From Alphaproteobacteria bacterium (lineage in GTDB: Bacteria; Pseudomonadota; Alphaproteobacteria; Ferrovibrionales; Ferrovibrionaceae), in assembly GCA_017307375.1 (NCBI GenBank), contig JAFKFH010000020.1, positions 62,001 through 126,000 on the forward strand: a stretch of DNA of 64,000 nucleotides, read 5' to 3'. Position 1 is the first letter of the stretch, and each line of letters opens with the position of its first letter. Shown here piece by piece: positions 1 through 64,000 of the stretch. The position numbers were made by a program, and so were the translations under genes. Below the pieces are notes generated by a model. The model worked only from the letters and a program-made list of their open reading frames with translations, ran no database searches and was not told the DNA's origin.

Positions 1-1
1 T

Positions 2-382
2 TATCTCGACGGACGTCCGGTCCCGACGGCGCCGCGCGATCTCGCCCGGCACGAATGCCTGATCCTCAGCGTCTATGGCGGGCGCGATCGCTGGCGGTTC
101 ACCGCGGCCGACGGCGCGATCGCCACGACCCGGGTCGGCGGCGCGATCAGGTTGAACGATGCCGAGGCGCTGCGCATCGCGGCCCTCGCGGGCGGCGGCA
201 TCACCATCCTGCCCGACTATATCGCCGGGGAGGATCTGGCGGCCGGCCGCCTGGTCGAGGTCATGCCGGGCTGGCGCTTGCCGGCAGTGCCGATCTTCGT
301 CGTGCTGCCCGAGCGCCGGCTGCAAAGCCGGCGCGTCCGCTGCTTCGTCGACCATCTCGCCGCGACGCTTCGCTTGCGCTAA
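2..382 (+). CDS. LysR-family transcriptional regulator, C-terminal part (cut by window edge)
   Basis: Open from the first bases of the window to a TAA, giving about 126 residues without a start. The visible part is the second half of a LysR substrate-binding domain: a 'PRDLARHECL' strand-turn near the start, then 'GGGITILPDYIAGEDLAAGRL' and the usual terminal helix ending in 'FVDHLAATL'. The wing-helix DNA-binding half lies upstream of the window. The ligand cannot be inferred. The next gene starts 30 bp downstream on the same strand, but nothing shows co-regulation. Confidence 0.85.
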   Translation, partial: YLDGRPVPTAPRDLARHECLILSVYGGRDRWRFTAADGAIATTRVGGAIRLNDAEALRIAALAGGGITILPDYIAGEDLAAGRLVEVMPGWRLPAVPIFVVLPERRLQSRRVRCFVDHLAATLRLR

Positions 383-412
383 CCTCGCGCCGACCGACTT
401 TGGGGGAACGCC

Positions 413-1249
413 GTGGACGAACTGAACTACCGCGAATACAAGATCATCCTGACTGCCGACCGCTTCGAAGAAGGCAAGCACACCTTTGCCCGCTTCCGCG
501 ACATCGTCTTCGGTACCGCAAAGACGCTGAAAATCGGCCTGCTGAAGCCGCCTTCGGTCGATTTCCGGGTGCGCGAGGTCCGCTTCTTCGACACGCCGGA
601 CGGCGAGCTCTACCGCAATCACTTCATCCTGCGGTTCCGGCGCGGATTCACCAACTATTGGCCCGACGATGCGACCGAACTGGCGCTGAAATACCGCCAC
701 CCGGATTTCGCGACGGCGCAGACGGTCGATCCCCGCGCCTTCCCGCAGGGGCCGCTCGACCGCATCAAGTTCAAGGAGGAGTTGCTGCCGCCCAAGGATG
801 GCGGGGCGGGGATCCGCTCGATCTACTCCCACAACCTGATCAGCCCGACCCTGCAGATCCCGGACGACCGGTCGTTCAAGTCGATGTCCCATTTCCTGCC
901 GGCGCTGGCAGCGATCAAGCTGCCGGCCAAGGCAGAGATCCTGCAGGTCGGCACGGTGGTCGAGGAAGTGTTGATGGAACTGGGCGAACTCGATTTCGGC
1001 GGCGGCATCAAGGCCAAGACCAACGTCGCGATCTGGCGCGACCGGGGCACGCACGAGATTCTGTGCGGCGAATATGCCTACCAGATCAAGTTCAAGAAAG
1101 GCTTCCCCGGCAATGCCCCCGGCCTGAAGCTGTCGGAAAAGTTCCTCCAGCACCTGCAGATCGAGGCGCCCGAATGGATGCTGCGCGGGGTGACCAAGAC
1201 CGCGCTGGTCTATGCCCGCACCGGCGTCGGGGGCAAGGCCCATGAGTGA
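413..1249 (+). CDS. CYTH-like domain protein of unknown function
   Basis: 278 residues starting at a GTG preceded by a purine-rich GGGGGAA. No signal peptide or membrane segment. The N-terminal 'REYKII' strand, the 'RFFDTPDGELYRNHFILRFR' stretch and the later 'ELALKYRHP' strand resemble the beta-strand pattern of CYTH/triphosphate-tunnel proteins, where a small-molecule triphosphate binds charged residues lining a barrel. The classical ExExK motif is not clearly present, so the assignment is an inference. The stop overlaps the start of the chromate transporter by 8 bp, so the genes are probably translationally coupled; the functional reason is not apparent. Confidence 0.55.
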   Translation: MDELNYREYKIILTADRFEEGKHTFARFRDIVFGTAKTLKIGLLKPPSVDFRVREVRFFDTPDGELYRNHFILRFRRGFTNYWPDDATELALKYRHPDFATAQTVDPRAFPQGPLDRIKFKEELLPPKDGGAGIRSIYSHNLISPTLQIPDDRSFKSMSHFLPALAAIKLPAKAEILQVGTVVEEVLMELGELDFGGGIKAKTNVAIWRDRGTHEILCGEYAYQIKFKKGFPGNAPGLKLSEKFLQHLQIEAPEWMLRGVTKTALVYARTGVGGKAHE

Positions 1250-1823
1250 GCGGCCGGCGCAGCGACCGCACGTCACGCTGTGGCGGATCTTCGCCGTATT
1301 CGGGCTGATCGGCGCGACCTCGTTCGGCGGCGGTGTCGTGGCCTATCTGCGCGCCCAGCTGGTCACGGCCACGGCCTGGCTCGACGACGGCGAATTCCTC
1401 GAACTGCTCGAGGTCAGCCAGACCCTGCCCGGGCTGAACGCGACGAACATGGCGGTGCTGGTCGGCGACAAACTGCGCGGCGTGCCCGGCGCGATCGCCG
1501 GCCTGATCGGCATGATGCTGCCGGGCAGCCTGTTCATCGCGATGCTGGGGGCCGCCTATGCGACCTACGGCGGGACGCATGTGGTGACCGCGGTCCTGGG
1601 TGGCGTCGCCGCCGCGGCGGTGGGCGTGATGACGGCGGTGACCGTGCAACTCGGGCGCAAGCAGCTCGATCGCTGGAGCGACCTGGTGCTGGTCGCGCTG
1701 ACGCTGATCGCGGTGTCGGGCTTCAAGCTGTCGCTGCTGACCGTGCTCGGCACCCTCGGTCCCGTGGCGGTGCTGCTGCACTGGCCGCACAAGGCCCGCG
1801 CCACCGGGGAAACCCGGCCGTGA
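1242..1823 (+). CDS. chrA: Chromate transporter family protein, N-terminal-type half
   Basis: 193 residues, start ATG inside the end of the upstream gene. Single-CHR-domain membrane protein: N-terminal 'FGLIGATSFGGGVVAYLR', then the conserved 'LEVSQTLPGLNATNMAVLVG' loop and several hydrophobic segments. Family members are proton-linked chromate/sulfate exporters of the inner membrane. Here the two CHR halves are separate genes (short-chain CHR pair), the second starting 4 bp before this one ends, so they presumably form a heterodimer. The true anion is not known from sequence. Confidence 0.85.
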   Translation: MSERPAQRPHVTLWRIFAVFGLIGATSFGGGVVAYLRAQLVTATAWLDDGEFLELLEVSQTLPGLNATNMAVLVGDKLRGVPGAIAGLIGMMLPGSLFIAMLGAAYATYGGTHVVTAVLGGVAAAAVGVMTAVTVQLGRKQLDRWSDLVLVALTLIAVSGFKLSLLTVLGTLGPVAVLLHWPHKARATGETRP

Positions 1824-2341
1824 ACGACCTTTCCCTGTTGATCCGCGCCTTCGCCGTCCTGTCGCTGCTTGCCGTGGGTGGCGGTTCGGCGATCCTGCCG
1901 GAAATGAAGCATGTCGTCGTCGACCAGTATCACTGGATCACGGCCGACGATTTCGACGACATCTACAGCCTGGGCCAGATGGCGCCGGGGCCCAACATGC
2001 TGATGGTGTCGCTGATCGGCGACAAGGTCGCGGGCATCGTCGGCGGCTTCGCCGTGCTGATCGCCTTTTTCCTGCCGGCCTCGGTGCTGACGCTGGTATC
2101 CGGCCGGCTGTGGGAGCATTTCAAGGCCGCCCCGGCACGCGAGGCGCTGCGGCGCGGCCTTGCCCCGATCACCATCGGGCTGATGCTGTCGGGTGCCGTC
2201 TCGATCGCCCGGACGGCGATCGACGGCTGGCAGACCGCGGCCATGGCCGCGGTCGTCCTGGCCATCCTGCTCTGGCGCAGCCTCAACCCCCTATGGCTAA
2301 TCGCTGCAGCCGGGCTGATCGGCTGGCTGACGCTCGGCTGA
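1820..2341 (+). CDS. chrA: Chromate transporter family protein, C-terminal-type half
   Basis: 173 residues from a GTG that overlaps the stop of the preceding half (GTGA arrangement), indicating translational coupling. It carries the second CHR-domain hallmarks: 'VGGGSAILPEMKHVVVDQYHW', 'LGQMAPGPNMLMVSLIG' and about five hydrophobic helices. It should work with the upstream half as one inner-membrane anion transporter. The last 45 bp overlap the 3' end of the convergent MocR regulator gene. Confidence 0.85.
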   Translation: MNDLSLLIRAFAVLSLLAVGGGSAILPEMKHVVVDQYHWITADDFDDIYSLGQMAPGPNMLMVSLIGDKVAGIVGGFAVLIAFFLPASVLTLVSGRLWEHFKAAPAREALRRGLAPITIGLMLSGAVSIARTAIDGWQTAAMAAVVLAILLWRSLNPLWLIAAAGLIGWLTLG

Positions 2342-3793
2342 AGCGAGCACGGCGCCCAGCCGGCGGGCGGCATCGGCGATCCCGGCCGGCTCGAAGGCGC
2401 CGAAGCCGAGCACCAGGCCGCTGAGGTCGCTCCGTTCCACCGCATAGCGCGACAACGGCACTGCGGTTATGCCGGCCGCCAGCGCCGCCGCGGCAACGGC
2501 ACGATCGTCGAAGCCGCCGGCCAGCCGGCAGGCCACGTCCAGGCCGGCCATGATCGGCGGCACGACCAGCCGCCCGGCCCACTCACGGCGGCCGGCAGCG
2601 GCGAAGGCAGCGGCACGCTCGGCATAGAGCATGCGCATGCGACGGACGTGGCGGGCGAAATGTCCTTCGGCCATGAATGCGGCAAGCGTGGCCTGCGTCG
2701 CCTGTGGCTGGTGCCGCGCGGTCAGCGACAAGGCGTCGGCAAAGTCCGGCGCCAGCGCCCGCGGCAGGACGGCGTAGGCGAGCCGAAGACCAGGAAACAT
2801 CAGCTTGGAGAACGTGCCGGCATGGATGACCCGATCGCCACCGTCCAGGCTTTTCAACGCCGGCAGCGGGCGATCGGCAAAACGGTGCTCGGCATCGTAA
2901 TCGTCGTCGAAGACATAGGCGCCGGCCACGCCCGCCCAGCGCAGCAGGGCCAGGCGGCGGTCGAGCGAAAGGACATGGCCGAGCGGCGCATGCCGTCCCG
3001 CCGTGAGATGGACGAGGCGCGCCTCCGGTGCCCGCACCATCCCGGCCGCAACGTCGAGTCCCTGGCCGTCGACCCCGACGGCCACAAGCTGCGCCCCGGC
3101 GGCCTGCAGCACCTGCCGCGCCGCGGGATAGCCGGGATCCTCGACCCACGCGGCATCGCCAGGCGCCAGGACCAGGCGGGCCACGAGGTCGAGGGCCTGC
3201 TGCACGCTGGCAACGATCGCCACCTGCCCGACATCGCATTCGACGCCGCGGGCAAGCGCCAGGTGATCCCGGATCGCGATCCGCAGCGGCAGATAGCCGA
3301 CGCCGTCGATCTCGCCCAGCAGCGCAGTGCCCAAGCGCCGTGCCTCGCGCCCGGCCAGCCGGGTCCACAGCGCCAGCGGAAACGCGGCGAGGTCGGGCAG
3401 GCTGGCGCGGAACGGGCGGACCGGCGCGGTCGCCCCGGCGAACGGGCTGCGGGCGAACCGCGCCGCGCATCCGGGCAGCGCAGCCGGCGGCGGTTCGCTC
3501 GCCGGGCGCACGGCCAACAGATCGTCGGGCAGGTCCCGGGCGACGAAGGTGCCTCGCCCGGTCGCGCCGACCACATAGCCCTCGGCGGCAAGCTGCTCGT
3601 AGGCGGCGACCACCGTGCCGCGCGCGACGCCCTGCTGGCGGGCAAGGTCGCGACTGGCCGGCAGGCGTGTCCCGGGCTTCAACCGGCCGCTGAGGATCGC
3701 CCGGCGCAGCGCTTCATGCAGCCAAGCCCCGCGCGCCATGCCCGGCGGCGGGCTGCCCAGGGCAAGAACGGCTTCGGCGGCGGCGCGACCCAT
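2297..3793 (-). CDS. MocR-type (GntR/aminotransferase) transcriptional regulator
   Basis: 498 residues. Residues about 22-88 form a GntR winged helix ('LHEALRRAILSGRLKPGTRL', 'GVARGTVVAAYEQL'). The rest is a fold-type-I aminotransferase domain with 'DDDYDAEHRF' near 296-305 and the PLP-binding lysine of 'GTFSKLMFPGLRLAY' at about K330. MocR proteins sense PLP or an amino substrate and usually control a divergent neighbour, here the SnoaL/AhpD pair. The usual 'SHQxPTG' loop is altered to 'AGRHAPLG', so ligand recognition may differ. The chosen ATG lies just before the helix-turn-helix; the open frame extends further upstream only as a shadow of the facing genes. Confidence 0.88.
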   Translation of the reverse strand: MGRAAAEAVLALGSPPPGMARGAWLHEALRRAILSGRLKPGTRLPASRDLARQQGVARGTVVAAYEQLAAEGYVVGATGRGTFVARDLPDDLLAVRPASEPPPAALPGCAARFARSPFAGATAPVRPFRASLPDLAAFPLALWTRLAGREARRLGTALLGEIDGVGYLPLRIAIRDHLALARGVECDVGQVAIVASVQQALDLVARLVLAPGDAAWVEDPGYPAARQVLQAAGAQLVAVGVDGQGLDVAAGMVRAPEARLVHLTAGRHAPLGHVLSLDRRLALLRWAGVAGAYVFDDDYDAEHRFADRPLPALKSLDGGDRVIHAGTFSKLMFPGLRLAYAVLPRALAPDFADALSLTARHQPQATQATLAAFMAEGHFARHVRRMRMLYAERAAAFAAAGRREWAGRLVVPPIMAGLDVACRLAGGFDDRAVAAAALAAGITAVPLSRYAVERSDLSGLVLGFGAFEPAGIADAARRLGAVLASAERQPADQPGCSD

Positions 3794-3802
3794 GCCCCAG
3801 TG

Positions 3803-3835
3803 TAAATGGACCAAGTCGATTCTGATAAATGGATC
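3803..3835. promoter_or_regulatory. Direct repeat TAAATGGAYC in the MocR divergent promoter
   Basis: Two copies of TAAATGGAYC, at 3803-3812 and 3826-3835, repeat in the same orientation 23 bp apart. MocR regulators such as GabR and PdxR are known to bind spaced direct repeats, so this is a candidate operator for the adjacent MocR gene. Binding is inferred. Confidence 0.45.
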
Positions 3836-3839
3836 TTCT

Positions 3840-3858
3840 GACTGATCCAGGATCAGTC
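3840..3858. promoter_or_regulatory. Perfect 19-bp palindrome between the MocR gene and the SnoaL-like gene
   Basis: GACTGATCCAGGATCAGTC is a perfect inverted repeat with a single central base. A one-base centre rules out a useful RNA hairpin, so a protein operator is more likely. It lies 35 bp before the ATG of the SnoaL-like gene and 47 bp from the MocR start, next to the TAAATGGAYC direct repeats. Confidence 0.5.
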
Positions 3859-3892
3859 GATGGTCGGGATCGCTCAGACCAGGAGAGGGACC

Positions 3893-4330
3893 ATGAACCA
3901 TCCGCTGCAACCGCTGCTGCACCGCCATCTGGCGGCCGAGAACGCCCATGATCTGCCGGGTACGCTGGCGACACTGCATCCCGACTGCCTGTTCGAGGAT
4001 GTCGCCACCGGCCAGACCTGGCATGGCCATGCAGGCGCCGCGGCCCATTACCTGCACTGGTGGAACGCGTTTGGCGTTACCGTCTCGCGCGAGGCGCAGG
4101 ACCGCTCCTTCTGGTGCGAGGACGGGTCCTGCGTCAGCCAGGCGACCTTTTCCGGCCGCCATGTCGGCGACTTCTTCGGCCTGGCGCCGACGGGGCGCGA
4201 CATCTCCTTCCGCTTCGCCGTCTTCATCGGCTTTCGCGACGGGCTGATGCTGAGCGAGCGCTTCTACTACGATCTGGCCGGCCTGACGCGCCAGCTCGGC
4301 GCGACGGGCCTGCCCGCCCTCGCCGCCTGA
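3893..4330 (+). CDS. SnoaL-like / NTF2-fold protein
   Basis: 145 residues; ATG preceded by GAGAGGGA. The sequence has the short NTF2/SnoaL cone layout: a first helix ('LHRHLAAENAHDL'), 'LHPDCLFEDVATGQTWHGH' typical of the pocket entrance, and strands ending 'FYYDLAGLTRQL'. Such proteins bind small hydrophobic ligands and act as cyclases, isomerases or hydrolases. It is divergent from the MocR regulator and followed 27 bp later by an AhpD-like gene, so both are probably under MocR control. The substrate is unknown. Confidence 0.75.
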   Translation: MNHPLQPLLHRHLAAENAHDLPGTLATLHPDCLFEDVATGQTWHGHAGAAAHYLHWWNAFGVTVSREAQDRSFWCEDGSCVSQATFSGRHVGDFFGLAPTGRDISFRFAVFIGFRDGLMLSERFYYDLAGLTRQLGATGLPALAA

Positions 4331-4357
4331 ACGCCGTCCCCGAACGCAGGAGCAACT

Positions 4358-4798
4358 ATGGAACAACGCCTCGATCTCGCCCGGACCGCCCCGGGCATCA
4401 TGACGACGATGCGCAAGCTGACCGCCCATGTCCATGACGGCCCGATCGAGCAGCGGCTGCTGGAACTGGTCATGGTCCGCGCCTCGCAGATCAATGGCTG
4501 CGCCTTCTGCATCGCCATGCATGTCCGCGCCGCCATCGAGGCCGGCGAAAATGCCGGCCGGCTTCACCTGCTGCCGGCCTGGCGCGAGGCACCGGGCTTT
4601 TCGCCGCGCGAGCGTGCGGCCCTGGCGTGGACCGAGGCGCTGACCAGGTTGGGCGAGCATGGCGTGCCCGATGAAGTCTATGCCGCAGCCGTGACCGAGT
4701 TCGGCGAGGCCGAGCTTGCCGAACTGTCGCTGGCCGTCGTCACCATCAACGGCTGGAACAGGTTGATGATCGCCTTTCGCGTGCCGCCGCGCGGTTAG
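4358..4798 (+). CDS. AhpD / carboxymuconolactone decarboxylase-like protein
   Basis: 146 residues. The all-helical CMD fold is indicated by 'LLELVMVRASQINGCAFCIAMH', which holds the AhpD-type Cys48-x-x-Cys51 pair and His55 used for peroxidase-linked redox chemistry, and by the later 'FTPRE'-like 'FSPRERAALAWTEAL'. Members remove peroxides or act as alkylhydroperoxidase partners. It follows the SnoaL-like gene in the same orientation. Its last 4 bp overlap the end of the convergent TPR gene. Confidence 0.85.
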   Translation: MEQRLDLARTAPGIMTTMRKLTAHVHDGPIEQRLLELVMVRASQINGCAFCIAMHVRAAIEAGENAGRLHLLPAWREAPGFSPRERAALAWTEALTRLGEHGVPDEVYAAAVTEFGEAELAELSLAVVTINGWNRLMIAFRVPPRG

Positions 4799-5286
4799 GA
4801 GGACTGGCCCCGGGCCTTGGCGAGGGCCGAAGTCAGCTCGGCGCGCTCAGGACAGCCGGAGGGGCAGAGGCGGCTGAGCGTCGCCAGCTGCTCCTCCGCC
4901 TTCGGCAGATCGCCCATCTGAATGTAGAGTTCGCCAAGATATTCGCGCGCACCCCTGTGATTCGGATTATTCTGCAGCGCAGCCTGGTAATACCCCAGCG
5001 ACTTTTCCCTGTTGCCCAGCTTGCGGTGGGCATAACCCAGATAGTTCAGCGCATCGGCATTCCTGGGCTGCTGGGTCACCACGTTCTCCAGCAGGGTGAC
5101 GGCATCCTGGTAGCGGCCGGCATTGATCGCCTTGACGGCGGTATCGTACTCGGCGCTCCACCCGGTGGCGGGCTTGGGCTGGAAGGCGTCGGACGTGCCG
5201 CCGGCCGCCCGAGCCGGGGCGGCGGCAAGCAGGGCGCCGGTCATCAGGGCACCGGTGATCAGGATGGTGGCGGTGAGGCGCAGCAT
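4795..5286 (-). CDS. Secreted tetratricopeptide-repeat protein
   Basis: 163 residues with a signal peptide of about 27 residues ending 'APARAA'. Roughly three TPR units follow ('AINAGRYQDAVTLLENVV', 'ALNYLGYAHRKLGNREKSL', 'AREYLGELYIQMGDLPKAEEQL'). A C-terminal 'CPSGCPE' cysteine pair could form a disulfide in the periplasm. TPR proteins act as scaffolds; no partner can be named. It diverges from the ABC-2 permease gene across 90 bp. Confidence 0.85.
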   Translation of the reverse strand: MLRLTATILITGALMTGALLAAAPARAAGGTSDAFQPKPATGWSAEYDTAVKAINAGRYQDAVTLLENVVTQQPRNADALNYLGYAHRKLGNREKSLGYYQAALQNNPNHRGAREYLGELYIQMGDLPKAEEQLATLSRLCPSGCPERAELTSALAKARGQSS

Positions 5287-5376
5287 CGAAAGCTCCCATG
5301 CTTCAGGGCGGTGCCGCCGGTGGCGTTGCCAGAAGCGACCGGAGCCACTATAGCATCGCCCGGGTCAGGAGCGACG

Positions 5377-6207
5377 ATGATGAGCGAGCTTGCCGAGTTG
5401 ACAACTTCGTGTGCCACGCCGCCGCAGCCGCGGACGTTCCGCTCGGCCAACTGGGTCGGCATGTGGACGCTCTACCAGAAGGAAGTCCACCGCTTCCTGA
5501 AGGTCGGCACCCAGACCGTGCTGGCACCGATCGTCACCACCCTGCTGTTCCTTGCGGTTTTTGCCCTGGCGCTGAAAAGCGCCGATGCCCGGGTCGACGG
5601 CATCCCCTTCGTGACCTTCATCGCCCCGGGCCTGATCATGATGGCGATCGCCCAGAACGCCTTCGCCAATACCTCGTCCTCGGTGATGATCTCGAAGGTC
5701 CAGGGCAATATCGTCGATGTGCTGATGCCGCCGCTGAGTTCGGCCGAACTGCTGATCGCCTTCGCTGCCGGCGGGGTCACCCGCGGGCTGGTGGTCGGGC
5801 TGTCGACCGGGCTGGCGATGTGGATCTTCGTGCCGATCTCCATCAGCTCGGTCATCGTGGTCGCCTACTATGCCTTCGCCGCCTCGCTGATGCTGGCGCT
5901 GCTGGGGCTGATCGGCGGGCTGTGGTCGGAGAAGTTCGACCACCTGGCGGCGCTGACCAATTTCGTGATCACGCCGCTGGCCTTCCTTTCCGGCACCTTC
6001 TACTCGGTCGAGCATCTCCCCGGAATTTTCTATACGATCAGCCACGTGAACCCGTTCTTCTTCATGATCGACGGCTTCCGCGCCGGTTTCATCGGCCGCT
6101 CGGACGCACCGCTGGCGATCGGTGCGGCAGTGCTTGCCGGCATCGACCTGGTGCTGGCGGTCGGCTGCTACCTGCTGCTCAAGAGCGGCTGGCGGTTGAA
6201 GGCATGA
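5377..6207 (+). CDS. ABC-2 type transporter permease
   Basis: 276 residues; two adjacent ATG codons, the first chosen. Six hydrophobic segments and the ABC-2 layout are clear: N-terminal 'WTLYQKEVHRFLKVG', central 'NTSSSVMISKVQGNIVDVLMPPL' coupling region, and 'PLAFLSGTFYSVEHLP' before the last helices. ABC-2 permeases export polysaccharides, lipids or drugs. No ATPase gene is adjacent, so the nucleotide-binding partner must be elsewhere. It heads a same-strand run with a lipoprotein, asparagine synthase and Kdo transferase, which suggests an envelope role. Confidence 0.87.
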   Translation: MMSELAELTTSCATPPQPRTFRSANWVGMWTLYQKEVHRFLKVGTQTVLAPIVTTLLFLAVFALALKSADARVDGIPFVTFIAPGLIMMAIAQNAFANTSSSVMISKVQGNIVDVLMPPLSSAELLIAFAAGGVTRGLVVGLSTGLAMWIFVPISISSVIVVAYYAFAASLMLALLGLIGGLWSEKFDHLAALTNFVITPLAFLSGTFYSVEHLPGIFYTISHVNPFFFMIDGFRAGFIGRSDAPLAIGAAVLAGIDLVLAVGCYLLLKSGWRLKA

Positions 6208-6533
6208 GGGGCGCGATCCCGGCCCTGCTGGTGCTGCTGGCCGCAGGATGTGCCGGGCCGTCGCAGTTCGACGCCTATGTCATCCCGGCCGGCAACGGCA
6301 TGACCAGCAAGAGCCAGATCTCGATCTGCTATTCGAGCGCCTTGAATGCGCCCGAGGATATCCGCGCCCTGGTCGCGCAGGATTGCGAGGAACCCAAGCT
6401 GACGGTCAATGAGCGCAATCTCGGCGTCTGTCCGCTGGCGACACCCAGCCTTGCGACCTATACCTGCGCGCGCGTCAATCCCGACCTGCTGGGCCAGCGC
6501 GCGCCGATGCCGCTGCGTCCGCTGAAGAACTGA
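6204..6533 (+). CDS. Small putative lipoprotein
   Basis: 109 residues with an N-terminal hydrophobic segment and lipobox 'LLAAGC', giving a predicted lipidated Cys at position 15 or 16. Four further cysteines ('ISICYSS', 'AQDCEEP', 'LGVCPLA', 'YTCARV') may form disulfides in the periplasm. No known domain recognised. Its ATG overlaps the permease stop (ATGA), so it is translationally coupled to the exporter gene. Confidence 0.75.
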   Translation: MRGAIPALLVLLAAGCAGPSQFDAYVIPAGNGMTSKSQISICYSSALNAPEDIRALVAQDCEEPKLTVNERNLGVCPLATPSLATYTCARVNPDLLGQRAPMPLRPLKN

Positions 6534-6548
6534 CGGGAACAGGCGCCC

Positions 6549-8477
6549 ATGTGCGGCATCGCCGGCCTGCTCGACGTCAACCACGGCGGTTCCGCCGCCG
6601 CCCTGCTCGGCCGCGTGCGGGCGATGACCTCGGCCATCGCCCATCGCGGCCCCGACGGCGACGGCCACTGGGTCGAACCCGAAGGCGGTATCGCGCTGGG
6701 CCACCGCCGCCTCGCCATCATCGACCTGAGCGCGGCGGGCCGCCAGCCGATGGCCTCGGCCGACGGCCGGCTGGTCATCACCTATAACGGGGAAATCTTC
6801 AATTTCCTCGAACTCCGCGCCGAGCTCGAGGGCCAGGGCGTCCGCTTCAAGGGCCATTCCGATACCGAGGTGATCATCGAGGCCTGCGCCCTGTGGGGCA
6901 TCGGCCCGACCATCCGGCGGCTGATCGGCATGTTCGCGATCGCGATCTGGGAAACCCGCACCCACCGCCTGCACCTGATCCGCGATCGCCTCGGCATCAA
7001 GCCGCTCTACTGGGGCTGGCAGTCCGGCGTGCTGCTGTTCGGTTCGACCCCGAAGGCCCTGGCCGCCGATCCGGCCTTCGAGCGGCGCATCGACCGCGAC
7101 GCGCTCGCGGCATCGCTGCACTACAACTACATCCCCGCGCCCCGCTCGGCCTGGCTCGGGGTCGAGAAGCTGCGCCAGGGTCACCACCTGACCGTCCATG
7201 CCGACGGCCGGGTGGAACAGGATTGCTACTGGGATCTCGACGGCGTCGCCGCCACCGGCATCGCCAACCGCCTCGACGAGGACGACGAGACGGTGGTCGA
7301 ACGTTTCCATCATCTGATCGCCGACGCGGTCAAGCGGCGCATGGTGGCCGACGTGCCGCTCGGCGCCTTCCTGTCGGGCGGCATCGACAGCTCGACCGTC
7401 GTGGCGCTGATGCAGGCGCAATCGGCGAAACGGGTCAAGACCTTCACGATCGCCTGGGAAGATGCCCAGTACAGCGAGGCGGCGGAGGCGCGCGCCATTG
7501 CCGCCCATCTCGGCACCGACCATCACGAGATACCGGTCTCGCCGGCCGATGCGCTGGCGTTGATCCCGCAACTGGCCGAGTGGTACGACGAGCCGTTCGC
7601 CGATGCCTCGATGATCCCGTCGGTCGTGGTCTCGGCGGCGGCGCGGCGGCATGTGACGGTCGCCTTGTCGGGCGACGGCGGCGACGAGGTGTTCGCCGGC
7701 TACACGCGCTATCAGCTCGGCCCCCGCGTCGACCGTGCGATCGGCTGGGTGCCGCGTTTTGCCCGCCGCGGGATCGGCGCCGTCGCCGGTGCGGTGCCGC
7801 CCGCCGCCTGGGACCTCGCCTTCACCATGGTGCCGGCCGATCGCCGCCCGCGCCTGGCCGGTGACCGGCTGCACAAGCTGGCCCGCGCCATCGATTACGA
7901 GGATGTCGACGGCTTCTACGGCCGGCTGGTCAGCCAGTGGGCCAATCCCGACCAGCTGATGCCGGGGACCGCCCCGCCGCCACCGCCCGGTGCCGGGCGC
8001 GCCTTCCGCCCGTTCGATTTCGCCGAACGGATGCAGTGGCTGGACCAGGCGACCTACCTGCCCGACGACATCCTGGCCAAGGTCGACCGTGCGACGATGG
8101 CGGTGGGGCTGGAGGGCCGCGTGCCGCTGCTCGACCACCGCGTGGTCGAGCTGGCCTGGCGCCTGCCGGCAGCCCAGCGCCAGCGCGACGGTCGCGGCAA
8201 GTGGATCCTGCGCCAGATCCTGGCCCGGCATGTGCCGACGTCGCTGACCGAGCGGCCCAAGATGGGCTTCGCCATGCCGCTCGACAGCTGGCTGCGCGGG
8301 CCGCTGGCCGACTGGGCGGCCGAACTGCTGCGACCCGAGGCGCTGGAACGCGACGGCATGTTTGTCGCCGCGCCGATCGTCAAGCTGTGGAATGCCCACC
8401 GCCGCGGGCGGCGCAATGGCCAATACGCCTTGTGGAGCGTGCTGATGATCCAGGCCTGGCGCGCCCAATGGGCCTGA
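6549..8477 (+). CDS. asnB: Asparagine synthase (glutamine-hydrolysing)
   Basis: 642 residues starting MCGIAG, so Cys2 is the nucleophile of the N-terminal class-II glutamine amidotransferase domain (about 1-210; 'HRGPDGDGHW', 'YNGEIFNF'). The C-terminal ATP-pyrophosphatase domain carries 'GAFLSGGIDSSTVVALM' and 'SGDGGDEVFAGYTRY'. It makes asparagine, or amidates another carboxylate, at the cost of ATP. Placement between an envelope lipoprotein gene and the Kdo transferase, with 10 bp overlap into the latter, suggests that it may amidate a surface sugar rather than serve bulk asparagine synthesis; this is inference. Confidence 0.93.
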   Translation: MCGIAGLLDVNHGGSAAALLGRVRAMTSAIAHRGPDGDGHWVEPEGGIALGHRRLAIIDLSAAGRQPMASADGRLVITYNGEIFNFLELRAELEGQGVRFKGHSDTEVIIEACALWGIGPTIRRLIGMFAIAIWETRTHRLHLIRDRLGIKPLYWGWQSGVLLFGSTPKALAADPAFERRIDRDALAASLHYNYIPAPRSAWLGVEKLRQGHHLTVHADGRVEQDCYWDLDGVAATGIANRLDEDDETVVERFHHLIADAVKRRMVADVPLGAFLSGGIDSSTVVALMQAQSAKRVKTFTIAWEDAQYSEAAEARAIAAHLGTDHHEIPVSPADALALIPQLAEWYDEPFADASMIPSVVVSAAARRHVTVALSGDGGDEVFAGYTRYQLGPRVDRAIGWVPRFARRGIGAVAGAVPPAAWDLAFTMVPADRRPRLAGDRLHKLARAIDYEDVDGFYGRLVSQWANPDQLMPGTAPPPPPGAGRAFRPFDFAERMQWLDQATYLPDDILAKVDRATMAVGLEGRVPLLDHRVVELAWRLPAAQRQRDGRGKWILRQILARHVPTSLTERPKMGFAMPLDSWLRGPLADWAAELLRPEALERDGMFVAAPIVKLWNAHRRGRRNGQYALWSVLMIQAWRAQWA

Positions 8478-9805
8478 CGTCCTACCGGTTCAGCGAACGG
8501 CTGTGGCGACAGGTCGGCCGGTTGATCGGGCCCTTCGTCCGGCGTGTCCTGGATCGCCGCGCCGCCCGCGGCAAGGAAAACATCGACCGCCTGCCCGAAC
8601 GGTTCGGCCATGCCGGCCTGCCCCGCCCCGAGGGGCCGCTGCTGTGGATCCATGCCGCCTCGGTCGGCGAGCTGAACTCCGTCCTGCCGCTGCTGGTGCG
8701 GCTGCTGGACGACCGGACCGAGCTCAACGCGCTGGTCACCACCGGCACGGTGACATCGGCGACGCTTGCCGCCCGTGTGCTGCCGGGTCGCGCGATCCAC
8801 CAGTTCGTGCCGGTCGACCTGCCCGGTGCGGTCGACCGCTTCCTGGACCACTGGCGACCCGACCTTGCCTTTTTCATCGACAGCGAATTCTGGCCTGGCC
8901 TGATCGGCGGCCTGGCGGTGCGCGGGGTGCCGCTTGCCCTGGTCAACGGCCGCGTCACCGAGACGACGGTGCGGCAGTGGTCGAAAGCCTCGTTCATCAT
9001 GCGCACGATGCTCGACCGTTTTTCGGTGCTGCTGGCCCAGTCGCCGGAAGACGCCGACCGGCTGATCCGGCTGGGCGCACGGCGCGATCGGGTCCAGATG
9101 CTGGGCAACCTGAAGACCGTCGCCCAGCCGCTGCGCGCCGATGCCGGCGAATATACGAAGCTGTCGGCGATGATCGGCGGTCGACCCTGCTGGATCGCCG
9201 CAGCCACCCATCCCGGCGAGGAGGTCCAGGCCGCGCTGGTCCATGCCCGCGTGATGCAGCGCGGCCGCGACTTGCTGACGATCATCGTGCCGCGCCACCC
9301 CGAGCGTGGCGCGGCCATCGCCGCCGATCTGGCCAGGACCGGCCTGGTCGTCGGCCTGCGCAGTCGCGGCGACCGCCCGGAACGCCAAGTTCAGGTCTAT
9401 ATCGCCGATACGCTGGGCGAGCTGGGGCTGTGGTATCGCCTGGCGGAACTTGTCTTCGTCGGCGGCACCCTGGTCCCCCATGGCGGGCAGAATCCGCTGG
9501 AAGCCGCGCGCCTCGGACGCGCCCTGGTCTTCGGGCCGCATATGGACAACTTCGCCGCGATCGTGACCGGCCTGCGCGAGGCGCGCGCCTGCCGCGAGGT
9601 CGCGGATGCGCAAGGCCTGGCGGCAACGGTCGAGACGCTGCTGTTCGACGATGTCGCCCTGCGCGGGCAATTGGCCCAGGCCGCGCGATCGCATGCCGAG
9701 GCCGCGACGATCTCGCTCGATGCGATCGTGGCCGCCCTGGACCCGCTGCTCGATCGCCTGCCGGCCGCTACGCCTCGGCGGGCCGCCAGACCGGCGGATC
9801 GATGA
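8468..9805 (+). CDS. waaA: 3-deoxy-D-manno-octulosonic acid (Kdo) transferase
   Basis: 445 residues, start ATG overlapping the end of asnB. GT30-family architecture: N-terminal 'LPERFGHAG...LLWIHAASVGELNSV', 'FFIDSEFWPGLIGGL' in the acceptor-domain end, and the C-terminal nucleotide-sugar site 'FVGGTLVPHGGQNPLEAARLGRALVFGPHMDNF'. It transfers Kdo from CMP-Kdo to lipid IVA at the inner membrane in lipopolysaccharide core synthesis. The usual N-terminal membrane anchor is short here. The 3' end overlaps the convergent haloacid dehalogenase gene by 38 bp. Confidence 0.93.
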   Translation: MGLTSYRFSERLWRQVGRLIGPFVRRVLDRRAARGKENIDRLPERFGHAGLPRPEGPLLWIHAASVGELNSVLPLLVRLLDDRTELNALVTTGTVTSATLAARVLPGRAIHQFVPVDLPGAVDRFLDHWRPDLAFFIDSEFWPGLIGGLAVRGVPLALVNGRVTETTVRQWSKASFIMRTMLDRFSVLLAQSPEDADRLIRLGARRDRVQMLGNLKTVAQPLRADAGEYTKLSAMIGGRPCWIAAATHPGEEVQAALVHARVMQRGRDLLTIIVPRHPERGAAIAADLARTGLVVGLRSRGDRPERQVQVYIADTLGELGLWYRLAELVFVGGTLVPHGGQNPLEAARLGRALVFGPHMDNFAAIVTGLREARACREVADAQGLAATVETLLFDDVALRGQLAQAARSHAEAATISLDAIVAALDPLLDRLPAATPRRAARPADR

Positions 9806-10463
9806 CGTTGGCCAGGTAGGACAGGTCGGTCACCGCCTGGACCGGCCCGGCAAAGCGGTATTCGTCGGGCAGGCCCGCCCGGTTGACCCAGACGACATGG
9901 AAGCCGAAATTCGCCGCCCCGGCAGCGTCCCAGCGGTTCGAGGACTGGAACGAGATTTCCTCGGGCGCGAGCCGCAAGCCATCGCAGGCCAATTGGTAGA
10001 CGCGGGCATCGGGCTTGTAGACGCCGACCGCCTCGACCGACCACGTCATGTCGATCCAGTGGTCGAGGCCGGCCGACGACGCGGCATCGGCCAGCATCTC
10101 CGGACTGCCGTTCGACAGCACGCCGACGGCCAGCCCCTTCGACTTCAACTGGCGCAGCACGCCGGTCACCTCCGGATAGGCCGACAGGCGGCGATAGGCA
10201 TCGAGCAGCCGCCGGCGCAGATCGTTGTCTTCCAGGCCGTGCAAGGCCATCGCGGTGTCGAGCGCCTCGCCCGTCACCGTCCAGAAATCGACATGCCGGC
10301 CCATCAGGCTGCGCACCCAGCTGTATTCGAGCTGCCTGGCCCGCCAGTCGCGCGACAGCGGCTCGGCCGCCGGCCCGATTTCGGCGGCCAGCCGCCGTAC
10401 CGCGGAATGCACGTCGTAGAGCGTGCCATAGGCGTCGAACACGCAGGCCCTGATCCGCGCCAT
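9768..10463 (-). CDS. Haloacid dehalogenase, type II
   Basis: 231 residues. HAD-fold motifs match L-2-haloacid dehalogenases: nucleophile Asp10 in 'VFDAYGTLYD', motif II 'VLSNGSPEM', Lys in 'VGVYKPDARVYQ', and the acidic motif 'SSNRWDAAGA'. The reaction would be hydrolytic removal of a halide from a 2-halo acid, though some members act on other substrates. Start ATG has GGAAGGAA upstream; an in-frame GTG 3 bp earlier is an alternative. It diverges from the alkB-like gene over about 100 bp. Confidence 0.9.
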   Translation of the reverse strand: MARIRACVFDAYGTLYDVHSAVRRLAAEIGPAAEPLSRDWRARQLEYSWVRSLMGRHVDFWTVTGEALDTAMALHGLEDNDLRRRLLDAYRRLSAYPEVTGVLRQLKSKGLAVGVLSNGSPEMLADAASSAGLDHWIDMTWSVEAVGVYKPDARVYQLACDGLRLAPEEISFQSSNRWDAAGAANFGFHVVWVNRAGLPDEYRFAGPVQAVTDLSYLANVIDPPVWRPAEA

Positions 10464-10567
10464 CACCGGTTTCCTTCCCCAGCATTTTCCGGATGGTGCG
10501 CCGGGAGGGCCGGCCGCACAATACCGTCATCCGCCCAGCCCGATGCAGTCCCGAGCGACCGGCCCGA

Positions 10568-11185
10568 ATGAACGACCTGTTTCCCGAACCGCTGCCCGAC
10601 GGCATCACCCTGCTGCCGCGCCAGGCCGACGCGGTGGCGCTGCTGCCGCTGATCGATGCGATCGCCGCCATGTCGCCGCCCCGGCATCTGACGGTGCCGG
10701 GTGGGGGCAGCATGTCGGTGGCGATGACCAATTGCGGCATGCTGGGCTGGGTGTCGGACCGCAGCGGCTATCGCTACGACCGGATCGACCCGCTGACCGG
10801 CCGCCCCTGGCCGGCAATGCCCGCAGCGTTCACCGAACTTGCCGCCGGCGCCGCCGCGCAGGCCGGCTTTGCCGGCTTCATGCCCGATGCCTGCCTGATC
10901 AACAGCTACGCGCCGGGCGCCCGGATGGGCCTGCACCAGGATCGCGACGAACGCGATTTCGCCTGGCCTATCGTGTCGGTGTCGCTGGGGCTGGACGCCG
11001 TCTTCCTGATCGGCGGCACCAGACGGGCCGATCCGACCCGTGCGCTGGTCCTGGCCGACGGCGCCGTGCTGGTCTTCGGCGGCCCGGCGCGCCGCATGTA
11101 CCACGGGGTCCGCCCGCTGAAGGCCGGGCATCACCCGCTGCTGGGCGCACGGCGGCTGAACCTGACCTTCAGAAAGGCGGGGTAG
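10568..11185 (+). CDS. alkB: Alpha-ketoglutarate-dependent dioxygenase AlkB
   Basis: 205 residues. 2-oxoglutarate/Fe(II) dioxygenase signature: 'NSYAPGARMGLHQDRDE' supplies the substrate loop and the HxD iron ligands, 'MYHGV' the distal His, and 'ARRLNLTFRKA' the two arginines that bind 2-oxoglutarate. AlkB oxidatively removes methyl groups from 1-methyladenine and 3-methylcytosine in DNA. The ada gene, the usual adaptive-response partner, lies 2.8 kb downstream on the same strand but not in the same operon. Confidence 0.95.
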   Translation: MNDLFPEPLPDGITLLPRQADAVALLPLIDAIAAMSPPRHLTVPGGGSMSVAMTNCGMLGWVSDRSGYRYDRIDPLTGRPWPAMPAAFTELAAGAAAQAGFAGFMPDACLINSYAPGARMGLHQDRDERDFAWPIVSVSLGLDAVFLIGGTRRADPTRALVLADGAVLVFGGPARRMYHGVRPLKAGHHPLLGARRLNLTFRKAG

Positions 11186-11191
11186 GACGGG

Positions 11192-12118
11192 TCAGGCGGC
11201 CTCGTACTCCGCCCGCAGCCGCGCCACCAGATCGGCCGTCGCCGGCACGTCGGCGATCGAGCCGACGCCCTGGCCGGCAGACCAGATGTCGCGCCAGGCC
11301 TTCGACTCGCTCTGGTCGAGTTCCTTGCCCAGATCGATTTCGGGGCGCAGCTTCAGCCGCTCGGCATCGAAGCCGGCGGCAGCCAGGCTCTGGCCCAGGA
11401 AACTCGCCGGTATTCCCGACACGGCGGGGGTATAGACGATGTCCGCGGCCGTCGAATCCAGGATCATCTGCTTGAACGCCGGCTGCGCCATGCTTTCCCG
11501 GGTGGCGATGAAGCGCGTGCCCATGTAGCAGAGATCGGCGCCCAGCACCTGGGCCGCCTTGATCGCCCGGCCCGAGGACAGCGCCCCGGCCAGGACGATG
11601 GTCCGATCAAACACCGCCCGCACTTCGGGGAGGAACGCGAAGGGGTTGAGCGTGCCGGCATGGCCGCCGGCGCCGCCGCAGACCAGGATCAGCCCGTCGA
11701 CGCCGGCCTCGGCCGCCTTGCGGGCATGGCGCAGGGTGGTGACATCATGGAAGACGACGCCGCCATAGCTGCGCGCCGCCTCGACGATCGGGGCGGGATT
11801 GCCGATCGAGGTGATGATCAGCGGCACCTTGTATTTGACGGCCAGGTCGAGATCGGCCTGCAGGCGCTGCTGGTTGGTCTTGTGCACGATCAGGTTGATG
11901 CCCCAGGCCGCGGCCTGGGGATCACCGTCGAGGGCGGCACGAATCTGCTGGTACCATCCTTCGACCTGCTCCAGCGTGCGGGCGTTCAGCACCGGAAAGG
12001 TCCCGATCGCGCCGGCACGGGCGGTCGCGATGACCAGGTCCGGTCCCGATACCAGGAACATCGGCGCCGCGATCACGGGCAGGCGCAGGTTTTTGGCAAG
12101 CGTTGCCGGAATGGTCAT
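11192..12118 (-). CDS. Nitronate monooxygenase
   Basis: 308 residues, a TIM-barrel FMN protein of the nitronate monooxygenase (2-nitropropane dioxygenase) family: 'LRLPVIAAPMF', 'GINLIVHKTN', 'IITSIGNPAP', 'VCGGAGGHAGTLNPFAF' with the catalytic-region His, and 'GADLCYMGTRFIAT'. It would oxidise nitronates with flavin; some relatives act as enoyl reductases. Its stop lies 7 bp from the alkB stop (convergent). The SDR gene ends 15 bp upstream on the same strand, so the two are probably co-transcribed. A paralogue is at 24386-25351. Confidence 0.9.
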   Translation of the reverse strand: MTIPATLAKNLRLPVIAAPMFLVSGPDLVIATARAGAIGTFPVLNARTLEQVEGWYQQIRAALDGDPQAAAWGINLIVHKTNQQRLQADLDLAVKYKVPLIITSIGNPAPIVEAARSYGGVVFHDVTTLRHARKAAEAGVDGLILVCGGAGGHAGTLNPFAFLPEVRAVFDRTIVLAGALSSGRAIKAAQVLGADLCYMGTRFIATRESMAQPAFKQMILDSTAADIVYTPAVSGIPASFLGQSLAAAGFDAERLKLRPEIDLGKELDQSESKAWRDIWSAGQGVGSIADVPATADLVARLRAEYEAA

Positions 12119-12133
12119 CGCGTTTTCCTCCGC

Positions 12134-13042
12134 TCAGCCGCCGAGGGCGTGGCGAACAACTTTCACCACGTTGTCCGAGGACGAGTTGAAGCCGGTGGCC
12201 CCGTTCATGTCGCAGATCTTGCCGATGTTCTCGGCGATCATCTCGATCGAGACTCCCTTGGCCGGATCGAACGAGACGCCGGGCGCCTCGACCAGCTGGA
12301 CGCGGGCGTAGTGCCCGGCGCCGGCCTCGAACACATGGCCGGTGACGTCGCAGGCCTCCGAGCACATCCAGGCGACCATCGGCGAGACCAGGTCGGGCTT
12401 CAGCGCGGCAAGCGCCTTGGCATCGAGCAGGCTTTCGGTCATGCGGGTCGCAGCGACCGGCGCGATCGCATTGACCAGGATGCCGTACTTGCCGCCCTCA
12501 TGCTTCAGCGCGTTGACCATGCCGACGACGGCAAGCTTGGCGCCGCCGTAGTTCGACTGGCCGAAATTGCCGTAGATGCCGGAATTCGACGAGGTCATCA
12601 CCACCCGGCCGTAATTCTGCTGCTGCATCAGCGGCCAGGCGGCCTTGGTGACATAGGCCGAGCCGAGGAAATGGACCTGCACCACCGTCTCGAAATCGGC
12701 CATGTCCATCTTGGCCAGCGTCTTGTCGCGCAGGATGCCGGCATTGTTGACGACGATGTCGACGCGGCCCCAGAGATCGGCGGCCTGCTGCACCATGCGC
12801 TGGGCGCCGGCAAAATCGGCGACGGAATCGCCGTTGGCCGCGGCAATGCCGCCCTTGGCCTGGATTTCCTCGACCACGCGCTGGGCGGCGGTCATCGAAC
12901 CGCCGGTGCCGTCGACGGCGCCGCCGAGATCGTTGACCAGCACCTTGGCCCCGCGCTCGGCCAGCAGCAGCGCATGGGACCGGCCGAGGCCCGACCCCGC
13001 CCCGGTGACGATGGCGACGCGATTGTCGTAGCGAATGGTCAT
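12134..13042 (-). CDS. SDR-family oxidoreductase (3-hydroxyacyl-CoA dehydrogenase-like)
   Basis: 302 residues. NAD(P)-binding 'TGAGSGLGRSHALLLAERGA' near the N-terminus, 'NNAGILRDKTLAKMD', and the catalytic Ser and Tyr-x-x-x-Lys in 'SSNSGIYGNFGQSNYGGAK'. The 'VNDLGGAVDGTG' insert and overall layout resemble the dehydrogenase unit of multifunctional fatty acid beta-oxidation enzymes (MFE-2 type), so an acyl-CoA substrate is likely. It precedes the nitronate monooxygenase gene by 15 bp. Confidence 0.9.
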   Translation of the reverse strand: MTIRYDNRVAIVTGAGSGLGRSHALLLAERGAKVLVNDLGGAVDGTGGSMTAAQRVVEEIQAKGGIAAANGDSVADFAGAQRMVQQAADLWGRVDIVVNNAGILRDKTLAKMDMADFETVVQVHFLGSAYVTKAAWPLMQQQNYGRVVMTSSNSGIYGNFGQSNYGGAKLAVVGMVNALKHEGGKYGILVNAIAPVAATRMTESLLDAKALAALKPDLVSPMVAWMCSEACDVTGHVFEAGAGHYARVQLVEAPGVSFDPAKGVSIEMIAENIGKICDMNGATGFNSSSDNVVKVVRHALGG

Positions 13043-13092
13043 GACGGCGTTTCTCCTGTTTACCGTAAGCTATTGATCAATTTGTAGATTTT

Positions 13093-13596
13093 TCAGGTTT
13101 CGCGGGCGGCGAGCAGAAGGTCGCAGATCTCGCGCACCGCCCCTCGCCCGCCGGGGCGCTCGGTGATGTAGGCGGCCGCCGCGCGGACCTGGGCGACCGC
13201 ATCGGCGACGGCCAGCGGCAGGCCGACCGATTGCAGCAGCGGCAGGTCGTCGAGGTCGTCGCCGCAATGGGCGACTTCGCTCATCCGGAAACCCAGGCCC
13301 TGGGCAATCGATTCGACGGTGTCGAGCTTGCTTTCGACCCCGTTCTGGGTCGTATGGATACGCAGCTTGCGGCCGCGATGCACCATCGCACGGGCCGGCG
13401 ACAGCGATACGAAGACAACCTCGATGCCGCAATCGCGCAGGGTCATCAGGCCGTCGCCGTCGCGGTTGTCGAACCGCCGCAGCTCATCGCCATACTCGGT
13501 GTAGAACACCCCGCCATCGGTCAGCACGCCGTCCACGTCCAGCGACAGCAGCCGGATCTGGGCGAAGCGCTGGCGCAGTTCGGGCGGAAGGGCCAA
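13093..13596 (-). CDS. kdsC: KdsC-like HAD-IIIA phosphatase (Kdo-8-phosphate phosphatase type)
   Basis: 167 residues from a TTG start with AGGAG nine bases upstream; no ATG fits. HAD motif I 'LSLDVDGVLTDGG' (Asp20, Asp22) and motif 'AHCGDDLDDLPLL' match KdsC, which dephosphorylates Kdo-8-phosphate before CMP activation. Motif II is unusual: the typical SGRxS is replaced by 'SLSPAR', so substrate preference could differ. The Kdo transferase gene is 3.3 kb away. It is divergent from a small secreted-protein gene. Confidence 0.82.
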   Translation of the reverse strand: MALPPELRQRFAQIRLLSLDVDGVLTDGGVFYTEYGDELRRFDNRDGDGLMTLRDCGIEVVFVSLSPARAMVHRGRKLRIHTTQNGVESKLDTVESIAQGLGFRMSEVAHCGDDLDDLPLLQSVGLPLAVADAVAQVRAAAAYITERPGGRGAVREICDLLLAARET

Positions 13597-13605
13597 AATC
13601 GGGTA

Positions 13606-13641
13606 CTCCTGTCGGGCGGCCTGGGATCGTGTCGACAGGAG
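13606..13641. promoter_or_regulatory. Inverted repeat CTCCTGTCG-N18-CGACAGGAG
   Basis: Nine-base perfect arms at 13606-13614 and 13633-13641 lie in the divergent region between the kdsC-like gene and the small secreted-protein gene. The left arm also supplies the AGGAG ribosome site of the kdsC-like gene. It may be an operator or an RNA structure that masks that site; no regulator is identified. Confidence 0.35.
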
Positions 13642-13674
13642 AGTAGCAAATTCTACCCGGGAGTCACCTCAAGC

Positions 13675-13959
13675 ATGCGCCCCCTGATCCTGGCGGTTTT
13701 CCTGTGCCTTGCCACCCTGCCCGCGGCGGCCCAGACGGCCCAGCCCCCGGCGGGCACCGGCCTGACCGACGAGGCGCGCCAGGCACTCGACCGCGCCGAG
13801 ATGCTGTTCAAGTTCGTCAAGATGTTCGTCGACTACCTGCCGGCCTACGAGGTGCCGACCGTGCTGCCCAACGGCGACATCCTGATCCGGCGCAAGCCGC
13901 CGGAGGCCACGGGCACCCCGCCGGCTGCGACGGCCCCCGCCGTGCAGAAGAAAAGCTGA
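13675..13959 (+). CDS. Small secreted protein of unknown function
   Basis: 94 residues with a signal peptide (cleavage probably after 'LPAAA-Q'). The mature part is a charged helix ('LTDEARQALDRAEMLFKFVKMF') followed by a Pro/Ala-rich tail ending in lysines. No domain recognised. The start ATG follows GGGAG by 11 bases. It stands alone between kdsC and ada on the opposite strand from kdsC. Confidence 0.6.
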   Translation: MRPLILAVFLCLATLPAAAQTAQPPAGTGLTDEARQALDRAEMLFKFVKMFVDYLPAYEVPTVLPNGDILIRRKPPEATGTPPAATAPAVQKKS

Positions 13960-14014
13960 ATTGCCCGGCGGTTTGCGGATATTTGACGCGGGCGCCCGTG
14001 GATAGGGTCACGGC

Positions 14015-15097
14015 ATGAACGCAATGACCGATACCCCAGCCCTCGACGCCGCCCGGTGCCTCGACGCGGTGCGCCGACGCGACCGCGGCCAGGACGGCCG
14101 TTTCGTCTACGCCGTGCTCACCACCGGCGTCTTCTGCCGTCCCTCCTGCCCGAGCCGTCAGCCGAAACCCGAGAACGCGCGGTTCTATGCCGGTCCCGCG
14201 GCGGCCCGCGCCGCGGGCTTCCGGCCTTGCAAGCGCTGCCGGCCCGAGGCGACGGTGCCTCTCGACCCGCGGCTCGCAGCGATCGAGAAAGTGGCGGCCG
14301 CGATCCGCGAGCATGTCGCCGCCGGGGCCGAGGGACCACCGCTTCTGGCCGATCTCGCCCGCACCGCGGGCATCAGCGCCGGCCGGTTGCAGCGCCAGTT
14401 CACCGAGGCCGTCGGCATCTCGCCGCGCGCCTATGCCGAGGCCGAGCGGGTCGCCCGGCTGAAGAAGGCCCTGCGTGCCGGACATGGCGTCGCCGACGCC
14501 GTATTCGATGCCGGCTACGGCTCGGGCAGCCGGGTCTACGAGAAGAGCGACCGGCGGCTGGGGATGACGCCGGCAACCTACGCCCGGGGCGGCACGGGCG
14601 TCGACCTGACCTATGCGACAGCATCCTGCACGCTGGGGCGGGTCCTGGTGGCGGCAAGCGCGCGCGGCATCGCCGCGGTCGAACTGGGCGACGACGACGC
14701 GGCGCTGCTCGAACGGCTCGAGCGTGAGTTTCCCCGCGCGATGATGACCCGGGACGGCGCGGCCATGGCCGACACGCTCGATCAGGTCGTGCGCTATCTC
14801 GATGCCCGGGGGCCGCGGCCGGACCTGCCGCTCGACATCAGGGCCTCGGCCTTCCGCGAACGGGTCTGGCGCGCGCTGCTTGCCATCCCGGCCGGCGAAA
14901 CCCGCAGCTATGCCGAGATCGCCCGGGCGATCGGCGCGCCGGGCGCGGCCCGCGCGGTCGGCACGGCCTGTGGCGCCAACCGGCTGGCGGTGCTGGTGCC
15001 CTGCCATCGCGTGCTGCGCGAGGACGGCAGCCTCGGCGGTTATCGCTGGGGGCTCGCACGCAAGGAAATGCTGCTGGCCCGCGAAGCGAAGGACTAG
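14015..15097 (+). CDS. ada: Bifunctional Ada regulator / O6-methylguanine-DNA methyltransferase
   Basis: 360 residues with full Ada layout: zinc/methyl-phosphotriester domain with Cys41, Cys45, Cys72 and Cys75 ('FCRPSCPSRQP', 'FRPCKRCRPE'), an AraC-type helix-turn-helix (about 100-180), and a C-terminal methyltransferase with the acceptor cysteine in 'LVPCHRVLRE' (about Cys330). It removes methyl groups from DNA phosphotriesters and O6-methylguanine and activates the adaptive response. GC-rich native sequence ends abruptly at its stop codon, where the AT-rich island begins. Confidence 0.95.
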   Translation: MNAMTDTPALDAARCLDAVRRRDRGQDGRFVYAVLTTGVFCRPSCPSRQPKPENARFYAGPAAARAAGFRPCKRCRPEATVPLDPRLAAIEKVAAAIREHVAAGAEGPPLLADLARTAGISAGRLQRQFTEAVGISPRAYAEAERVARLKKALRAGHGVADAVFDAGYGSGSRVYEKSDRRLGMTPATYARGGTGVDLTYATASCTLGRVLVAASARGIAAVELGDDDAALLERLEREFPRAMMTRDGAAMADTLDQVVRYLDARGPRPDLPLDIRASAFRERVWRALLAIPAGETRSYAEIARAIGAPGAARAVGTACGANRLAVLVPCHRVLREDGSLGGYRWGLARKEMLLAREAKD

Positions 15098-15268
15098 GAC
15101 GATATAGGTACCTTTGATGTAGAGGCCATTTTTATTATATACCAGGTAATATTTAATCGTATATTTTTCGATTTTGACAGCAGAACTACCTTTGTCTATT
15201 TTTCCATAAACAAATTCAGATGAAAGCTTAGAAACAAAACCTTTTTGAATGAGTACTGAGTGAATCTA
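15098..15268 (-). pseudogene. 3'-truncated gene relic in the AT-rich island, next to ada
   Basis: This 238-bp AT-rich spacer (15098-15335) has no full gene. Reading the minus strand from 15265, one frame gives about 56 residues that look like real protein ('EFVYGKIDKGSSAVKIEKY', 'YYLVYNKNGLYIKGTYIV') and then runs without a stop into the antisense of ada. There is no start codon and an in-frame TAG sits at 15266-15268, so it is a fragment cut at the island/genome junction. Function unknown. Confidence 0.4.
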
Positions 15269-15335
15269 GAAAAGAAAAGATTTCTTGCGGAAAAAACTAT
15301 TTCTGAAGTTTTTATCTCTCCCAAAATTGAAGTAT

Positions 15336-16940
15336 TTACTTAAACATTTGTACGGAGGATTGTGCTTCCGCCCATATTCGCCCCTCTGCATCGACCATAT
15401 ACGCCCCCCAAGAGCTTATCGTGCTGGCACTGTAGGCCAGAGACTTAAGAGTTAAGTTTGGGTGTGAGACTTTGGAGACGTGTTCGAGCCAATGCCCACC
15501 AAGGTCGCAAAAGTTGTCATATGAATGGGTCCTGCCGACTGGGCGCTCAAATGCCGGCAACGCGGGGTAAGCTAGCCAAATGTCACCGTTTTGTTGCTGC
15601 AGTACATATGGCTTCCAGCTTGCCACGGGATCGACGGCGAAGTTCCGGATGCCCTTGAAGGTAGCAACGCGGCCATTGGCCACGCTCCCGGGGATGAGTT
15701 TCCCATTGTCGCTGCATCCGCCCCATTGGCGCAGTAGTCCGTCGTCGGTCAGTACGAATGTTGCTTGGTAGGTGGCGGCAATTTTTGTCGCCCTCCCGTC
15801 GATGGCGAACTCTGCAGGCCGTTGCGGATCAACAAAGCGTCGGCTGTCCGCGCCGAGTTGGTGGAGGTTATTGACGCCCCAGCCAACAACAACATTGTCG
15901 CCTTTCAAAACGACAACGTTGTAGCCCGATACAGCAATCCCCTGAATCCCGAAAGGTGTTCGCAAGACCTCCGCAGGAGTCTCCGTCCCCAAGAATTGCG
16001 CGAAGTCAGGATTATCGCCCCGCCCCACGTGCCGGCGCCATTGATAGACACGCCCATCGGATGTGGCTGATGCGTATTGCAATCCACCTGATGCGATCAT
16101 TATTGACCGCGGTGCTGCCGATTGCAGGCGCGGGGGTTTGTAGCGCACCTTAAAGTTGAGTTCGTCGGACGAACTAACCTCCGCGTCCCATTGATAGACT
16201 TTTCCGTAATAATCAAGTGCGATGTAGGGCTCAATGTCTCTAATTTTAGAGAGCCCCTTAAGCTTGAATTTCCCCTTAAAAGACCATGGATCAGTGAACG
16301 CCCACACATCACCAGCATCATCGAGTAGGAAAACTACGCCATCATTGTCCACAACAAGTTTACTGATTGTTGCAGCTGGCGACGGCGATGCTGAGTATTT
16401 ATCATTGTTCTTGGCGGCGGCAATTACTTGAGCAGCTGCACAACCTACGTGAGTTGACGCAGAAGCGACCAGGAAGGTTCCCGCCGTCATCACACCTATA
16501 ACGATAGCCCTAAATTTGAAGCCAGTGTGTGATTCAAGCGTGACAGTACTTGACCTACTTAGCAGCGGCGAACAAATTGTGTAATAAACGTCTTCCGCAC
16601 CGAATAAATGTTGGCGCAGCGCTTGAAGCATAGCCGGGAAAACTTCGCCGGCAATCGCGCCTATTCCCCCACCGGCCTTCAGCCGCGTGGAAGAAAGTGA
16701 AGCCATTCGTGCAGACGCCTTTGCATCCGCCGGCTCTACACCGGCGGCTATGATGGGGCCGTCTATTGCCTTGACGCGGGCACTGGCGATCAGATTTGGC
16801 GGGCTGAGATCTGCGACTGGGTCGGCTCGTCGCGAGTTATCTCGCGGCGCCACAGGTTGCCGGTGATCGGCCTGGAATACGCCCTCGCGGCGCAGCCGCT
16901 CTCGGATCTCAGCCGCCGGCATAGCCTGTATACTAGTCAT
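15336..16940 (-). CDS. RCC1-like beta-propeller protein, AT-rich, 5' end doubtful
   Basis: Up to 534 residues. From about residue 150 there is a signal-anchor-like segment ('FKFRAIVIGVMTAGTFLVAS'), then RCC1-type repeats ('VVGWGVNNLHQLG', 'ATYQATFVLTDDGLLRQWGG', 'DGRVYQWRRHV'), suggesting an exported propeller. Base composition is much poorer in GC than the neighbours, a sign of transfer. The ATG at 16940 has GGGAG upstream, but the first 145 residues lie antisense to a plus-strand propeller relic in GC-rich sequence and look spurious; the gene proper may start near 16490 (ATG) after losing its own 5' end. Ligand unknown. Confidence 0.6.
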   Translation of the reverse strand: MTSIQAMPAAEIRERLRREGVFQADHRQPVAPRDNSRRADPVADLSPPNLIASARVKAIDGPIIAAGVEPADAKASARMASLSSTRLKAGGGIGAIAGEVFPAMLQALRQHLFGAEDVYYTICSPLLSRSSTVTLESHTGFKFRAIVIGVMTAGTFLVASASTHVGCAAAQVIAAAKNNDKYSASPSPAATISKLVVDNDGVVFLLDDAGDVWAFTDPWSFKGKFKLKGLSKIRDIEPYIALDYYGKVYQWDAEVSSSDELNFKVRYKPPRLQSAAPRSIMIASGGLQYASATSDGRVYQWRRHVGRGDNPDFAQFLGTETPAEVLRTPFGIQGIAVSGYNVVVLKGDNVVVGWGVNNLHQLGADSRRFVDPQRPAEFAIDGRATKIAATYQATFVLTDDGLLRQWGGCSDNGKLIPGSVANGRVATFKGIRNFAVDPVASWKPYVLQQQNGDIWLAYPALPAFERPVGRTHSYDNFCDLGGHWLEHVSKVSHPNLTLKSLAYSASTISSWGAYMVDAEGRIWAEAQSSVQMFK

Positions 16941-17000
16941 AATTGCTCCCACCCTGCCACACACCCACTGCCGGACCAGTCATCCCCGCCCCCGGTATAA
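16701..17000 (+). pseudogene. Relic of a PQQ-like beta-propeller repeat protein
   Basis: Plus-strand frame open between TGA (16698-16700) and TAA (16998-17000). Codons 16734-16832 read 'LYTGGYDGAVYCLDAGTG' then 'DQIWRAEICDWVGSS', a clear PQQ/quinoprotein-type propeller blade. There is no start, and the similarity fades after 'IGLEYALAAQP', so it is a decayed fragment. It lies antisense to the 5' part of the reading frame given to the RCC1-like gene and upstream of another relic on the same strand. Confidence 0.5.
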
Positions 17001-17132
17001 TTCCGTCCCAGGCCATACACTGCTTTGCGGGCCGTACGCCAGCCGCTATTCTTGTGGGCCGAACAATTGGGGGCGACGTTGAGCGGGGTTTCTGTGCAGA
17101 ACGGCGAGCTGCGGGAAGGTAGCCGCGCGAGA

Positions 17133-17417
17133 ATGTCGATTGCCCGTCGGGATGATTTCCTCAAAGAGGAAGACCGGCGCCAGATCTACGACTTTCTACG
17201 CGAACCGACATGGGAATACTGCTGGAAGTCTGGCCCAGACCGGGACGAATTCTCTTTCTGGCATAAGCATTTTGCAGGGGCGGTCGAGTCAGACCACGCT
17301 GCCGGGAATAAGGAAGTACCCAGTCAGGACCGTGGCGCCGAGCTCGCCCGGAATGCACCTCTGCTACACCGTTTCTGGCTCACCCAAACTCGCACCGTTT
17401 TGCCCGGTCACCGCCTA
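17133..17417 (+). pseudogene. N-terminal relic of a 2OG-Fe(II) oxygenase-like gene, cut at the IS
   Basis: About 95 residues from ATG 17133 ('MSIARRDDFLKEEDRRQIYDF', continuing 'FSFWHKHFAGAVESD' and 'NAPLLHRFWLTQTRTVLPGHRL'). The pattern resembles the first half of prolyl-4-hydroxylase-like 2OG-Fe(II) oxygenases; the iron and oxoglutarate residues would lie beyond the break. The frame enters the IS at 17418. Joining the IS flanks does not restore the oxygenase but leads into the antisense of the diguanylate cyclase, so the 3' half was lost in an earlier or linked event. Confidence 0.45.
17416..17417. repeat. Target-site duplication TA, left
   Basis: TA directly precedes the left terminal repeat of the IS and is repeated at 18271-18272 after the right one, as expected for an IS5-family insertion of the IS427 type. 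Confidence 0.6.
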
Positions 17418-18270
17418 GGACGATTCGACATTCACCGCAGCCATATGATTGATGCGGCGAGGTGAATGAAGGCGAGGAAGTGATGAGCTCGTCGATCGTA
17501 TCGTGTGGCGAAACGCCTGAAATGCTTGAGCTTGTTGAAGCAGCGCTCGATGAGGTTTCGTTGCTTGTAGATGCCCCGATCATGGGGAATTGGGTTTTTC
17601 CGGGAACGGGTTGATGGGCTTACGGCCTCGGCTCCCATATCGGCGATAGCCTGCCGCAAGTCATTGCTGTCGTAGGCCTTGTCGGCCAGGACGGCCTGAG
17701 TCTCGAAGCCATCGAGCAGAGCCTTGGCTGCAAGATTGTCATGGCGTTGGCCGGCGTCGAGTTTGAAGCGCAAGGGTGGGCCCGAGGTGTCGCAGACCAT
17801 GTGAACCTTGGTGGTCAGTCCTCCTCGGGAACGCCCCATAGCCTGAGACTGGGCCCGCCTTTTCCGTTCGCGGCCTGCTGGTGGACGCGAACCAATGTGG
17901 TGTCGAGCATCAGGTATTTGTTGTAGCGATCCTTGATCAGATCTTCGAACACCTTCTCCCAGATCCCTTTCCTCACCCAACGGCTGAACCGCGTGTGCAC
18001 GGTCTTCCACTTGCCGTATCGCTCAGGGAGATCCGGCCAGTGCGCACCTGACCTCAGGACCCAAAGTACCCCGTTCACGAAGAGCCGATTGTCCGCTGCG
18101 GTACGTCCTGGGGCACTCACCTTGCCGGGCAAAAGCGGCGCAATCCGTGCCCACTGCCCCTCACTCAACTCGTACCGCTTTATCCCCATCAGTCGGCTCC
18201 AAATCTCAAAATCCGGAGCCAAATGAGTCAGAACTCATCGACCAGGGGAATCCTGAATGTCGATTGGACC
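17418..18270 (-). mobile_element. IS5-family insertion sequence (IS427-like group), 853 bp
   Basis: Terminal inverted repeats GGACGATTCGACATTCA (17418-17434) and, on the other strand, GGTCCAATCGACATTCA (18254-18270) match at 13 of 17 positions. Both ends abut TA. Inside is a two-phase transposase gene on the minus strand. Size, repeats, TA target and frameshifted transposase all fit the IS427 group of IS5. The transposase frames look intact, so the element may be active. It sits exactly at the stop codon of the diguanylate cyclase gene. Confidence 0.88.
17432..18189 (-). CDS. IS5-family transposase, produced by -1 frameshift
   Basis: Two overlapping frames. The first runs from ATG 18189 to 17815 ('RYELSEGQWARIAPLLPGK', DUF4096-type N-terminus); the second continues to 17432. 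A GGAAAAGG run (plus-strand 17858-17865) lets the ribosome slip back one base and join them into about 250 residues. The DDE triad is visible: Asp in 'LMLDTTLVRVHQ', Asp in 'VLADKAYDSND', Glu in 'RNLIERCFNKLKHFRR'. It catalyses cut-and-paste movement of the element. The stop codon lies inside the left terminal repeat. Confidence 0.85.
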
Positions 18271-19832
18271 TAACCCTCGCGGGCGACGGCAAGGCGGTCG
18301 CGGCCGCCCGCCTTGGCCGCATAGAGGGCGCGATCGACCCTCGATAGCAGATCGTCGACGATATCGCGGGGTTCCAGCGCGGCAACGCCCAGGCTCACCG
18401 TAACCGTCAGCGCGCCGTCGTCGATCGCCCCGGTCGCGGTGGCGACGGCTTCCCGAATACGTTCGGCCAGCCGCGTCGCCTCGTCCAGCGAACAGCCCGG
18501 CAGCACGGCGAGATATTCATCGCCGCCCCAGCGGCAGACGATGTCGCGCGAGCGCAGCGCCCGGCGGATCGCGTTTGCCACCTCGACGATGACGCGGTCG
18601 CCGGCCAGATGGCCGAAACCGTCGTTGACCGCCTTGAACTCGTCGATATCGACCAGAACGGCCGACAGCGCGCCGCCGCCGCGATGCGCCTCGGTCACCG
18701 CGCGGGCGATGACCGGGTCATAGGCATGGCGGCTGGCCAGGCCGGTCAGCTTGTCGGTCGTCGCCATGACCTCGAGACGCGACTGATAGCGATTGATCGT
18801 CGCCAGCACCGCCCACAGCACCAGCGCGGTGACGATCGCGCAGAGAGCCAGGTTCAGATAGAGGGTCTGCCGCGCCGGGCCGAGCGCCTCGTCCTCGGTC
18901 TTTTCGACGAACAGATACCAGTTCAGCTGCGGAATGAAGCGGATGTTCAACAGCGTCTCCTGCCCGTGGCGCCGGTAGGACAGCGAGCCCGCGCCCGAGC
19001 CGGCGACGTCGAGCCGGGCGGCCACCTCGGCCAAGCCCTCGCGCTCGGCCAGCATCGCTTCCGGCACCGCCGCCTGGTCTGACGTCAGGACGATCTTGCC
19101 GGCGGGGTCGACGAAATAGACCACGCGGTGGAACCGGCTCTGGTAGCTGCGGATCAGGTCACGTACCGCGTTGACGGTCAGACCGACCCCGGCCACGCCG
19201 AGGAAATGGCCATCGGCGGCGAGCACGCGGTAATTGACGAAGATGGTCAGGGCGTCCCGGTTGGCGAAATCGGGGTCGACGTTGATCTCGTAGGCCGCGT
19301 CCATGTCGCGCACCCGGAAATACCAGGCATCGCGCCAGTCGGCGTGGTCGATCGGCTTCAGCACGCCGTCGGCGTAGTAATAGCGGCGGGTGGCGTCGGA
19401 AACAAAGAAGCTCGCCACCGTGTTGTAGCGCCGGCGGATCTCGCCGAGATAGGCGGCGATTGCCGAAACCGGCGCCTCGCCCTCACGCACCCAGTCCTGC
19501 AGGAAGGTATCCGATGCCATCACCGACGAGATCAGGACGGGCCGGATCAGGTCGTTCTGGATCTCCGAGTAGATGGTGTCCGAGGTCAGCGGCAGTTCGG
19601 TCTCGACGATGCCCTGCCGGACCGACGCGCGGGAAACCAGGTAGCTGCCGATGGTCGTGACCAGGAAGCCGACGCCAAGCAGCAATGCCAGCGCCACGAT
19701 CAGCCTGCGCTTTGCCCCCGAGATCACTGCCGAATCGTCTCCGCCCGCCTGGAATGAGGGCGCAGTATCGCGGCAGCCCGCCACCTTGGCCAGCCCGAAG
19801 GGATGGCGCGGTGCAGATGCCCATGTCATCAT
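18270..19832 (-). CDS. Diguanylate cyclase with periplasmic sensor domain
   Basis: 520 residues: TM1 about 45-65, a periplasmic dCache/PDC-like sensor (about 70-315; 'YYYADGVLKPIDHADWRDAWYF'), TM2 about 318-340, and a GGDEF domain. The active site is GGDEY at 436-440, and RSRD five residues upstream forms the inhibitory RxxD I-site. It makes cyclic di-GMP from two GTP in response to an external ligand. Its TAG stop uses the TA next to the IS, but joining the flanks without the IS also gives TAG, so the protein end is unaltered. Divergent from the PH-domain gene by 36 bp. Confidence 0.93.
   Translation of the reverse strand: MMTWASAPRHPFGLAKVAGCRDTAPSFQAGGDDSAVISGAKRRLIVALALLLGVGFLVTTIGSYLVSRASVRQGIVETELPLTSDTIYSEIQNDLIRPVLISSVMASDTFLQDWVREGEAPVSAIAAYLGEIRRRYNTVASFFVSDATRRYYYADGVLKPIDHADWRDAWYFRVRDMDAAYEINVDPDFANRDALTIFVNYRVLAADGHFLGVAGVGLTVNAVRDLIRSYQSRFHRVVYFVDPAGKIVLTSDQAAVPEAMLAEREGLAEVAARLDVAGSGAGSLSYRRHGQETLLNIRFIPQLNWYLFVEKTEDEALGPARQTLYLNLALCAIVTALVLWAVLATINRYQSRLEVMATTDKLTGLASRHAYDPVIARAVTEAHRGGGALSAVLVDIDEFKAVNDGFGHLAGDRVIVEVANAIRRALRSRDIVCRWGGDEYLAVLPGCSLDEATRLAERIREAVATATGAIDDGALTVTVSLGVAALEPRDIVDDLLSRVDRALYAAKAGGRDRLAVAREG
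18271..18272. repeat. Target-site duplication TA, right
   Basis: Second TA copy flanking the IS; it forms part of the TAG stop of the diguanylate cyclase on the minus strand. Confidence 0.6.
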
Positions 19833-19868
19833 CGCCCATCAACCCGAAGTCGAGCGGAGTCCGCGCTG

Positions 19869-20378
19869 ATGTCCTACGTGCGCAAAGTGTGTTTGCCTGG
19901 TGAAGAGATCGTCTACGAAGCGCGGTTGCATTGGGTTGCCTACCTGCCGGTGTTCTGGCTGGTCGTTTTGTGGGCCGTGTGCTTCTGGCTGCTGCTGGGG
20001 CGCGGCGACATCTTCTGGATCGCCAATGCCATCTTCGCCGTCTTTGCCGGGCTGATCCTGTTCGCGAGCTGGCTGCATGCGGTGTCGACGGAACTGGTCG
20101 TGACCGACAAGCGCGTGATCGCCAAGACCGGGTTCATCCGCCGTTCCAGCCACGAGATCGCACGGCACAAGATCGAGGGTGTCGCCGTCGACCAGAGCCT
20201 GGCCGGCCGCATGCTCGGCTTCGGCACCGTCACCGTGCGCGGAACCGGCGGCGGTCTCGCCCCGATGACCCAGATCGCCGACCCGCTGGCGTTCCGCAAC
20301 GCGGTCTCGACCGAGATCGACAAGGAAGGCGCAGCCGTCCGCGCGATGGCCGCCGCCCCGCCGCCCGTCGCCGGCTGA
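19869..20378 (+). CDS. PH (bPH2/YdbT-type) domain membrane protein
   Basis: 169 residues. Two adjacent membrane helices at about 24-65 ('YLPVFWLVVLWAVCFWLLL', 'IANAIFAVFAGLILFASWL') precede a bacterial pleckstrin-homology-like domain ('STELVVTDKRVIAKTGFIRR', 'IEGVAVDQSLAGRMLGFGTV', 'VRGTGGG'). These proteins of the former DUF304 group sit in the cytoplasmic membrane; their function is unclear. One base separates its stop from the next gene's ATG, so the pair is probably an operon. Confidence 0.85.
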   Translation: MSYVRKVCLPGEEIVYEARLHWVAYLPVFWLVVLWAVCFWLLLGRGDIFWIANAIFAVFAGLILFASWLHAVSTELVVTDKRVIAKTGFIRRSSHEIARHKIEGVAVDQSLAGRMLGFGTVTVRGTGGGLAPMTQIADPLAFRNAVSTEIDKEGAAVRAMAAAPPPVAG

Positions 20379-20379
20379 C

Positions 20380-20796
20380 ATGTGGATCATGGTCGCCGGC
20401 CCCTATACGTCCGGCGGCGCCGGCCCGGCGCTTCGCGCCGCCAATCTCGATGCGATGAACCGGGCCGCCCTGGCCCTGTTCGACCGCGGCCATGTGCCGA
20501 TCATCGGCGTCAACATGGCGCTGCCGGTGATCGCCGTGGCTGGGTCCGATCAGTTCGACCGGCTGATGATGCCGATCTCGCTGGCGCTTGCCGAGCGCTG
20601 CGACGCCTGTCTGCGGATCGGCGGCGCCTCACGCGGCGCCGATGACGAGGTCTCGCGCTTTCACGCCGCCGGCAAGCCGGTCTATTTCCGGCTGGAGGAC
20701 GTCCCGGCCGACGGCAGCACCGCCAGCCCGACCACCGCGGCCAACGCCGCCAGCACCACGTTCAGCCCGATCCCCCAGCGGAACGCATCCTCGTAG
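20380..20796 (+). CDS. DUF4406-like protein (nucleoside deoxyribosyltransferase-like fold)
   Basis: 138 residues. The opening 'MWIMVAGPYTSGG', 'DRGHVPIIGVNMALP' and 'ERCDACLRIGGASRGADDEV' match DUF4406, small proteins with a nucleoside 2-deoxyribosyltransferase-like Rossmann fold. Enzymatic activity is not established for this branch. The start is one base after the PH-domain stop. The last 115 bp overlap the 3' end of the convergent MFS gene and encode a low-complexity Ser/Thr/Ala tail, so the natural C-terminus may be shorter in relatives. Confidence 0.65.
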   Translation: MWIMVAGPYTSGGAGPALRAANLDAMNRAALALFDRGHVPIIGVNMALPVIAVAGSDQFDRLMMPISLALAERCDACLRIGGASRGADDEVSRFHAAGKPVYFRLEDVPADGSTASPTTAANAASTTFSPIPQRNASS

Positions 20797-22190
20797 GCGG
20801 CGACGATCGCCTGCCGGATCTGCTGCGCCGCCGGCCCTGGAGGGACGGGAATGTCGAGCAGCCGGTCGGCCTGCGCCAGCACCAGGGCGGCCTGGTCGGT
20901 GCCGGCAAGCCCGATCTTCAGCCCTGCCGCGAACTGGACGGCCATGACCGCGCCGGTGATCGCGACGCTGAGCAGCCCGGCGACCCGCGCCGCGGCATTG
21001 TTGATGCCGGAGGCCGCGCCACTGTGGGCGTCGCCCACAGCATTCATCACCGTCGTCGTCAGCGGGGCGATGACGACGGCCATGCCGAGCCCGATGCCCA
21101 GGACCGGGCCGAACACCCCGGCCCAATAGCTGCCGGCCGCCCCGGTCCAGCCGAGCCAGGCGGCAGAGGCAGCGACGATGGTCGAGCCGGCGACCATCGG
21201 CAGCCGCCCCCCGATCCGGTCCCCCAGACCACCAAACAGGCGCGACAACAGCCCGATGGCCAGCCCCATCGGCAACAGCGACAGGCCGGCCTCGGCCGCG
21301 GTATAGCCCTGCACGCCGATCAGCGTGTAGGGAACAATGAAAAGAGCGCCGGACAGCGCGGCATAGAGCAGAACGGTCAGCAGGTTGACCCCGGCGAAGG
21401 CGCGGTCGCGAAACAGGATCAGCGGCATCATCGGCGCGGCCGTCCGCGCTTCCCACCAGACAAACGCCGGCAGCGCCACCGCGGCGGCGGCAAATCCGGC
21501 CAGTACCAGCGGCGAGGCGAGGCCGCGATCGCCGAGATGGACGAGGCCCACCGTCAGCGCGCCAAGCCCGACCGTGACCAGCAGACCGCCTGCCAGATCG
21601 ACCGGCGAAGCCCCCGGGGCCCGGCTTTCCGGGACGCGCGCCAGCGTCAGCCATAACACGACAGCGCCCACCGGCAGGTTGATCAGAAACGCCGCCCGCC
21701 AGGAAAACAGGTCGACCAGCACCCCGCCCAGGGTCGGGCCGAGGGCGGTGGTGAGCGCCGAGGCGGCCGCCCAGGTGCCGATGGCGCGGCCGCGCCGCTC
21801 CTCGGGAAAGGCCGCGGCAATGATCGCCAGGCTCTGCGGGATCATCAGGGCGGACCCGATGCCCTGCAAGGCACGCGCCGCGACGAGCCACCCGGGTCCC
21901 TGGGCAAGGCCGCAGAGTGCCGAGGCCAGCACGAACAGCGCCGTTCCGGCCGCAAAGACCCGCCGGCGCCCGAGGCTGTCGCCATAGGCACCGCCGACCA
22001 GCACCAAGGCGCCGATGAACAGGACATAGATGTTGACGATCCATTGCAGCGTCGCGAAGTCGGCGCCGAGATCGGCCTGGATCGCCGGCAAGGCGATCTG
22101 GACGACGCTGCCGTCGATGAACGCCATTGCCGAACCACCAATGGTTGCCGCAAGAATGGCGGTTTCGTCTTTTTCGGGAAATCGGGCCAT
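20682..22190 (-). CDS. MFS drug exporter, DHA2 (EmrB/QacA) type
   Basis: 502 residues with about 14 hydrophobic segments. DHA2 hallmarks: 'AFIDGSVVQIALPAIQADLG' in TM1, 'VGGAYGDSLGRRRVF' motif A between TM2 and TM3, 'RALQGIGSALMIPQSLAII' and 'GTWAAASALTTALGPTLGGVL' (motif C). It should be a proton antiporter exporting toxic amphiphiles. The ATG at 22190 is preferred; an in-frame GTG is just upstream. It diverges from the MASE1 diguanylate cyclase. Confidence 0.92.
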   Translation of the reverse strand: MARFPEKDETAILAATIGGSAMAFIDGSVVQIALPAIQADLGADFATLQWIVNIYVLFIGALVLVGGAYGDSLGRRRVFAAGTALFVLASALCGLAQGPGWLVAARALQGIGSALMIPQSLAIIAAAFPEERRGRAIGTWAAASALTTALGPTLGGVLVDLFSWRAAFLINLPVGAVVLWLTLARVPESRAPGASPVDLAGGLLVTVGLGALTVGLVHLGDRGLASPLVLAGFAAAAVALPAFVWWEARTAAPMMPLILFRDRAFAGVNLLTVLLYAALSGALFIVPYTLIGVQGYTAAEAGLSLLPMGLAIGLLSRLFGGLGDRIGGRLPMVAGSTIVAASAAWLGWTGAAGSYWAGVFGPVLGIGLGMAVVIAPLTTTVMNAVGDAHSGAASGINNAAARVAGLLSVAITGAVMAVQFAAGLKIGLAGTDQAALVLAQADRLLDIPVPPGPAAQQIRQAIVAAYEDAFRWGIGLNVVLAALAAVVGLAVLPSAGTSSSRK

Positions 22191-22214
22191 CACGACTCGC
22201 CGGGATGCTGACAA

Positions 22215-22235
22215 TGGCTGGAAAGTTGACAGCCA
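22215..22235. promoter_or_regulatory. Inverted repeat TGGCTG-N9-CAGCCA with a TTGACA box
   Basis: Six-base arms at 22215-22220 and 22230-22235 lie in the MFS/diguanylate-cyclase divergent region. TTGACA (22226-22231) could be a -35 element for the cyclase gene, but no convincing -10 follows. Candidate operator only. Confidence 0.3.
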
Positions 22236-22317
22236 GATGATGACAACACCAGCAAAGGAGGATGCGCACGGCAGTGCGATTTGGTATGGCCTTTCGCAGG
22301 AGAGCCTGGAAACCAGC

Positions 22318-23694
22318 ATGACGCCGCGCATGGGTCGCGCCCTCGACAACATTTTCGTTGCCGCCTGCCTGACCGGCCTTGTCATGTTGATCGCTGCGCT
22401 GATCGGCATCCTGACCCGGCCGCTCGGCCATGCCGCCGCGTTCTGGCCGGCGAATGCCCTGCTGCTCGGACTGATGCTGCGTGTGCCACAGACGGCCCAT
22501 CCCCTGTCGATGGTCGGCGCGGCGGCGGGCTACCTGCTGGCCGATCGCCTGACCGGAGGCAATTGGATACCGACGCTGTGGATGACTGCGGCCAATCTCG
22601 GCGGCAGCATCGCCGGCTACCTGCTGTTCGGCCGCTCCTTCGCCCGCGACCGCGGGCTGCGCCAGCCGCGGTCCTTCGTGCAGATCCTGATGACCTGTGC
22701 CGGGGCCGCCGGCGTCTCCGCCGCCATCGCCGTTCTCGTTGCGCCGCCGCAGTTCGGGCTCAGCGGGCTACGGGGCTGGCTGGGATGGTTCAGCGCGGAA
22801 ATCCTCAACTACCAGACGGTTCTGCCGGTCGTCCTGACCTTTCCGGCCCTGGCCCGGCTGCGGCGGCGTGGCCTCGGCCTGCGCGCGTCGGATTGGCGCC
22901 GCGTGCTGCCGGCTGTCGCGCTTGTCGTCTCGCTGGTCGCGGGCGCGGAGGTGGGGGGGCCGGGCGCCCTCGGCTTTGCGGTGCCCGCGCTGCTCTGGTG
23001 CGGTCTCACCTACGGCCTGTTCACCACCTCGCTGCTGACGCTCGGCTTCGCGATGTGGACGATCGTCGGCCTGGCATCGGGCCGGATCGACGCGATGATC
23101 GGCGGCGACTTCGTGCCCAACCTGACCTCGGCCTATCTCGGCATCGCGCTGATCGCGCTGATGCCGGTGACGGTGGCGAGCGTGACGCTGAACCGCAACG
23201 ACCTGATGCGACGTCTGGAACGGGCGGCGACCCGCGATTTCCTGCCCGACGCGCTGAACCGCAGCGCCTTCACGCTTGCCGGCAAGCACATGATGGCGCG
23301 TGGCCCGGTCACTGCCCTGATGTGCGACCTCGACCGCTTCAAGCGGGTCAACGACGATTATGGCCACGCAGCCGGCGACCGGGTGCTGCAAGTCTTCGCC
23401 CGGCTGGTCGAGCGCCACCTGCGCGACGACGACCTGTTCGGGCGGATCGGCGGCGAGGAATTCGCAGTACTGCTGCCCTGTGGCGCCGACGAGGCGATGG
23501 AGGTGGCCGAGCGGATCCGCCGTGCCTTCGCCGCTGAGCGGATCACGATCGACGGCGCCCAGACCTTGCAGGCCACGGTCAGCATCGGGCTGGCCACCGG
23601 CACCGACGATCTCGATGTGCTGCTGGCCCATGCCGACGAGGCGCTCTACCGCGCCAAGGCCGAGGGCCGCAACCGTCTTGCGCTGGCGGCCTAG
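22318..23694 (+). CDS. MASE1-type membrane sensor diguanylate cyclase
   Basis: 458 residues. About eight membrane helices in residues 10-300 form a MASE1-like sensor ('AAFWPANALLLGLMLRVP', 'NWIPTLWMTAANLGGSIAGY'). The C-terminal GGDEF domain has 'MCDLDRFKRVNDDYGHAAGD', active-site GGEEF at 378-382 and an upstream RDDD as RxxD I-site, so it should be active and feedback-inhibited by c-di-GMP. Several upstream in-frame starts exist; this ATG begins just before the first helix. Its end overlaps the TetR gene end by 4 bp. Confidence 0.9.
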   Translation: MTPRMGRALDNIFVAACLTGLVMLIAALIGILTRPLGHAAAFWPANALLLGLMLRVPQTAHPLSMVGAAAGYLLADRLTGGNWIPTLWMTAANLGGSIAGYLLFGRSFARDRGLRQPRSFVQILMTCAGAAGVSAAIAVLVAPPQFGLSGLRGWLGWFSAEILNYQTVLPVVLTFPALARLRRRGLGLRASDWRRVLPAVALVVSLVAGAEVGGPGALGFAVPALLWCGLTYGLFTTSLLTLGFAMWTIVGLASGRIDAMIGGDFVPNLTSAYLGIALIALMPVTVASVTLNRNDLMRRLERAATRDFLPDALNRSAFTLAGKHMMARGPVTALMCDLDRFKRVNDDYGHAAGDRVLQVFARLVERHLRDDDLFGRIGGEEFAVLLPCGADEAMEVAERIRRAFAAERITIDGAQTLQATVSIGLATGTDDLDVLLAHADEALYRAKAEGRNRLALAA

Positions 23695-24320
23695 GCCCTT
23701 TCCATTTCCGCGAGCATATGGCCGACGACGGCGGCCGAGTTGTGCCGCAGCACCGCCTCGGCAGCGTCCCCGGTGGCAAAATGCCCGTTCAGTTCGAGAC
23801 TGACGACGCCGTGGACCACGGCCCACAGGGCATCGGCGACCAGATCGGGCGTATAGCGGCGCCAGTGGTCGCGCTCGGCCAGCAGGCGCTCGACCGCACG
23901 CTTCAGGGTCTGGTAGCCGGAGAGGACCTTGAGATTGACGGCATCGACCCGCCCATGGGCGAGGCTTGCCCCGGTGATGATCCCGTAGAGCGCCGGATGC
24001 GCCAGCGAATAGGCGCGGTAGGCAAGGCCCAGTTCGGCCAGCCAGACCATCGGATCGGGATGGGGCGGCACGGCCTGCAGGGCGTGGCCCAGCCCCTCCA
24101 TCGTCGCGAGGTAGAGGGCATCGAGGAGCCCGTCCTTGCCGCCGAACAGCGAATAGACCGCCATCGTCGAGGTGCCGCAGGCCTCGGCCAGCTTGCGCAG
24201 CGACAGGCCGGCCATGCCGTCGCGGGCCAGGATCAGCGCCGCCTGGTCCAGCATCTCCTCGCGCTGGGCATCGCGGCCCGCGGGCTGGGCAGGCGCCGCT
24301 ACCGGCATCGACGACTCCAC
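23691..24320 (-). CDS. TetR-family transcriptional regulator
   Basis: 209 residues from a GTG; an ATG 12 bp inside is an alternative. N-terminal TetR helix-turn-helix ('AALILARDGMAGLSLRKLAEACGTSTMAVYSLFGGKDGLLDALY') and a C-terminal ligand domain with 'AYRAYSLAHPALYGIITG' of the WHG type. It is divergent from the nitronate monooxygenase gene with a 15-bp inverted repeat between, so repression of that gene is likely. Confidence 0.9.
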   Translation of the reverse strand: MESSMPVAAPAQPAGRDAQREEMLDQAALILARDGMAGLSLRKLAEACGTSTMAVYSLFGGKDGLLDALYLATMEGLGHALQAVPPHPDPMVWLAELGLAYRAYSLAHPALYGIITGASLAHGRVDAVNLKVLSGYQTLKRAVERLLAERDHWRRYTPDLVADALWAVVHGVVSLELNGHFATGDAAEAVLRHNSAAVVGHMLAEMERA

Positions 24321-24322
24321 GA

Positions 24323-24354
24323 TTGACAGAACACCGTTATAACGATGTTATAGT
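24323..24354 (+). promoter_or_regulatory. Putative promoter of the second nitronate monooxygenase
   Basis: TTGACA at 24323-24328 and an extended -10, TGT-TATAGT, ending at 24354. The spacing of 20 is long, which the TGn extension might offset. The TetR candidate operator overlaps the -10, consistent with repression by blocking polymerase. Confidence 0.4.
24338..24352. promoter_or_regulatory. Candidate TetR operator TATAAC-GAT-GTTATA
   Basis: Perfect 6-3-6 inverted repeat centred in the gap between the divergent TetR and nitronate monooxygenase genes, overlapping the putative -10. Position and symmetry fit a TetR dimer site. Confidence 0.5.
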
Positions 24355-24385
24355 TCGCAATCAAGACCGCAACCTGGAAACGCTC

Positions 24386-25351
24386 ATGACCCTGCCCGCC
24401 CTTCTCCGCGACAATCTGCGCCTGCCGGTGATCGGCTCGCCGCTGTTCATCATCTCGACCCCGGCCCTGGTGATCGCCCAATGCAAGGCGGGTATCGTCG
24501 GCTCGTTCCCGGCGCTGAACGCCCGGCCCAAGGAACGGCTGGAGGAATGGATCGTCGAGATCAAGCACGAACTGGCCGCCTACAAGGCCGCCAACCCGGG
24601 CAAGAAGGTCGCCCCCTTTGCCGTCAACCAGATCGTCCACGGCTCCAACGACCGGCTGATCCACGACGTCGAAGTCTGCGTGCGCCAGCAGGTGCCGATC
24701 ATCATCACCTCGCTGCGTCCGCCGGGCGAACTGGTCAAGGCGGTGCACGGCTATGGCGGCATCGTGCTGCATGACGTGATCAACATCCGCCATGCCAGGA
24801 AGGCGCTGGGCGAAGGTGTCGACGGGCTGATCCCGGTCTGCGCGGGTGCCGGCGGGCATGCCGGCACCTTGAGCCCGTTCGCGCTGGTCCGCGAAATGCG
24901 CGAGATCTTCGATGGCCCGATCGCGCTGTCGGGCGCCATTGCCGACGGCCGCGGCATCCTCGGCGCCCAGGCGATCGGCGCCGACCTCGCCTACATGGGC
25001 ACCCGCTTCATCGCGACGAAGGAGGCCAATGCTTCCGAGGCCTACAAGCAGGCGCTGGTCGACTCGACCGCCGACGAGATCGTCTATTCGCCGCTGTTCA
25101 CCGGCGTGCACGGCAATTATCTCCGCCGCTCGATCGTCAATGCCGGCCTCGATCCCGACAATCTGCCGACCGCCGACAAGACGACGATGAACTTCGGCTC
25201 GGGCGGCAACACCGACGCCAAGGCATGGCGCGACATCTGGGGTGCCGGCCAGTCGGTGGCAGGCATCACCGACGTGCCGACGGTGGCCGAGCTGGTCGAC
25301 CGGCTCGAGGCCGAATATCTCGCGGCCAAGGCCCGCCTGCTGGCAGCCTGA
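24386..25351 (+). CDS. Nitronate monooxygenase
   Basis: 321 residues, the same FMN TIM-barrel family as the 11192-12118 gene: 'LRLPVIGSPLFIIS', 'FAVNQIVHGSNDRL', 'IIITSLRPPGELV', 'VCAGAGGHAGTLSPFAL' and 'GADLAYMGTRFIAT'. The two copies align along their length but differ at many positions, so the duplication is not recent. Divergent placement from a TetR gene suggests induction by a nitro or enone compound. The upstream in-frame ATG at 24323 lies inside the promoter, so this start is chosen. Confidence 0.9.
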   Translation: MTLPALLRDNLRLPVIGSPLFIISTPALVIAQCKAGIVGSFPALNARPKERLEEWIVEIKHELAAYKAANPGKKVAPFAVNQIVHGSNDRLIHDVEVCVRQQVPIIITSLRPPGELVKAVHGYGGIVLHDVINIRHARKALGEGVDGLIPVCAGAGGHAGTLSPFALVREMREIFDGPIALSGAIADGRGILGAQAIGADLAYMGTRFIATKEANASEAYKQALVDSTADEIVYSPLFTGVHGNYLRRSIVNAGLDPDNLPTADKTTMNFGSGGNTDAKAWRDIWGAGQSVAGITDVPTVAELVDRLEAEYLAAKARLLAA

Positions 25352-25410
25352 CCAGCGATTGAAGACGAGCCGGCGCCGGCCCCCGGTCGCAAGTTTTCTT
25401 TTATCCACTG

Positions 25411-25436
25411 AATGACAAATATTGTTTTATGTCATT
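25411..25436. promoter_or_regulatory. Inverted repeat AATGACA-N12-TGTCATT upstream of the aldo/keto reductase
   Basis: Seven-base perfect arms (25411-25417 and 25430-25436) flank an AT-rich centre, 46 bp before the reductase ATG. The second gene of the unit is a TetR regulator, so this is a likely autoregulatory operator. Confidence 0.45.
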
Positions 25437-25481
25437 TCATCAGGTAGCTTCCGGCGATCAGCACATAGGGAGACTGCCCCG

Positions 25482-26462
<981 letters not shown>

Positions 26463-26474
26463 CCTGAAGGGGCA

Positions 26475-27068
26475 ATGAGCGAATCGCCCCCGGATACCCG
26501 CGACCGGATCCTGCAGGCGGCGGAGGAAGTCCTCCGCCGCTTCGGCCCGGCCAAGACCACTGTCGTCGATGTCGCCCGCCATCTCGGCATGAGCCACGGC
26601 AACGTCTATCGCCATTTCCCCAGCAAAGCGGCGCTGCGCGAGGCGGTGGCGGAGCGCTGGCTGGCCACCGTCAGCCGCCCGCTGGCGCGCATTGCCGCGT
26701 CGGGCGAGCCGGCCGAACGGCGGCTCGAAACCTGGCTGCTGGCGCTGGCCGAGGCCAAGCGCCGCAAGGTTCACGACGATCCCGAACTGTTTGCGACCTA
26801 CCACGTGCTGGCGGCCGATGCCGCGACCGCCATATCGACCCATGTCGACGAATTGCGCGGCCAGGTCGCCCGCATCGTCGCCGATGGCATCGCCGACGGC
26901 AGCTTCAACGTCGCCGACCCGGCCGCCGCAGCCGTCGCCGTGCTGACCGCGACGCTCGATTTCCATCATCCCGTCCATGTCCGCGCCGCCGGCGGACGCA
27001 ATCGCGAGGCCGAAGCGCGGCCGGTGATCAGGCTGGTCGTCGCGGGGCTGAAGGCGGGGGTGATCTAG
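26475..27068 (+). CDS. TetR-family transcriptional regulator
   Basis: 197 residues with the helix-turn-helix 'TTVVDVARHLGMSHGNVYRHFPSKAALREAV' and a C-terminal 'HHPVHV'-containing ligand domain. It is the second gene after the aldo/keto reductase and presumably represses that operon through the inverted repeat at 25411-25436. Its 3' end overlaps the convergent DMT permease gene by 41 bp. Confidence 0.9.
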   Translation: MSESPPDTRDRILQAAEEVLRRFGPAKTTVVDVARHLGMSHGNVYRHFPSKAALREAVAERWLATVSRPLARIAASGEPAERRLETWLLALAEAKRRKVHDDPELFATYHVLAADAATAISTHVDELRGQVARIVADGIADGSFNVADPAAAAVAVLTATLDFHHPVHVRAAGGRNREAEARPVIRLVVAGLKAGVI

Positions 27069-27933
27069 GGTCGAGCATCGCGATGACGATGCCCCCGAAC
27101 ACGGCGACGATGCCGACGGCGAGATGCCAGTGCAGCGGTTCGCCGAGGAGGAGCGCCCCGGTCAACGCCGCCGAGATCGGATTGACCGTCACCGAGACGG
27201 CCACGCGCGTCGGCGTCGTCCGTTCGAGGGCCAGGGCCCAGAGGTAGAAGGTCAGCGCGCCGCCGAACGCACCGAGATAGGCCGCCGCCAGCCACTGCGG
27301 CGGCGCGAAATGCGCAACGGGCGCAAAGCTGCCACGGACGAGCGCGACCAGTGTCAGGCAGGGGGCGCCCGCCCCCATCGCCAGAACGGTAAAGGGAATC
27401 GGTCCGGCACGGCGGATGAACGGCTTCGACCAGACGCCGTAGAGTGCCATGCAGAATGCGGCCAGCACCATCAGCAGATCGCCGCGCCACGCCCCTTCCG
27501 GCGCAGCGGCCAAGCCCGAAAGCAAGGCGAGCGCCACGCCCCCCATGGCGATCCCGACACCGAGAAGCTTCCGACCGGTCAGCGCCTCGGTCCCCAGGAC
27601 TGCCCCGGCGGCCATTGTGAGCAAAGGCAGCGTCGACAAGGCCAGCGCGCCGCGCGCCGCCGTGGTGAAGATCAGCGCGGCGTTGAACAGGATCGGGAAC
27701 AGGAAGAAGAACAGCAGTCCCAGCCCGGCAATGGCTGGCCAACCGGAGCGATCGGGCCACGGTCCGCCACGCAGGACGGCGATCGGCAGCAGCAATGCGA
27801 AGCCGATGACAAAGCGGAACGACCCGATCGCCAGCGGATCGAGCACCAAGGTCAGATATCGCGTCGCGCCGATCGAGGTGCCGCCGAGGCCGCTCGAAAG
27901 AATTGCCGCCACCATGCCGCCGAGTTCACCCAT
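27028..27933 (-). CDS. DMT-superfamily (EamA) permease
   Basis: 301 residues with ten predicted membrane helices arranged as two EamA repeats ('LDPLAIGSFRFVIGFALLLP' in the first, 'TTPTRVAVSVTVNPISAALTGALLLGEPL' in the second). Typical metabolite/drug exporter of the inner membrane. The ATG of 'MGELGGM' is chosen; a GTG 42 bp earlier would add a charged tail. It is divergent from a LysR gene, its likely regulator. Confidence 0.88.
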   Translation of the reverse strand: MGELGGMVAAILSSGLGGTSIGATRYLTLVLDPLAIGSFRFVIGFALLLPIAVLRGGPWPDRSGWPAIAGLGLLFFFLFPILFNAALIFTTAARGALALSTLPLLTMAAGAVLGTEALTGRKLLGVGIAMGGVALALLSGLAAAPEGAWRGDLLMVLAAFCMALYGVWSKPFIRRAGPIPFTVLAMGAGAPCLTLVALVRGSFAPVAHFAPPQWLAAAYLGAFGGALTFYLWALALERTTPTRVAVSVTVNPISAALTGALLLGEPLHWHLAVGIVAVFGGIVIAMLDPRSPPPSAPRRPA

Positions 27934-27958
27934 GCGATGGACGATAGCGTGGCGATGC

Positions 27959-27996
27959 CTTATCAATAAAACCACAAGTTAATATCCATCTTATCA
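27959..27996. promoter_or_regulatory. Direct repeat CTTATCA (two copies) in the DMT/LysR divergent promoter
   Basis: CTTATCA occurs at 27959-27965 and 27990-27996, 31 bp apart, or about three helical turns. It could be the binding site of the adjacent LysR protein. Low complexity of the AT-rich spacer makes chance possible. Confidence 0.3.
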
Positions 27997-28005
27997 GCAT
28001 TCGTT

Positions 28006-28860
28006 ATGAGCCTCCCGGCCCTCGACCCCGATCTGCTCCGCGCCTTCGTCGCCGTTGCCGACCATCGGTCGTTCACGCGGGCAGCCGCGGCGCTGAACCG
28101 GACGCAGTCGGCCGTCAGCATGCAGATCAGGCGCCTGGAAGACCGGCTGCAGGTCGCGCTGTTTCACCGCAGCAAGGTCCATGTCGAGCTGAGCCCCGCC
28201 GGCGAAGGCCTGCTTGGCTATGCCCGACGCATCCTGTCGCTCGGCGACGAGGCGGTGGGCCGGCTGGCCGAGCGCAAGGTGGCGGGGCGGGTCCGCCTCG
28301 GCGTGATGGACGACTACGGTCAGTCGGTCCTGCCGCCGATCCTGGCCGGTTTCGCGGCCGACTATCCGGCGATCTCTATCGAGATGGAAACCGGCCTGAC
28401 ATCGACGATGCCCGCACGGCTGGGCACACGCTTCGATCTCGTGATCGCCATGCACCCGTCAGGGCATGAGGCCGGCGACTTGCTGCGGCGGGAACAGGCC
28501 GTCTGGGCGGCAGCCCCGCATTGCGCCATCGGGGATAGCGATCCGCTGCCGGTCGCGCTCTATCCGCCGGGCTGCCTGTTCCGCAAATGGGCGACGGAGG
28601 CGCTGGACGCGGCAGGCCGGCCATGGCGCCTCGCCTTCGTCAGCCACAGTGCCGCGGTGGTCGAAGCCGTCACCGCCCAGGGCCTGGCGGTGACGGTGGT
28701 GAAGTCCGGTACGTTTCCGCCCGGCTTGCGGCCACTTTCCGAGCGGGATGGCCTGCCGCCGCTGCCCGCCGCCGAGATCCGCCTGCACGCGGCGTCAACC
28801 CCGTCCGCCGCCGCAATGCGGCTGGCAGACCGCTTGCGGACGACACTGCGAAGCGGCTAA
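28006..28860 (+). CDS. LysR-family transcriptional regulator
   Basis: 284 residues: N-terminal winged helix ('LLRAFVAVADHRSFTRAAAALNRTQSAVSMQIRRLEDRL') and a C-terminal periplasmic-binding-like effector domain. It is divergent from the DMT permease and 37 bp upstream of the FAD oxidoreductase on the same strand, so it could control either. Effector unknown. Confidence 0.92.
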   Translation: MSLPALDPDLLRAFVAVADHRSFTRAAAALNRTQSAVSMQIRRLEDRLQVALFHRSKVHVELSPAGEGLLGYARRILSLGDEAVGRLAERKVAGRVRLGVMDDYGQSVLPPILAGFAADYPAISIEMETGLTSTMPARLGTRFDLVIAMHPSGHEAGDLLRREQAVWAAAPHCAIGDSDPLPVALYPPGCLFRKWATEALDAAGRPWRLAFVSHSAAVVEAVTAQGLAVTVVKSGTFPPGLRPLSERDGLPPLPAAEIRLHAASTPSAAAMRLADRLRTTLRSG

Positions 28861-28897
28861 CCATCGCGGGCCCCGACCGTTCGAGTTCGAGACGACG

Positions 28898-30184
28898 ATG
28901 CCCGACTACATCGACAGCTATTACGCCCGCACCCTGGCGAGCACCACCGAGCGCCGTGCCCTCGCCGGCCGGCACGCGGCCGATGTCTGCATCGTCGGCG
29001 GGGGACTGGCCGGGCTGACGACCGCGCTGGAACTGCGCCGGCGCGGTCTTTCGGTCGTCCTGCTGGAAGCCCACGCCGTGGGCTGGGGGGCGTCGGGCCG
29101 CAACGGCGGGTTCGTCAGTGCCGGCTTCGCCCGCAGCCTGTCGTCGATCGAAGCCGCCGTGGGCACCGATGCGGCACGCGAGCTCTACCGGATGTCGATC
29201 GAAGGCGTCGGCATCGTCGAGGCCAATATCCGCGACCACGGCATCGCCGAGGCCAGGCCGGTCCGGGGCATCTTCAAGGTGATCCGCTACGACGACGCGG
29301 CGGGGCTGCAGGCCCAGCGCGCCCGGCTGATCCGTGACTTCGGCCACACGCTCGACTATTGGCCGACCGCCCGCGTGCGCGAGACCCTGCGGTCGCAACG
29401 CTACCATCAGGCCCTGCTCGACAACGACGCCTTCCACATTCATCCGCTGAACTATGTGCGCGGCCTGGCAGCGGCGGTCGAACGACAGGGCGGGCAGATC
29501 CACGATCGTTCGCCCGTCGCCGCGCTTGATCTGGCGGGGCCCGAGAAGATCGTGCGCACGGCCGCCGGCGAAGTGCGCGCCCGCCACGTCGTGATGGCCT
29601 GCGGCGGGTATACCGGCACTCTGATCCCGCGGCTGCGTCGCAGCCACCTGCCGATCGCGACCTACGTGCTGGCGACCGAGCCGGCGCGCGAGCGGCTGGC
29701 CGAGGTGATCCGGACCCGGGCCGCCGCGCTCGACGATCGCCGGGCCGGCGACTATTACCGCCTCGTCGACGACGGCGCGCGATTGCTGTGGGGCGGGCGC
29801 ATCACCACGCAGACCAGCGAGCCGCGCCAGTTGGCCACCCTGTTGCGTCGCACGATGATCGACACCTATCCGCAGCTCGCCGATCTCCGGGTCGAACTGG
29901 CCTGGTCGGGGCTGATGTCCTATGCCCGCCACCTGATGCCGCAGATCGGGCAGTTGCAGGACGGAGTCTGGTATTGCATGGGATTCGGCGGCCACGGGCT
30001 GAACACGACCGCGATCGGCGGCCGGGTGATCGCCGAGGCGATCGCCGGCGACGGCGGCCGCATCCGCCATTTCGCGCCGTTCGGCCTGGCCTGGAACGGT
30101 GGCCCGTTCGGCGTCGTCGCCGCCCAGTTGACCTATTGGACCTATCAGGGCCTCGACTGGCTGCGCGAGCGCCGAGCCGCCTAA
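28898..30184 (+). CDS. FAD-dependent amine oxidoreductase (PuuB/DadA-like)
   Basis: 428 residues of the DAO family: dinucleotide-binding 'ADVCIVGGGLAGLTTALELRRRG', 'GWGASGRNGGFVSAGF' and a C-terminal 'GFGGHGLNTTAIGGRVIAEAI' FAD loop. The arrangement matches gamma-glutamylputrescine oxidase and related amine or glycine oxidases. The neighbours, a polyamine-type ABC importer and an agmatinase-family gene, support an amine substrate. Convergent with the importer, overlapping its last gene by 4 bp. Confidence 0.88.
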   Translation: MPDYIDSYYARTLASTTERRALAGRHAADVCIVGGGLAGLTTALELRRRGLSVVLLEAHAVGWGASGRNGGFVSAGFARSLSSIEAAVGTDAARELYRMSIEGVGIVEANIRDHGIAEARPVRGIFKVIRYDDAAGLQAQRARLIRDFGHTLDYWPTARVRETLRSQRYHQALLDNDAFHIHPLNYVRGLAAAVERQGGQIHDRSPVAALDLAGPEKIVRTAAGEVRARHVVMACGGYTGTLIPRLRRSHLPIATYVLATEPARERLAEVIRTRAAALDDRRAGDYYRLVDDGARLLWGGRITTQTSEPRQLATLLRRTMIDTYPQLADLRVELAWSGLMSYARHLMPQIGQLQDGVWYCMGFGGHGLNTTAIGGRVIAEAIAGDGGRIRHFAPFGLAWNGGPFGVVAAQLTYWTYQGLDWLRERRAA

Positions 30185-30984
30185 TCCTCGCGCGGCGACC
30201 ACGCGCCCAGCAGCTTGGGCAGGTCGCCGAAGCGGGCGACGAGCCCGAAGACCACGGCAGCGATCACGACGAACAGCACGGCCACCGCCGCCATGGTCGG
30301 CGTATAGCCGTAGCGCAGCGAATTGAAGATGCGGATCGGCAGGGTTTCCACCGTGAAGCCGACGGTCATGTAGGCGACGATGTATTCGTTCAGCGACAGC
30401 ACGAAGGCGAAGGCGAAACCCGAGATCATGTAGGGCAGGATCAGCGGCAGGACGACGGTGCGCAGGATCGTGGGCTCGTCCGCCCCCATCGTCGCCGCCG
30501 CCTCGACCAGCGAGCCGTCGATCGCCTCGAACCCGAGCGTCAGGGTGACCAGTGGCAGGGTGACGAAGAAGATGCCGTGGCTGATCACCACTGTCCAGGC
30601 CGCGCCGTAGAATCCGGCGGCATTCCAGAAGCTGAGGAACCCGAGCGCCGTGATCACCGGCGGCAGCACGAACGGGGCGAAGCCCAGCAGTTGCACGAGG
30701 CGCGCCCACGGCGCATGCCGCCGCCACAGGAACCAGGCCAGCGGCAGGGCGACGATCACGGCCAGCGCCGCCGAGGCCAGTGCGATGCCGAGCGAGGCGA
30801 AGAGCGCATTGCGCCAGCCGGCCTCTGCGAAGATCTCGCCATACCAGGCGAGCGAGAAGCCCTGCGGCGGGAAGGTCAGCGACTTCTTCTCGTTGATCGA
30901 GACCCCGGCCACGACGGCCAGCGGCGCGGCCAGCAATAGTGCCATGGCCGCGAGGAACAGACGGATGGCGAAACGGGCGATCAC
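30181..30984 (-). CDS. ABC transporter permease, PotC-like
   Basis: 267 residues from a GTG overlapping the stop of the upstream permease (GTGA). Six membrane helices and the EAA loop 'EAAATMGADEPTILRTVVLPLILPY' that docks the ATPase. It forms the membrane channel with the 30981-31835 protein in a polyamine/putrescine-type importer. Last gene of the four-gene unit. Confidence 0.9.
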   Translation of the reverse strand: MIARFAIRLFLAAMALLLAAPLAVVAGVSINEKKSLTFPPQGFSLAWYGEIFAEAGWRNALFASLGIALASAALAVIVALPLAWFLWRRHAPWARLVQLLGFAPFVLPPVITALGFLSFWNAAGFYGAAWTVVISHGIFFVTLPLVTLTLGFEAIDGSLVEAAATMGADEPTILRTVVLPLILPYMISGFAFAFVLSLNEYIVAYMTVGFTVETLPIRIFNSLRYGYTPTMAAVAVLFVVIAAVVFGLVARFGDLPKLLGAWSPRED

Positions 30985-31835
30985 GTCCGTCCCTCCTTCT
31001 GGCCGAGCAGGGTCGAGAGGACGACGAGGGCGAGCGAGACCAGGACCAGGAACACCGCCATCGCCGCGGCGAACGGCATGTTCGACTGATAGATCGCCTG
31101 GTCGGTGATCAGCACCGACAAGGTCCATTGCTGCGGGCGGCCGAGCAACTGGGGCAGCAGGTAAGACCCAAGGGCGAAGACGAAGACCATGATGACGGTG
31201 GCGAGGATCGCGTTGCGCAGCGCCGGCACGACGACGGTGAAGAACGAGCGCAGCGGCGAAGCGCCGAGCGTACGCGCCGCCTCGGTCAGCGTCGGGTCGA
31301 GCCGCGACAGCGAGGGGTAGAGCACCAGCACCGCATAGGGAAATGCCTGGTAGGTCATGCCGGTCAGCACCGCGCCGAACCCGGGCGACAGCGACACCGG
31401 CTGGTCCATCAGCCCGATCAGCACCAGCAGGTTGGTGACGCCGGCCGTGCGCGACAACAGCGTCGACCAGGAAAAGCCGATGATCACCTCGGACAGCGAC
31501 AGCACCGCCAGCAGGAAGACCAGCCAGGGCACCTGCTGGCGCCGCCGCATCCGCGACAGCAGGTAGGTGAAGGGAAAGGCAAGCGCCACGGCGATGACCG
31601 CGACGAGTAGCGCCAGGCCGAGCGAGAAGCCGAGGACATTGCCGAAGAACGCGGTAAGGAACCGGGCGTAGTTGGCCAGGACGAAGTCGGGCTGGTAGAA
31701 CCCGCCCGGTACCCGCCGGAAGAACGACACCGCCAGCATCAGCCCGAAGGGCAGCACGAAGAACAGCACCAGCATCAGCGCCGGCCAGGCGATCGGCGCA
31801 TAGTCGACGAGGCGTCGCGGCGCGGTCCGGATCAT
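30981..31835 (-). CDS. ABC transporter permease, PotB-like
   Basis: 284 residues with six membrane helices and the EAA loop 'EAARTLGASPLRSFFTVVVPALRNAI'. Its ATG overlaps the stop of the ATPase gene (ATGA), so it is translationally coupled to it. Partner of the PotC-like permease. Confidence 0.9.
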   Translation of the reverse strand: MIRTAPRRLVDYAPIAWPALMLVLFFVLPFGLMLAVSFFRRVPGGFYQPDFVLANYARFLTAFFGNVLGFSLGLALLVAVIAVALAFPFTYLLSRMRRRQQVPWLVFLLAVLSLSEVIIGFSWSTLLSRTAGVTNLLVLIGLMDQPVSLSPGFGAVLTGMTYQAFPYAVLVLYPSLSRLDPTLTEAARTLGASPLRSFFTVVVPALRNAILATVIMVFVFALGSYLLPQLLGRPQQWTLSVLITDQAIYQSNMPFAAAMAVFLVLVSLALVVLSTLLGQKEGRT

Positions 31836-32872
31836 GGCGACAGCACGACGCAGGCGGCGGCCGGCAACTCGACGAAGACCCCGGCGCCGGGCCGCAGCTC
31901 CGGCAGATCGGCGGGCGGCATCACCAGGATCAGTTCCTGGCCCGCGGCATCGAGGCGCATCTCGACGGTGGCCCCGAGGTCGCGAATGAAGGTCACGCAT
32001 GCGGCGACCCGGTTCTCGCCACCACCCTCGGCATGCAGCCTGAGGTTTTCCGGCCGCACCGAGATCGCCGTGGCACCGCCGGCGGGCAGGCCGGGCACCG
32101 AGATTTCGCCGGCAGGCAGCCCCAGCCGGCCGGGGGCGACGACCTGGCCCTGCAGCAGGTTGGTCGTGCCGATGAAATCGGCGACGAAGGCATTGACCGG
32201 GTGGCAATAGACCTCGACCGGCGGGGCGGCCTGCTGGATGCGGCCGGCCGACATGACGACGACCAGGTCGGCCATCGTCATCGCCTCGCGCTGATCGTGG
32301 GTCACGACGATCGTGGTGATGCCCAGGCGCTCCTGCAACAGCTTCAGCTCGATCTGCATCGCCTCGCGCAGCTTGGCATCGAGGGCCGAAAGCGGTTCGT
32401 CGAGCAGGAACAGCTTGGGCTTCAGCGCCAGGGCGCGGGCGATGGCGACGCGCTGGCGCTGTCCGCCGGACAGCCGCGACACCGGCCGGTCGGCGATACC
32501 CGGCAGGCGCACGAGGTCGAGCAGCCGCGTCACCTCGGCCGCCTGATCCGCCTTCGAGGCCCCGCGGATGCGCAACGGATAGGCGATGTTCTCGCCGACG
32601 CTGAGATGCGGGAACAGCGCCAGCGACTGGAACACCATGCCGAAATCGCGCCGGTGCGCCGGCAGGTCGGTGATGTCGGCGCCGTCGAGCCGGATGCGAC
32701 CGGCACTGGGCAGGTCGAGGCCCGCGACCAGCCGGAGCAGCGTGGTCTTGCCGCAGCCGGACGGCCCCAGCAGGCAGACGAACTTGCCCTGCGGGATCGT
32801 CAGCGACAGTTCATGCAGCGCGACGACGGTGCCGAAGGACTTGGCGATCCCGTCAAGAACCAGACCGGACAT
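31832..32872 (-). CDS. ABC transporter ATP-binding protein, PotA-like
   Basis: 346 residues: Walker A 'GPSGCGKT', signature 'LSGGQRQR', Walker B 'LFLLDEPLSALD', switch 'VTHDQ', then a C-terminal TOBE regulatory domain ('AISVRPENLRL'). It energises the two permeases of the polyamine-type importer. An ATG 12 bp upstream is an alternative start. A strong hairpin separates it from the solute-binding protein gene. Confidence 0.93.
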   Translation of the reverse strand: MSGLVLDGIAKSFGTVVALHELSLTIPQGKFVCLLGPSGCGKTTLLRLVAGLDLPSAGRIRLDGADITDLPAHRRDFGMVFQSLALFPHLSVGENIAYPLRIRGASKADQAAEVTRLLDLVRLPGIADRPVSRLSGGQRQRVAIARALALKPKLFLLDEPLSALDAKLREAMQIELKLLQERLGITTIVVTHDQREAMTMADLVVVMSAGRIQQAAPPVEVYCHPVNAFVADFIGTTNLLQGQVVAPGRLGLPAGEISVPGLPAGGATAISVRPENLRLHAEGGGENRVAACVTFIRDLGATVEMRLDAAGQELILVMPPADLPELRPGAGVFVELPAAACVVLSP

Positions 32873-32894
32873 GGCTATCTCCACCAGAACCAGT

Positions 32895-32922
32895 CGCTGC
32901 CCCGGCGACGGCCGGGGCAGCG
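32895..32922 (-). terminator. Intercistronic hairpin between the binding-protein and ATPase genes
   Basis: CGCTGCCCCGG and its exact complement form a 12-bp GC-rich stem with a 4-base loop, in the 57-bp gap of the importer operon. No T-run follows, so it is more likely to stabilise the upstream message or attenuate the downstream genes than to stop transcription fully. Confidence 0.5.
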
Positions 32923-32929
32923 ACGGGCG

Positions 32930-34006
32930 TCAACCGACGATCAGCTCGGTCCACTTCTGGGCGAGCCAGTCTTCCTTGGCCTGGTAGAGGTCGTAGCGCG
33001 GGATGATCGGCGGGATTTCCGAGGACACCGCGGCAAACTCCGCGTCGGTCAGGTCGGTCAGCTTGCGCGGGATGGTCGGCGAGGTGCCGACCTTGCGCGA
33101 CAGCAGCGCCTGGATCTTGGGCTGCGACATGTAGTCGATGAAGACCTGCGCGGCGTCGAGCGCAGTCGATGCCTTCGACACCGCCCAACTGCCGGCATCG
33201 TTGATCCCGCCTTCCTTGGGAAAGGTCGAGCGCACCGGCTGGCCGTCGCCGGCGGCGAGCGAGGTGACGTCGTGATAGTACTGGCCCATCGGGATCTCGC
33301 CGGCCTTCAAGGCTTGCTCGAACTGCGCCTCGTCGCGATACCACAGCTTCACGTTCGGCTTCAGTTCGGCCAGCTTGGCCATCACCTTCAGGATGCCCTC
33401 GTCGGTATCGAGCACCTTGGTGCCGCCGAAGAAGGTCGCCGCGGTCACTTCGAGCAGGAACGAATTGTTGACCAGCGCGAGCAGGCCGAGCTGGTTCTTG
33501 AGCTTGGCGTCCCACATCTCCGCCCAGGAAGTCGGTGCGGCCGGGAATACCTTCGTGTTGGAGACCAGCGTGATGTACCAGGAAACCGCACCGACGCCGG
33601 CAATCCGGCCGTCCGGATACTTGTTGACCAGATGCGGCAGCACGGCCTCGGCATGCGGGATCTTCTTCAGGTCCAGCGGGGCCCAGAGGTCGACGGTCAT
33701 GCCCTTCAGCATCGAGGTCTGGGCGATCATCGAGACGTCGGCCGGCGCCTGTCGGGCGCGGGCAGCCTGTTCGAGCTGGACGAGCCAGGCGGCCCCCGTG
33801 GGCTCGGCGATCGATTCGACGGCGATGCCCGAGGCCTTGGTGAACTCCGGGAAGATGTGCTTGTCGAACGAATCCTTGAAGTAGCCGCCATAGACGCCGA
33901 TCTTGAGCGACTTGGCCTGGGCCTTGGCGATATGGGGCAAGCCGAGCGCGGCAACGGCGGCGCCCGAGGCGGCGAGGAAACCGCGCCGACCGATCGTGGT
34001 CTTCAT
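32930..34006 (-). CDS. Extracellular solute-binding protein, polyamine type, Tat-exported
   Basis: 358 residues. The N-terminus 'GRRGFLAASGAAVAALGLP' is a twin-arginine signal with cleavage near 'AKAQA'. The mature part is a type-2 periplasmic binding protein ('VYGGYFKDSFDKHIFPEF', 'YPDGRIAGVGAVSWYITLVSN', 'IPMGQYYHDVTSLA') similar to spermidine/putrescine-binding proteins. It is the first gene of the importer operon and diverges from the agmatinase-family gene across 187 bp, which suggests shared control. Confidence 0.9.
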   Translation of the reverse strand: MKTTIGRRGFLAASGAAVAALGLPHIAKAQAKSLKIGVYGGYFKDSFDKHIFPEFTKASGIAVESIAEPTGAAWLVQLEQAARARQAPADVSMIAQTSMLKGMTVDLWAPLDLKKIPHAEAVLPHLVNKYPDGRIAGVGAVSWYITLVSNTKVFPAAPTSWAEMWDAKLKNQLGLLALVNNSFLLEVTAATFFGGTKVLDTDEGILKVMAKLAELKPNVKLWYRDEAQFEQALKAGEIPMGQYYHDVTSLAAGDGQPVRSTFPKEGGINDAGSWAVSKASTALDAAQVFIDYMSQPKIQALLSRKVGTSPTIPRKLTDLTDAEFAAVSSEIPPIIPRYDLYQAKEDWLAQKWTELIVG

Positions 34007-34101
34007 CGTTTTGTTCTCCCTGTTATCGGGCGGCCTTGCGTCTGCCACCCGCAGTAAGGGAAACGATCCCGCCGACGCCACCGCGGAAACATCACGATCT
34101 G

Positions 34102-34128
34102 TCGAATTTCAGTTTGAAGAACATCGAA
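34102..34128. promoter_or_regulatory. TYGAA repeats in the importer/agmatinase divergent promoter
   Basis: TCGAA, TTGAA and TCGAA begin at 34102, 34114 and 34124, roughly one helical turn apart, within the 187-bp gap between two divergent polyamine genes. A LysR-type activator site is possible but the motif is short. Confidence 0.25.
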
Positions 34129-34193
34129 GAAACGCCGCCCGGAACCGGCGTAAGAAAGAAGCAATCGTCGACGCCAGAGAGGACTCGCCCGCG

Positions 34194-35249
34194 ATGACCG
34201 ATCCAGCCAAGCTCGAAGAACTGCGCCGCCGCTTCGGCAACGCGGCCGGCGGCGACATCCTCGATCCCGAATTCCGCCGCGTCGCCGATCTTCAGTTCAA
34301 GGACGGCGACAAGCGCGCCTGGCCGTTCGCCGGCGCCGCCACCCTGCTCGATGCGCCCTACCGCCCCGACGCGCTTGACCTGCCCGACCTCGGCGGCATC
34401 GAGGTGGCGCTGATCGGCGTGCCGATGGACCTCGGCGTCACCAACCGGGCCGGCGCCCGCCTCGGGCCCCGGGCCGTGCGCGCCGTCGAGCGCATCGGCC
34501 CCTATGAGCATGTGCTGCGCATGGTCCCGTCGGCAGACGCGCGGGTTGCCGATATCGGCGACGTGCCGATGCAGAGCCGGTTCAGTCTCGACCAGTGCCA
34601 TATCGACATCGAGGCCTGCTTCACCCGCATCGTCAATGCCGGCGTGATCCCGCTGGCGGTCGGCGGCGACCATTCGATCACGGCCTCGATCCTGCGCGCG
34701 ATCGGGCGCGACCGCCCGGTGGGGCTGGTCCATTTCGACGCCCATTGCGACACCAGCGGCATGTACGAGGGCGCCAAGTTCCACCACGGCGGCCCGTTCC
34801 GCCATGCCGTGCTCGACGGTTCGATCGATCCGGAACGCACGATCCAGATCGGCATCCGCGGCGGTGCCGAATATCTCTGGGAATTCTCCTATGCCAGCGG
34901 CATGACGGTGATCCACGCCGAGGACGTGCCGGGGATGGGAATACCGGCAATCATCGAGAAGACGCGGCAGGTGGTGGGGGACGGGCCGGTCTATGTCTCA
35001 TTCGACGTCGACTGCCTCGACCCCGCCTTCGCACCCGGCACCGGTACCCCCGAGATCGGGGGCTTGAGCACGCGCGAGACCCTGGCGATCCTGCGCGGCC
35101 TCGTCGGCCTCGACATCGTCGGCGGCGACGTGGTCGAAGTGGCGCCGCAATACGACGGCACGACCAACACCGCCCAGGCCGGCGCGCAAATGCTGTTCGA
35201 GATCTTCTGCCTGGCCGCCGGCACGGTGAAGCGCCGCCGCGGCGGCTGA
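34194..35249 (+). CDS. speB: Agmatinase / ureohydrolase family protein
   Basis: 351 residues of the arginase superfamily. Manganese-binding motifs are intact: 'VGGDHSITA', 'HFDAHCDTS' and 'SFDVDCLDPAFAPGTGTPE'. The family removes urea from agmatine, guanidinobutyrate or similar guanidino compounds; the polyamine importer next door favours agmatine or a guanidino acid. Choice among these cannot be made from sequence. The N-terminal 60-residue extension is longer than in E. coli SpeB. The stop abuts that of the convergent LysR gene. Confidence 0.88.
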   Translation: MTDPAKLEELRRRFGNAAGGDILDPEFRRVADLQFKDGDKRAWPFAGAATLLDAPYRPDALDLPDLGGIEVALIGVPMDLGVTNRAGARLGPRAVRAVERIGPYEHVLRMVPSADARVADIGDVPMQSRFSLDQCHIDIEACFTRIVNAGVIPLAVGGDHSITASILRAIGRDRPVGLVHFDAHCDTSGMYEGAKFHHGGPFRHAVLDGSIDPERTIQIGIRGGAEYLWEFSYASGMTVIHAEDVPGMGIPAIIEKTRQVVGDGPVYVSFDVDCLDPAFAPGTGTPEIGGLSTRETLAILRGLVGLDIVGGDVVEVAPQYDGTTNTAQAGAQMLFEIFCLAAGTVKRRRGG

Positions 35250-36155
35250 CTATCCGGCGGCCTGCCTGACCTCCTCGGCCAGCAGTTCGAGGAACAGGGT
35301 AACGATCGCGTTGTCGCTGCGCGTGTTGTCGTAGGCGGCCTGGAACGACGCCTGATAGCCGAACAGCGACGGGCGTATCGGGCGCATCAGCCCCGCAGCC
35401 TCGAAGCGGCGGGCGTAATGTTCGGGCAGATAGCCGAGATAGGCGCCCGACAGGATCAGCCGCGCCTCGGCCTCCATGTCCGAAACGGTGGCCGAGGCGG
35501 CACCCAGCGCGAAGATCTTGAGGTCGCGCTGGCCCCAGTAGCCCCGGGCGACCACGCGGTAGCGCCGGACCTCGTCGATGTCGATGTCGGCATCGTCGAC
35601 CGTGAACAGCGGATGGCCGCGGCCGCAATAGAACTTCTGGCTTTCCACGTAGAGCGGAAGATAGGCAAGGCCCAGCGCCAGCCGGGGAAAACCCGAGATC
35701 GCGACGTGGAGCTGCCCGGCGATGACGTCGCGCAACAGTTCCGCCGGCGAACGGGTTACGATCGAGAGCGCCACTTCCGGCGCCGCCTCGGCAAAGCGGG
35801 CGAAGACCTTTTCGAGCGGCAGCTGCGGATCGGTGATGGTGTTGTCGACGAGGCCGAGGGCCAGCGTGCCGGTCATCCGCTGCTTCAGGCCGCGGATGCG
35901 GGCGTCGAAGCGCTCGACCGCCCCGAACAGCCGGCGGCCCTCGTCATAGACCGCCTGCCCTTCCGGGGTGACCTCGAACCCTGATCGGCCGCGCTTGCAC
36001 AAGACCACGCCCAGCCGCGTCTCCAGCGTCGAAACATGGGTCGAGATGGTCGAAAGCGACAGGTTCAGCTCACCCTGCGCGGCGGCAAAGCCACCGGCCT
36101 CGACGATCGTCATGAACAGGCGCAGCAGGCGGATGTCGGCAGTGTCCAGGGCCAT
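35250..36155 (-). CDS. LysR-family transcriptional regulator
   Basis: 301 residues with the N-terminal winged helix ('LLRLFMTIVEAGGFAAAQGELNLSLSTISTHVSTLETRLG') and a LysR effector domain. The first strand is preceded by a long linker helix. It is convergent and abutting with the agmatinase gene and 12 bp downstream of the sulfatase/FGE pair, so its target could be either. Confidence 0.9.
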   Translation of the reverse strand: MALDTADIRLLRLFMTIVEAGGFAAAQGELNLSLSTISTHVSTLETRLGVVLCKRGRSGFEVTPEGQAVYDEGRRLFGAVERFDARIRGLKQRMTGTLALGLVDNTITDPQLPLEKVFARFAEAAPEVALSIVTRSPAELLRDVIAGQLHVAISGFPRLALGLAYLPLYVESQKFYCGRGHPLFTVDDADIDIDEVRRYRVVARGYWGQRDLKIFALGAASATVSDMEAEARLILSGAYLGYLPEHYARRFEAAGLMRPIRPSLFGYQASFQAAYDNTRSDNAIVTLFLELLAEEVRQAAG

Positions 36156-36167
36156 GGCGGCCCCAGT

Positions 36168-36917
36168 CTAGCCGGGCTCGAGCACGCAGCGGAAGCCGAT
36201 ATGACCGGTCGGGCTGTCGACCGGCTGGCCCAGCCGGGCGGCGGCGCGATAGCGGGCGCAGTAATTGGCCGCGCAAAGATAGGAGCCGCCCTTGATCACC
36301 CGCGCATCCTCGCCCGCCCCGCCGCCGCAGCACGAGCCGACGCCATGAGCGGCGAAGACGTCGCGCGTCCACTCCCAGACGTTGCCGATCATGTCGAAGA
36401 GGCCATGATCATTGGCGGGGTGTTCGCCGGTCCGACTGGGTCCCGGCTGCCGCACCCGGGCATTGTAGGTCGGAAAATAACCCTGCCAGACATTTGCCGG
36501 CCGGCCGGGATAGTCGGCCCCCTGCGCCGCATACTCCCACTGGACCTCGCTGGGCAGCCGCTTGCCGGCCCAGGCCGCATAGGCCTCGGCATCGGCATGG
36601 CCGACATGGACGACCGGCAGGTCACCCTCGCCCCGCCAGTCGGTCCCCGGCTGCCAGCACCACCAGTCCGGGCGGCGAAGGTCGGCCGCCCGCGGCTGGC
36701 GGAACACCGCCGACCCGCCGAGCGTCTCGGCAAGGGTCACATGACCGGTCGCGGCGACGAAGGCGGCGAACTGGGCGACCGTCACCGGTGCCCGGTCGAT
36801 CCAGAATCCGGCAACCTCGCGTCGATGCGCCGGCCGTTCCTCCGGGTAATGGTCATCCGAACCCATGACAAAGCTGCCGCCCGGCAGCCACACCATGCCG
36901 GGCGGGCAGGCCGTCAT
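36168..36917 (-). CDS. Formylglycine-generating enzyme (sulfatase-modifying factor)
   Basis: 249 residues of the FGE/SUMF1 family: 'GGSFVMGSDDHYPEERPAHRREV', 'PVTVAQFAAFV', 'HADAEAYAAWAGKRLPSEVQWEYAA' and the C-terminal 'KGGSYLCAANYCARYR', where Cys215 and Cys220 match the copper-binding cysteine pair of the aerobic enzyme. It oxidises the sulfatase active-site Cys to formylglycine. It starts 4 bp before the sulfatase stop, so enzyme and client are translationally coupled. Confidence 0.93.
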   Translation of the reverse strand: MTACPPGMVWLPGGSFVMGSDDHYPEERPAHRREVAGFWIDRAPVTVAQFAAFVAATGHVTLAETLGGSAVFRQPRAADLRRPDWWCWQPGTDWRGEGDLPVVHVGHADAEAYAAWAGKRLPSEVQWEYAAQGADYPGRPANVWQGYFPTYNARVRQPGPSRTGEHPANDHGLFDMIGNVWEWTRDVFAAHGVGSCCGGGAGEDARVIKGGSYLCAANYCARYRAAARLGQPVDSPTGHIGFRCVLEPG

Positions 36918-39298
36918 ATCGTGATCTGCATCGAAAGCAGGAAGCGGCGGATTTCCTGCATGGTCGGCGGCGCGGTGTCGATATCGAACACCACTTTCTC
37001 GATGCGTCCCTGGAAGGCGTTCGCGCCGCGATAGTTGCGCGAGACGCGGCCGCGCCCGTCGCGGCCGATGGTTATGCCCTCGAACGGCGCGGCAAACAGC
37101 ACCCGCTTGAACGGATGGGTCGCCATCACCTTGCCCTCGACCGACAGGTTGCCGGTGCCGACGAACGGCCGCTCGGTCATGGCCATCGCGAATTCGACGG
37201 TGATGCGACCGGCCGGCAGCGGCTCGGAAACCGAGAAACCGTCGAAGCGGGGAATGTGATTGTGCTCGTAGTGCAGCCGGTTGTCCCTGACATAGAGCAC
37301 CCAGCCGGCATACATGTTGCCCAGCGCCACCAGAACGCCCTGCTGGTCGGTACTGGCCCGGTCGATCGTCACCGCGATGCGGTGCGACCGGCCCCCCGGC
37401 TGCGGCCCGGTACCGGCGCTGATCGGATCGAAGGGCGGGAAGAATTCCCAATGGGGTCGCGCCGGGTGGCGCTGGCGCTCGGCGATGATCTTGAGCACGA
37501 CGTTGCGGTCGTCGAGCGGGAAGACGTCGTAGCGTTCGGCGGCCGCGATGAAGCGGGCCTTCAGGTCGGCAAGCCTGTCGGGATGCGTCTGCGACAGATC
37601 GCGGATCTGGGTCGGGTCGCCGGCGAGATCGTAGAGCGCCCAGACGTCGCTGTCATAGGGCTTGCCGCGGTCGTGCAGCGCCACGGCTTCCCAGCCGTCG
37701 GCATGGTAGGCACGCTGCCCGCCCATCTCGAAGTACTGTTCGGTCCGCGCCGGCGGCGCGGCCTGGTCGGCAAAGGTGGCGCGAAAGCTGGCACCCTCGA
37801 TCGGCTTGGCGGCACGGCCGTTATAGCGCGCCGGTGCGGCGATGCCGGCCACGTCCAGCACGGTCGGCAGGATGTCGATGACATGGGTGAACTGCCGACG
37901 GGTCTGGCCATAGGCCTTGATTCCGGCCGGCCAGTGCAGGATCAGCGGATCGCAGATGCCGCCGAGGAAGGTATACTGCTTGTACATCTTGAACGGCGTA
38001 TTCGACGCCATCCCCCAGCCCATCGGATAGTGGGGATAGGTGTCGCCGTCGCCCATCTGATCGTAGAGGGACAGCGCCTCGTCCAGGTCGAGCGCGATCC
38101 CGCCCGCCGTGGCCAGCAGGTTCGGGGTGCCGTCGGGCGTGCCCTCCGGACTGGCGCCGTTGTCCGAGAACAGCACCACCAGCGTGTTGTCGATCAGCTT
38201 GCGCGTCTCCAGGAAGTCGATCAGCCGACCGATATTGACGTCGAGCCGATGGATGATGCCGGCATAGACTTCCATATAGCGGGCATAGACCCGCCGTTCC
38301 TTGTCGCTCAGCTCGCCCCAGGCCTTGATGCCGGGGTTGCGCGGCGGCAGGACCGCATCCGGCGGCAGGATGCCGAGATCCTTCTGGCGTGCCAGGCGGC
38401 GGTCGCGAATCGCGTCCCAGCCGATGTCGTAGGCGCCCTTGAAGCGGTCCCGATCCTCCGGGCGCGCCTGCAGCCCGCTATGCGCCGCGTTGTAGGCGAG
38501 TTGCAGCAGGAAAGGCTTGTCGGGGTCGAGGCTTGCCTGCTGGTTCAGATAGGCCATCGCCTTGGTGGTGAAGGCGTCGGTGGTGTAGTAGTCCTCGGGC
38601 AGGTCGCCGGTCAGCGCCGAATTGTCCTCGTAGAGGTCGGCGGGCGCGAAGAAGTCGGCGGAATGCCCCATGAACCAGTGGGCGCGATCGAAACCGCGGG
38701 CGTTCGGCCAGTTGTCGGTCGGGCCGAGCGGCCCGTTGCTGCGTTCGGCATTCACATGCCATTTGCCGACATGATAGGTCGAATAGCCGCCATCGCGCAG
38801 GATCTCGGCCATGGTCGGCGCTTCATGGGTGAGATCGCCGCGATAGCCCGGAAAGCCGATATCGGCATCGGCAAGCCAGCCCATGCCGGCCGAATGATGG
38901 TTCAGCCCCGTCATCAGCGCCGCGCGGGTCGGCGAGCACATCGCGGTGGTGCGGAAGTTCGTGTATTTCAGCCCGCCCCTGGCCAGCCGGTCGATATTGG
39001 GGGTGGGGATCTCCGAGCCGTAGCAGCCCAGGTCCGAAAACCCGATGTCGTCGAGAATGATGACGAGGATATTGGGGCTGCCGGCAGCGGGCTTGGCTTC
39101 GGCCGGATAGAACGGCGTCGCGGCATCGACGGTGGCGGCCATCTTGCCGGGGAACACCGGCTTCCGGTAACCGTCGGCAGGCTGGGCCGCCGCCGTCCCG
39201 CCGAGCCCGGCGGCCGCGCCGATCGCGGCGGCACCGCCCAGCAGCGCACGGCGGTCGACGCCGCGACGGCGTCCCTGGTCGTTCGATCCCTTGGCCAT
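36914..39298 (-). CDS. Arylsulfatase, Tat-exported, Cys-type
   Basis: 794 residues. N-terminal 'GRRRGVDRRALLGGAAAIG' is a twin-arginine signal. The sulfatase domain has Asp83-Asp84 ('VIILDDIGFSDLGCYG'), the formylglycine motif Cys121-Ser-Pro-Thr-Arg ('MCSPTRAALMTGLNHHSAGMG') and 'GKWHVN'. The last 200 residues form a lectin-like beta-rich extension ('GNMYAGWVLYVRDNRLHYEHN'). It hydrolyses a sulfate ester in the periplasm. First gene of a two-gene operon with its maturation enzyme. Confidence 0.93.
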   Translation of the reverse strand: MAKGSNDQGRRRGVDRRALLGGAAAIGAAAGLGGTAAAQPADGYRKPVFPGKMAATVDAATPFYPAEAKPAAGSPNILVIILDDIGFSDLGCYGSEIPTPNIDRLARGGLKYTNFRTTAMCSPTRAALMTGLNHHSAGMGWLADADIGFPGYRGDLTHEAPTMAEILRDGGYSTYHVGKWHVNAERSNGPLGPTDNWPNARGFDRAHWFMGHSADFFAPADLYEDNSALTGDLPEDYYTTDAFTTKAMAYLNQQASLDPDKPFLLQLAYNAAHSGLQARPEDRDRFKGAYDIGWDAIRDRRLARQKDLGILPPDAVLPPRNPGIKAWGELSDKERRVYARYMEVYAGIIHRLDVNIGRLIDFLETRKLIDNTLVVLFSDNGASPEGTPDGTPNLLATAGGIALDLDEALSLYDQMGDGDTYPHYPMGWGMASNTPFKMYKQYTFLGGICDPLILHWPAGIKAYGQTRRQFTHVIDILPTVLDVAGIAAPARYNGRAAKPIEGASFRATFADQAAPPARTEQYFEMGGQRAYHADGWEAVALHDRGKPYDSDVWALYDLAGDPTQIRDLSQTHPDRLADLKARFIAAAERYDVFPLDDRNVVLKIIAERQRHPARPHWEFFPPFDPISAGTGPQPGGRSHRIAVTIDRASTDQQGVLVALGNMYAGWVLYVRDNRLHYEHNHIPRFDGFSVSEPLPAGRITVEFAMAMTERPFVGTGNLSVEGKVMATHPFKRVLFAAPFEGITIGRDGRGRVSRNYRGANAFQGRIEKVVFDIDTAPPTMQEIRRFLLSMQITI

Positions 39299-39388
39299 GC
39301 CGTTTCCCCTCCTGAGGTGACCCGGCATTGTAGCCGGTTGGCTACAAGAGTGCCCTCACGCGAGAGGATTGCCAAGGGGCTTCGGCAA

Positions 39389-39535
39389 TCACTTGTCGGC
39401 GTCGTCCTGCTTGGGGGTGGCGTCGGCGGCCTTGGCAGCCTTGGCCTCGCGCTTGGCCGCGGCCTTTTCGGCATTCTTGGCGGCCTTGGCCTTTTCGCGT
39501 TCGCGCCGCTCGAAGTCATAATTGGGTTTCGGCAT
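39389..39535 (-). CDS. Small Lys/Ala-rich conserved-type protein
   Basis: 48 residues, beginning 'MPKPNYDFERREREKAKAAK' and continuing as a charged Ala/Lys helix with an acidic end ('DDADK'). An excellent GGAGGA ribosome site lies 8 bases before the ATG, and short proteins starting this way are common next to alphaproteobacterial genes. Probably cytoplasmic; function unknown. It stands alone between the sulfatase and N-formylglutamate amidohydrolase genes. Confidence 0.65.
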   Translation of the reverse strand: MPKPNYDFERREREKAKAAKNAEKAAAKREAKAAKAADATPKQDDADK

Positions 39536-39597
39536 ATCGGTCCTCCTCGCCGCTGATAATGCTGCTGTGTGGGCCATCGGGGGCCGCGACGCAAGCC

Positions 39598-40515
39598 TTA
39601 CCGGCGCAGCGCGGCCAGATCGAGATCACCCAGCCCGCGGATCAGTGCGGTCATCGCCGCGGCGACGCGGTTGAACCCCGGCAGGCGCGCCAGGCGATTC
39701 TCGTCCATGTAGAGGCCGCGATTGATTTCGATCTGCAGCGCATGCACGCCCTCGCGCGGGCGACCGTAGCTTTCGGTGGTATAGCCGCCGGCATAGGGGT
39801 CGTTGCGCGCCACCCGCAACCCCTGGGCCCGCAGCACCGATTCGGCATAGTCGATGAGCGCGGGGTGGCAGGCAGTGCCGAAACGATCGCCCAGCGCGAT
39901 ATCGGGCCGGCGCTGGCCGGGATCGCGGTCGGTCGGTCCCCCGACCGAGGGCATCGAGTGGCAATCGACCAGCATGGCGACGCCGAACCGTGCACGGGTT
40001 TCGGCGACGAGGCGCGACTGCGCCGCGTGATAGCTGCGCCAGCAGCGATCGATTCGGGCGTCGGCCTCGGCGAAGCGCAGCTTGTCGCGATAGATCTCCG
40101 CTCCCGAGGACACGACCTTGGCGATGGTGCCGAATCCCATCGCCACCCGCTGGCTGGCGGTGTTGACGAAATCGGGAAGCGGGTCGGCGAACATCGCGGG
40201 GTCGAGTTCGTAGGGTTCGCGATTGGGATCGCAATAGGCCCGCGGAAACAGGGCTTTCAGCAACGGGGCGCCCAGCGCCGGGGCGGCGGCGAAGAGGTCG
40301 TCGACGAAACAATCCTCCGACCGGCGCAGGGCAACCGGGTCGAGCTTCGAGTTGCGGACGAAATCCTCCGGGTAGTCGCTGCCCGAATGCGGCGAGGCAA
40401 ACACGACGGCCGCCGTCTGCTCGGCCGGGCGCAGCACCAGGATGGGGGCGACATCCCCCCGGTTTCCGGGCACTTCGAAATTCTTCAACGCGTCAGACGC
40501 CATCACGCTCGACAT
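39598..40515 (-). CDS. hutG: N-formylglutamate amidohydrolase
   Basis: 305 residues of the FGase family: 'VVFASPHSGSDYPEDFV', 'LRRSEDCFVDDLF', 'FPRAYCDPNREPYELDP', 'VDCHSMPSVGG' and 'LQIEINRGLYMDE'. It hydrolyses N-formylglutamate to glutamate and formate, the last step of one histidine-degradation route, though no other hut genes are nearby. Two starts 12 bp apart are possible (40515 and 40503). Confidence 0.88.
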   Translation of the reverse strand: MSSVMASDALKNFEVPGNRGDVAPILVLRPAEQTAAVVFASPHSGSDYPEDFVRNSKLDPVALRRSEDCFVDDLFAAAPALGAPLLKALFPRAYCDPNREPYELDPAMFADPLPDFVNTASQRVAMGFGTIAKVVSSGAEIYRDKLRFAEADARIDRCWRSYHAAQSRLVAETRARFGVAMLVDCHSMPSVGGPTDRDPGQRRPDIALGDRFGTACHPALIDYAESVLRAQGLRVARNDPYAGGYTTESYGRPREGVHALQIEINRGLYMDENRLARLPGFNRVAAAMTALIRGLGDLDLAALRR

Positions 40516-40599
40516 TCGTTCTCTGGGAAAGGCGATGATAGTCAGCCGGGTTTCGCGCCGCAACGCGACGGGTGGGTCAAAAAAAGTGCCGAACGCCCC

Positions 40600-40629
40600 T
40601 TGACCACCCCGGGAACAATCGGCTACTAG
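40600..40629 (+). promoter_or_regulatory. Putative promoter of tRNA-Val
   Basis: TTGACC (40600-40605), an 18-base spacer, then TACTAG (40624-40629), about 53 bp before the mature tRNA. The match to the housekeeping consensus is good and no other gene uses it. Confidence 0.5.
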
Positions 40630-40681
40630 ACCGGCCTCGCGACGACGTGGGCTTCACCCGGTCGACGCGGAACGGCAGGAT

Positions 40682-40756
40682 GGGCGGTTAGCTCAGCGGT
40701 AGAGCACCACGTTGACATCGTGGGGGTCACAAGTTCGAACCTTGTACCGCCCACCA
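40682..40756 (+). tRNA. tRNA-Val (anticodon GAC)
   Basis: Acceptor GGGCGGT pairs with ACCGCCC; D-arm GCTC-AGCGGTA-GAGC; anticodon stem CCACG/CGTGG around loop TTGACAT, anticodon GAC; T-arm ACAAG-TTCGAAC-CTTGT; discriminator A and encoded CCA (40754-40756). Reads valine GUC and GUU codons. No integrase gene or duplicated 3' end is nearby, so it shows no sign of use as an attachment site. Confidence 0.97.
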
Positions 40757-40900
40757 TCCTGACCGACACTTGCCCCAGACATCTGCTATAGTAGCATGAG
40801 AAGCGCGCCGTTGCGCGCGATGCTGCATTGCACAAAATCACTTGGATTACCCGGCGTCTTGTGGCTAGTCTCCCGCGACTTAAAGTGAGGAGTTGCAGTC

Positions 40901-41443
40901 ATGGACCTGTCGAAAGTCTCGATCGGGCACGATGCCCCGTGGGACATCAACGTGGTGATCGAGATCGGTACCGGCGGCCCGCCCGTCAAGTACGAGATCG
41001 ACAAGGATTCGGGGGCGATGTACGTCGACCGCTTCCTGCACACTGCGATGCACTACCCGGGCAACTACGGTTTCGTCCCGCACACGCTGGCCGATGACGG
41101 CGATCCCTGCGACGTGATCGTGCTGGCGCCGGTCGCGGTGATTCCCGGCTGCATCATCCGCGCCCGGCCGATCGGCGCGCTGATCATGGAAGACGAGGCC
41201 GGCCAGGACGAGAAGATCCTGGCGGTGCCGGTCGACAAGCTGCATCCCTATTATTCCGGCGTGAAGTCGTTCCGCGACCTGCGCCCGATCCTGTGCGAGC
41301 AGATCGCCCACTTCTTCACCCACTACAAGGACCTCGAGGCCGGCAAGTGGGTGCGACTGAAGAGCTGGGCCGAACCCGAGGCGGCCGCCGAACTGATCCG
41401 CCAGGGCATGAGCCGCTACAGCGCGGCCAAGGGCCACAAGTAG
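40901..41443 (+). CDS. ppa: Inorganic pyrophosphatase, family I
   Basis: 180 residues. Family I signature 'DGDPCDVIVLAP' with the metal-binding aspartates, plus 'IEIGTGGPPVKYEIDKDSG', 'YPGNYGFVPHT' and 'HFFTHYKDLEAGKWV'. It hydrolyses pyrophosphate to phosphate in the cytoplasm. Stands as a single gene with its own terminator-like hairpins downstream. Confidence 0.96.
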   Translation: MDLSKVSIGHDAPWDINVVIEIGTGGPPVKYEIDKDSGAMYVDRFLHTAMHYPGNYGFVPHTLADDGDPCDVIVLAPVAVIPGCIIRARPIGALIMEDEAGQDEKILAVPVDKLHPYYSGVKSFRDLRPILCEQIAHFFTHYKDLEAGKWVRLKSWAEPEAAAELIRQGMSRYSAAKGHK

Positions 41444-41455
41444 GCCGGGATTGCC

Positions 41456-41481
41456 GGGACAGGTGATCCTGTCCCAAATTT
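41456..41481 (+). terminator. Terminator-like hairpin after ppa
   Basis: GGGACAGG-TGAT-CCTGTCCC, a perfect 8-bp stem with 4-base loop, 12 bases after the ppa stop and followed by AAATTTAA, which has a short T-run. Confidence 0.65.
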
Positions 41482-41483
41482 AA

Positions 41484-41514
41484 CCTGCGGCCGGGCTTGG
41501 CGCCCGGCCGCAGG
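41484..41514 (+). terminator. Second strong hairpin downstream of ppa
   Basis: CCTGCGGCCGGGC and its exact complement form a 13-bp stem with a 5-base loop, followed by CCCCCC rather than T. It may back up the first hairpin or shape the leader of the DUF2076 gene, whose ATG is 40 bases on. Confidence 0.5.
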
Positions 41515-41553
41515 CCCCCCACATCCAGCGCGTCAACCTTGGGAGATAGCCGC

Positions 41554-42315
41554 ATGACCCCGCAGGAACGCGATCTGGTGCAAGGCCTGCTCGACCGTCT
41601 GGCCAGCGCGCCGCCGCAGCAGAAGGATCCCGAGGCCGAGGCCTTGATCCGGGCGGCGGTCCAGCGCAACCCGGACGCCGCCTATCTTCTGGTGCAAAGC
41701 ACCATCGTGCAGGATTTTGCGCTGCAGGAAGCCCAAAAGCGCATCACCGACCTGGAAGCCCAGGTGGCTGCGGCCCGGGCGCCGGCCGGCAACACCGCCT
41801 CGTTCCTGCCCCAGGGCCCCTGGTCGAACCGTGCTGCGGCGGCACCGCCGCCGACGACGCCGGCCGCCGCACCGATGGGTGCCCCCACCCGGCCCGGCTG
41901 GGGCGGCGGCGCGGTGCCGCCCGCCGGCCCCCAAGCCTATGGTCAGCAGCCTTACGCCCAGCCCCAGCAGGGTCCCAGCTTCCTGCGCCAGGCGGCCACG
42001 ATGGCTGCGGGCGTTGCCGGCGGCGCGCTCCTCTTCCAGGGCATCCAGAGCCTGTTCTCGGGCCACTCGATGCTCGGCGGCGTGGCGAATGCGGCCGGCA
42101 TGCCCGGCGAGGTGATCAACGAGACGGTGAACAACTACTACGGCGACCAACCGCCGGTCCCGCAGGAACGGCCCGATTTCGGCAACCAGCCCGACCAGGG
42201 TGCCTGGGGCGACCAGGGCGGCGGGGCCGACCAGGGCTTCCAGGATGCCGGCTACGACGATCAGGGCGGCGGCGATTTCGGCGGTGACTTCGGCGACGAT
42301 TCCGGTTACGCCTGA
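41554..42315 (+). CDS. DUF2076 family protein
   Basis: 253 residues; ATG with GGGAGA upstream. N-terminal helix pair of DUF2076 ('MTPQERDLVQGLLDRLASA', 'YLLVQSTIVQDFALQEAQKRI'), a Pro/Ala-rich linker, a Gly/Ala hydrophobic patch ('AATMAAGVAGGALLFQGI') and a tail rich in Gly, Asp and Gln. Members are envelope-associated proteins of unknown role. A GC hairpin lies just after the stop. Confidence 0.8.
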   Translation: MTPQERDLVQGLLDRLASAPPQQKDPEAEALIRAAVQRNPDAAYLLVQSTIVQDFALQEAQKRITDLEAQVAAARAPAGNTASFLPQGPWSNRAAAAPPPTTPAAAPMGAPTRPGWGGGAVPPAGPQAYGQQPYAQPQQGPSFLRQAATMAAGVAGGALLFQGIQSLFSGHSMLGGVANAAGMPGEVINETVNNYYGDQPPVPQERPDFGNQPDQGAWGDQGGGADQGFQDAGYDDQGGGDFGGDFGDDSGYA

Positions 42316-42335
42316 CCGGCATTAGCCCGATATCC

Positions 42336-42365
42336 GGCGCGGCGGATCGATCGGTTCGCCGCGCC
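42336..42365 (+). terminator. Hairpin after the DUF2076 gene
   Basis: GGCGCGGCG and CGCCGCGCC pair over a 12-base loop, 20 bases after the stop. No T-run follows, so terminator activity is uncertain. Confidence 0.35.
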
Positions 42366-42385
42366 CTGTCGCACAAGGATCGCCC

Positions 42386-43240
42386 TTGACGGTGAAACCC
42401 TGCACCATCGGCCCGATGAGCCGCGCCGATCTCGATCTCGCCATCGAATGGGCTGCATCAGAAGGCTGGAATCCCGGCCTGCATGACGCGGCGGCCTTTC
42501 TCGCCCAGGACCCCGGCGGCTTCCTGATGGCCCGGGTCGACGGTATCCCGGCCGCGTCGATCTCGGTCGTCCGCTATGACGGCGGCTATGGCTTTCTCGG
42601 CTTCTACATCGCCGCCCCGGAATTCCGCGGCCAGGGCTATGGCTACCAGCTGTGGCAGGCCGGCATGAAGCGGCTGGAGGGAATGACCGTCGGCCTCGAC
42701 GGCGTGGTCGCGCAGCAGGAAAACTACCGCCGTGCCGGCTTCGTCCTGGCCCATCGCAACCTGCGGTATCTGGCCCCGACCTGCCCGGTGATCGCGATGC
42801 CGGACGAACCCTGGCGCGTGACGCTGGACCAGGTGCCGCGCGATCTGCTGCTCGCCTACGATCGCAAGTGCTTCCCTGCCCCGCGGCCCGCGTTCCTCGA
42901 TGCCTGGATGTCCAGCCCGGGCCATCACGGCGTCGCGGTCTTCGTCGACGGCCGGGTGAAAGGCTATGCGCTGGCCCGTCCCTGCCGGGACGGCCACAAG
43001 ATCGGCCCGCTGTTTGCCGATGACGAAGGAACCGCGGAGACCCTGTTCCTCGACCTCTGCATGAAGGTCGGTACCGGCAAGCTGTTCCTCGACATCCCCG
43101 AGACCAACAAGGCCGCGGTGAGCCTGGTCGAACGCTTCCGCATGACGCCGCAGTTCGAGACGGCGCGGATGTATCGCGGCACCCCGCCGGTCGTGGCGGC
43201 ACAGAGCATATACGGCATCACCTCCTTCGAACTGGGCTGA
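42386..43240 (+). CDS. GNAT family N-acetyltransferase with second acetyltransferase-like domain
   Basis: 284 residues from TTG with AAGGA six bases upstream; GTG or ATG codons just inside are alternatives. N-terminal GNAT fold (about 1-125) has the acetyl-CoA loop 'FRGQGYGYQLWQAGMKRL'. The C-terminal half ('YDRKCFPAPRPAFLDAWM', 'ALARPCRDGHKIGPLFADD') fits the Acetyltransf_18/YitH module. It acetylates an unknown amine. Eight bases separate it from the Lrp gene, so the two may be co-transcribed. Confidence 0.85.
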   Translation: MTVKPCTIGPMSRADLDLAIEWAASEGWNPGLHDAAAFLAQDPGGFLMARVDGIPAASISVVRYDGGYGFLGFYIAAPEFRGQGYGYQLWQAGMKRLEGMTVGLDGVVAQQENYRRAGFVLAHRNLRYLAPTCPVIAMPDEPWRVTLDQVPRDLLLAYDRKCFPAPRPAFLDAWMSSPGHHGVAVFVDGRVKGYALARPCRDGHKIGPLFADDEGTAETLFLDLCMKVGTGKLFLDIPETNKAAVSLVERFRMTPQFETARMYRGTPPVVAAQSIYGITSFELG

Positions 43241-43247
43241 ACCCGAC

Positions 43248-43736
43248 ATGACGGCAGCGACGACGCCCCCGGCCGACGACACCCTCGACCGTATCGATCG
43301 CCGCATCCTGCGCGAACTGCAGGCCGACGGGCGCATCTCGAACGCCGATCTCGCCAAGCGCATCTCGCTCAGCGCGGCAGCCTGCCACCGCCGCGTCGCG
43401 CGGCTGGTCGAAGATGGCTACATCACCCGCTTCACCGCGCTGATCGACCCCGCCCGCGTCGACCTCGGCGTGCTGGTCCATGTCGGAGTCGTCCTTGACC
43501 GCTCGACACCGGAAAGCTTCGGCAATTTCGAAGCCGGGGTGCTCGAGATTCCCGCGATCCTCGAATGCCACCTCGTCGCCGGCGATTTCGATTATTTCCT
43601 CAAGATCCGCGCCCGCGACCTCGACGACTTCAACCGCTTCCACGGCGAAACCCTGCTGGGACTGCCCGGGGTGCGACAGACCCGCACCTTCTTCGTCATG
43701 AAGGACGTGCGCTCGAACGGCGACCTGGTCATCTGA
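43248..43736 (+). CDS. Lrp/AsnC-family transcriptional regulator
   Basis: 162 residues: N-terminal helix-turn-helix ('LDRIDRRILRELQADGRISNADLAKRISLSAAACHRRVARL') and the RAM ligand/oligomerisation domain ('LECHLVAGDFDYFLKIRARDLDDFNRFH'). Such regulators bind an amino acid. It is 7 bp after the GNAT gene in the same direction. Confidence 0.92.
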   Translation: MTAATTPPADDTLDRIDRRILRELQADGRISNADLAKRISLSAAACHRRVARLVEDGYITRFTALIDPARVDLGVLVHVGVVLDRSTPESFGNFEAGVLEIPAILECHLVAGDFDYFLKIRARDLDDFNRFHGETLLGLPGVRQTRTFFVMKDVRSNGDLVI

Positions 43737-43757
43737 TCCGCCGCGAAAAAAAACTTT

Positions 43758-43782
43758 GTAACCTTTTCGCCTCGAGTGCGTT
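43758..43782 (+). promoter_or_regulatory. Candidate EcfG (general stress sigma) promoter of the LOV kinase operon
   Basis: GTAAC-N16-CGTT differs by one base from GGAAC-N16-CGTT, the consensus read by EcfG-type sigma factors of alphaproteobacteria. It is 57 bp upstream of the LOV kinase ATG in an otherwise gene-free gap. The mismatch is at a conserved base, so it needs testing. Confidence 0.35.
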
Positions 43783-43839
43783 GAACCTCCCGGTGGGGTT
43801 CGCGGAAGGCGGGCATGACATTTTTCCCAAAGCGCGCTG

Positions 43840-44937
43840 ATGGCTGAGGCGACGCCGATCGATCGGGGGGGCACGGGCGATCTGCTGTTCGGTGCCGTGG
43901 CGGCGTCCGGCCTGCCGATGGTGCTGACCGATCCGCTGGCCGCGGACAATCCGATCGTCCATGCCAATGCCGCGTTCCTGAAGCTGACCGGGTACGGTCC
44001 GCAGGAAATCGTCGGTCGCAACTGCCGCCTGCTGCAAGGTCCAGATACCAATCCGGCGGCAACGGCTGCCATCAGGCGCGCGGTGGCCGCGGGCGAAGCC
44101 GCCAGCGTCGACATCCTCAATTACCGGCGCGACGGCGGCAGCTTCTGGAATGCCCTGACCGTCAGTCCGATCCACGACGCGACGGGCCGCCTGCGCTACT
44201 TCCTTGGCATCCAGCAGGATATCGGCCAGCGCGCCTCCGGGGATCGCGGCCTGACGCCCGACTTCATCGCCCTCATCGCCCATGAATTGCGCAACCCGAT
44301 GACGCCGGTGCTGATGCAGGTCCAGCACCTCTCGCGCCTGGCGGAGAGCACCGAAGACACGCTGCGCCCGCATCTCGACCGGCTGCGCCTGGCGATCGAC
44401 ACCTATATGCGGCGCGCCGCGACCCTGCTCGACCTCGCCCGCATCGCCGCCGGCCGTCTCGACCTCAAGCCCGCGGCGGTCGATCTGGCCGATCTGACCC
44501 GCGCGGCGATCGAACGTCACCAGGCATGGGCGGCCGCGGCCGGATCGCCGATCGGCTATGCCGGCCCGCCCGAGGACCTCGGCTGGTGGGATCGGGCCGC
44601 GCTGGAGCAGATCCTCGACAACCTTTTGTCCAACGCGATCAAATATGGCCCGGGCATGCCGATCTCAGTCACGCTGTCATCGACGCGGGACACGGTGACG
44701 CTGGCGGTGCACGACAAGGGCAGCGGGATCCAGCCGAGTGAACGCGAGCGCGTGTTCGGCCCGTTCGAAAGGCTGATCGGGCCTGATGCCCAGGCCGGCT
44801 TCGGCATCGGCTTGTGGGTCGTGCGCCAGCTGGTCGAGGCCATGGGGGGTAACATCGTAGTTGCCTACGGCCACGAAGCCGGTTCTACCTTTACCGCAAT
44901 CATCCCTCGCGCGGACAGACGACCAGAATCACGATGA
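43840..44937 (+). CDS. LOV-domain sensor histidine kinase (blue-light photoreceptor)
   Basis: 365 residues, no membrane segment. Residues about 20-130 are a LOV domain: flavin-adduct Cys62 in 'GRNCRLLQG', the preceding 'NAAFLKLTGY', flavin-binding Asn94 and Asn104 ('ILNYRRDGGSFWNALTVSP') and Gln125 in 'LGIQQDI'. A HisKA helix with His148 ('IAHELRNPM') and an HATPase domain follow (Asn265 in 'LSNAIKYG', 'DKGSGI', 'FGPFERL', 'GFGIGLWVVRQL'). Blue light should switch autophosphorylation. Its stop overlaps the KaiC-like start (ATGA). Confidence 0.93.
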   Translation: MAEATPIDRGGTGDLLFGAVAASGLPMVLTDPLAADNPIVHANAAFLKLTGYGPQEIVGRNCRLLQGPDTNPAATAAIRRAVAAGEAASVDILNYRRDGGSFWNALTVSPIHDATGRLRYFLGIQQDIGQRASGDRGLTPDFIALIAHELRNPMTPVLMQVQHLSRLAESTEDTLRPHLDRLRLAIDTYMRRAATLLDLARIAAGRLDLKPAAVDLADLTRAAIERHQAWAAAAGSPIGYAGPPEDLGWWDRAALEQILDNLLSNAIKYGPGMPISVTLSSTRDTVTLAVHDKGSGIQPSERERVFGPFERLIGPDAQAGFGIGLWVVRQLVEAMGGNIVVAYGHEAGSTFTAIIPRADRRPESR

Positions 44938-46430
44938 GCATGGATACGGCAGGCATACCCCCTCTGGAACGAGCCGGCAGTGCAATTCCCGGCCTCGACG
45001 CCATCATCCACGGCGGTTTTTTCAAGGGCGGCGTCTACATCATCTCGGGGGCACCAGGTGCCGGCAAGACGGTGCTGGGCAACCATATCTGCTTTCGCCA
45101 CGCCGAGAACGGGGGCCGCGTCCTCTATGTCACGCTGCTCGCCGAATCGCATGCCCGCATGCTGCAGCACATTGCCGGCTTCGCCTTCTACGATGCCGAG
45201 GTCCTGTCGCGCTCGCTGACTTATGTCTCGGGTTTCGGCATCCTGCAGGAAGGTGGGCTGCGCGGCCTTCTCGACCTGCTGCGCCGCGAGATGACCAGTC
45301 ATCGGGCGACGCTGCTGGTCCTCGACGGCTTCGCGGTCGCCGCCGCGGCGACGCCGTCCGAGCAGGAGCTGAAGAAGTTCATCCACGAACTGCAGACCTT
45401 CACGGCGATGCAGGACTGCCTGACCCTGTTGCTGACCAACGGGTTCCGCGGCGACTACCATGCCGAGCAGACGATGGTCGACGGCCTGATCAGCCTGCAT
45501 CGGCAAAGCTACGGCAACCGCGTGGTGCGCGAGCTGGAAGTCCTGAAGTTCCGCGGTTCCGATTTCCTGGTCGGCCGCCATTCGTTCCGGATCGGCGCCG
45601 AGGGCATCACGATCTTCCCGCGGCTGGAGGCGCTGCTGTCGCACGGATCCGGCGACGACCGCTACCGCGCCCACTGTCTGTCGATGGGCGTGCCCGAGCT
45701 CGACGACATGCTGGGCGGCGGCCTGCCGTCCGGCACCACCACCATGCTGCTCGGCCCATCCGGATCGGGCAAGACGACGCTCGGCCTGCATTTCCTCTGC
45801 GAATCGAGCCCGGCCGAACCCGGGCTGCTGTTCGGCTTCTACGAGACGCCGGTGCGGCTGCAGAAAAAGGCCGAGCGGCTGGGCCTGTCGCTGGCCCGCC
45901 CGCTCGAGGACGGGACGCTGGAATGCCTCTGGTACCAGCCGACCGAACAGCTGCTCGACGATCTCGGCGCGAAACTGCTCGATGCGGTGCGGCGGCGTAA
46001 CGTCAAGCGGCTGTTCATCGACGGCCTGGACGGCTTCAAGCAGGCCTCGCCCAATCCCGACCGGCTGATCCATTTCCTGACCGCCCTGACCAACGAGCTG
46101 GGCGTGCTCGGGGTCACCACGATCTGCTCGACCGAGACGAAAGTGCTGGTCGGACCGGAGGTGGTGACGCCGGTGTCCGGCCTGTCGGTCCTGGCCGACA
46201 ACCTGATCCTGCTGCGCTTCGTGGAACTGCGCGCTCAGCTCTACCGTTTGCTGTCCATCCTCAAGGTGCGCGACAACGCCTTCGACGCCGCCCTGCGGGA
46301 ATTTCGCCTGACCAGCGACGGCATCAAGCTCGCCGATACCTTCCGCAGTGCGGAAGATATTCTTAGCGGTGCCGCCAGGCTACAGGACTTGGGCGACGAC
46401 GGCTTGGGCAAGGACAAGAATTTGCGATGA
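44934..46430 (+). CDS. KaiC-like double-domain ATPase
   Basis: 498 residues with two RecA/KaiC domains. Domain 1: 'SAIPGLDAIIHGGFFKGG', Walker A GAPGAGKT (39-46), 'TLLAES' with Glu71, Walker B ending Asp131. Domain 2: 'LSMGVPELDDMLGGGLPSG', Walker A GPSGSGKT (274-281), 'FYETP' with Glu304, Walker B near Asp363, and the KaiC-type end 'LSILKVRDNAFDAALREFRL'. Each catalytic loop has one Glu rather than the EE pair of cyanobacterial KaiC. Non-clock homologues act in stress and signalling. Coupled by ATGA overlaps to the genes on both sides. Confidence 0.92.
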   Translation: MSMDTAGIPPLERAGSAIPGLDAIIHGGFFKGGVYIISGAPGAGKTVLGNHICFRHAENGGRVLYVTLLAESHARMLQHIAGFAFYDAEVLSRSLTYVSGFGILQEGGLRGLLDLLRREMTSHRATLLVLDGFAVAAAATPSEQELKKFIHELQTFTAMQDCLTLLLTNGFRGDYHAEQTMVDGLISLHRQSYGNRVVRELEVLKFRGSDFLVGRHSFRIGAEGITIFPRLEALLSHGSGDDRYRAHCLSMGVPELDDMLGGGLPSGTTTMLLGPSGSGKTTLGLHFLCESSPAEPGLLFGFYETPVRLQKKAERLGLSLARPLEDGTLECLWYQPTEQLLDDLGAKLLDAVRRRNVKRLFIDGLDGFKQASPNPDRLIHFLTALTNELGVLGVTTICSTETKVLVGPEVVTPVSGLSVLADNLILLRFVELRAQLYRLLSILKVRDNAFDAALREFRLTSDGIKLADTFRSAEDILSGAARLQDLGDDGLGKDKNLR

Positions 46431-46789
46431 CCCTCGTCCTGGTGGTCGATGACGAGTGCGGGGTAGCCGAAGTCCTGCAGTTCATCCTGGAGGAAGAAGG
46501 CTATCGCGTACTGACGGCCATCAACGGCAAGCAGGCGTTGGGGCTGATGGCCGGCGACCGGCCTGACGTCGTCATCCTCGACTTCATGATGCCGTTGCTG
46601 GACGGGCCCGGCGTGCTCGCGGCGATGCAGGCCGATGACGGACTGAAAACCATCCCGGTGGTGATGATGAGTTCGCTGGACGAGGCGACGGTCGCGCGCC
46701 GCTGCCGCGATCATCGCGGCTTCCTGCGCAAACCCTTCAGGATCGAGGAGGTGCTGGGCGTCGTCGCGCGGGTACTGGGCCGCCGGTGA
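46427..46789 (+). CDS. Single-domain response regulator
   Basis: 120 residues, receiver domain only: acidic pair Asp8-Asp9, phospho-acceptor Asp52 ('VVILDFMMPLLDGP'), Ser82/Ser83 and Lys102 ('FLRKPFRIEEVLGVV'). With no output domain it must signal by protein contact or act as a phosphate shuttle. Start overlaps the KaiC-like stop, so it is the natural partner of the LOV kinase at the start of the operon. Confidence 0.95.
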   Translation: MTLVLVVDDECGVAEVLQFILEEEGYRVLTAINGKQALGLMAGDRPDVVILDFMMPLLDGPGVLAAMQADDGLKTIPVVMMSSLDEATVARRCRDHRGFLRKPFRIEEVLGVVARVLGRR

Positions 46790-46791
46790 CA

Positions 46792-46817
46792 GGCTGCGCC
46801 GGCATCCCGGCGCAGCC
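46792..46817. terminator. Strong hairpin between two convergent genes
   Basis: GGCTGCGCCGG-CATC-CCGGCGCAGCC, an 11-bp perfect stem with 4-base loop, starts 3 bp after the response regulator stop and ends 13 bp before the stop of the convergent hydrolase. It could terminate both directions, though there is no T-run. Confidence 0.6.
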
Positions 46818-46829
46818 CGTTGGGCCCGG

Positions 46830-47435
46830 TCAGCCGGGAATGCGGTCGGCCGCCGGCACGACGATGGCGAAGCGATCGGCCAGGGCGGCGAGCGTCGCCT
46901 GCTGCAACGCCGCGGCCGGCACCACCCCTTCGCCCCCGGCGGCTTCCGGCAGATCGCGGGTGGCGGTCGCCCCGGCCACGACCGTCGACCGATAACCGCG
47001 GTCGAGCGCGTCGCGCACGGTTGCCGCGACGCACATATGGGTCATGAAACCGGCGACGACCAGCGCCTTGCGCCCGGTTTTCGCCAGTTCCTCCTCCAGG
47101 GTCGTGCCCGCGAACGAATTGGGCAGACGCTTCTCGACCACGGTCTCGCCCTGCGCCGGGCCGATCCCGGCGAGGAAGGCGCCGCCCGGCCCCTCCCGGT
47201 CGAACAGCCCGCCTGCCGCGCCCTTGTGCGCAACATGGATGACCGGGGCGCCGGCATGGCGGGCCGCGGCCAGCAGGCGGCCGATCTCGGCCGCCGCGGC
47301 CTCCACGCCAGGCAACGGCAGGCGGCCGGTCTGGTACTCGCCCTGGTGGTCGATGACGATCAGCACCGATTCCGACCAGGCCGGGGGCTCGGCGGGCGCA
47401 CCCGCCATCTGCAGCAGGGTCATGGGACGCGACAT
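46830..47435 (-). CDS. Cysteine hydrolase, isochorismatase family
   Basis: 201 residues with the catalytic triad Asp29 ('LIVIDHQGEYQ'), Lys102 ('VVEKRLPNSF') and Cys135 ('GFMTHMCVAATV'). Members cleave amides or vinyl ethers, for example nicotinamidase-like or isochorismatase reactions; the substrate is not evident. It diverges from a LysR gene across 78 bp, which is probably its regulator. Confidence 0.92.
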   Translation of the reverse strand: MSRPMTLLQMAGAPAEPPAWSESVLIVIDHQGEYQTGRLPLPGVEAAAAEIGRLLAAARHAGAPVIHVAHKGAAGGLFDREGPGGAFLAGIGPAQGETVVEKRLPNSFAGTTLEEELAKTGRKALVVAGFMTHMCVAATVRDALDRGYRSTVVAGATATRDLPEAAGGEGVVPAAALQQATLAALADRFAIVVPAADRIPG

Positions 47436-47513
47436 CGCGAAACTCCTGTATGATTTGGACGGGCTGGATCCTGCCCTCTCGCCTGATCATGCGATATTGG
47501 CTAGGATCGCACC

Positions 47514-48401
47514 ATGGCTGTGCAAAAACGCACGATGGGCGGTGATCCCTCCTGGGACGATATCCGGGCACTGGCGGCGGTGATCGAGGCCGGCACGCTG
47601 TCCGGGGCCGCCCGGCTGCTCGGGCTGAACCATGCCACGATCGGCCGCCGGCTACAGGCGCTGGAGCGCGATGCCGGCGCACGGCTGATCGAACGCCGCG
47701 GGGATCGCTGGATCCTCACCCCGGCCGGCGAGACCCTGCGGGCGCCCGCCCTGGCGATGGCCGAGGCGGCGCGGGGCCTGGTGCGGCGCAGCGCGGCGAC
47801 GCCGGGGCTGGTCGGGCGCGTGCGCGTCACCGCGCCGCCGCTGATGGCCGAACGCCTGCTGATTCCGCGGCTGGGGCCGCTGATGGTCGCGCATCCCGGC
47901 CTCGAACTGTCGGTCATCGCCGACAATCGCTCGCTGAGCCTCGACCGCCGCGAGGCCGAGATCGCCCTGCGCCTGGCCCGCCCGCGCGACGGCGACCTGC
48001 TGGCCCGGCGGGTGGCAGTCATGGCTTATGCCGTATACGGTCTGGCCGGGCTGCCGCCGGATGCCCCCTGGCTTGCCTATGACGAATCCGACCCGCTGCT
48101 TTCGGCCACGCCGGAGGCGCGCTGGCTGGCCGCGCGCCCGCCGCCGACGCCGATCGCGCTGCGCGCCAATTCCGGCGCCGCGCTGCTGGCCGCCGCGCTG
48201 GCCGGCCACGGCCGGGCGCTGATTCCCGTGGTGATGGCGGCCGACCACCCGGAGCTGGTACAGCTTGGCGGCGAAGCCGGCCTGCCGCGGCGCGAGATCT
48301 GGCTGTTGCGACATCGCGACCTGCGCCAGTCGGCGCGGGTCGCCGTCGTCGCCGACTTCATCGCCGCGCTGTTCAGAACCGAACGCGCCCGATTCGGCTG
48401 A
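47514..48401 (+). CDS. LysR-family transcriptional regulator
   Basis: 295 residues: winged helix 'ALAAVIEAGTLSGAARLLGLNHATIGRRLQALERD' and effector domain. Its divergent placement from the isochorismatase-family gene suggests control of that hydrolase. A DMT permease gene follows about 97 bp later on the same strand. Confidence 0.9.
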   Translation: MAVQKRTMGGDPSWDDIRALAAVIEAGTLSGAARLLGLNHATIGRRLQALERDAGARLIERRGDRWILTPAGETLRAPALAMAEAARGLVRRSAATPGLVGRVRVTAPPLMAERLLIPRLGPLMVAHPGLELSVIADNRSLSLDRREAEIALRLARPRDGDLLARRVAVMAYAVYGLAGLPPDAPWLAYDESDPLLSATPEARWLAARPPPTPIALRANSGAALLAAALAGHGRALIPVVMAADHPELVQLGGEAGLPRREIWLLRHRDLRQSARVAVVADFIAALFRTERARFG

Positions 48402-48498
48402 CATGCCGCGGCTACATGGCTGGGTTGCGACGCCCGGCGCAGATATCGATCGGTCCAACGGGCACAATCGCGGTTCGCCCATCCCATTGCAGGTACGC

Positions 48499-49446
48499 AT
48501 GTCCGTTCCCTTCGATCGTCGCCTGGCCATCGGCCTCGCCTTCGGCCTGGTCACCACCCTGATGTGGGCCGGCTGGTCGGTGGTTTCGCGCCGCGCGGCG
48601 CTGGGCGGGCTCAGCGCCTTCGACGTCACCGCGCTGCGCTTCATCGTCGCCGGGGTGATATCCCTGCCCTTCCTGCTGCGCCGCCGTATCGGCCGCCATG
48701 GCATCGGCACCCTGCCCTGGCGGGCGATCGGACTGATGTTCATCGGCGCCGGGGTACCCTATTGCCTCATCTCGCTCGGCGGTTTTGCCTTTGCGCCGGC
48801 CGGCCATGGTGCGCTGCAGGTGCCGGCGACGGTAATGATCCTGACCACGGCCTACGCGGCATTCTTCCTGGGCGAGCGGCCGCGCCCGCGCGGGCTGGTC
48901 GGCCTCGCCGCCGTCATGGCGGGCGTCTTCGCCGTGGGGCTTTCGGGCCTGACGGGCGCGGTCGGTCCCGATGCGTGGCAGGGCCATGTTCTGTTCTTCT
49001 TCGCCGCGGTCTGCTGGGCGACGTTCACGCTTGCCGCGCGCATCTACCGGGCGGACGCGCTGACCGCGACCGCGGCGGTCGCGGTCGTCTCCGCGCTGGT
49101 CTACCTGCCGCCCTACTTCGCCGTCACCGGCAGCCGGTTGTGGCATCAGCCGCTCAACGAGTTGCTGCTGCAGGGGCTTTACCAAGGGCTGGTGGCCGGC
49201 GTGCTCGCGATCATCACCTTCACCAAGACGATCGAGGCGCTGGGCGCCGCCCGTGCCTCACTGTTTCCGACCCTGGTGCCGGTGCTGGCCAACCTGCTGG
49301 CGGTGCCCGTGCTGGGCGAGCCGCTGACACCCGCGACCATGGCCGGCATGGTGCTGGTCACCGGCGGCATGGTGCTGGCGATGTCCTCGGGCCTGCGGCC
49401 GCGCCCGACGCCGGGCGTGACCCCGGGCCGCGCCGGTGCTACCTGA
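48499..49446 (+). CDS. DMT-superfamily (EamA) permease
   Basis: 315 residues, ten membrane helices in two EamA repeats ('LSAFDVTALRFIVAGVISLP'; 'GAARASLFPTLVPVLANLLAVPVLGEPLTP'). Likely inner-membrane exporter of a small metabolite. The start ATG lies just before the first helix; longer upstream frames overlap intergenic sequence. It precedes the MacA-like gene by 27 bp. Confidence 0.88.
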   Translation: MSVPFDRRLAIGLAFGLVTTLMWAGWSVVSRRAALGGLSAFDVTALRFIVAGVISLPFLLRRRIGRHGIGTLPWRAIGLMFIGAGVPYCLISLGGFAFAPAGHGALQVPATVMILTTAYAAFFLGERPRPRGLVGLAAVMAGVFAVGLSGLTGAVGPDAWQGHVLFFFAAVCWATFTLAARIYRADALTATAAVAVVSALVYLPPYFAVTGSRLWHQPLNELLLQGLYQGLVAGVLAIITFTKTIEALGAARASLFPTLVPVLANLLAVPVLGEPLTPATMAGMVLVTGGMVLAMSSGLRPRPTPGVTPGRAGAT

Positions 49447-49473
49447 AGGCGATGACAGGGATCACGGACTGAC

Positions 49474-50814
49474 ATGGCGCGCGGGCTGACCGGCTGGATC
49501 GGCGGGCTGGCGGTGCTGGCAGCGGTGCTGGGCGGCGGCTACGCGCTCGCCACCCGTGACGCCGTCGGCAACGCGGAACGCAGCCCCTGGCGCACCGCGA
49601 CCGTCGATCGCGGCGACATCGTCAATGCGGTATCGGCCACCGGCACGCTTTCTCCGGTCAACACGATCGAGGTTGGCTCGCAAGTCTCGGGACAGATCGC
49701 CGAACTCCATGCCGACTACAACAGCATCGTCCGCCAGGGTGACGTAATCGCCCGCATCGATCCGGCAAGCTATGCCTCCCGCGTCGCCCAGGCCGCAGCC
49801 GACCTCGATATCGCACGGGCCGGCGTGCTGGCCCAGGAAGCCGCCGTGGTCCGCGCCCGCGCCGATGCCGAGAATGCCCGCAACGCTGCGGCCGCCGCGT
49901 CGGCAGCCGGAGCGCGCATCGACGCGATGCTGCAGGATGCGGAACGCGAATACGAACGGCGCCGCAGCCTGCTCGAACGCGGCATCGCCTCGCCGCGCGA
50001 CCGCGAGAAGGCCGAGACCGAGTTGAAGAGCCAGCGCGCCGCCAAGGCGGGGCAGGCCGCGACCGAGCGGGCGGCACAGGCACAGGCGCAATCGGCCCTG
50101 GCCCAGATCCGCGCCGCCGAGGCACAACTCGAAACCGCCCGGGCCCAGGTCAAGCAGCGCGAAGCGCAGCTGCGCGCCGCGGAAATCGACCTTGCCCGCA
50201 CCGAGATCCGCGCCCCGGTCGACGGCGTCGTGCTCGACCGCCGCGTCAATGTCGGCCAGACCGTCGCCGTCTCGCTGCAGACGCCGGTGCTGTTCACCCT
50301 GGCCCAGGACCTGCGCGACATGCAGGTCGAAGTCGCGGTCGACGAGGCCGATATCGGCCGGGTCGCCCCCGGTCAGGCCGCGATCTTCACCGTCGACGCC
50401 TTTCCAGGTCGCGAGTTCACCGGCCGCGTCAGCCAGCTGCGCAAGCAGCCGCGCACGACCCAGAACGTCGTCACCTACACGGTCATCGTCGCCACCCGCA
50501 ACGACGACCAGCGCCTGCTGCCCGGTCTGACCGCGACGATCCGGATCGTCGCCGACCGCCGCGACGGCGTGCTGCGCCTGCCCGATGCGGCCCTGCGCTA
50601 CCGGCCGCCGGGGGTTGCTGCGGCGCCGGCCGCCCAACCCCATGTCTATGTGCTGGACGGCGATGGCGAGGCACGGCCGCGTCCGGTGCGGCTTGGCCTG
50701 AGCGACGGCAGCTTCACCGAACTGACCGATGGGATCGGCCCGGGCGAGCAGGTCGTCATCGGCGGCGGCCAGCCCAGGACCGGCGGCGGAACAGGCTTGC
50801 GCCTGGGATTCTGA
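49474..50814 (+). CDS. Periplasmic adaptor subunit, MacA-like
   Basis: 446 residues. One N-terminal anchor helix, a biotinyl-lipoyl domain split around a long coiled coil (about 105-255, rich in Ala, Gln, Glu and Arg), then beta-barrel and membrane-proximal domains ('[22 protein letters not shown]', '[11 protein letters not shown]'). It links an inner-membrane ABC exporter to an outer-membrane channel. No TolC gene is nearby. Four bases separate it from the ATPase gene. Confidence 0.9.
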
Positions 50815-50818
50815 TCCC

Positions 50819-51508
50819 ATGACTCGCGCCGTGATAGAACTCCAGGCGCTGCGCCGCGAATACCGGGTCGGCGCCGGTACGGTCGTCGCCCTGGACGATG
50901 TCGACCTGACGATCGAGGCCGGCGACTATGTCGCGGTCACCGGCCCCTCGGGTTCCGGCAAATCGACGCTGATGAACCTGATCGGCTGTCTCGACCGGCC
51001 GACATCCGGGCGCTATCTGCTCGACGGCATCAACGTCGCGGAGATGGATTCCGATCGCCTCGCCCAGATTCGCGGCGCCAAGATCGGCTTCGTGTTCCAG
51101 CAATTCAATCTGCTGCCGCGAACGACCGCGCTGGAGAATGTGGAGTTGCCGCTGCTCTATGCCGGCGTCAGGGCGCGCGATCGCGAGGCGCGGGCCCGGG
51201 CCGCGCTCGACGCCGTCGGGCTCGGCGATCGCATCGGCCATCGGCCGACCGAACTTTCCGGTGGCCAGCAGCAACGCGTCGCCATCGCCCGCGCGCTGGT
51301 CAACCGCCCGGCGCTGATCCTCGCAGACGAACCGACCGGCGCGCTGGACAGCCGCACCGGCGACGAGATCATGGCATTGCTGGAGCAGCTCAACCGTGCC
51401 GGCAACACCATCCTGATCGTCACGCATGACCGGAATGTCGCCGCACGTGCCCGGCGGATCGTCGGTGTGCACGACGGCCGCATCGTGTCCGATCGGCGGC
51501 AGCCGTGA
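50819..51508 (+). CDS. ABC exporter ATPase, MacB-type nucleotide-binding subunit
   Basis: 229 residues: Walker A 'GPSGSGKS', '[10 protein letters not shown]' Q-loop, signature 'LSGGQQQR', Walker B '[12 protein letters not shown]' and 'VTHD'. In E. coli this is the N-terminal half of MacB; here it is a separate LolD/MacB-type protein paired with the next gene, whose GTG start overlaps its stop. Confidence 0.93.
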
Positions 51509-52737
51509 GGCTCGGCGCCAGCCTGCGCCCGGCCCTCGCCGCCCTGCGCCGCGCCCGCTTGCGCACAGGGCTGACGACGCTCGGTATCGTGATCGGCACG
51601 GCGGCGCTGATCGCGATGGCGGCGATCTCGGCCGGCGCCCAGGAACGCGTCCGCCGGCAGATCGACAGCCTGGGCGCCAATCTCGTGATGGTGATTTCGG
51701 GCAGCGCCACCGCCGCCGGCGTCCGCCTGGGCGGCGGCTCGGGCCTGACGATCACCGCCGACGATGCGGCCGCGATCGCGCGGGCGATCCCGAACCTCGA
51801 TGCGGTCGCACCGGTTCGCCGCGGCACCGTGCAGGCGGTGGCCGGGAACCGCAACTGGCAGGCCACGCTGCAGGGCATCACCGCGGATTTCCTGGTCGCT
51901 CGCGACTGGGCGGTCGTCGCCGGGCGGCCGCTGACATCAGAGGAACTGGCCGGCAGCCAGCGCCTCGCCCTGATCGGCGAAACGATCAGGCGAGAATTGT
52001 TTGCCGACGGCGATGCGGTCGGGCGACTCATCCGTGTCGGCAGCCTCGCCTTCACCGTGGTCGGCGTGCTCGAGGCCAAGGGGCCGAACCCGCAGGGTGC
52101 CGACCAGGACGACATGCTGCTGGTGCCGCTGAAGACCGCGATGCGGCAGGTGCTGGGCGACAGCGCCGCACGGCCGCGCACCGTCGACCAGATCGTGATC
52201 AGGGTCGCCGACGGCGCCTCGGTACCCGGCACGATGGAGGCGGTGCGCGAGTTGCTGCGCCGGCGGCATCGCCTGGGCGCGGAACGCATCGACGACTTCA
52301 TCCTGCGCGACATGTCGGAGATGCTGGCGGTGCGCGAGGCGGCCGGGCGCGTTCTCGGATTTCTGCTCGCGGCGGTCGCGTCGGTGTCGCTGCTCATCGG
52401 CGGTTTCGGCGTGATGAACGTGATGCTGGCCGGCATCGCCGAGCGTACGCGCGAAATCGGCCTCAGGCTCGCCGTCGGCGCGCGGCCGCGAGACATCCTG
52501 GGCCAGTTCCTGATCGAGGCGACGCTGCTGGCCAGCGCCGGCGGATTGCTGGGCGTCGCGCTCGGCATCGTCGCGGCGATCGCGGTCGGCCGGTCGTTCG
52601 GGTGGCCGATCGCGATCGGTGCGGGCTCCGTCGGGCTGGCCCTTGCCGCGGCTGCCTCGACCGGGATCGGCTTCGGGATCTATCCCGCCATGAAGGCGGC
52701 GCGGGCCGATCCGATCACGGCGTTGCGGACGACATAG
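51505..52737 (+). CDS. ABC exporter permease, MacB-type
   Basis: 410 residues from a GTG overlapping the ATPase stop (GTGA). Four membrane helices: one at about 18-40, then three after a large periplasmic MacB domain ('[11 protein letters not shown]', '[14 protein letters not shown]'), with '[33 protein letters not shown]' as the coupling motif. With the adaptor and ATPase it forms a mechanotransmission exporter for peptides, lipids or macrolide-like drugs. Its 3' end overlaps a convergent GNAT gene by 23 bp. Confidence 0.92.
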
Positions 52738-53233
52738 CGGCAAGCCTGGCGATGCCGTCGCGATCGAGGCGGTTTACCGTCCAGCCGTCCATCGGCCGGG
52801 CGCCGATCGCCCGGTAGAAGCCGATCGCCGGCTCGTTCCAGTCGAGCACCGACCATTCCAGCCGGCCGCATTGCCGTTCCTGGCACAGCCGCGCCAGATG
52901 GCGCAGCAAGGCGAGGCCGAGGCCGAGGCCGCGATACCGGGGCCGCACGAACAGATCCTCGAGATAGAGGCCGCGCCGGCCGACGAAGGTCGAGAAATTA
53001 TGGGTGAACAGCGCCACCCCCGCATGCCGCCAGGCGCCACCCTCGCCCGCGATCTCGGCAACCACCGCCTCGACCACCGGACGGTCGCAGAACAGTTCCG
53101 CCTCCAGCCGCGGCGTATCCATCTCGACCTCGTGCAGCAGGCGCTCGTACTCGGCCAGTTCGCGCACCATGGCGACGATCTCGTCGCAATCGGTCCGAAC
53201 GGCGGCGCGCAGCCTGGTGACAGGACGGGTCAT
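52715..53233 (-). CDS. GNAT N-acetyltransferase, SSAT-like
   Basis: 172 residues. The ATG at 53233 is chosen because AGAGGA lies six bases upstream; another ATG at 53239 abuts that site. GNAT motif A 'LYLEDLFVRPRYRGLGLGLALLRHL' and 'WSVLDWNEPAIGFYRAIGA' match diamine/thialysine acetyltransferases (SSAT family), which acetylate amines such as polyamines or lysine analogues. The specific amine is unknown. Confidence 0.87.
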   Translation of the reverse strand: MTRPVTRLRAAVRTDCDEIVAMVRELAEYERLLHEVEMDTPRLEAELFCDRPVVEAVVAEIAGEGGAWRHAGVALFTHNFSTFVGRRGLYLEDLFVRPRYRGLGLGLALLRHLARLCQERQCGRLEWSVLDWNEPAIGFYRAIGARPMDGWTVNRLDRDGIARLAAMSSATP

Positions 53234-53280
53234 GGCCATTTCCTCTTATCGCTTGCCGGCCCGCCAGCTAATATCCCGGC

Positions 53281-53832
53281 ATGGACGATTGGAACAAGGT
53301 TCTCGACTATTGGTTCTCGCCGGCCGCCGAACCGCACTGGTTCGCGGGCAGCCCCGCCTTCGACGACGACCTGCGCCAGCGTTACTCCGCGCTGTTCACG
53401 GCGGCAAGCCTGGGCGAGTTGGCCGACTGGGAAGCCACCGCAAGCGGGGCGCTGGCGCTCGTCATCCTGCTTGACCAGATCCCGCGCAATATCTTTCGCG
53501 ATACGGCCCGGGCCTATGCGACCGACGATGCGGCACTCGCAGCCGCCGACCGAGCGATCGCCCAGGACTTCGATCTCAGCCTGCCGGTCAAGCGGCGGCA
53601 GTTCCTCTACCTGCCGTTCGAGCATTCGGAAAACCTGGCCGACCAGCTGCGCGCCGTCGACTTCTTCGCCACCCGCACCGAGGACAGCGAAGGCCGCGAC
53701 TATGCCGAGCGGCACCTGGCCGTCATCCGCCGTTTCGGCCGCTTTCCCCATCGCAACGAGGCGCTGGGCCGCCGCTCGACCCGGGCCGAGCGCGACTATC
53801 TGGCCGAACGCGCCGGCAAGGACCCATTCTGA
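53281..53832 (+). CDS. DUF924 family protein
   Basis: 183 residues. DUF924 motifs: 'VLDYWFSPAAEPHWFAGSPAFD', 'LVILLDQIPRNIFRDT', 'LYLPFEHSENLADQ' and 'RFGRFPHRNEALGR'. All-helical TPR-like fold; function unknown. Divergent from the GNAT gene with a 47-bp gap. Confidence 0.9.
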   Translation: MDDWNKVLDYWFSPAAEPHWFAGSPAFDDDLRQRYSALFTAASLGELADWEATASGALALVILLDQIPRNIFRDTARAYATDDAALAAADRAIAQDFDLSLPVKRRQFLYLPFEHSENLADQLRAVDFFATRTEDSEGRDYAERHLAVIRRFGRFPHRNEALGRRSTRAERDYLAERAGKDPF

Positions 53833-53975
53833 CGGCACCGCAATCAAGTAGCCGGGGCGCTGCTCTCCGGTCTAACCCGTCATCGCCGGCATGACCTCGC
53901 CGAACCGCAGCGCGTGTTGGTTTGGCAGCGTCAAGCCGCGCAACAAGGCCTGGTGGCGCAACTATCCCTGAACGG

Positions 53976-54710
53976 TCAGAAGGCGTAGCGCAGCGACAGC
54001 ACGACTTCGTTGGCGCGAAGATTGCCGCGCACCCCCGCGGTCGGGGCCTGGAACGTGCCGCCGGGCGTCAAGGTCACCTGGCTGGTTCCCGCCTTGGTCT
54101 CGATATCGCCAAGATCGACATAGCGATAGGCAAGGTCGGCCGACAGGTTCGGCAGAATCGCCCAAGCCAATCCCGCCCCGACATTCCAGGCGAAATTGGT
54201 GGTCGAGCCGCTGGGGTCGGTCTCACTGCCCGCGGAAGACAGGCTCGACGCCGACCAGCTTTGCTGGATCGCGCCCATCTTGTTCCAGGCCACGCCGATA
54301 CCGGCGTTGACGAACGGCCGGATCGGCCCCAGCGCGAACGGCAGGTCGACATAGCCGTTGGCCATCAGCGCCCATGACGTGACGTTGGCGCGATAGCTGG
54401 TGCCGATGACGTCGCTGCCCCGCCAGCGAAAGCCGCCGCGATAGCTGATCGTGGCGTCGGCACGCACGAGGTCGCTGAAGCGGTAGCCCGCCCCGGCCCC
54501 GAACACCGCGCTGTTGCCGAGGTCGTCGAACGAACCGGGCTGGCAGATCAGGCAACCGGGATTGCCTTCCCCGGCCTTGTCCTTGATCGCGGCATCGGTG
54601 GCCCAGCCCGCCCCCAGATCGCCGCGCAGATAGACCTGGGCACTGGCGGCACCGCTGCCGACAATGGTGACAAGCAAGGCGCCGATGCCGGCGGCAAGGA
54701 TGCTACGCAT
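53976..54710 (-). CDS. Outer-membrane beta-barrel protein
   Basis: 244 residues: signal peptide of about 24 residues ('GSGAASA-Q'), alternating-hydrophobic strands of an OmpA/Omp25-like 8-strand barrel ('VYLRGDLGAGWATDA', 'FGAGAGYRFSDLVRADATI', 'IRPFVNAGIGVAWNKMG', 'ADLAYRYVDLGD') and a C-terminal Phe as used for barrel assembly. A Cys pair ('GCLICQ') sits in an external loop. It starts 9 bp after the stop of the pepsin-like gene, so the two are one operon. Confidence 0.88.
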   Translation of the reverse strand: MRSILAAGIGALLVTIVGSGAASAQVYLRGDLGAGWATDAAIKDKAGEGNPGCLICQPGSFDDLGNSAVFGAGAGYRFSDLVRADATISYRGGFRWRGSDVIGTSYRANVTSWALMANGYVDLPFALGPIRPFVNAGIGVAWNKMGAIQQSWSASSLSSAGSETDPSGSTTNFAWNVGAGLAWAILPNLSADLAYRYVDLGDIETKAGTSQVTLTPGGTFQAPTAGVRGNLRANEVVLSLRYAF

Positions 54711-54719
54711 GATCCGTCC

Positions 54720-57650
54720 TTACTGCGCCGGGCGGGCGCCGAGATAGCCGTTGATGCCGTCCCACAGCATGTCGATGACCTGCAATGCGGGCGAGCCGAG
54801 ATTGGAGTTGCCGTAGTTGGGCGACGCGGTCAGCACCGAGACATTGCCGACGCCGGTCCACTCCAGCCCCGAGGTCAGCGGGACTGTCAGGTTGTTCAGG
54901 ATCGTCGTCTGCCCCTTGCCCCCGACCGCCGGGCCGGTCATGGTGACGACGAAGCTCTGCGGCGTGTTGATCGAATAAAGGCCCTGGTTGCCGCCGTGCG
55001 TCGGCGCGGTGACGACGCCCTGTGCGACCAGTTCGTTCAGCACAGCCTGCGAGCCGGTCGAGATCCGGATATTGGCCGCCCCCGAATCGAACAGCGTCGG
55101 CAGGGTCGAGATGGTCGAGCCGCCCGCCACCGAGAAAGTGGCCTGGGCCGTCGCATTGTTCCAGGCCAGCGGACACTGGTTGGAACCGCCGGGACCGACG
55201 CAGCCCGGCTGCAGCGGCATCGACGCCATCTGCACCTGCGGGAATGCGGCCCGGACGGCCGGCGTCAGCCCGGCGGTGACGGCGAGGTTCTTCAGCGACA
55301 GCGTGAAACCCGAGTTGTACGGCGCCGGCAGTTGCGCCAGCGGGCTGGAGATCACGCCGGTCATCGCGGGAACCGAGGCGGCCGTCGACTGCACCACCCC
55401 CATTGTGCCGGTGCGGCCGGTGAAGGCCTTGGCCGGTTCCTTGTCGGGATTGCAGGTCGGGTTCAGCGTCAGGTCGCAGGTCACCTGGGTGACCAGCCCG
55501 AACGGCAGGCCCTGCACCGTCACCCCGCCGATGGTAAAATCCGCGTAGGCGAGCACGGCGTTGTAGAGCACGCCGGACGAATAGCCCTGGCATATGCCGC
55601 GTGCATTGTTCGGGCAAGAGCCGGTCGGCTGGCTGGCCGCGACCGTGTAGGTCGCCCCGGCGGCATCCAGGATCGTCTTGGACAGGAACATGCCGCTGGA
55701 GCCGAGGTCGAAGGTGACGATCTGCGGCTGACCGCCGCCGACCGTCACCTGCACCATATTGCCCCAGGTGAAGACGTCGGCCGGCGCCATGTTCGGTTCG
55801 AACAAGACCGGGATCGCGACGCTGGGCGGCAGTGCCGGCGCGGTCGAATAGCGCGAGAACGCGACCTGCAGGGCACCGATGTTCATCACGATGCCGCCGC
55901 CGGCGGTCGGCAAGATGCTGCCGGCGATGTTGTTGGGCGCGCAGGTGGTGGCGCCGTTCTGCAGCGTGCAGACATAGAACTGGCCGTCGACCTGGCCCGA
56001 TGACTGCACCGTTCCCGTATAGTAGATCCAGTTCGGCCGATAGGGCGGCGCCGAGGTCGCGGGCTGCTGCGGGCTGGGCGTGGCGCCGACGACGACCGCA
56101 GTCACGGCATTGCCCTGCACGTCGGCGAACAGGCCCAGCGGGACAAAGTCGCCGGGCTGGTTCCATGCCGCCTCGGGGTAGGCCGCCCACCACCAGCCGG
56201 CGGCCGGCGCGACTGTCGAGGCGACGGCGATCGCACTGCCGGTGCCGGCGGGAATCCGCGTCGGCGCCTCGTTCACCGACATCGTCCTGGTGCCGGTCGT
56301 GGTGATCGGGATGCCGCCCTGGCCGGTGACCGTGCCCGAATCGTTGACCCCGGCCGAGGCCGCGAAGACCGAATTGTCGTAGGGGCCGAACGAATAGGCG
56401 AGCAGCCCGACACTGGAGAACGGCATCGGGCCGCCGTCAGGGTCGAAGGCGTTGGTGCCGCCGGTCGCGGGCTGGAAATAGGGTTTCCAGAGATAGGGAT
56501 AGTCGAGGCTGGCGCTGGGGATGCCGGACGACGGCGCCCGCGTGGTCGAAACCCAGGATTGGCGCAAGGTCGCGTTGGTCGCCTGCGACAGCAGCGGCGG
56601 CAGGACCGAGCTGTCGGGCAGCGCCACGGCGGGCGAGACCGTCGCCTCCCCGTAGTACCAGACCGGCACGCCCAGGCTGTCGTAGCTGAACAGCCCGGTC
56701 GCCACCATGCCCTGCGCGGTGCGCTGGACGCCGTAGAAGTGATCGGTCCGCCGCGCGCCCGGCCCGTAGAGACCCGCATAGGCCGATTGCTGGGCCGCCG
56801 GCACGCCGCCATAGGCGAAGAAATAGACATTCCCGCTGGTGAAGGTTGCGGCCGAAAATCCGTCGCGGCTGGTAATGCCCCGGCTGTTGCCGGCGGCGCC
56901 GGCCATGGCCACCACCGGGCCGTTCTGTCCGGCCAGTCCAGAGGCAAGATATTGGGCATTGGGCCTGACCACCGCGACCTGGCCGGTACCGGGCGCGCCG
57001 CTCCAGCCCGGGCACAGCGCCGCATTGGCCGTATAGCTCAGTGCCTGGCCCCCGGCATTGGCCGCGGTCTTGGCAAGGACGCCGCTGTAATAGGCCTGTA
57101 CGCAGGACGGCACGTCGTAGGGATTGGCCGACGCCGCCACGACCAGGTAGCCGGCATTGGCCCAGGCCTGGGCCGCGGCCAGCGCCGGGCGGTTCTGCGA
57201 ATTGCCCAGCACCGTCCAGCCGGGCCGCGGCGCCGCCGCGGTCAGGGCCGGCACCGCGACCGGGTTCTGCGCCGCCTGGTTCCACAGCCAGACGAACTGC
57301 GCATTCTCCAGCCCCTGCTGGGCCGCCTGCGGCGGTCGCAGCAGGTAGATGCCCAGTTGCTGGGCCGCGGCGGCGGCAAAGCTGCCGCCATGCGTCGTCG
57401 TGGCCACGGCGGTCGCACCGACGGCGCGATCGGGTGTGCCGGCCAGGAAATTCACATGCTGACCGGCCAGCCATTTGCCGGCGGGGTCCATCGAATCGAT
57501 CAGGCTGCAGGTCGCCGCGGCCGTGCCGGACAGGCCGCCGCAATTGACCAGGAAGTCGCTGGCCGGCGGGGGGCCGGGCACCCGCGCCTCGCTCCCGACC
57601 GCCGCCACCAGGGCCAGCATGACTGCCCCGACCATCACCGATCCACGCAT
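54720..57650 (-). CDS. Large secreted protein with a pepsin-like aspartic protease fold
   Basis: 976 residues with a signal peptide (about 1-22). The N-terminal 600 residues are Ala/Gly/Ser-rich with no recognised domain. The C-terminal third (about 630-976) follows pepsin family A1: first-lobe 'VTFDLGSSGMFLSK' (Asp648), 'ADFTIGGVTVQGLPFGLVTQV', second-lobe 'LPTLFDSGAANIRI' (Asp855), and a terminal 'DMLWDGINGYLGARP' like the eukaryotic end strand. The first loop reads Asp-Leu-Gly instead of Asp-Thr-Gly, so activity is uncertain. Operon with an outer-membrane barrel gene. Confidence 0.8.
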   Translation of the reverse strand: MRGSVMVGAVMLALVAAVGSEARVPGPPPASDFLVNCGGLSGTAAATCSLIDSMDPAGKWLAGQHVNFLAGTPDRAVGATAVATTTHGGSFAAAAAQQLGIYLLRPPQAAQQGLENAQFVWLWNQAAQNPVAVPALTAAAPRPGWTVLGNSQNRPALAAAQAWANAGYLVVAASANPYDVPSCVQAYYSGVLAKTAANAGGQALSYTANAALCPGWSGAPGTGQVAVVRPNAQYLASGLAGQNGPVVAMAGAAGNSRGITSRDGFSAATFTSGNVYFFAYGGVPAAQQSAYAGLYGPGARRTDHFYGVQRTAQGMVATGLFSYDSLGVPVWYYGEATVSPAVALPDSSVLPPLLSQATNATLRQSWVSTTRAPSSGIPSASLDYPYLWKPYFQPATGGTNAFDPDGGPMPFSSVGLLAYSFGPYDNSVFAASAGVNDSGTVTGQGGIPITTTGTRTMSVNEAPTRIPAGTGSAIAVASTVAPAAGWWWAAYPEAAWNQPGDFVPLGLFADVQGNAVTAVVVGATPSPQQPATSAPPYRPNWIYYTGTVQSSGQVDGQFYVCTLQNGATTCAPNNIAGSILPTAGGGIVMNIGALQVAFSRYSTAPALPPSVAIPVLFEPNMAPADVFTWGNMVQVTVGGGQPQIVTFDLGSSGMFLSKTILDAAGATYTVAASQPTGSCPNNARGICQGYSSGVLYNAVLAYADFTIGGVTVQGLPFGLVTQVTCDLTLNPTCNPDKEPAKAFTGRTGTMGVVQSTAASVPAMTGVISSPLAQLPAPYNSGFTLSLKNLAVTAGLTPAVRAAFPQVQMASMPLQPGCVGPGGSNQCPLAWNNATAQATFSVAGGSTISTLPTLFDSGAANIRISTGSQAVLNELVAQGVVTAPTHGGNQGLYSINTPQSFVVTMTGPAVGGKGQTTILNNLTVPLTSGLEWTGVGNVSVLTASPNYGNSNLGSPALQVIDMLWDGINGYLGARPAQ

Positions 57651-57726
57651 GGCTTTCCCCGCCCCGACTACGGCCCGAGGAAACTATGCCCTGCACGCGG
57701 ATACCGCTGTCAAACCCTGTTTGATT

Positions 57727-58923
57727 TCAACCCCGAAAGGTCGGATCGGGCACTGGTCCGGTGTAACGCGCCCGCGGCCGGATCAGCCCGCCGTCGCGCG
57801 CCTGCTCGAAGGCATGGGCGATCCAGCCGATGGTGCGGCCGACCGCGAACAGCAGGAACGGTGCCTCCGGCCCCAGCCCGAGCGTGCGGCCGACCGCGAC
57901 CAGCGCCGCATCGACATTGGCGGGCGCGTCGGTGACCCGCTCGCCCGCCGCGATGGCGGCAAGGATCGGCGCGGCACGCTCGGCCCCCAGCTCGTTCAGG
58001 CGGCCCAGCAGATAGGCGGCGCGCGGATCGCCCTCGGGATAGAGGGGATGGCTGAAACCCGGAATGATCTCGCCGCGCCGGAGCCGCGCGGCCAGGGCGG
58101 GCTCGGGCCCGCCGGCCTGGTCGATCTCGTCGAACAGCGCCTGGACGCGCCAGGTCATGCCGCCATGGCGCGGCCCCTGCAGCGCGGCGAGGCCGGCCGA
58201 CAGCACCGCGTGCAGCGACGCGCCGGTCGAGGCCACGACCCGCGCGGCGAAGGACGAGGCATTCAGCTCGTGATCGGCCGTCAGGATCAGCGCGGCAGCC
58301 AGGATGCGTTCGGCCGCCGCCCCCTGCGCCCGCAGCCCCTGCGCCATCACCGCCGCCAGCGGCCGGTCGTCCGGCGCGGTGCCCGCGGCCCAGGCCGCGA
58401 CATGGCGCAGCAGGCGCCCGGCGGTCGCCGGGCTGGGGCCCGCCAGCCCCGACAGGTCCTCGGCAGCCGCCAGCGGCAGCAGCGCCATCATCCGTTCGGG
58501 CCCCGGCAGATCGGCAAGTTCGGCGCGCCACCGCCGCAGGGTGCCCGATTCGGCGACGCTGCCCGCGGGGAACGCGGCTTCGACCGGGCAGTCCCACAAC
58601 AGCGCCGCCACCGCCTCGACGCTGCCGGCGGCGGCGAGTCCGGCGGCATCGCGGCCGCGATAGGACAAGCGGCCTTCGGAAATCGACGTCAGCGCCGAAT
58701 CGAGCACCGGCATGCCCCAGTCGAGCGCCTGGCGCGCCCCGTCGGGGGCCCGCCCCTTGCGCTGCTTCAGTACGTCGAGATCGGCGCGGCGGTAGCGCCG
58801 GGTACGTCCGTCGGGCCCGGGTTCGGAGCGCAGTTGCCCGCGGCTGACATAGGCGTAGAGCGACGCCGGCGCGACACCGAGATAGGCGGCGGCCTCGGCG
58901 GCCGAAAGCAGGGTCTTCGACAT
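57727..58923 (-). CDS. Citrate synthase with N-terminal helix-turn-helix domain
   Basis: 398 residues; an ATG nine bp upstream is an alternative start. Residues about 5-55 are a MerR/excisionase-type helix-turn-helix ('LLSAAEAAAYLGVAPASLYAYVSRGQL'). The rest is citrate synthase: 'TADHELNASSFAARVVAST', 'PRHGG', 'GFSHPLYPEGDPRA' (His kept, usual Arg-Val replaced by Pro-Leu), 'ANVDAAL' (Asp kept) and 'RARYTGP'. Either an enzyme that senses its own state or a repressor using the synthase fold. Divergent from the second citrate synthase gene. Confidence 0.9.
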   Translation of the reverse strand: MSKTLLSAAEAAAYLGVAPASLYAYVSRGQLRSEPGPDGRTRRYRRADLDVLKQRKGRAPDGARQALDWGMPVLDSALTSISEGRLSYRGRDAAGLAAAGSVEAVAALLWDCPVEAAFPAGSVAESGTLRRWRAELADLPGPERMMALLPLAAAEDLSGLAGPSPATAGRLLRHVAAWAAGTAPDDRPLAAVMAQGLRAQGAAAERILAAALILTADHELNASSFAARVVASTGASLHAVLSAGLAALQGPRHGGMTWRVQALFDEIDQAGGPEPALAARLRRGEIIPGFSHPLYPEGDPRAAYLLGRLNELGAERAAPILAAIAAGERVTDAPANVDAALVAVGRTLGLGPEAPFLLFAVGRTIGWIAHAFEQARDGGLIRPRARYTGPVPDPTFRG

Positions 58924-58930
58924 CGAATAC

Positions 58931-58964
58931 ATTGATTGCTGTATCAAGATTGACTGATTGATCG
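58931..58964. promoter_or_regulatory. Three ATTGAYYG repeats between the two citrate synthase genes
   Basis: ATTGATTG (58931-58938), ATTGACTG (58949-58956) and ATTGATCG (58957-58964), the last two in direct tandem. They sit in the 87-bp divergent gap, next to the start of the helix-turn-helix citrate synthase, so they are a candidate operator for it. Confidence 0.4.
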
Positions 58965-59010
58965 CGCGGTTATCACATCCTGTCAATGAGTTTTGCTGAG
59001 GAGATGTGAC

Positions 59011-60084
59011 ATGACTGCAATCGGACTGGATGGCGTGGTGGCGGCCGAGACCCTGATGTCGCTGGTCGACGGCCAGAACGGGCGGCTGGTGATCCGCGGG
59101 CGCGAACTGGCCGACCTGGTCGCCGAGGATGGTTTCGAGGGTGCCGCCGCGCTGCTGTGGCAGGCGGTGTCGGACCCGGCGCCGACGCGCGCGGCAGTCG
59201 CCGCCGGCCTCGGCGCGGCGCGGGTCGCGGCCTGGGCGCTGGTCCCGCGCTTCCTGGCGGCCGCGCGCGGCAAGGCGCCGATCGATGCCCTGATGCTCGG
59301 TGCCACGCTGCTCGACGATGCCGGGGATAGCCCTGCCGAATGGCGGCTGACCGCGGCCCTGGCCGTCTTCCTGCCCGCCCTGCTGCGCGACCGCGACGGC
59401 CTGGGGCCGGTAGCCCCCGATGCCGCGCTGGGCCATGCCGCCGACATCCTGCGGATGATCCGTGGCGCCGAGGCCACGGCGGCCGAGGTCGCGGGGCTCG
59501 ATGCCTATATCACCACGGTGATCGACCATGGCCTCAACGCCTCGACCTTCGCCGCGCGCGTCATCGCCTCGACCCAGGCCGGTCTGGTCGCGGCGGTCGC
59601 CGGCGGCATCGGGGCGCTGAAAGGCCCGCTGCATGGCGGGGCGCCGGGTCCGGTGCTCGACATGCTCGATGCCGTCGGCACGCCCGGAAACGCGACGGCC
59701 TGGCTGGCGGCGGCGCTGGACCGTGGCGAACGGCTGATGGGGTTCGGCCATCGCATCTATCGCGTGCGCGACCCCCGCGCCGACATGCTGAAGGCGGCGG
59801 TGCGGCGGCTGGACGCCAAGGCCGGCCGCATCGCGCTGGCCGAAGCCGTCGAAGGTGCGGCGCTGGCCCTGCTGGCCGACCGCTACCGGAACCGCAGGCT
59901 GGAGACCAATGTCGAGTTCTACACCGCCCTGCTGCTCGACGCGCTGGGCCTGCCGCGCGACACCTTCACCGCGATGTTCGCGGTCGGCCGCGTCGCCGGC
60001 TGGACCGCGCATGCGCTGGAACAGGTGCGCGGCGGCCGGCTGATCCGGCCGGAATCGCGTTACGTCGGCCCGCTGGCAGCCTGA
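59011..60084 (+). CDS. Citrate synthase / 2-methylcitrate synthase family protein
   Basis: 357 residues. Conserved 'VIDHGLNASTFAARVIAST', 'KGPLHGGAPG', 'GFGHRIYRVRDPRA' (both histidines present) and 'RPESRYVGP'. The catalytic-Asp region reads 'TNVEFYTALLL', so the usual Asp of NVDFY is Glu here; the same is seen in some citrate synthase-2 proteins, but the effect is not known. It condenses acetyl-CoA or propionyl-CoA with oxaloacetate. The last 25 bp overlap the convergent aldolase gene. Confidence 0.9.
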   Translation: MTAIGLDGVVAAETLMSLVDGQNGRLVIRGRELADLVAEDGFEGAAALLWQAVSDPAPTRAAVAAGLGAARVAAWALVPRFLAAARGKAPIDALMLGATLLDDAGDSPAEWRLTAALAVFLPALLRDRDGLGPVAPDAALGHAADILRMIRGAEATAAEVAGLDAYITTVIDHGLNASTFAARVIASTQAGLVAAVAGGIGALKGPLHGGAPGPVLDMLDAVGTPGNATAWLAAALDRGERLMGFGHRIYRVRDPRADMLKAAVRRLDAKAGRIALAEAVEGAALALLADRYRNRRLETNVEFYTALLLDALGLPRDTFTAMFAVGRVAGWTAHALEQVRGGRLIRPESRYVGPLAA

Positions 60085-60821
60085 GCCACCTGGCGGCCCG
60101 CGGCCAGCAGCAGGCTCTGGTCCGAGCCGACGATGAAGCAGCGATACCCGGCCCGGACCAGGGCCGGGATCTCCGCCGCGTCGGCGACGAAGATTCCGGC
60201 GGCGATTCCGGCCCTGGCGCAGGCGGCGGCGACCGCCGTCAGCGCCGCGCCGATCTGCAGGTCATCGTTGCCGGCCACGCCGAGCGACAGGGCAAGATCG
60301 GCGCGGCCGACGAACAGGCAGTCGACGCCGGGCACGGCAGCGATCGCATCGAGCTGGTCCAGTGCCTCGGCATCCTCGATCTGGCACCAGACCGAGACCG
60401 ACCGGTCGGCGTGATCGAGATAGGCGGAGGGCTGGAACCGGCCGTAGCCGCCGGCGCGTGTCGACGGCGAGAAACCGCGCACGCCGCCCCGGTAGCGGGC
60501 CGCGGCGACGGCCGCCGTCGCGGCTGCCGCGTCGCGCACATGCGGCACGAGAATACCGGTCGCCCCGAGGTCGAGACAGCCATTGATCGCGGCGGGTTCG
60601 GGACTTGCCACCCGGACCAGGATGGGAATCCCGACGGCCCGCCCGGCCAGGCACATCCGGTCGAGATCGCCGGCCGAGAACGGCGCGTGCTCGGCATCGA
60701 TCACCAGGCAGTCGAGGCCGGAAATGCCGAAAACCTCGACGACGTGGTGGGACGGCGTCTTGACGAAGCTGCCGACGATCCGGCCGGTACCGCGCAGGAC
60801 CTCGCGCAGCGCCTCAGACAT
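60060..60821 (-). CDS. HpcH/HpaI-family aldolase
   Basis: 253 residues of the class II pyruvate-dependent aldolase family: 'LVIDAEHAPFSAGDLDRM' with the catalytic His, 'VRVASPEPAAINGCLDLGATGILVPHVRD', and metal ligands Glu in 'WCQIEDAEALDQLD' and Asp in 'VGRADLALSLG'. It reversibly cleaves 4-hydroxy-2-oxo acids to pyruvate plus an aldehyde. The cupin gene overlaps its start by 8 bp upstream on the same strand, and the Liv-type importer follows that order, so it is the last gene of the catabolic unit. Confidence 0.9.
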   Translation of the reverse strand: MSEALREVLRGTGRIVGSFVKTPSHHVVEVFGISGLDCLVIDAEHAPFSAGDLDRMCLAGRAVGIPILVRVASPEPAAINGCLDLGATGILVPHVRDAAAATAAVAAARYRGGVRGFSPSTRAGGYGRFQPSAYLDHADRSVSVWCQIEDAEALDQLDAIAAVPGVDCLFVGRADLALSLGVAGNDDLQIGAALTAVAAACARAGIAAGIFVADAAEIPALVRAGYRCFIVGSDQSLLLAAGRQVAQAASGPT

Positions 60822-61146
60822 ATTCCGGGCGCTTCGGGGTAAAGATGTCGAGGTTCAGCACGGGTTCGTCGCCGACCACCTCGCCCCAATGCTCGACATG
60901 CGGCGGGATCGCCATCAGCCCGCCCGGGCCGATCAGATGGACCTGGTCGCCGACATGGAAACGGATCGTACCGGCCAGGATGTAGACGATCTGCTCATGC
61001 ATATGCGAATGCGGCTTGGGCTCATGCCCCGGCATCAGCCGATGCAGGGCCAGCGTCGCCCCCTCGCCGGTGAACGACTTGCGGTCGACGCCGTCGCGCA
61101 CCGGGGTCCAGGGGATCGAATTCCAGTCGATCTTGGCGATATCCAT
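60814..61146 (-). CDS. Cupin-domain protein
   Basis: 110 residues, a single cupin barrel with metal-binding motif 1 'PHSHMHEQIVYILAG' (two His, one Glu) and motif 2 'IPPHVEHWGE'. Small cupins of this kind bind a metal and isomerise or oxygenate an organic acid or sugar. It overlaps the aldolase start by 8 bp and lies 28 bp downstream of the LivH-like gene. Confidence 0.9.
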   Translation of the reverse strand: MDIAKIDWNSIPWTPVRDGVDRKSFTGEGATLALHRLMPGHEPKPHSHMHEQIVYILAGTIRFHVGDQVHLIGPGGLMAIPPHVEHWGEVVGDEPVLNLDIFTPKRPEYV

Positions 61147-61174
61147 GGCGGTATTCCCTATGGGGTTGGCTGGA

Positions 61175-62053
61175 TCACTTGGCCGGACCGAGGATGCCGG
61201 ACGGCCGGATGAACAGGAAGACGAGCAGTACCGACAGCGCCGCGACGTTCTTCAGCCCGGCGCCGAACGACACGATGGCGATCGACTGGATGACCCCGAG
61301 CGTCAGCCCGCCGAGGAAGGCGCCGAACGGCCGGCCGAAACCGCCGACGATCGCGGCGATGAAACCGGAAATCGCGAAGGGCACGCCGATGTCGAAGGCG
61401 GTGAACTGGGTCGGCGTGATCAGGATCCCGCCGATGGCCCCCAGCGCCGCCGACAAGGCGAAGGCCAGGGCCAGCATGCGCGAGACCGGGATGCCCTGCA
61501 GCGCCGCGGCCTCGCGGTCGATCGCCACCGCACGCATCGCCTTGCCGGTCCGCGTCGTGCGGAAGAACAGCGCCAGCAGGCCGACAACGGCCAGCGAGCA
61601 GCCGACGATCCAGAGCAACTGGTAGCTGATCGCCACGCCGGCCAGCATCAGCGGCGGGCGGTCGGTGAACATCGGCAGCGTCTTGGGCTGGTCGCCGACC
61701 AGCAGCAGCGTCGAGCGCTCGACGACGATCTGGGCGGCCAGGGTGGCCAGGATCATCACGAACATCGTGGCATTGCGGTTCCACAACGGCCGCACCACCA
61801 GCCGTTCGACGACCACGCCGAGGCCGGCGACGCCGGCGATGGCGATGACGGCCGCGACCGGCAGCGGCAGGCCGGCCCGCTGCATCAGGACGAAGGTGAC
61901 CATCCCCCCCAGCATCACGAAGGCGCCCTGGGCGAAATTGACGATCCCGGAAGCATTGTAGATGACGCAGAAGCCGATGCCGATCAGCCCGTAGACGCAG
62001 CCGATGCCGAGGCCCGATACCAGAATCTGCGGCAGATAGGAGAGGCTACCCAT
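61175..62053 (-). CDS. livH: Branched-chain amino acid-type ABC permease (LivH-like)
   Basis: 292 residues, about eight membrane helices. LivH motifs: 'GLGIGCVYGLIGIGFCVIYNASGIVNFAQG', 'RAVAIDREAAALQGIPVSRML' (coupling loop) and 'IVGGFGRPFGAFLGGLTLGV'. Membrane channel of a HAAT importer for branched amino acids or small organic acids. It overlaps the LivG-like stop by 8 bp. Confidence 0.93.
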   Translation of the reverse strand: MGSLSYLPQILVSGLGIGCVYGLIGIGFCVIYNASGIVNFAQGAFVMLGGMVTFVLMQRAGLPLPVAAVIAIAGVAGLGVVVERLVVRPLWNRNATMFVMILATLAAQIVVERSTLLLVGDQPKTLPMFTDRPPLMLAGVAISYQLLWIVGCSLAVVGLLALFFRTTRTGKAMRAVAIDREAAALQGIPVSRMLALAFALSAALGAIGGILITPTQFTAFDIGVPFAISGFIAAIVGGFGRPFGAFLGGLTLGVIQSIAIVSFGAGLKNVAALSVLLVFLFIRPSGILGPAK

Positions 62054-62819
62054 GACCGATCTCCACCCCGCCGAGATAGGCCGCGATCACGTCCGGATTG
62101 TTGCGGACCTCATGCGGCGTGCCTTGTGTCACCTTGCGTCCGAAGTCGAGCACCACCACCTCGTCGGCCGTGTTCATCACCAGCGTCATGTCGTGTTCGA
62201 TCAGCAGTACCGTGGTGCCGCCGGCGGCGATGCGGCGGATGATCGCCGACAGCCGCGCCGATTCCTCGGCATTCAGCCCCGCCGCCGGTTCGTCGAGCAG
62301 GATCAGCCGGGGCCGCGCGGCAAGCGCCCGGGCCATTTCCAGCAAACGCTGGCGGCCGTAGGACAGCCCGGCCGCCGGCAGATCGGCAAGATCGCCGAGG
62401 CCGACGAAATCGAGCAGGTCGGCCGCAGCCTTGGCCACCGCGCGCTCCTCTTCCCTGGCCCAGCCCGGCCGCAGCAACGCGGCAAAGAGCCCGCCGCGGG
62501 CATGCAGATGCGTGCCGATCTTGACGTTCTCGAGCACGGTCAGGTCGGAGAACAGCTTGACCAGCTGGAAGGTGCGGACGAGGCCGAGCCGGGCCACCGC
62601 CTCGGGCGCCAGCCCGGTGATCTCGCGCCCATCGAAGACGACCCTGCCCTCGCTTGGCGGCATCGCGCCGGAGATCAGATTGAACAGCGTGGTCTTGCCC
62701 GCCCCGTTCGGCCCGATGACGGCGGTGATCCGGCCGGCCGCGACATCGAAGGTGACATCGTTGACGGCGACGAGGCCGCCGAACCGGCGGGTCAGCCCTT
62801 CGACGCGCAGGATGCTCAT
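62046..62819 (-). CDS. livG: ABC transporter ATP-binding protein (LivG-like)
   Basis: 257 residues: Walker A 'GPNGAGKT', LivG-type signature '[15 protein letters not shown]', Walker B '[12 protein letters not shown]', 'EHDM', and the family's C-terminal '[11 protein letters not shown]'. One of two ATPases of the importer. It overlaps the LivM-like stop by 4 bp. Confidence 0.93.
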
Positions 62820-63781
62820 GACCGCGCCTCCCGCCGCCGGAACAGGGTCGAGAGGCCGCGCGGCGCGTAGATCAGCAACAGGATCAGCGCCACGCCATAG
62901 GCGAGGTCCTGATAATCCTTGAAGCCGCGGAACGCTTCCGGCAGCAGGCTGACGATCAGCGCCCCGATCAGCGGTCCGGCCACGGTGCCGATACCGCCGA
63001 CATAGAGCATGGTGAAGGACAGGATCACCATGTGCAGCCCGTAGACCTCGGGGCTGACGAAACCGACGACATGCACGAACAGCGAGCCGGCGAGCGCGGC
63101 GAAGCCCGCCGACAGCAGGAACGCGGCAAGCTTGTAGCGGGCGACGTCGATGCCGAGCGCGCGGGCCGCCTCCTCGCTGCCGGCCACGGCGAAGAAGGCG
63201 CGGCCCAGGCGCGACGCCCTGATCCGGGCGGCGGCAAACAGCGACAGCGCGACAATCGCGATCAGCACGACCAGCTGGCCGCGATCGGAGGTCACCGTCC
63301 ACTTGCCGAGGCCGAGCGGCGGAATCCCCGAAATGCCCATGTAGCCCTGGGTGACCGACTGCCACTCGACGGTGATCTCGTAGGTGATCAGGCCGATGGC
63401 AAGGGTGGCCATCGCCAGGTAATGGCCCTTGAGTCGCAGCGTCGGGTAGCCGACCACCAGGGCGGCCAGCACCGCGCCGCAGACGCCGGTCAGCATCGCC
63501 GGCAGCGGTTCCCAGCCGAACATCGTGGTCAGCACCGCCGAGCTGTAGCCGCCGATCGCGGCGAAGGCGTTCTGGCCAAACGAAACCTGCGCGGTGAAGC
63601 CCATGAACAGGTTCAGCCCGACCACGAACACCGCGTAGATCAGGGCGAAGGAGACGACCGTCGCCATGTAGCCGCCGGCGACCAGCGCATAGCCGACCAG
63701 GCCCGCCGCGAAGACCCACGGCACGGCCCCGAGCACGGCCCAGCCGCCGCTAGGCGAAGTAATGCTTGGCGATATCGTCAT
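62816..63781 (-). CDS. livM: Branched-chain amino acid-type ABC permease (LivM-like)
   Basis: 321 residues, about nine membrane helices, with '[27 protein letters not shown]', '[20 protein letters not shown]', '[24 protein letters not shown]' and '[16 protein letters not shown]'. Second channel subunit. The start 63781 overlaps the end of the LivF-like gene by 32 bp; a GTG a little inside could be the true start. Confidence 0.9.
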
Positions 63782-64000
63782 AGGATGTGATCTCGCGGGG
63801 ATCGATGGTGGCGACGATGCGGCCGACCGACAGCAGATAGGCGCGCTTGGCAAGCTTGAGCGCCAGCGGCGCCTTCTGCTCGACCAGGATGACCGGCAGG
63901 CCCCCCTGGTTCAGCCGATGCAGTGTCTCGAGGATCTCGGCCGTGACCCGCGGGGCGAGGCCGAGCGAAGGTTCGTCGAGCAGCAGGACCTTCGGATCGG
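63750..64000 (-). CDS. livF: ABC transporter ATP-binding protein (LivF-like), C-terminal part, cut by window edge
   Basis: Minus-strand frame open from the window end to a TAG at 63750-63752, about 83 residues. It reads 'KVLLLDEPSLGLAPRVTAEI' (Walker B), 'PVILVEQKAPLALKLAKRAYL' and the typical LivF tail '[13 protein letters not shown]'. Second ATPase of the importer; the rest of the gene and probably the binding-protein gene lie beyond the window. Confidence 0.88.
   Translation of the reverse strand, partial: DPKVLLLDEPSLGLAPRVTAEILETLHRLNQGGLPVILVEQKAPLALKLAKRAYLLSVGRIVATIDPREITSYDDIAKHYFA

Follow-up and report, generated by a model that had tools for sequence, protein, structure and literature searches.

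A LOV-fused histidine kinase beside a KaiC-like ATPase and a stand-alone receiver: a possible light-gated version of a widespread cassette

The Ramlibacter genome paper of 2011 described a 'third (black) kaiC context', a diverse group in which a receiver gene often comes after kaiC and most members keep one KaiC phosphorylation site or none (PMC3164672). Fusions of KaiC with a receiver have been reported in archaea as well (PMC5847659). Few roles of KaiC-like proteins outside clocks are established. Here we analyse a cassette in a stretch of 64,000 nucleotides (hereafter, the window) from an alphaproteobacterial genome, in which a KaiC-like gene directly followed by a receiver-only gene, as in the group of the Ramlibacter paper, is preceded by the gene for a histidine kinase with a LOV domain.

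The anatomy of this three-gene cassette is near certain. A LOV-HisKA-HATPase_c histidine kinase of 365 amino acids (43840-44937) and a two-domain KaiC-like ATPase of 498 amino acids (44934-46430), both identified by open reading frame, motifs, Pfam and structure matches, are followed by a stand-alone receiver of 120 amino acids, that is, a response regulator without an output domain (46427-46789; open reading frame, motifs and Pfam); all three genes lie on the forward strand. The Pfam matches are each above cut-off and comprise PAS, HisKA and HATPase_c in the kinase, KaiC (PF06745) in two stretches of the ATPase, and Response_reg in the receiver. The first-pass annotation had joined the three genes by two ATGA stop/start overlaps, and both are present on the forward strand, between the kinase and KaiC genes (44934-44937) and between the KaiC and receiver genes (46427-46430), as are all the residues that it had singled out, namely Cys62 and His148 of the kinase, the two Walker A motifs and Asp52 of the receiver. 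The span that it assigned to the operon, 43758-46817, is slightly wider than the genes, which cover 43840-46789, plus the closing hairpin at 46792-46817 (forward strand). That GC hairpin, located between convergent genes, is real and perfect over 11 bp (z -3.64, with 1 of 200 shuffles reaching this value), but it does not qualify as a standard intrinsic terminator, given that it has no T-run and is absent from the list produced by the terminator scan. The promoter presumably resides in the 103-bp intergenic stretch that separates an Lrp/AsnC gene from the cassette (43737-43839, forward strand). Upstream of the cassette, a consensus scan recognised no sigma-70-like promoter, and a scan within the window found no EcfG-type stress promoter (GGAAC-N-GTT). 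EcfG-like promoters (GGAAC-N16/17-GTT) are located within 160 bp 5' of KaiC in five relatives (L018, L035, L036, L045 and L059), whereas the background rate predicts about 0.4. This points to the KaiC-receiver pair being under general stress control in some lineages, although not in the window.

So could this gene order be a peculiarity of one genome? KaiC relatives were gathered from genome, plasmid and named-genome collections and the domains around 112 loci were marked by script; removal of four duplicates and of two loci of another KaiC group left 106 loci, the window included. The subfamily so delimited spans 35-54% identity, whereas the second KaiC of the window genome stands at about 30%. 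In all 106 loci, a sample that leans to near relatives given that its 80 named loci are the best-scoring ones, a receiver-only gene lies directly downstream of KaiC on the same strand, which rules out a chance arrangement. In 39 of the 106, KaiC is immediately preceded by a histidine kinase gene of the same strand, mostly at near-constant spacing. Named kinase-KaiC-receiver cassettes come from Alpha-, Beta- and Gammaproteobacteria and from Myxococcota, and KaiC-receiver pairs are found also in Chloroflexota and Bdellovibrionota, so the order is not confined to the window genome. The three proteins co-diverge: comparison of distances for the pairs KaiC-receiver, KaiC-kinase and kinase-receiver gives correlations of 0.78-0.79, whereas the permuted maxima are 0.08-0.32 (KaiC-receiver, r 0.79 against 0.08). 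Shared species history accounts for part of this correlation. The recurrence of the order in many lineages and this co-divergence bear out the earlier view of kinase, KaiC and receiver as one unit.

Several variants of the arrangement were seen along the way. In a genome of the same family (L019 / L010), the receiver follows a KaiC gene interrupted by a single in-frame TAG, which would make it a pseudogene, a split gene or a case of sequencing error. A Bdellovibrionales metagenome-assembled genome (L130) carries a tandem KaiC-receiver-KaiC-receiver array. Large plasmids commonly carry KaiC-receiver pairs, some of them near universal stress proteins, ligD, NhaA or hemerythrins.

The receiver of the window has Asp8/Asp9, Asp52, Ser82 and Lys102. 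Asp52 is invariant in the 108 aligned receivers and Lys102 is present in 106 of the 108, so the receiver is phospho-competent; the acidic pocket and Ser82 are likewise kept across the family. Because the receiver has no output domain and KaiC is its constant neighbour, KaiC is likely to be its target; no output gene is linked to the window cassette. The gene linkage also points to the adjacent kinase as the one that would specifically serve the receiver.

The kinases that precede KaiC form a recognisable group. They are typically about 250-300 amino acids long, with a short coil ending in ARDEFI-IAAHELRNPMTP, and Pfam searches of four of them found no sensor domain; most of the 39 are short and sensor-less, with no N-terminal domain. 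Other architectures are found in two gammaproteobacteria, which have PAS kinases (L039 and L136), in Corallococcus, with receiver-kinase hybrids (L098 and, by script, L106), and at three loci whose kinases have a longer N-terminus (L087, L110 and L112) in which Pfam detected no domain where tested. The window kinase, with the phospho-accepting His148 in the motif HELRNP, shares the core LIAHELRNPMTPVLMQV with the cassette kinases at up to 47% identity but has a LOV domain in front, the only one among the 39 loci with an upstream kinase. In a tree whose background consists solely of kinases of the surrounding loci, its core falls among the KaiC-linked kinases, set apart from that background by a 99% branch. 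A plasmid search with the core returned as the best match, at 45%, the kinase of a Lichenicola KaiC cassette (the next match being at 37%), and the best match within the class outside the genome itself is again a cassette kinase. By sequence, then, the window kinase belongs to the KaiC-linked group. Because its core groups with kinases that are mostly sensor-less and yet the LOV domain is unique among the 39, the simplest reading is that a kinase already dedicated to KaiC acquired LOV by fusion, not that a general LOV kinase moved beside KaiC; in this reading, the direction of change is the one that we infer. The invariant KaiC-receiver pair across several phyla, together with a dedicated kinase that is mostly sensor-less, points to a general role for the receiver in regulating this KaiC group.

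The sensor itself, which occupies approximately residues 23-130 of the kinase, is well supported as a true LOV domain by sequence and by its predicted fold, in agreement with the initial assignment. The adduct-forming Cys62 resides in GRNCRLLQG, within the NCRxLQ motif, and the flavin-contacting Asn, Asn and Gln are all present ahead of a HisKA/HATPase_c kinase with its phospho-accepting His. The closest solved structures of the sensor are LOV photoreceptors, with the NCR.LQ, NY, WN and IQ residues aligning to those of YtvA, and the predicted fold reaches a Z score of about 21 and an rmsd below 1 Angstrom to several solved LOV domains. Coupling to the kinase is another matter. In known LOV kinases a continuous coil runs from LOV to the kinase. 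The linker in the window protein, RASGDRGLTP (approximately 131-141), is short and contains Gly and Pro, and in the monomer model, for which the alignment had few LOV rows, the LOV helix stops at 132 and the helix resumes at 140, with pLDDT of about 50 in between. Given this short linker and predicted helix break, unlike the coil of the known LOV kinases, it is uncertain whether light controls the kinase.

As for other LOV proteins, the genome has only one further LOV match at the threshold used, in a large multi-PAS kinase whose gene precedes that of a receiver protein (L144; G000:C9). At three other KaiC-receiver loci (L042, L082 and L123), a true LOV domain is found in a protein of its own, encoded within about 1-4 kb and on the opposite strand. 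A phylum sample averages about 0.33 LOV matches per genome, which makes three in roughly 1 Mb of flanking sequence more than expected, and a loose link between light and KaiC may recur in other loci. A literature search for LOV in combination with KaiC returned only a paper on Myxococcus photomorphogenesis.

The KaiC-like protein is a double ATPase of the PF06745 family, with two RecA-like domains and a model that matches full-length KaiC crystal structures over both (Z 36.7 over 437 residues). The Walker A motifs, GAPGAGKT (residues 39-46) and GPSGSGKT (274-281), are intact and conserved, as is one catalytic Glu in each domain (Glu71 and Glu304). A profile alignment to solved KaiC structures places Ser418 at S431, Val419 at T432 and Tyr303 at the E318 position; thus, neither the S431/T432 phospho-pair of clock KaiC (here Ser418/Val419) nor its CII catalytic pair E318/E319 (here Tyr303/Glu304) is complete. 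The clock-type model TIGR02655 scores 138 against a cut-off of 546. The first-pass annotation had noted the absence of KaiA and KaiB locally; a search of the genome, rated 100% complete, found no match to KaiB anywhere, whereas the control search finds KaiB of S. elongatus. Membership of the protein among clock KaiCs is ruled out by KaiB, T432 and E318, and a clock function of the cassette is unlikely. An ATP-driven switch is plausible, whereas a Kai-type cycle of phosphorylation is implausible. The other KaiC of the genome (L021; G000:C38:420000-436000) adjoins acetate kinase and is followed by an overlapping PAS-kinase-receiver hybrid, a context that resembles the 'second' kaiC context (PMC3164672).

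The hypothesis that we favour, at a probability of roughly one half, is that the locus represents a widespread cassette of histidine kinase, KaiC-like ATPase and receiver that is here gated by light, with blue light acting through the receiver on KaiC; within this explanation, it is a light-set switch and not a self-sustained clock. Blue light would produce the flavin-Cys62 adduct in the LOV domain, the adduct would change autophosphorylation of His148, and the phosphate would pass to Asp52 of the receiver. The receiver, either phosphorylated or unphosphorylated, would then bind the KaiC-like ring and alter its ATPase or assembly state, and KaiC in turn would act on some stress or physiology target. 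Phosphotransfer, target and output are all steps that we infer. The more specific proposition, blue-light input to a KaiC-family ATPase via a two-component relay that arose when a sensor-less kinase, dedicated to the KaiC-receiver pair, gained LOV by fusion, and that operates without detectable KaiB, is to be held more tentatively.

Information could also flow in the reverse direction, with the KaiC-like ATPase sensing or gating by the ATP/ADP state and binding the kinase as KaiC binds SasA, the receiver being an output that diffuses to other partners and light an extra input. SasA binds the CI domain of KaiC, the corresponding structure (PDB 6x61) is among the structure matches of the KaiC model, and KaiC-interacting kinases have been proposed for a neighbouring kaiC group (PMC3164672). 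The many loci without an adjacent kinase, in which KaiC and the receiver always stay together, speak for this reading too. But by Pfam the cassette kinases have no SasA-like N-terminal domain, most having none at all, and the constant partner of KaiC is the receiver, not the kinase, so we regard the reverse direction as rather unlikely. Slightly less probable still is a LOV domain that no longer controls the kinase, or that serves as a redox or flavin sensor, in a cassette that works like its sensor-less relatives. That these relatives function without a sensor, that the linker model shows no continuous signalling helix and that the fusion is found in the window genome only are all compatible with such uncoupling, but the photochemical residues are all kept in a cassette that elsewhere shares only about 45-60% identity with its nearest relatives, and this points to selection acting on LOV. 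Finally, a timer, a possibility raised in the initial reading, would be an hourglass or circadian device that runs without KaiB and is entrained by blue light; it is compatible with the KaiC fold and with a serine that 94 of 108 relatives keep at the S431 position but is highly improbable given the missing KaiB, the Val and Tyr at T432 and E318, and the one or no phospho-site in most of the receiver-paired kaiC group (PMC3164672).

Light gating of the relay, if it holds, would give the cassette a defined, switchable input, blue light, such that control of a KaiC ATPase by a kinase and a receiver becomes testable in vitro with a lamp. How, then, does the locus compare with the systems already described? 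It shares with Brucella LOV-HK and the YtvA-FixL chimera YF1 the placement of LOV ahead of a histidine kinase, and its LOV domain is 51% identical to that of Brucella (3t50) in the structural alignment; it differs from these in its HisKA-type kinase, in the short and probably broken linker, and in a core that belongs with the KaiC-linked kinases. KaiC-like proteins of environmental Pseudomonas, another non-cyanobacterial host, are reportedly linked to stress resistance and biofilm in work by Terrettaz et al. from 2023. A Pseudomonas locus in our set (L136, for which we do not assume orthology to those proteins) has the order PAS-kinase, KaiC, receiver, but the PAS domain of its kinase lacks the LOV cysteine motif. 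With the cyanobacterial KaiABC and Rhodobacter KaiBC systems the window protein shares the double RecA-like KaiC fold, and it departs from them in the undetected KaiB, in the changed T432 and E318 positions, and in the presence of a receiver and a kinase in the operon. Closest is the third context of Ramlibacter (PMC3164672), with the same pairing of KaiC and receiver genes and similarly degenerate phospho-sites; the text of that paper makes no reference to LOV, whereas in our set one subfamily keeps the KaiC-receiver order throughout and the upstream kinase of the window is LOV-fused. The KaiC-receiver pairing has thus been known since 2011, and what is new, within the loci and literature searched, is the fusion of LOV to a kinase of the KaiC-linked group, seen once in the sample.

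Follow-up and report, generated by a model that had tools for sequence, protein, structure and literature searches.

The 976-aa protein encoded on the minus strand of the window (the whole 64,000-nucleotide stretch of DNA that was analysed) carries a C-terminal domain akin to the pepsins of family A1, and we put at about one half the probability that it is an exported envelope protein with a competent or weakened aspartic protease domain. From its N-terminus onwards it would comprise a signal peptide, a catalytically dead papain-fold (Tse1-like) domain, a middle region not described before and, last, an A1-like aspartic peptidase domain of two lobes (Table 1). D648 and D855 would form the usual dyad, activate water and cut a peptide held beneath the Tyr690 flap. 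Leu649 would take away one of the two 'fireman's grip' side-chain hydroxyls, Ser856 supplying the other, and in a single-chain enzyme this may give a looser centre, with activity lowered rather than abolished. We speculate that the dead N-terminal domain binds a cell-wall or envelope peptide and thereby positions the protease.

The reading frame and the motif positions given in the preliminary description proved exact (FDLGSSG at 647 with Asp648, IGGVTVQ at 707, LFDSGA at 853 with Asp855 and DGINGYLG at 964). Export, which that description raised as a possibility, is in keeping with a leader readable as a signal peptide, MRGSVMVGAVMLALVAAVGSEA followed by RV, and the leader of the paralog reads as similar in kind, ending in PSWA ahead of QV. 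The protein is likely an envelope protein. A consensus search for a sigma-70-type promoter returned none, a negative of little weight for this organism. Downstream, an outer-membrane beta-barrel gene begins 9 bp past the stop codon on the same strand (junction TAA-GGACGGATC-ATG, with GGACGG ahead of the start), which suggests one transcript, and the two genes are likely co-transcribed. Elsewhere in the window, between positions 57727 and 60081, two citrate-synthase-like genes lie apparently back to back on opposite strands: the minus-strand gene ends at 57727 and its protein has a helix-turn-helix-like start (SAAEAAAYLGVAPASLYAYVSRGQL), while the plus-strand gene runs from 58993 and matches PF00285 at 9e-91.

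Table 1. Features of the 976-aa gene and of its downstream neighbour, in window coordinates.
Feature	Position	Strand	Basis or remark
Complete ORF	54720..57650	-	976 aa, ATG to TAA; paralog matches full length, 48% identity
Signal peptide, residues 1-22	57585..57650	-	By eye: basic residues, then a hydrophobic stretch, then S-E-A ahead of the cleavage site
N-terminal papain-fold (Tse1-like) domain, residues 37-290, without its catalytic pair	56781..57542	-	Matches stand-alone exported proteins
Gly88 in place of the nucleophile Cys (relatives HTHCSAF, paralog Ala)	57387..57389	-	Alignment
Gln224 in place of the His (relatives GHI, paralog still His)	56979..56981	-	Alignment
Middle region, residues 300-594	55869..56753	-	Conserved in paralog
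C-terminal A1-like (pepsin-type) domain, residues 595-976	54723..55868	-	Profile comparisons
First active-site loop, D648-L649-G650 (GAC CTC GGC)	55701..55709	-	Aligned to DTG/DSG of 12 relatives
Candidate flap tyrosine, Tyr690 in Y-S-S-G (pepsin Tyr75)	55581..55583	-	Alignment shifts by one residue among relatives
T-M-G (749-751), first hydrophobic-hydrophobic-Gly psi-loop element	55398..55406	-	MMG in most relatives
Second active-site loop, D855-S-G	55080..55088	-	Asp invariant in 14/14 family members
N-L-G (950-952), second psi-loop element	54795..54803	-	N-T-G/N-S-G in most relatives; ILG in pepsin
Outer-membrane beta-barrel gene (OMP_b-brl), downstream	53976..54710	-	PF13505, 1.8e-15

Searched against Pfam, the window protein reached no family at its cut-off, its best match being a weak one to Asp_protease_2 (E 0.13), and it gave no match to PE-PGRS_C (PF20729), an aspartyl peptidase-like family. 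The paralog did match PF20729, at 3.5e-5 and 23.7 bits, under the gathering cut-off of 33 bits, and a two-sequence profile of both proteins aligned to rhizopuspepsin around Asp32 (E 0.03). A family was collected by a PF20729 search of proteobacteria and then by searches with the members found, to which three plasmid members and one neighbour gene of the Azospirillum match were added; its members are mostly ~340-420 aa long, most have readable leaders, and their loops are of the DTG/DTG type. Compared with eight independently aligned homologues bearing canonical motifs, the window protein and its paralog scored 77.9 (hhalign 96.7%), the best of 100 column shuffles reaching 23.5 and the reversed control ~16. 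With 12 members the score rose to 83.8 over 292 columns (97.2%), against a maximum of 22.9 in 100 shuffles. Profile alignment of the pair with the family sets DLG and DSG against the two D-T-G loops. A 12-row family profile, two rows of which are the window pair, in turn matched candidapepsin-3 end to end over residues 2-320 (E 3e-6); its further matches, among them gastricsin, pepsin, PE_PGRS16 and renin, were nearly all A1 pepsins, and an earlier family profile had also retrieved PE_PGRS16.

Since the domain is kept in a 48% identical paralog, which matches PE-PGRS_C under the cut-off, and since the pair scores far above its shuffles, it stands beyond chance. Together, the pair-to-family scores and the A1 pepsins matched by the family profile make kinship to A1 (pepsin, clan AA) well supported at the level of sequence. 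The pepsin-type order of elements that had been read earlier is thereby borne out, and the A1 profile search then proposed as a check reaches candidapepsin-3 by way of the family profile. From this kinship we infer a two-lobed geometry for residues 595-976; an AlphaFold2 model from the single sequence had a mean pLDDT of 34. As MEROPS defines A1, sequence kinship extends across both lobes, and the two catalytic Asp are present, the columns of D648 and D855 being invariant in 14/14 members; the Asp-Thr/Ser-Gly rule holds for the DSG of loop 2 and fails for the DLG of loop 1. Because of that first loop we file the domain as an A1-like variant and not as a canonical A1 peptidase.

Both Asp, the serine of D-x-G-S, the candidate flap Tyr and the psi-loop glycines are kept in the window protein, with T-M-G and N-L-G sitting at the psi-loop positions and hydrophobic in part only. 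Loop 1 reads DTG in 11 of the 14 members, DSG in one and DLG in two, namely the window protein and its paralog, so that the D-L-G loop singled out in the preliminary description is confirmed and shared by the paralog, as against DTG or DSG in 12 relatives. Loop 2 is D-T/S-G in 13 members and DIG in the third A1-like protein of the window's genome. A tree joins the DLG pair to a DTG/DTG protein of Azospirillum (WP_012977915) with support 0.97, which makes Leu at 649 a derived state. A one-base sequencing error behind DLG was considered and rejected: the Leu649 codon is CTC in both window protein and paralog, two base changes from a Thr codon (ACN), and we therefore take DLG as genuine. Within the literature searched, no A1 enzyme with DLG came up. 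Around D648 the paralogs are identical at 11/11 residues (top 0.5% of the C-terminal part), around D855 at 8/11 (top 11%), and at the lost Cys site of the N-terminal domain at 4/11. An identity peak at D648 alongside a dead Cys site that has drifted indicates that the Asp centre is still constrained, and this argues that it remains in use, by catalysis or by binding.

Ahead of this domain the preliminary description had counted 600 uncharacterised residues, a wording that still fits ~295 of them, which are without known relative, and no longer fits residues 37-290, a Tse1-like domain lacking Cys and His. The latter have matches among exported proteins, ~210-236 aa long and standing alone, from the window's own genome (L003), Pantoea and Caballeronia, which bear HTHCSAF-type and GHI motifs. 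A joint profile aligned to the peptidoglycan amidase Tse1 at E 0.007, spanning Cys and His, a fold kinship drawn from the profile alone. The catalytic Cys and His of an NlpC/P60-like or Tse1-like cysteine amidase are both missing from residues 37-290, and with Gly88 and Gln224 in their places the domain is almost certainly no longer a cysteine peptidase, judging by alignment. An IMG/VR contig filed as viral also encodes a protein related to these stand-alone Tse1-like ones (L026:5001-5570). For residues 300-594, a search of 200 genomes matched the window's own genome alone and found no relatives beyond the pair. The idea that this region is a two-copy repeat was unsupported, its halves giving hhalign 9%.

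Both options left by the preliminary description, a protease or a binding protein, are live, given that the Asp pair is kept and loop 1 lacks Thr/Ser. As a pseudoprotease, the protein would use the A1 fold to bind peptide or polysaccharide, and the entire chain would serve, together with the outer-membrane barrel encoded downstream, as a scaffold or receptor in the envelope. TAXI and pregnancy-associated glycoproteins are examples of an A1 fold retained for binding. We regard such a role as a strong contender, if short of an even chance: the loop-1 Thr/Ser is replaced only in the window pair among the 14 relatives, the change is derived beside a nearest relative in the tree that is DTG/DTG, and residues 37-290 have themselves gone catalytically dead, so that this architecture has seen one loss of catalysis before. 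It has to contend with the retention of both catalytic Asp, unlike in the many A1 pseudoenzymes that have lost one, and with a D648 loop that is the most conserved stretch between the paralogs while the dead Cys site drifted.

Protease activity, in turn, is favoured by Asp columns that align with those of the family, by the 11/11 identity surrounding D648 and by the precedent that PecA provides for exported bacterial A1 activity. Counting against it are the roles assigned to the grip residues, since Thr33 and Thr216 of pepsin each use their side chain for two hydrogen bonds with the loop facing them (PMC11313796), and the T/S of retroviral proteases is described as indispensable for the dimer to form and be stable (PMC7072860); the less exceptional surroundings of D855 and the low pLDDT of the single-sequence model weigh on the same side. 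A single-chain protein needs no grip to dimerise, and for this reason we judge it slightly more probable that activity is retained, perhaps in weaker form, than that the protein only binds. That DLG and DSG arose by chance in an unrelated beta-rich exported protein with no pepsin-like domain is very improbable, for although the window protein reaches no Pfam family cut-off and its AlphaFold2 model is unusable, a profile score of 84 where shuffles reach 23 at most, the PE-PGRS_C match of the paralog and the almost exclusive retrieval of A1 pepsins by the family profile all speak for the domain.

On present evidence the full-length protein appears to be very narrowly distributed. The window's 7.54 Mb genome holds one full-length paralog, in which DLGSSG and LFDSGA are also present; no relative of the whole protein came from genome contigs, from viral contigs or from those genomes of its order, class and phylum that were searched, matches to the N-terminal domain aside, and a plasmid search with the whole protein likewise matched that domain only. 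The genome's third A1-like protein, exported and 987 aa long (L017:4336-7299, contig C5), has DTG/DIG loops, the mirror case of DLG/DSG. N-terminal to its A1-like domain lies a sub-threshold NlpC/P60 match (E 0.006) in which D-C-S-N and S-H-V motifs are present. A single genome thus holds two fusions of a papain fold with a pepsin-like domain that look independent of each other, and this favours a setting in the envelope or cell wall. Tentatively, and with rather less than even confidence, we propose a functional pepsin-type protease, bacterial and exported, that does without the Thr/Ser hydroxyl on one side (DLG/DSG), accompanied in the same genome by a mirror DTG/DIG variant fused to an intact NlpC/P60-like domain; the papain-fold cell-wall plus pepsin-type fusion may then be a recurrent envelope architecture.

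Pepsin- and retropepsin-type proteases are defined in part by the Thr or Ser that follows each of their catalytic Asp. With DLG conserved in a natural bacterial protein of one chain, and with DTG relatives to set beside it, the role of the hydroxyl, in catalysis or in holding the halves together, can be tested directly. The exported bacterial pepsin-like family itself has been little noticed and exceeds in size the handful of bacterial A1 examples that are normally quoted.

Among known systems, Tse1 and the stand-alone HTHCSAF...GHI proteins resemble residues 37-290, from which they differ by keeping the Cys and His that Gly88 and Gln224 replace in the window protein. Shewasins, named in the preliminary description as an example of bacterial A1 proteases, are bacterial pepsin homologues too, but they are described as cytoplasmic and without signal peptide (PMC4814920), which sets the exported 976-aa protein apart; it sits instead with an exported proteobacterial family nearer PE-PGRS_C. 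DUF3443 (PF11925), the other family suggested at the outset, is likewise exported or lipoprotein with a pepsin-like DTG...DSG order. The proposed profile search did not place the protein there: only the first lobe of DUF3443 proteins aligns with the window pair (84 columns, hhalign 50%), and membership was rejected on the Pfam gathering cut-off (25 bits), the window protein having no match. A DUF3443 family search of the window's own genome found none, and DUF3443 goes unmentioned in the papers searched. The DUF3443 proteins L022, L023 and L024 have the DTG...DSG order and a pepsin-like look, and a weak DUF3443 match (E 4e-4) lies in a 4118-aa open frame (L025, G514:C33:30355-30594).

With candidapepsin, gastricsin and pepsin (MEROPS A1) the domain shares the order D-x-G, flap, hhG, D-S-G and (h)hG, and it departs from them in the DLG of loop 1 and in having N-L-G for its second psi-loop element; no propeptide of the pepsin kind was identified in the 976-aa protein. 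The best-studied exported bacterial relatives are PecA and PE_PGRS16, in which, as here, an exported A1-like domain stands C-terminal in a long multidomain protein. PecA is an active exported mycobacterial surface protease with DTG/DSG loops (PMC6819658), and in PE-PGRS_C proteins the PE and PGRS regions take the place of the papain-fold and middle regions. Closest in sequence is the uncurated exported proteobacterial A1-like family (L007, L008, L010, L011, L012, L014 and L015), made up of Methylobacterium, Xanthomonas and Azospirillum plasmid proteins that are 'hypothetical' or unannotated. Azospirillum sp. B510 plasmid pAB510d carries two such A1-like genes in tandem, annotated hypothetical (L030:2057-3142 and 3184-4365), the second of which is the nearest DTG/DTG relative of the window pair. 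The entire C-terminal domain aligns with this family, including both Asp, the psi-loop glycines, a conserved Cys pair past the flap region and the final D..G.G element, whereas the family has DTG in loop 1 (DSG once) and its mostly ~340-420-aa members are without the N-terminal and middle regions of the window protein.
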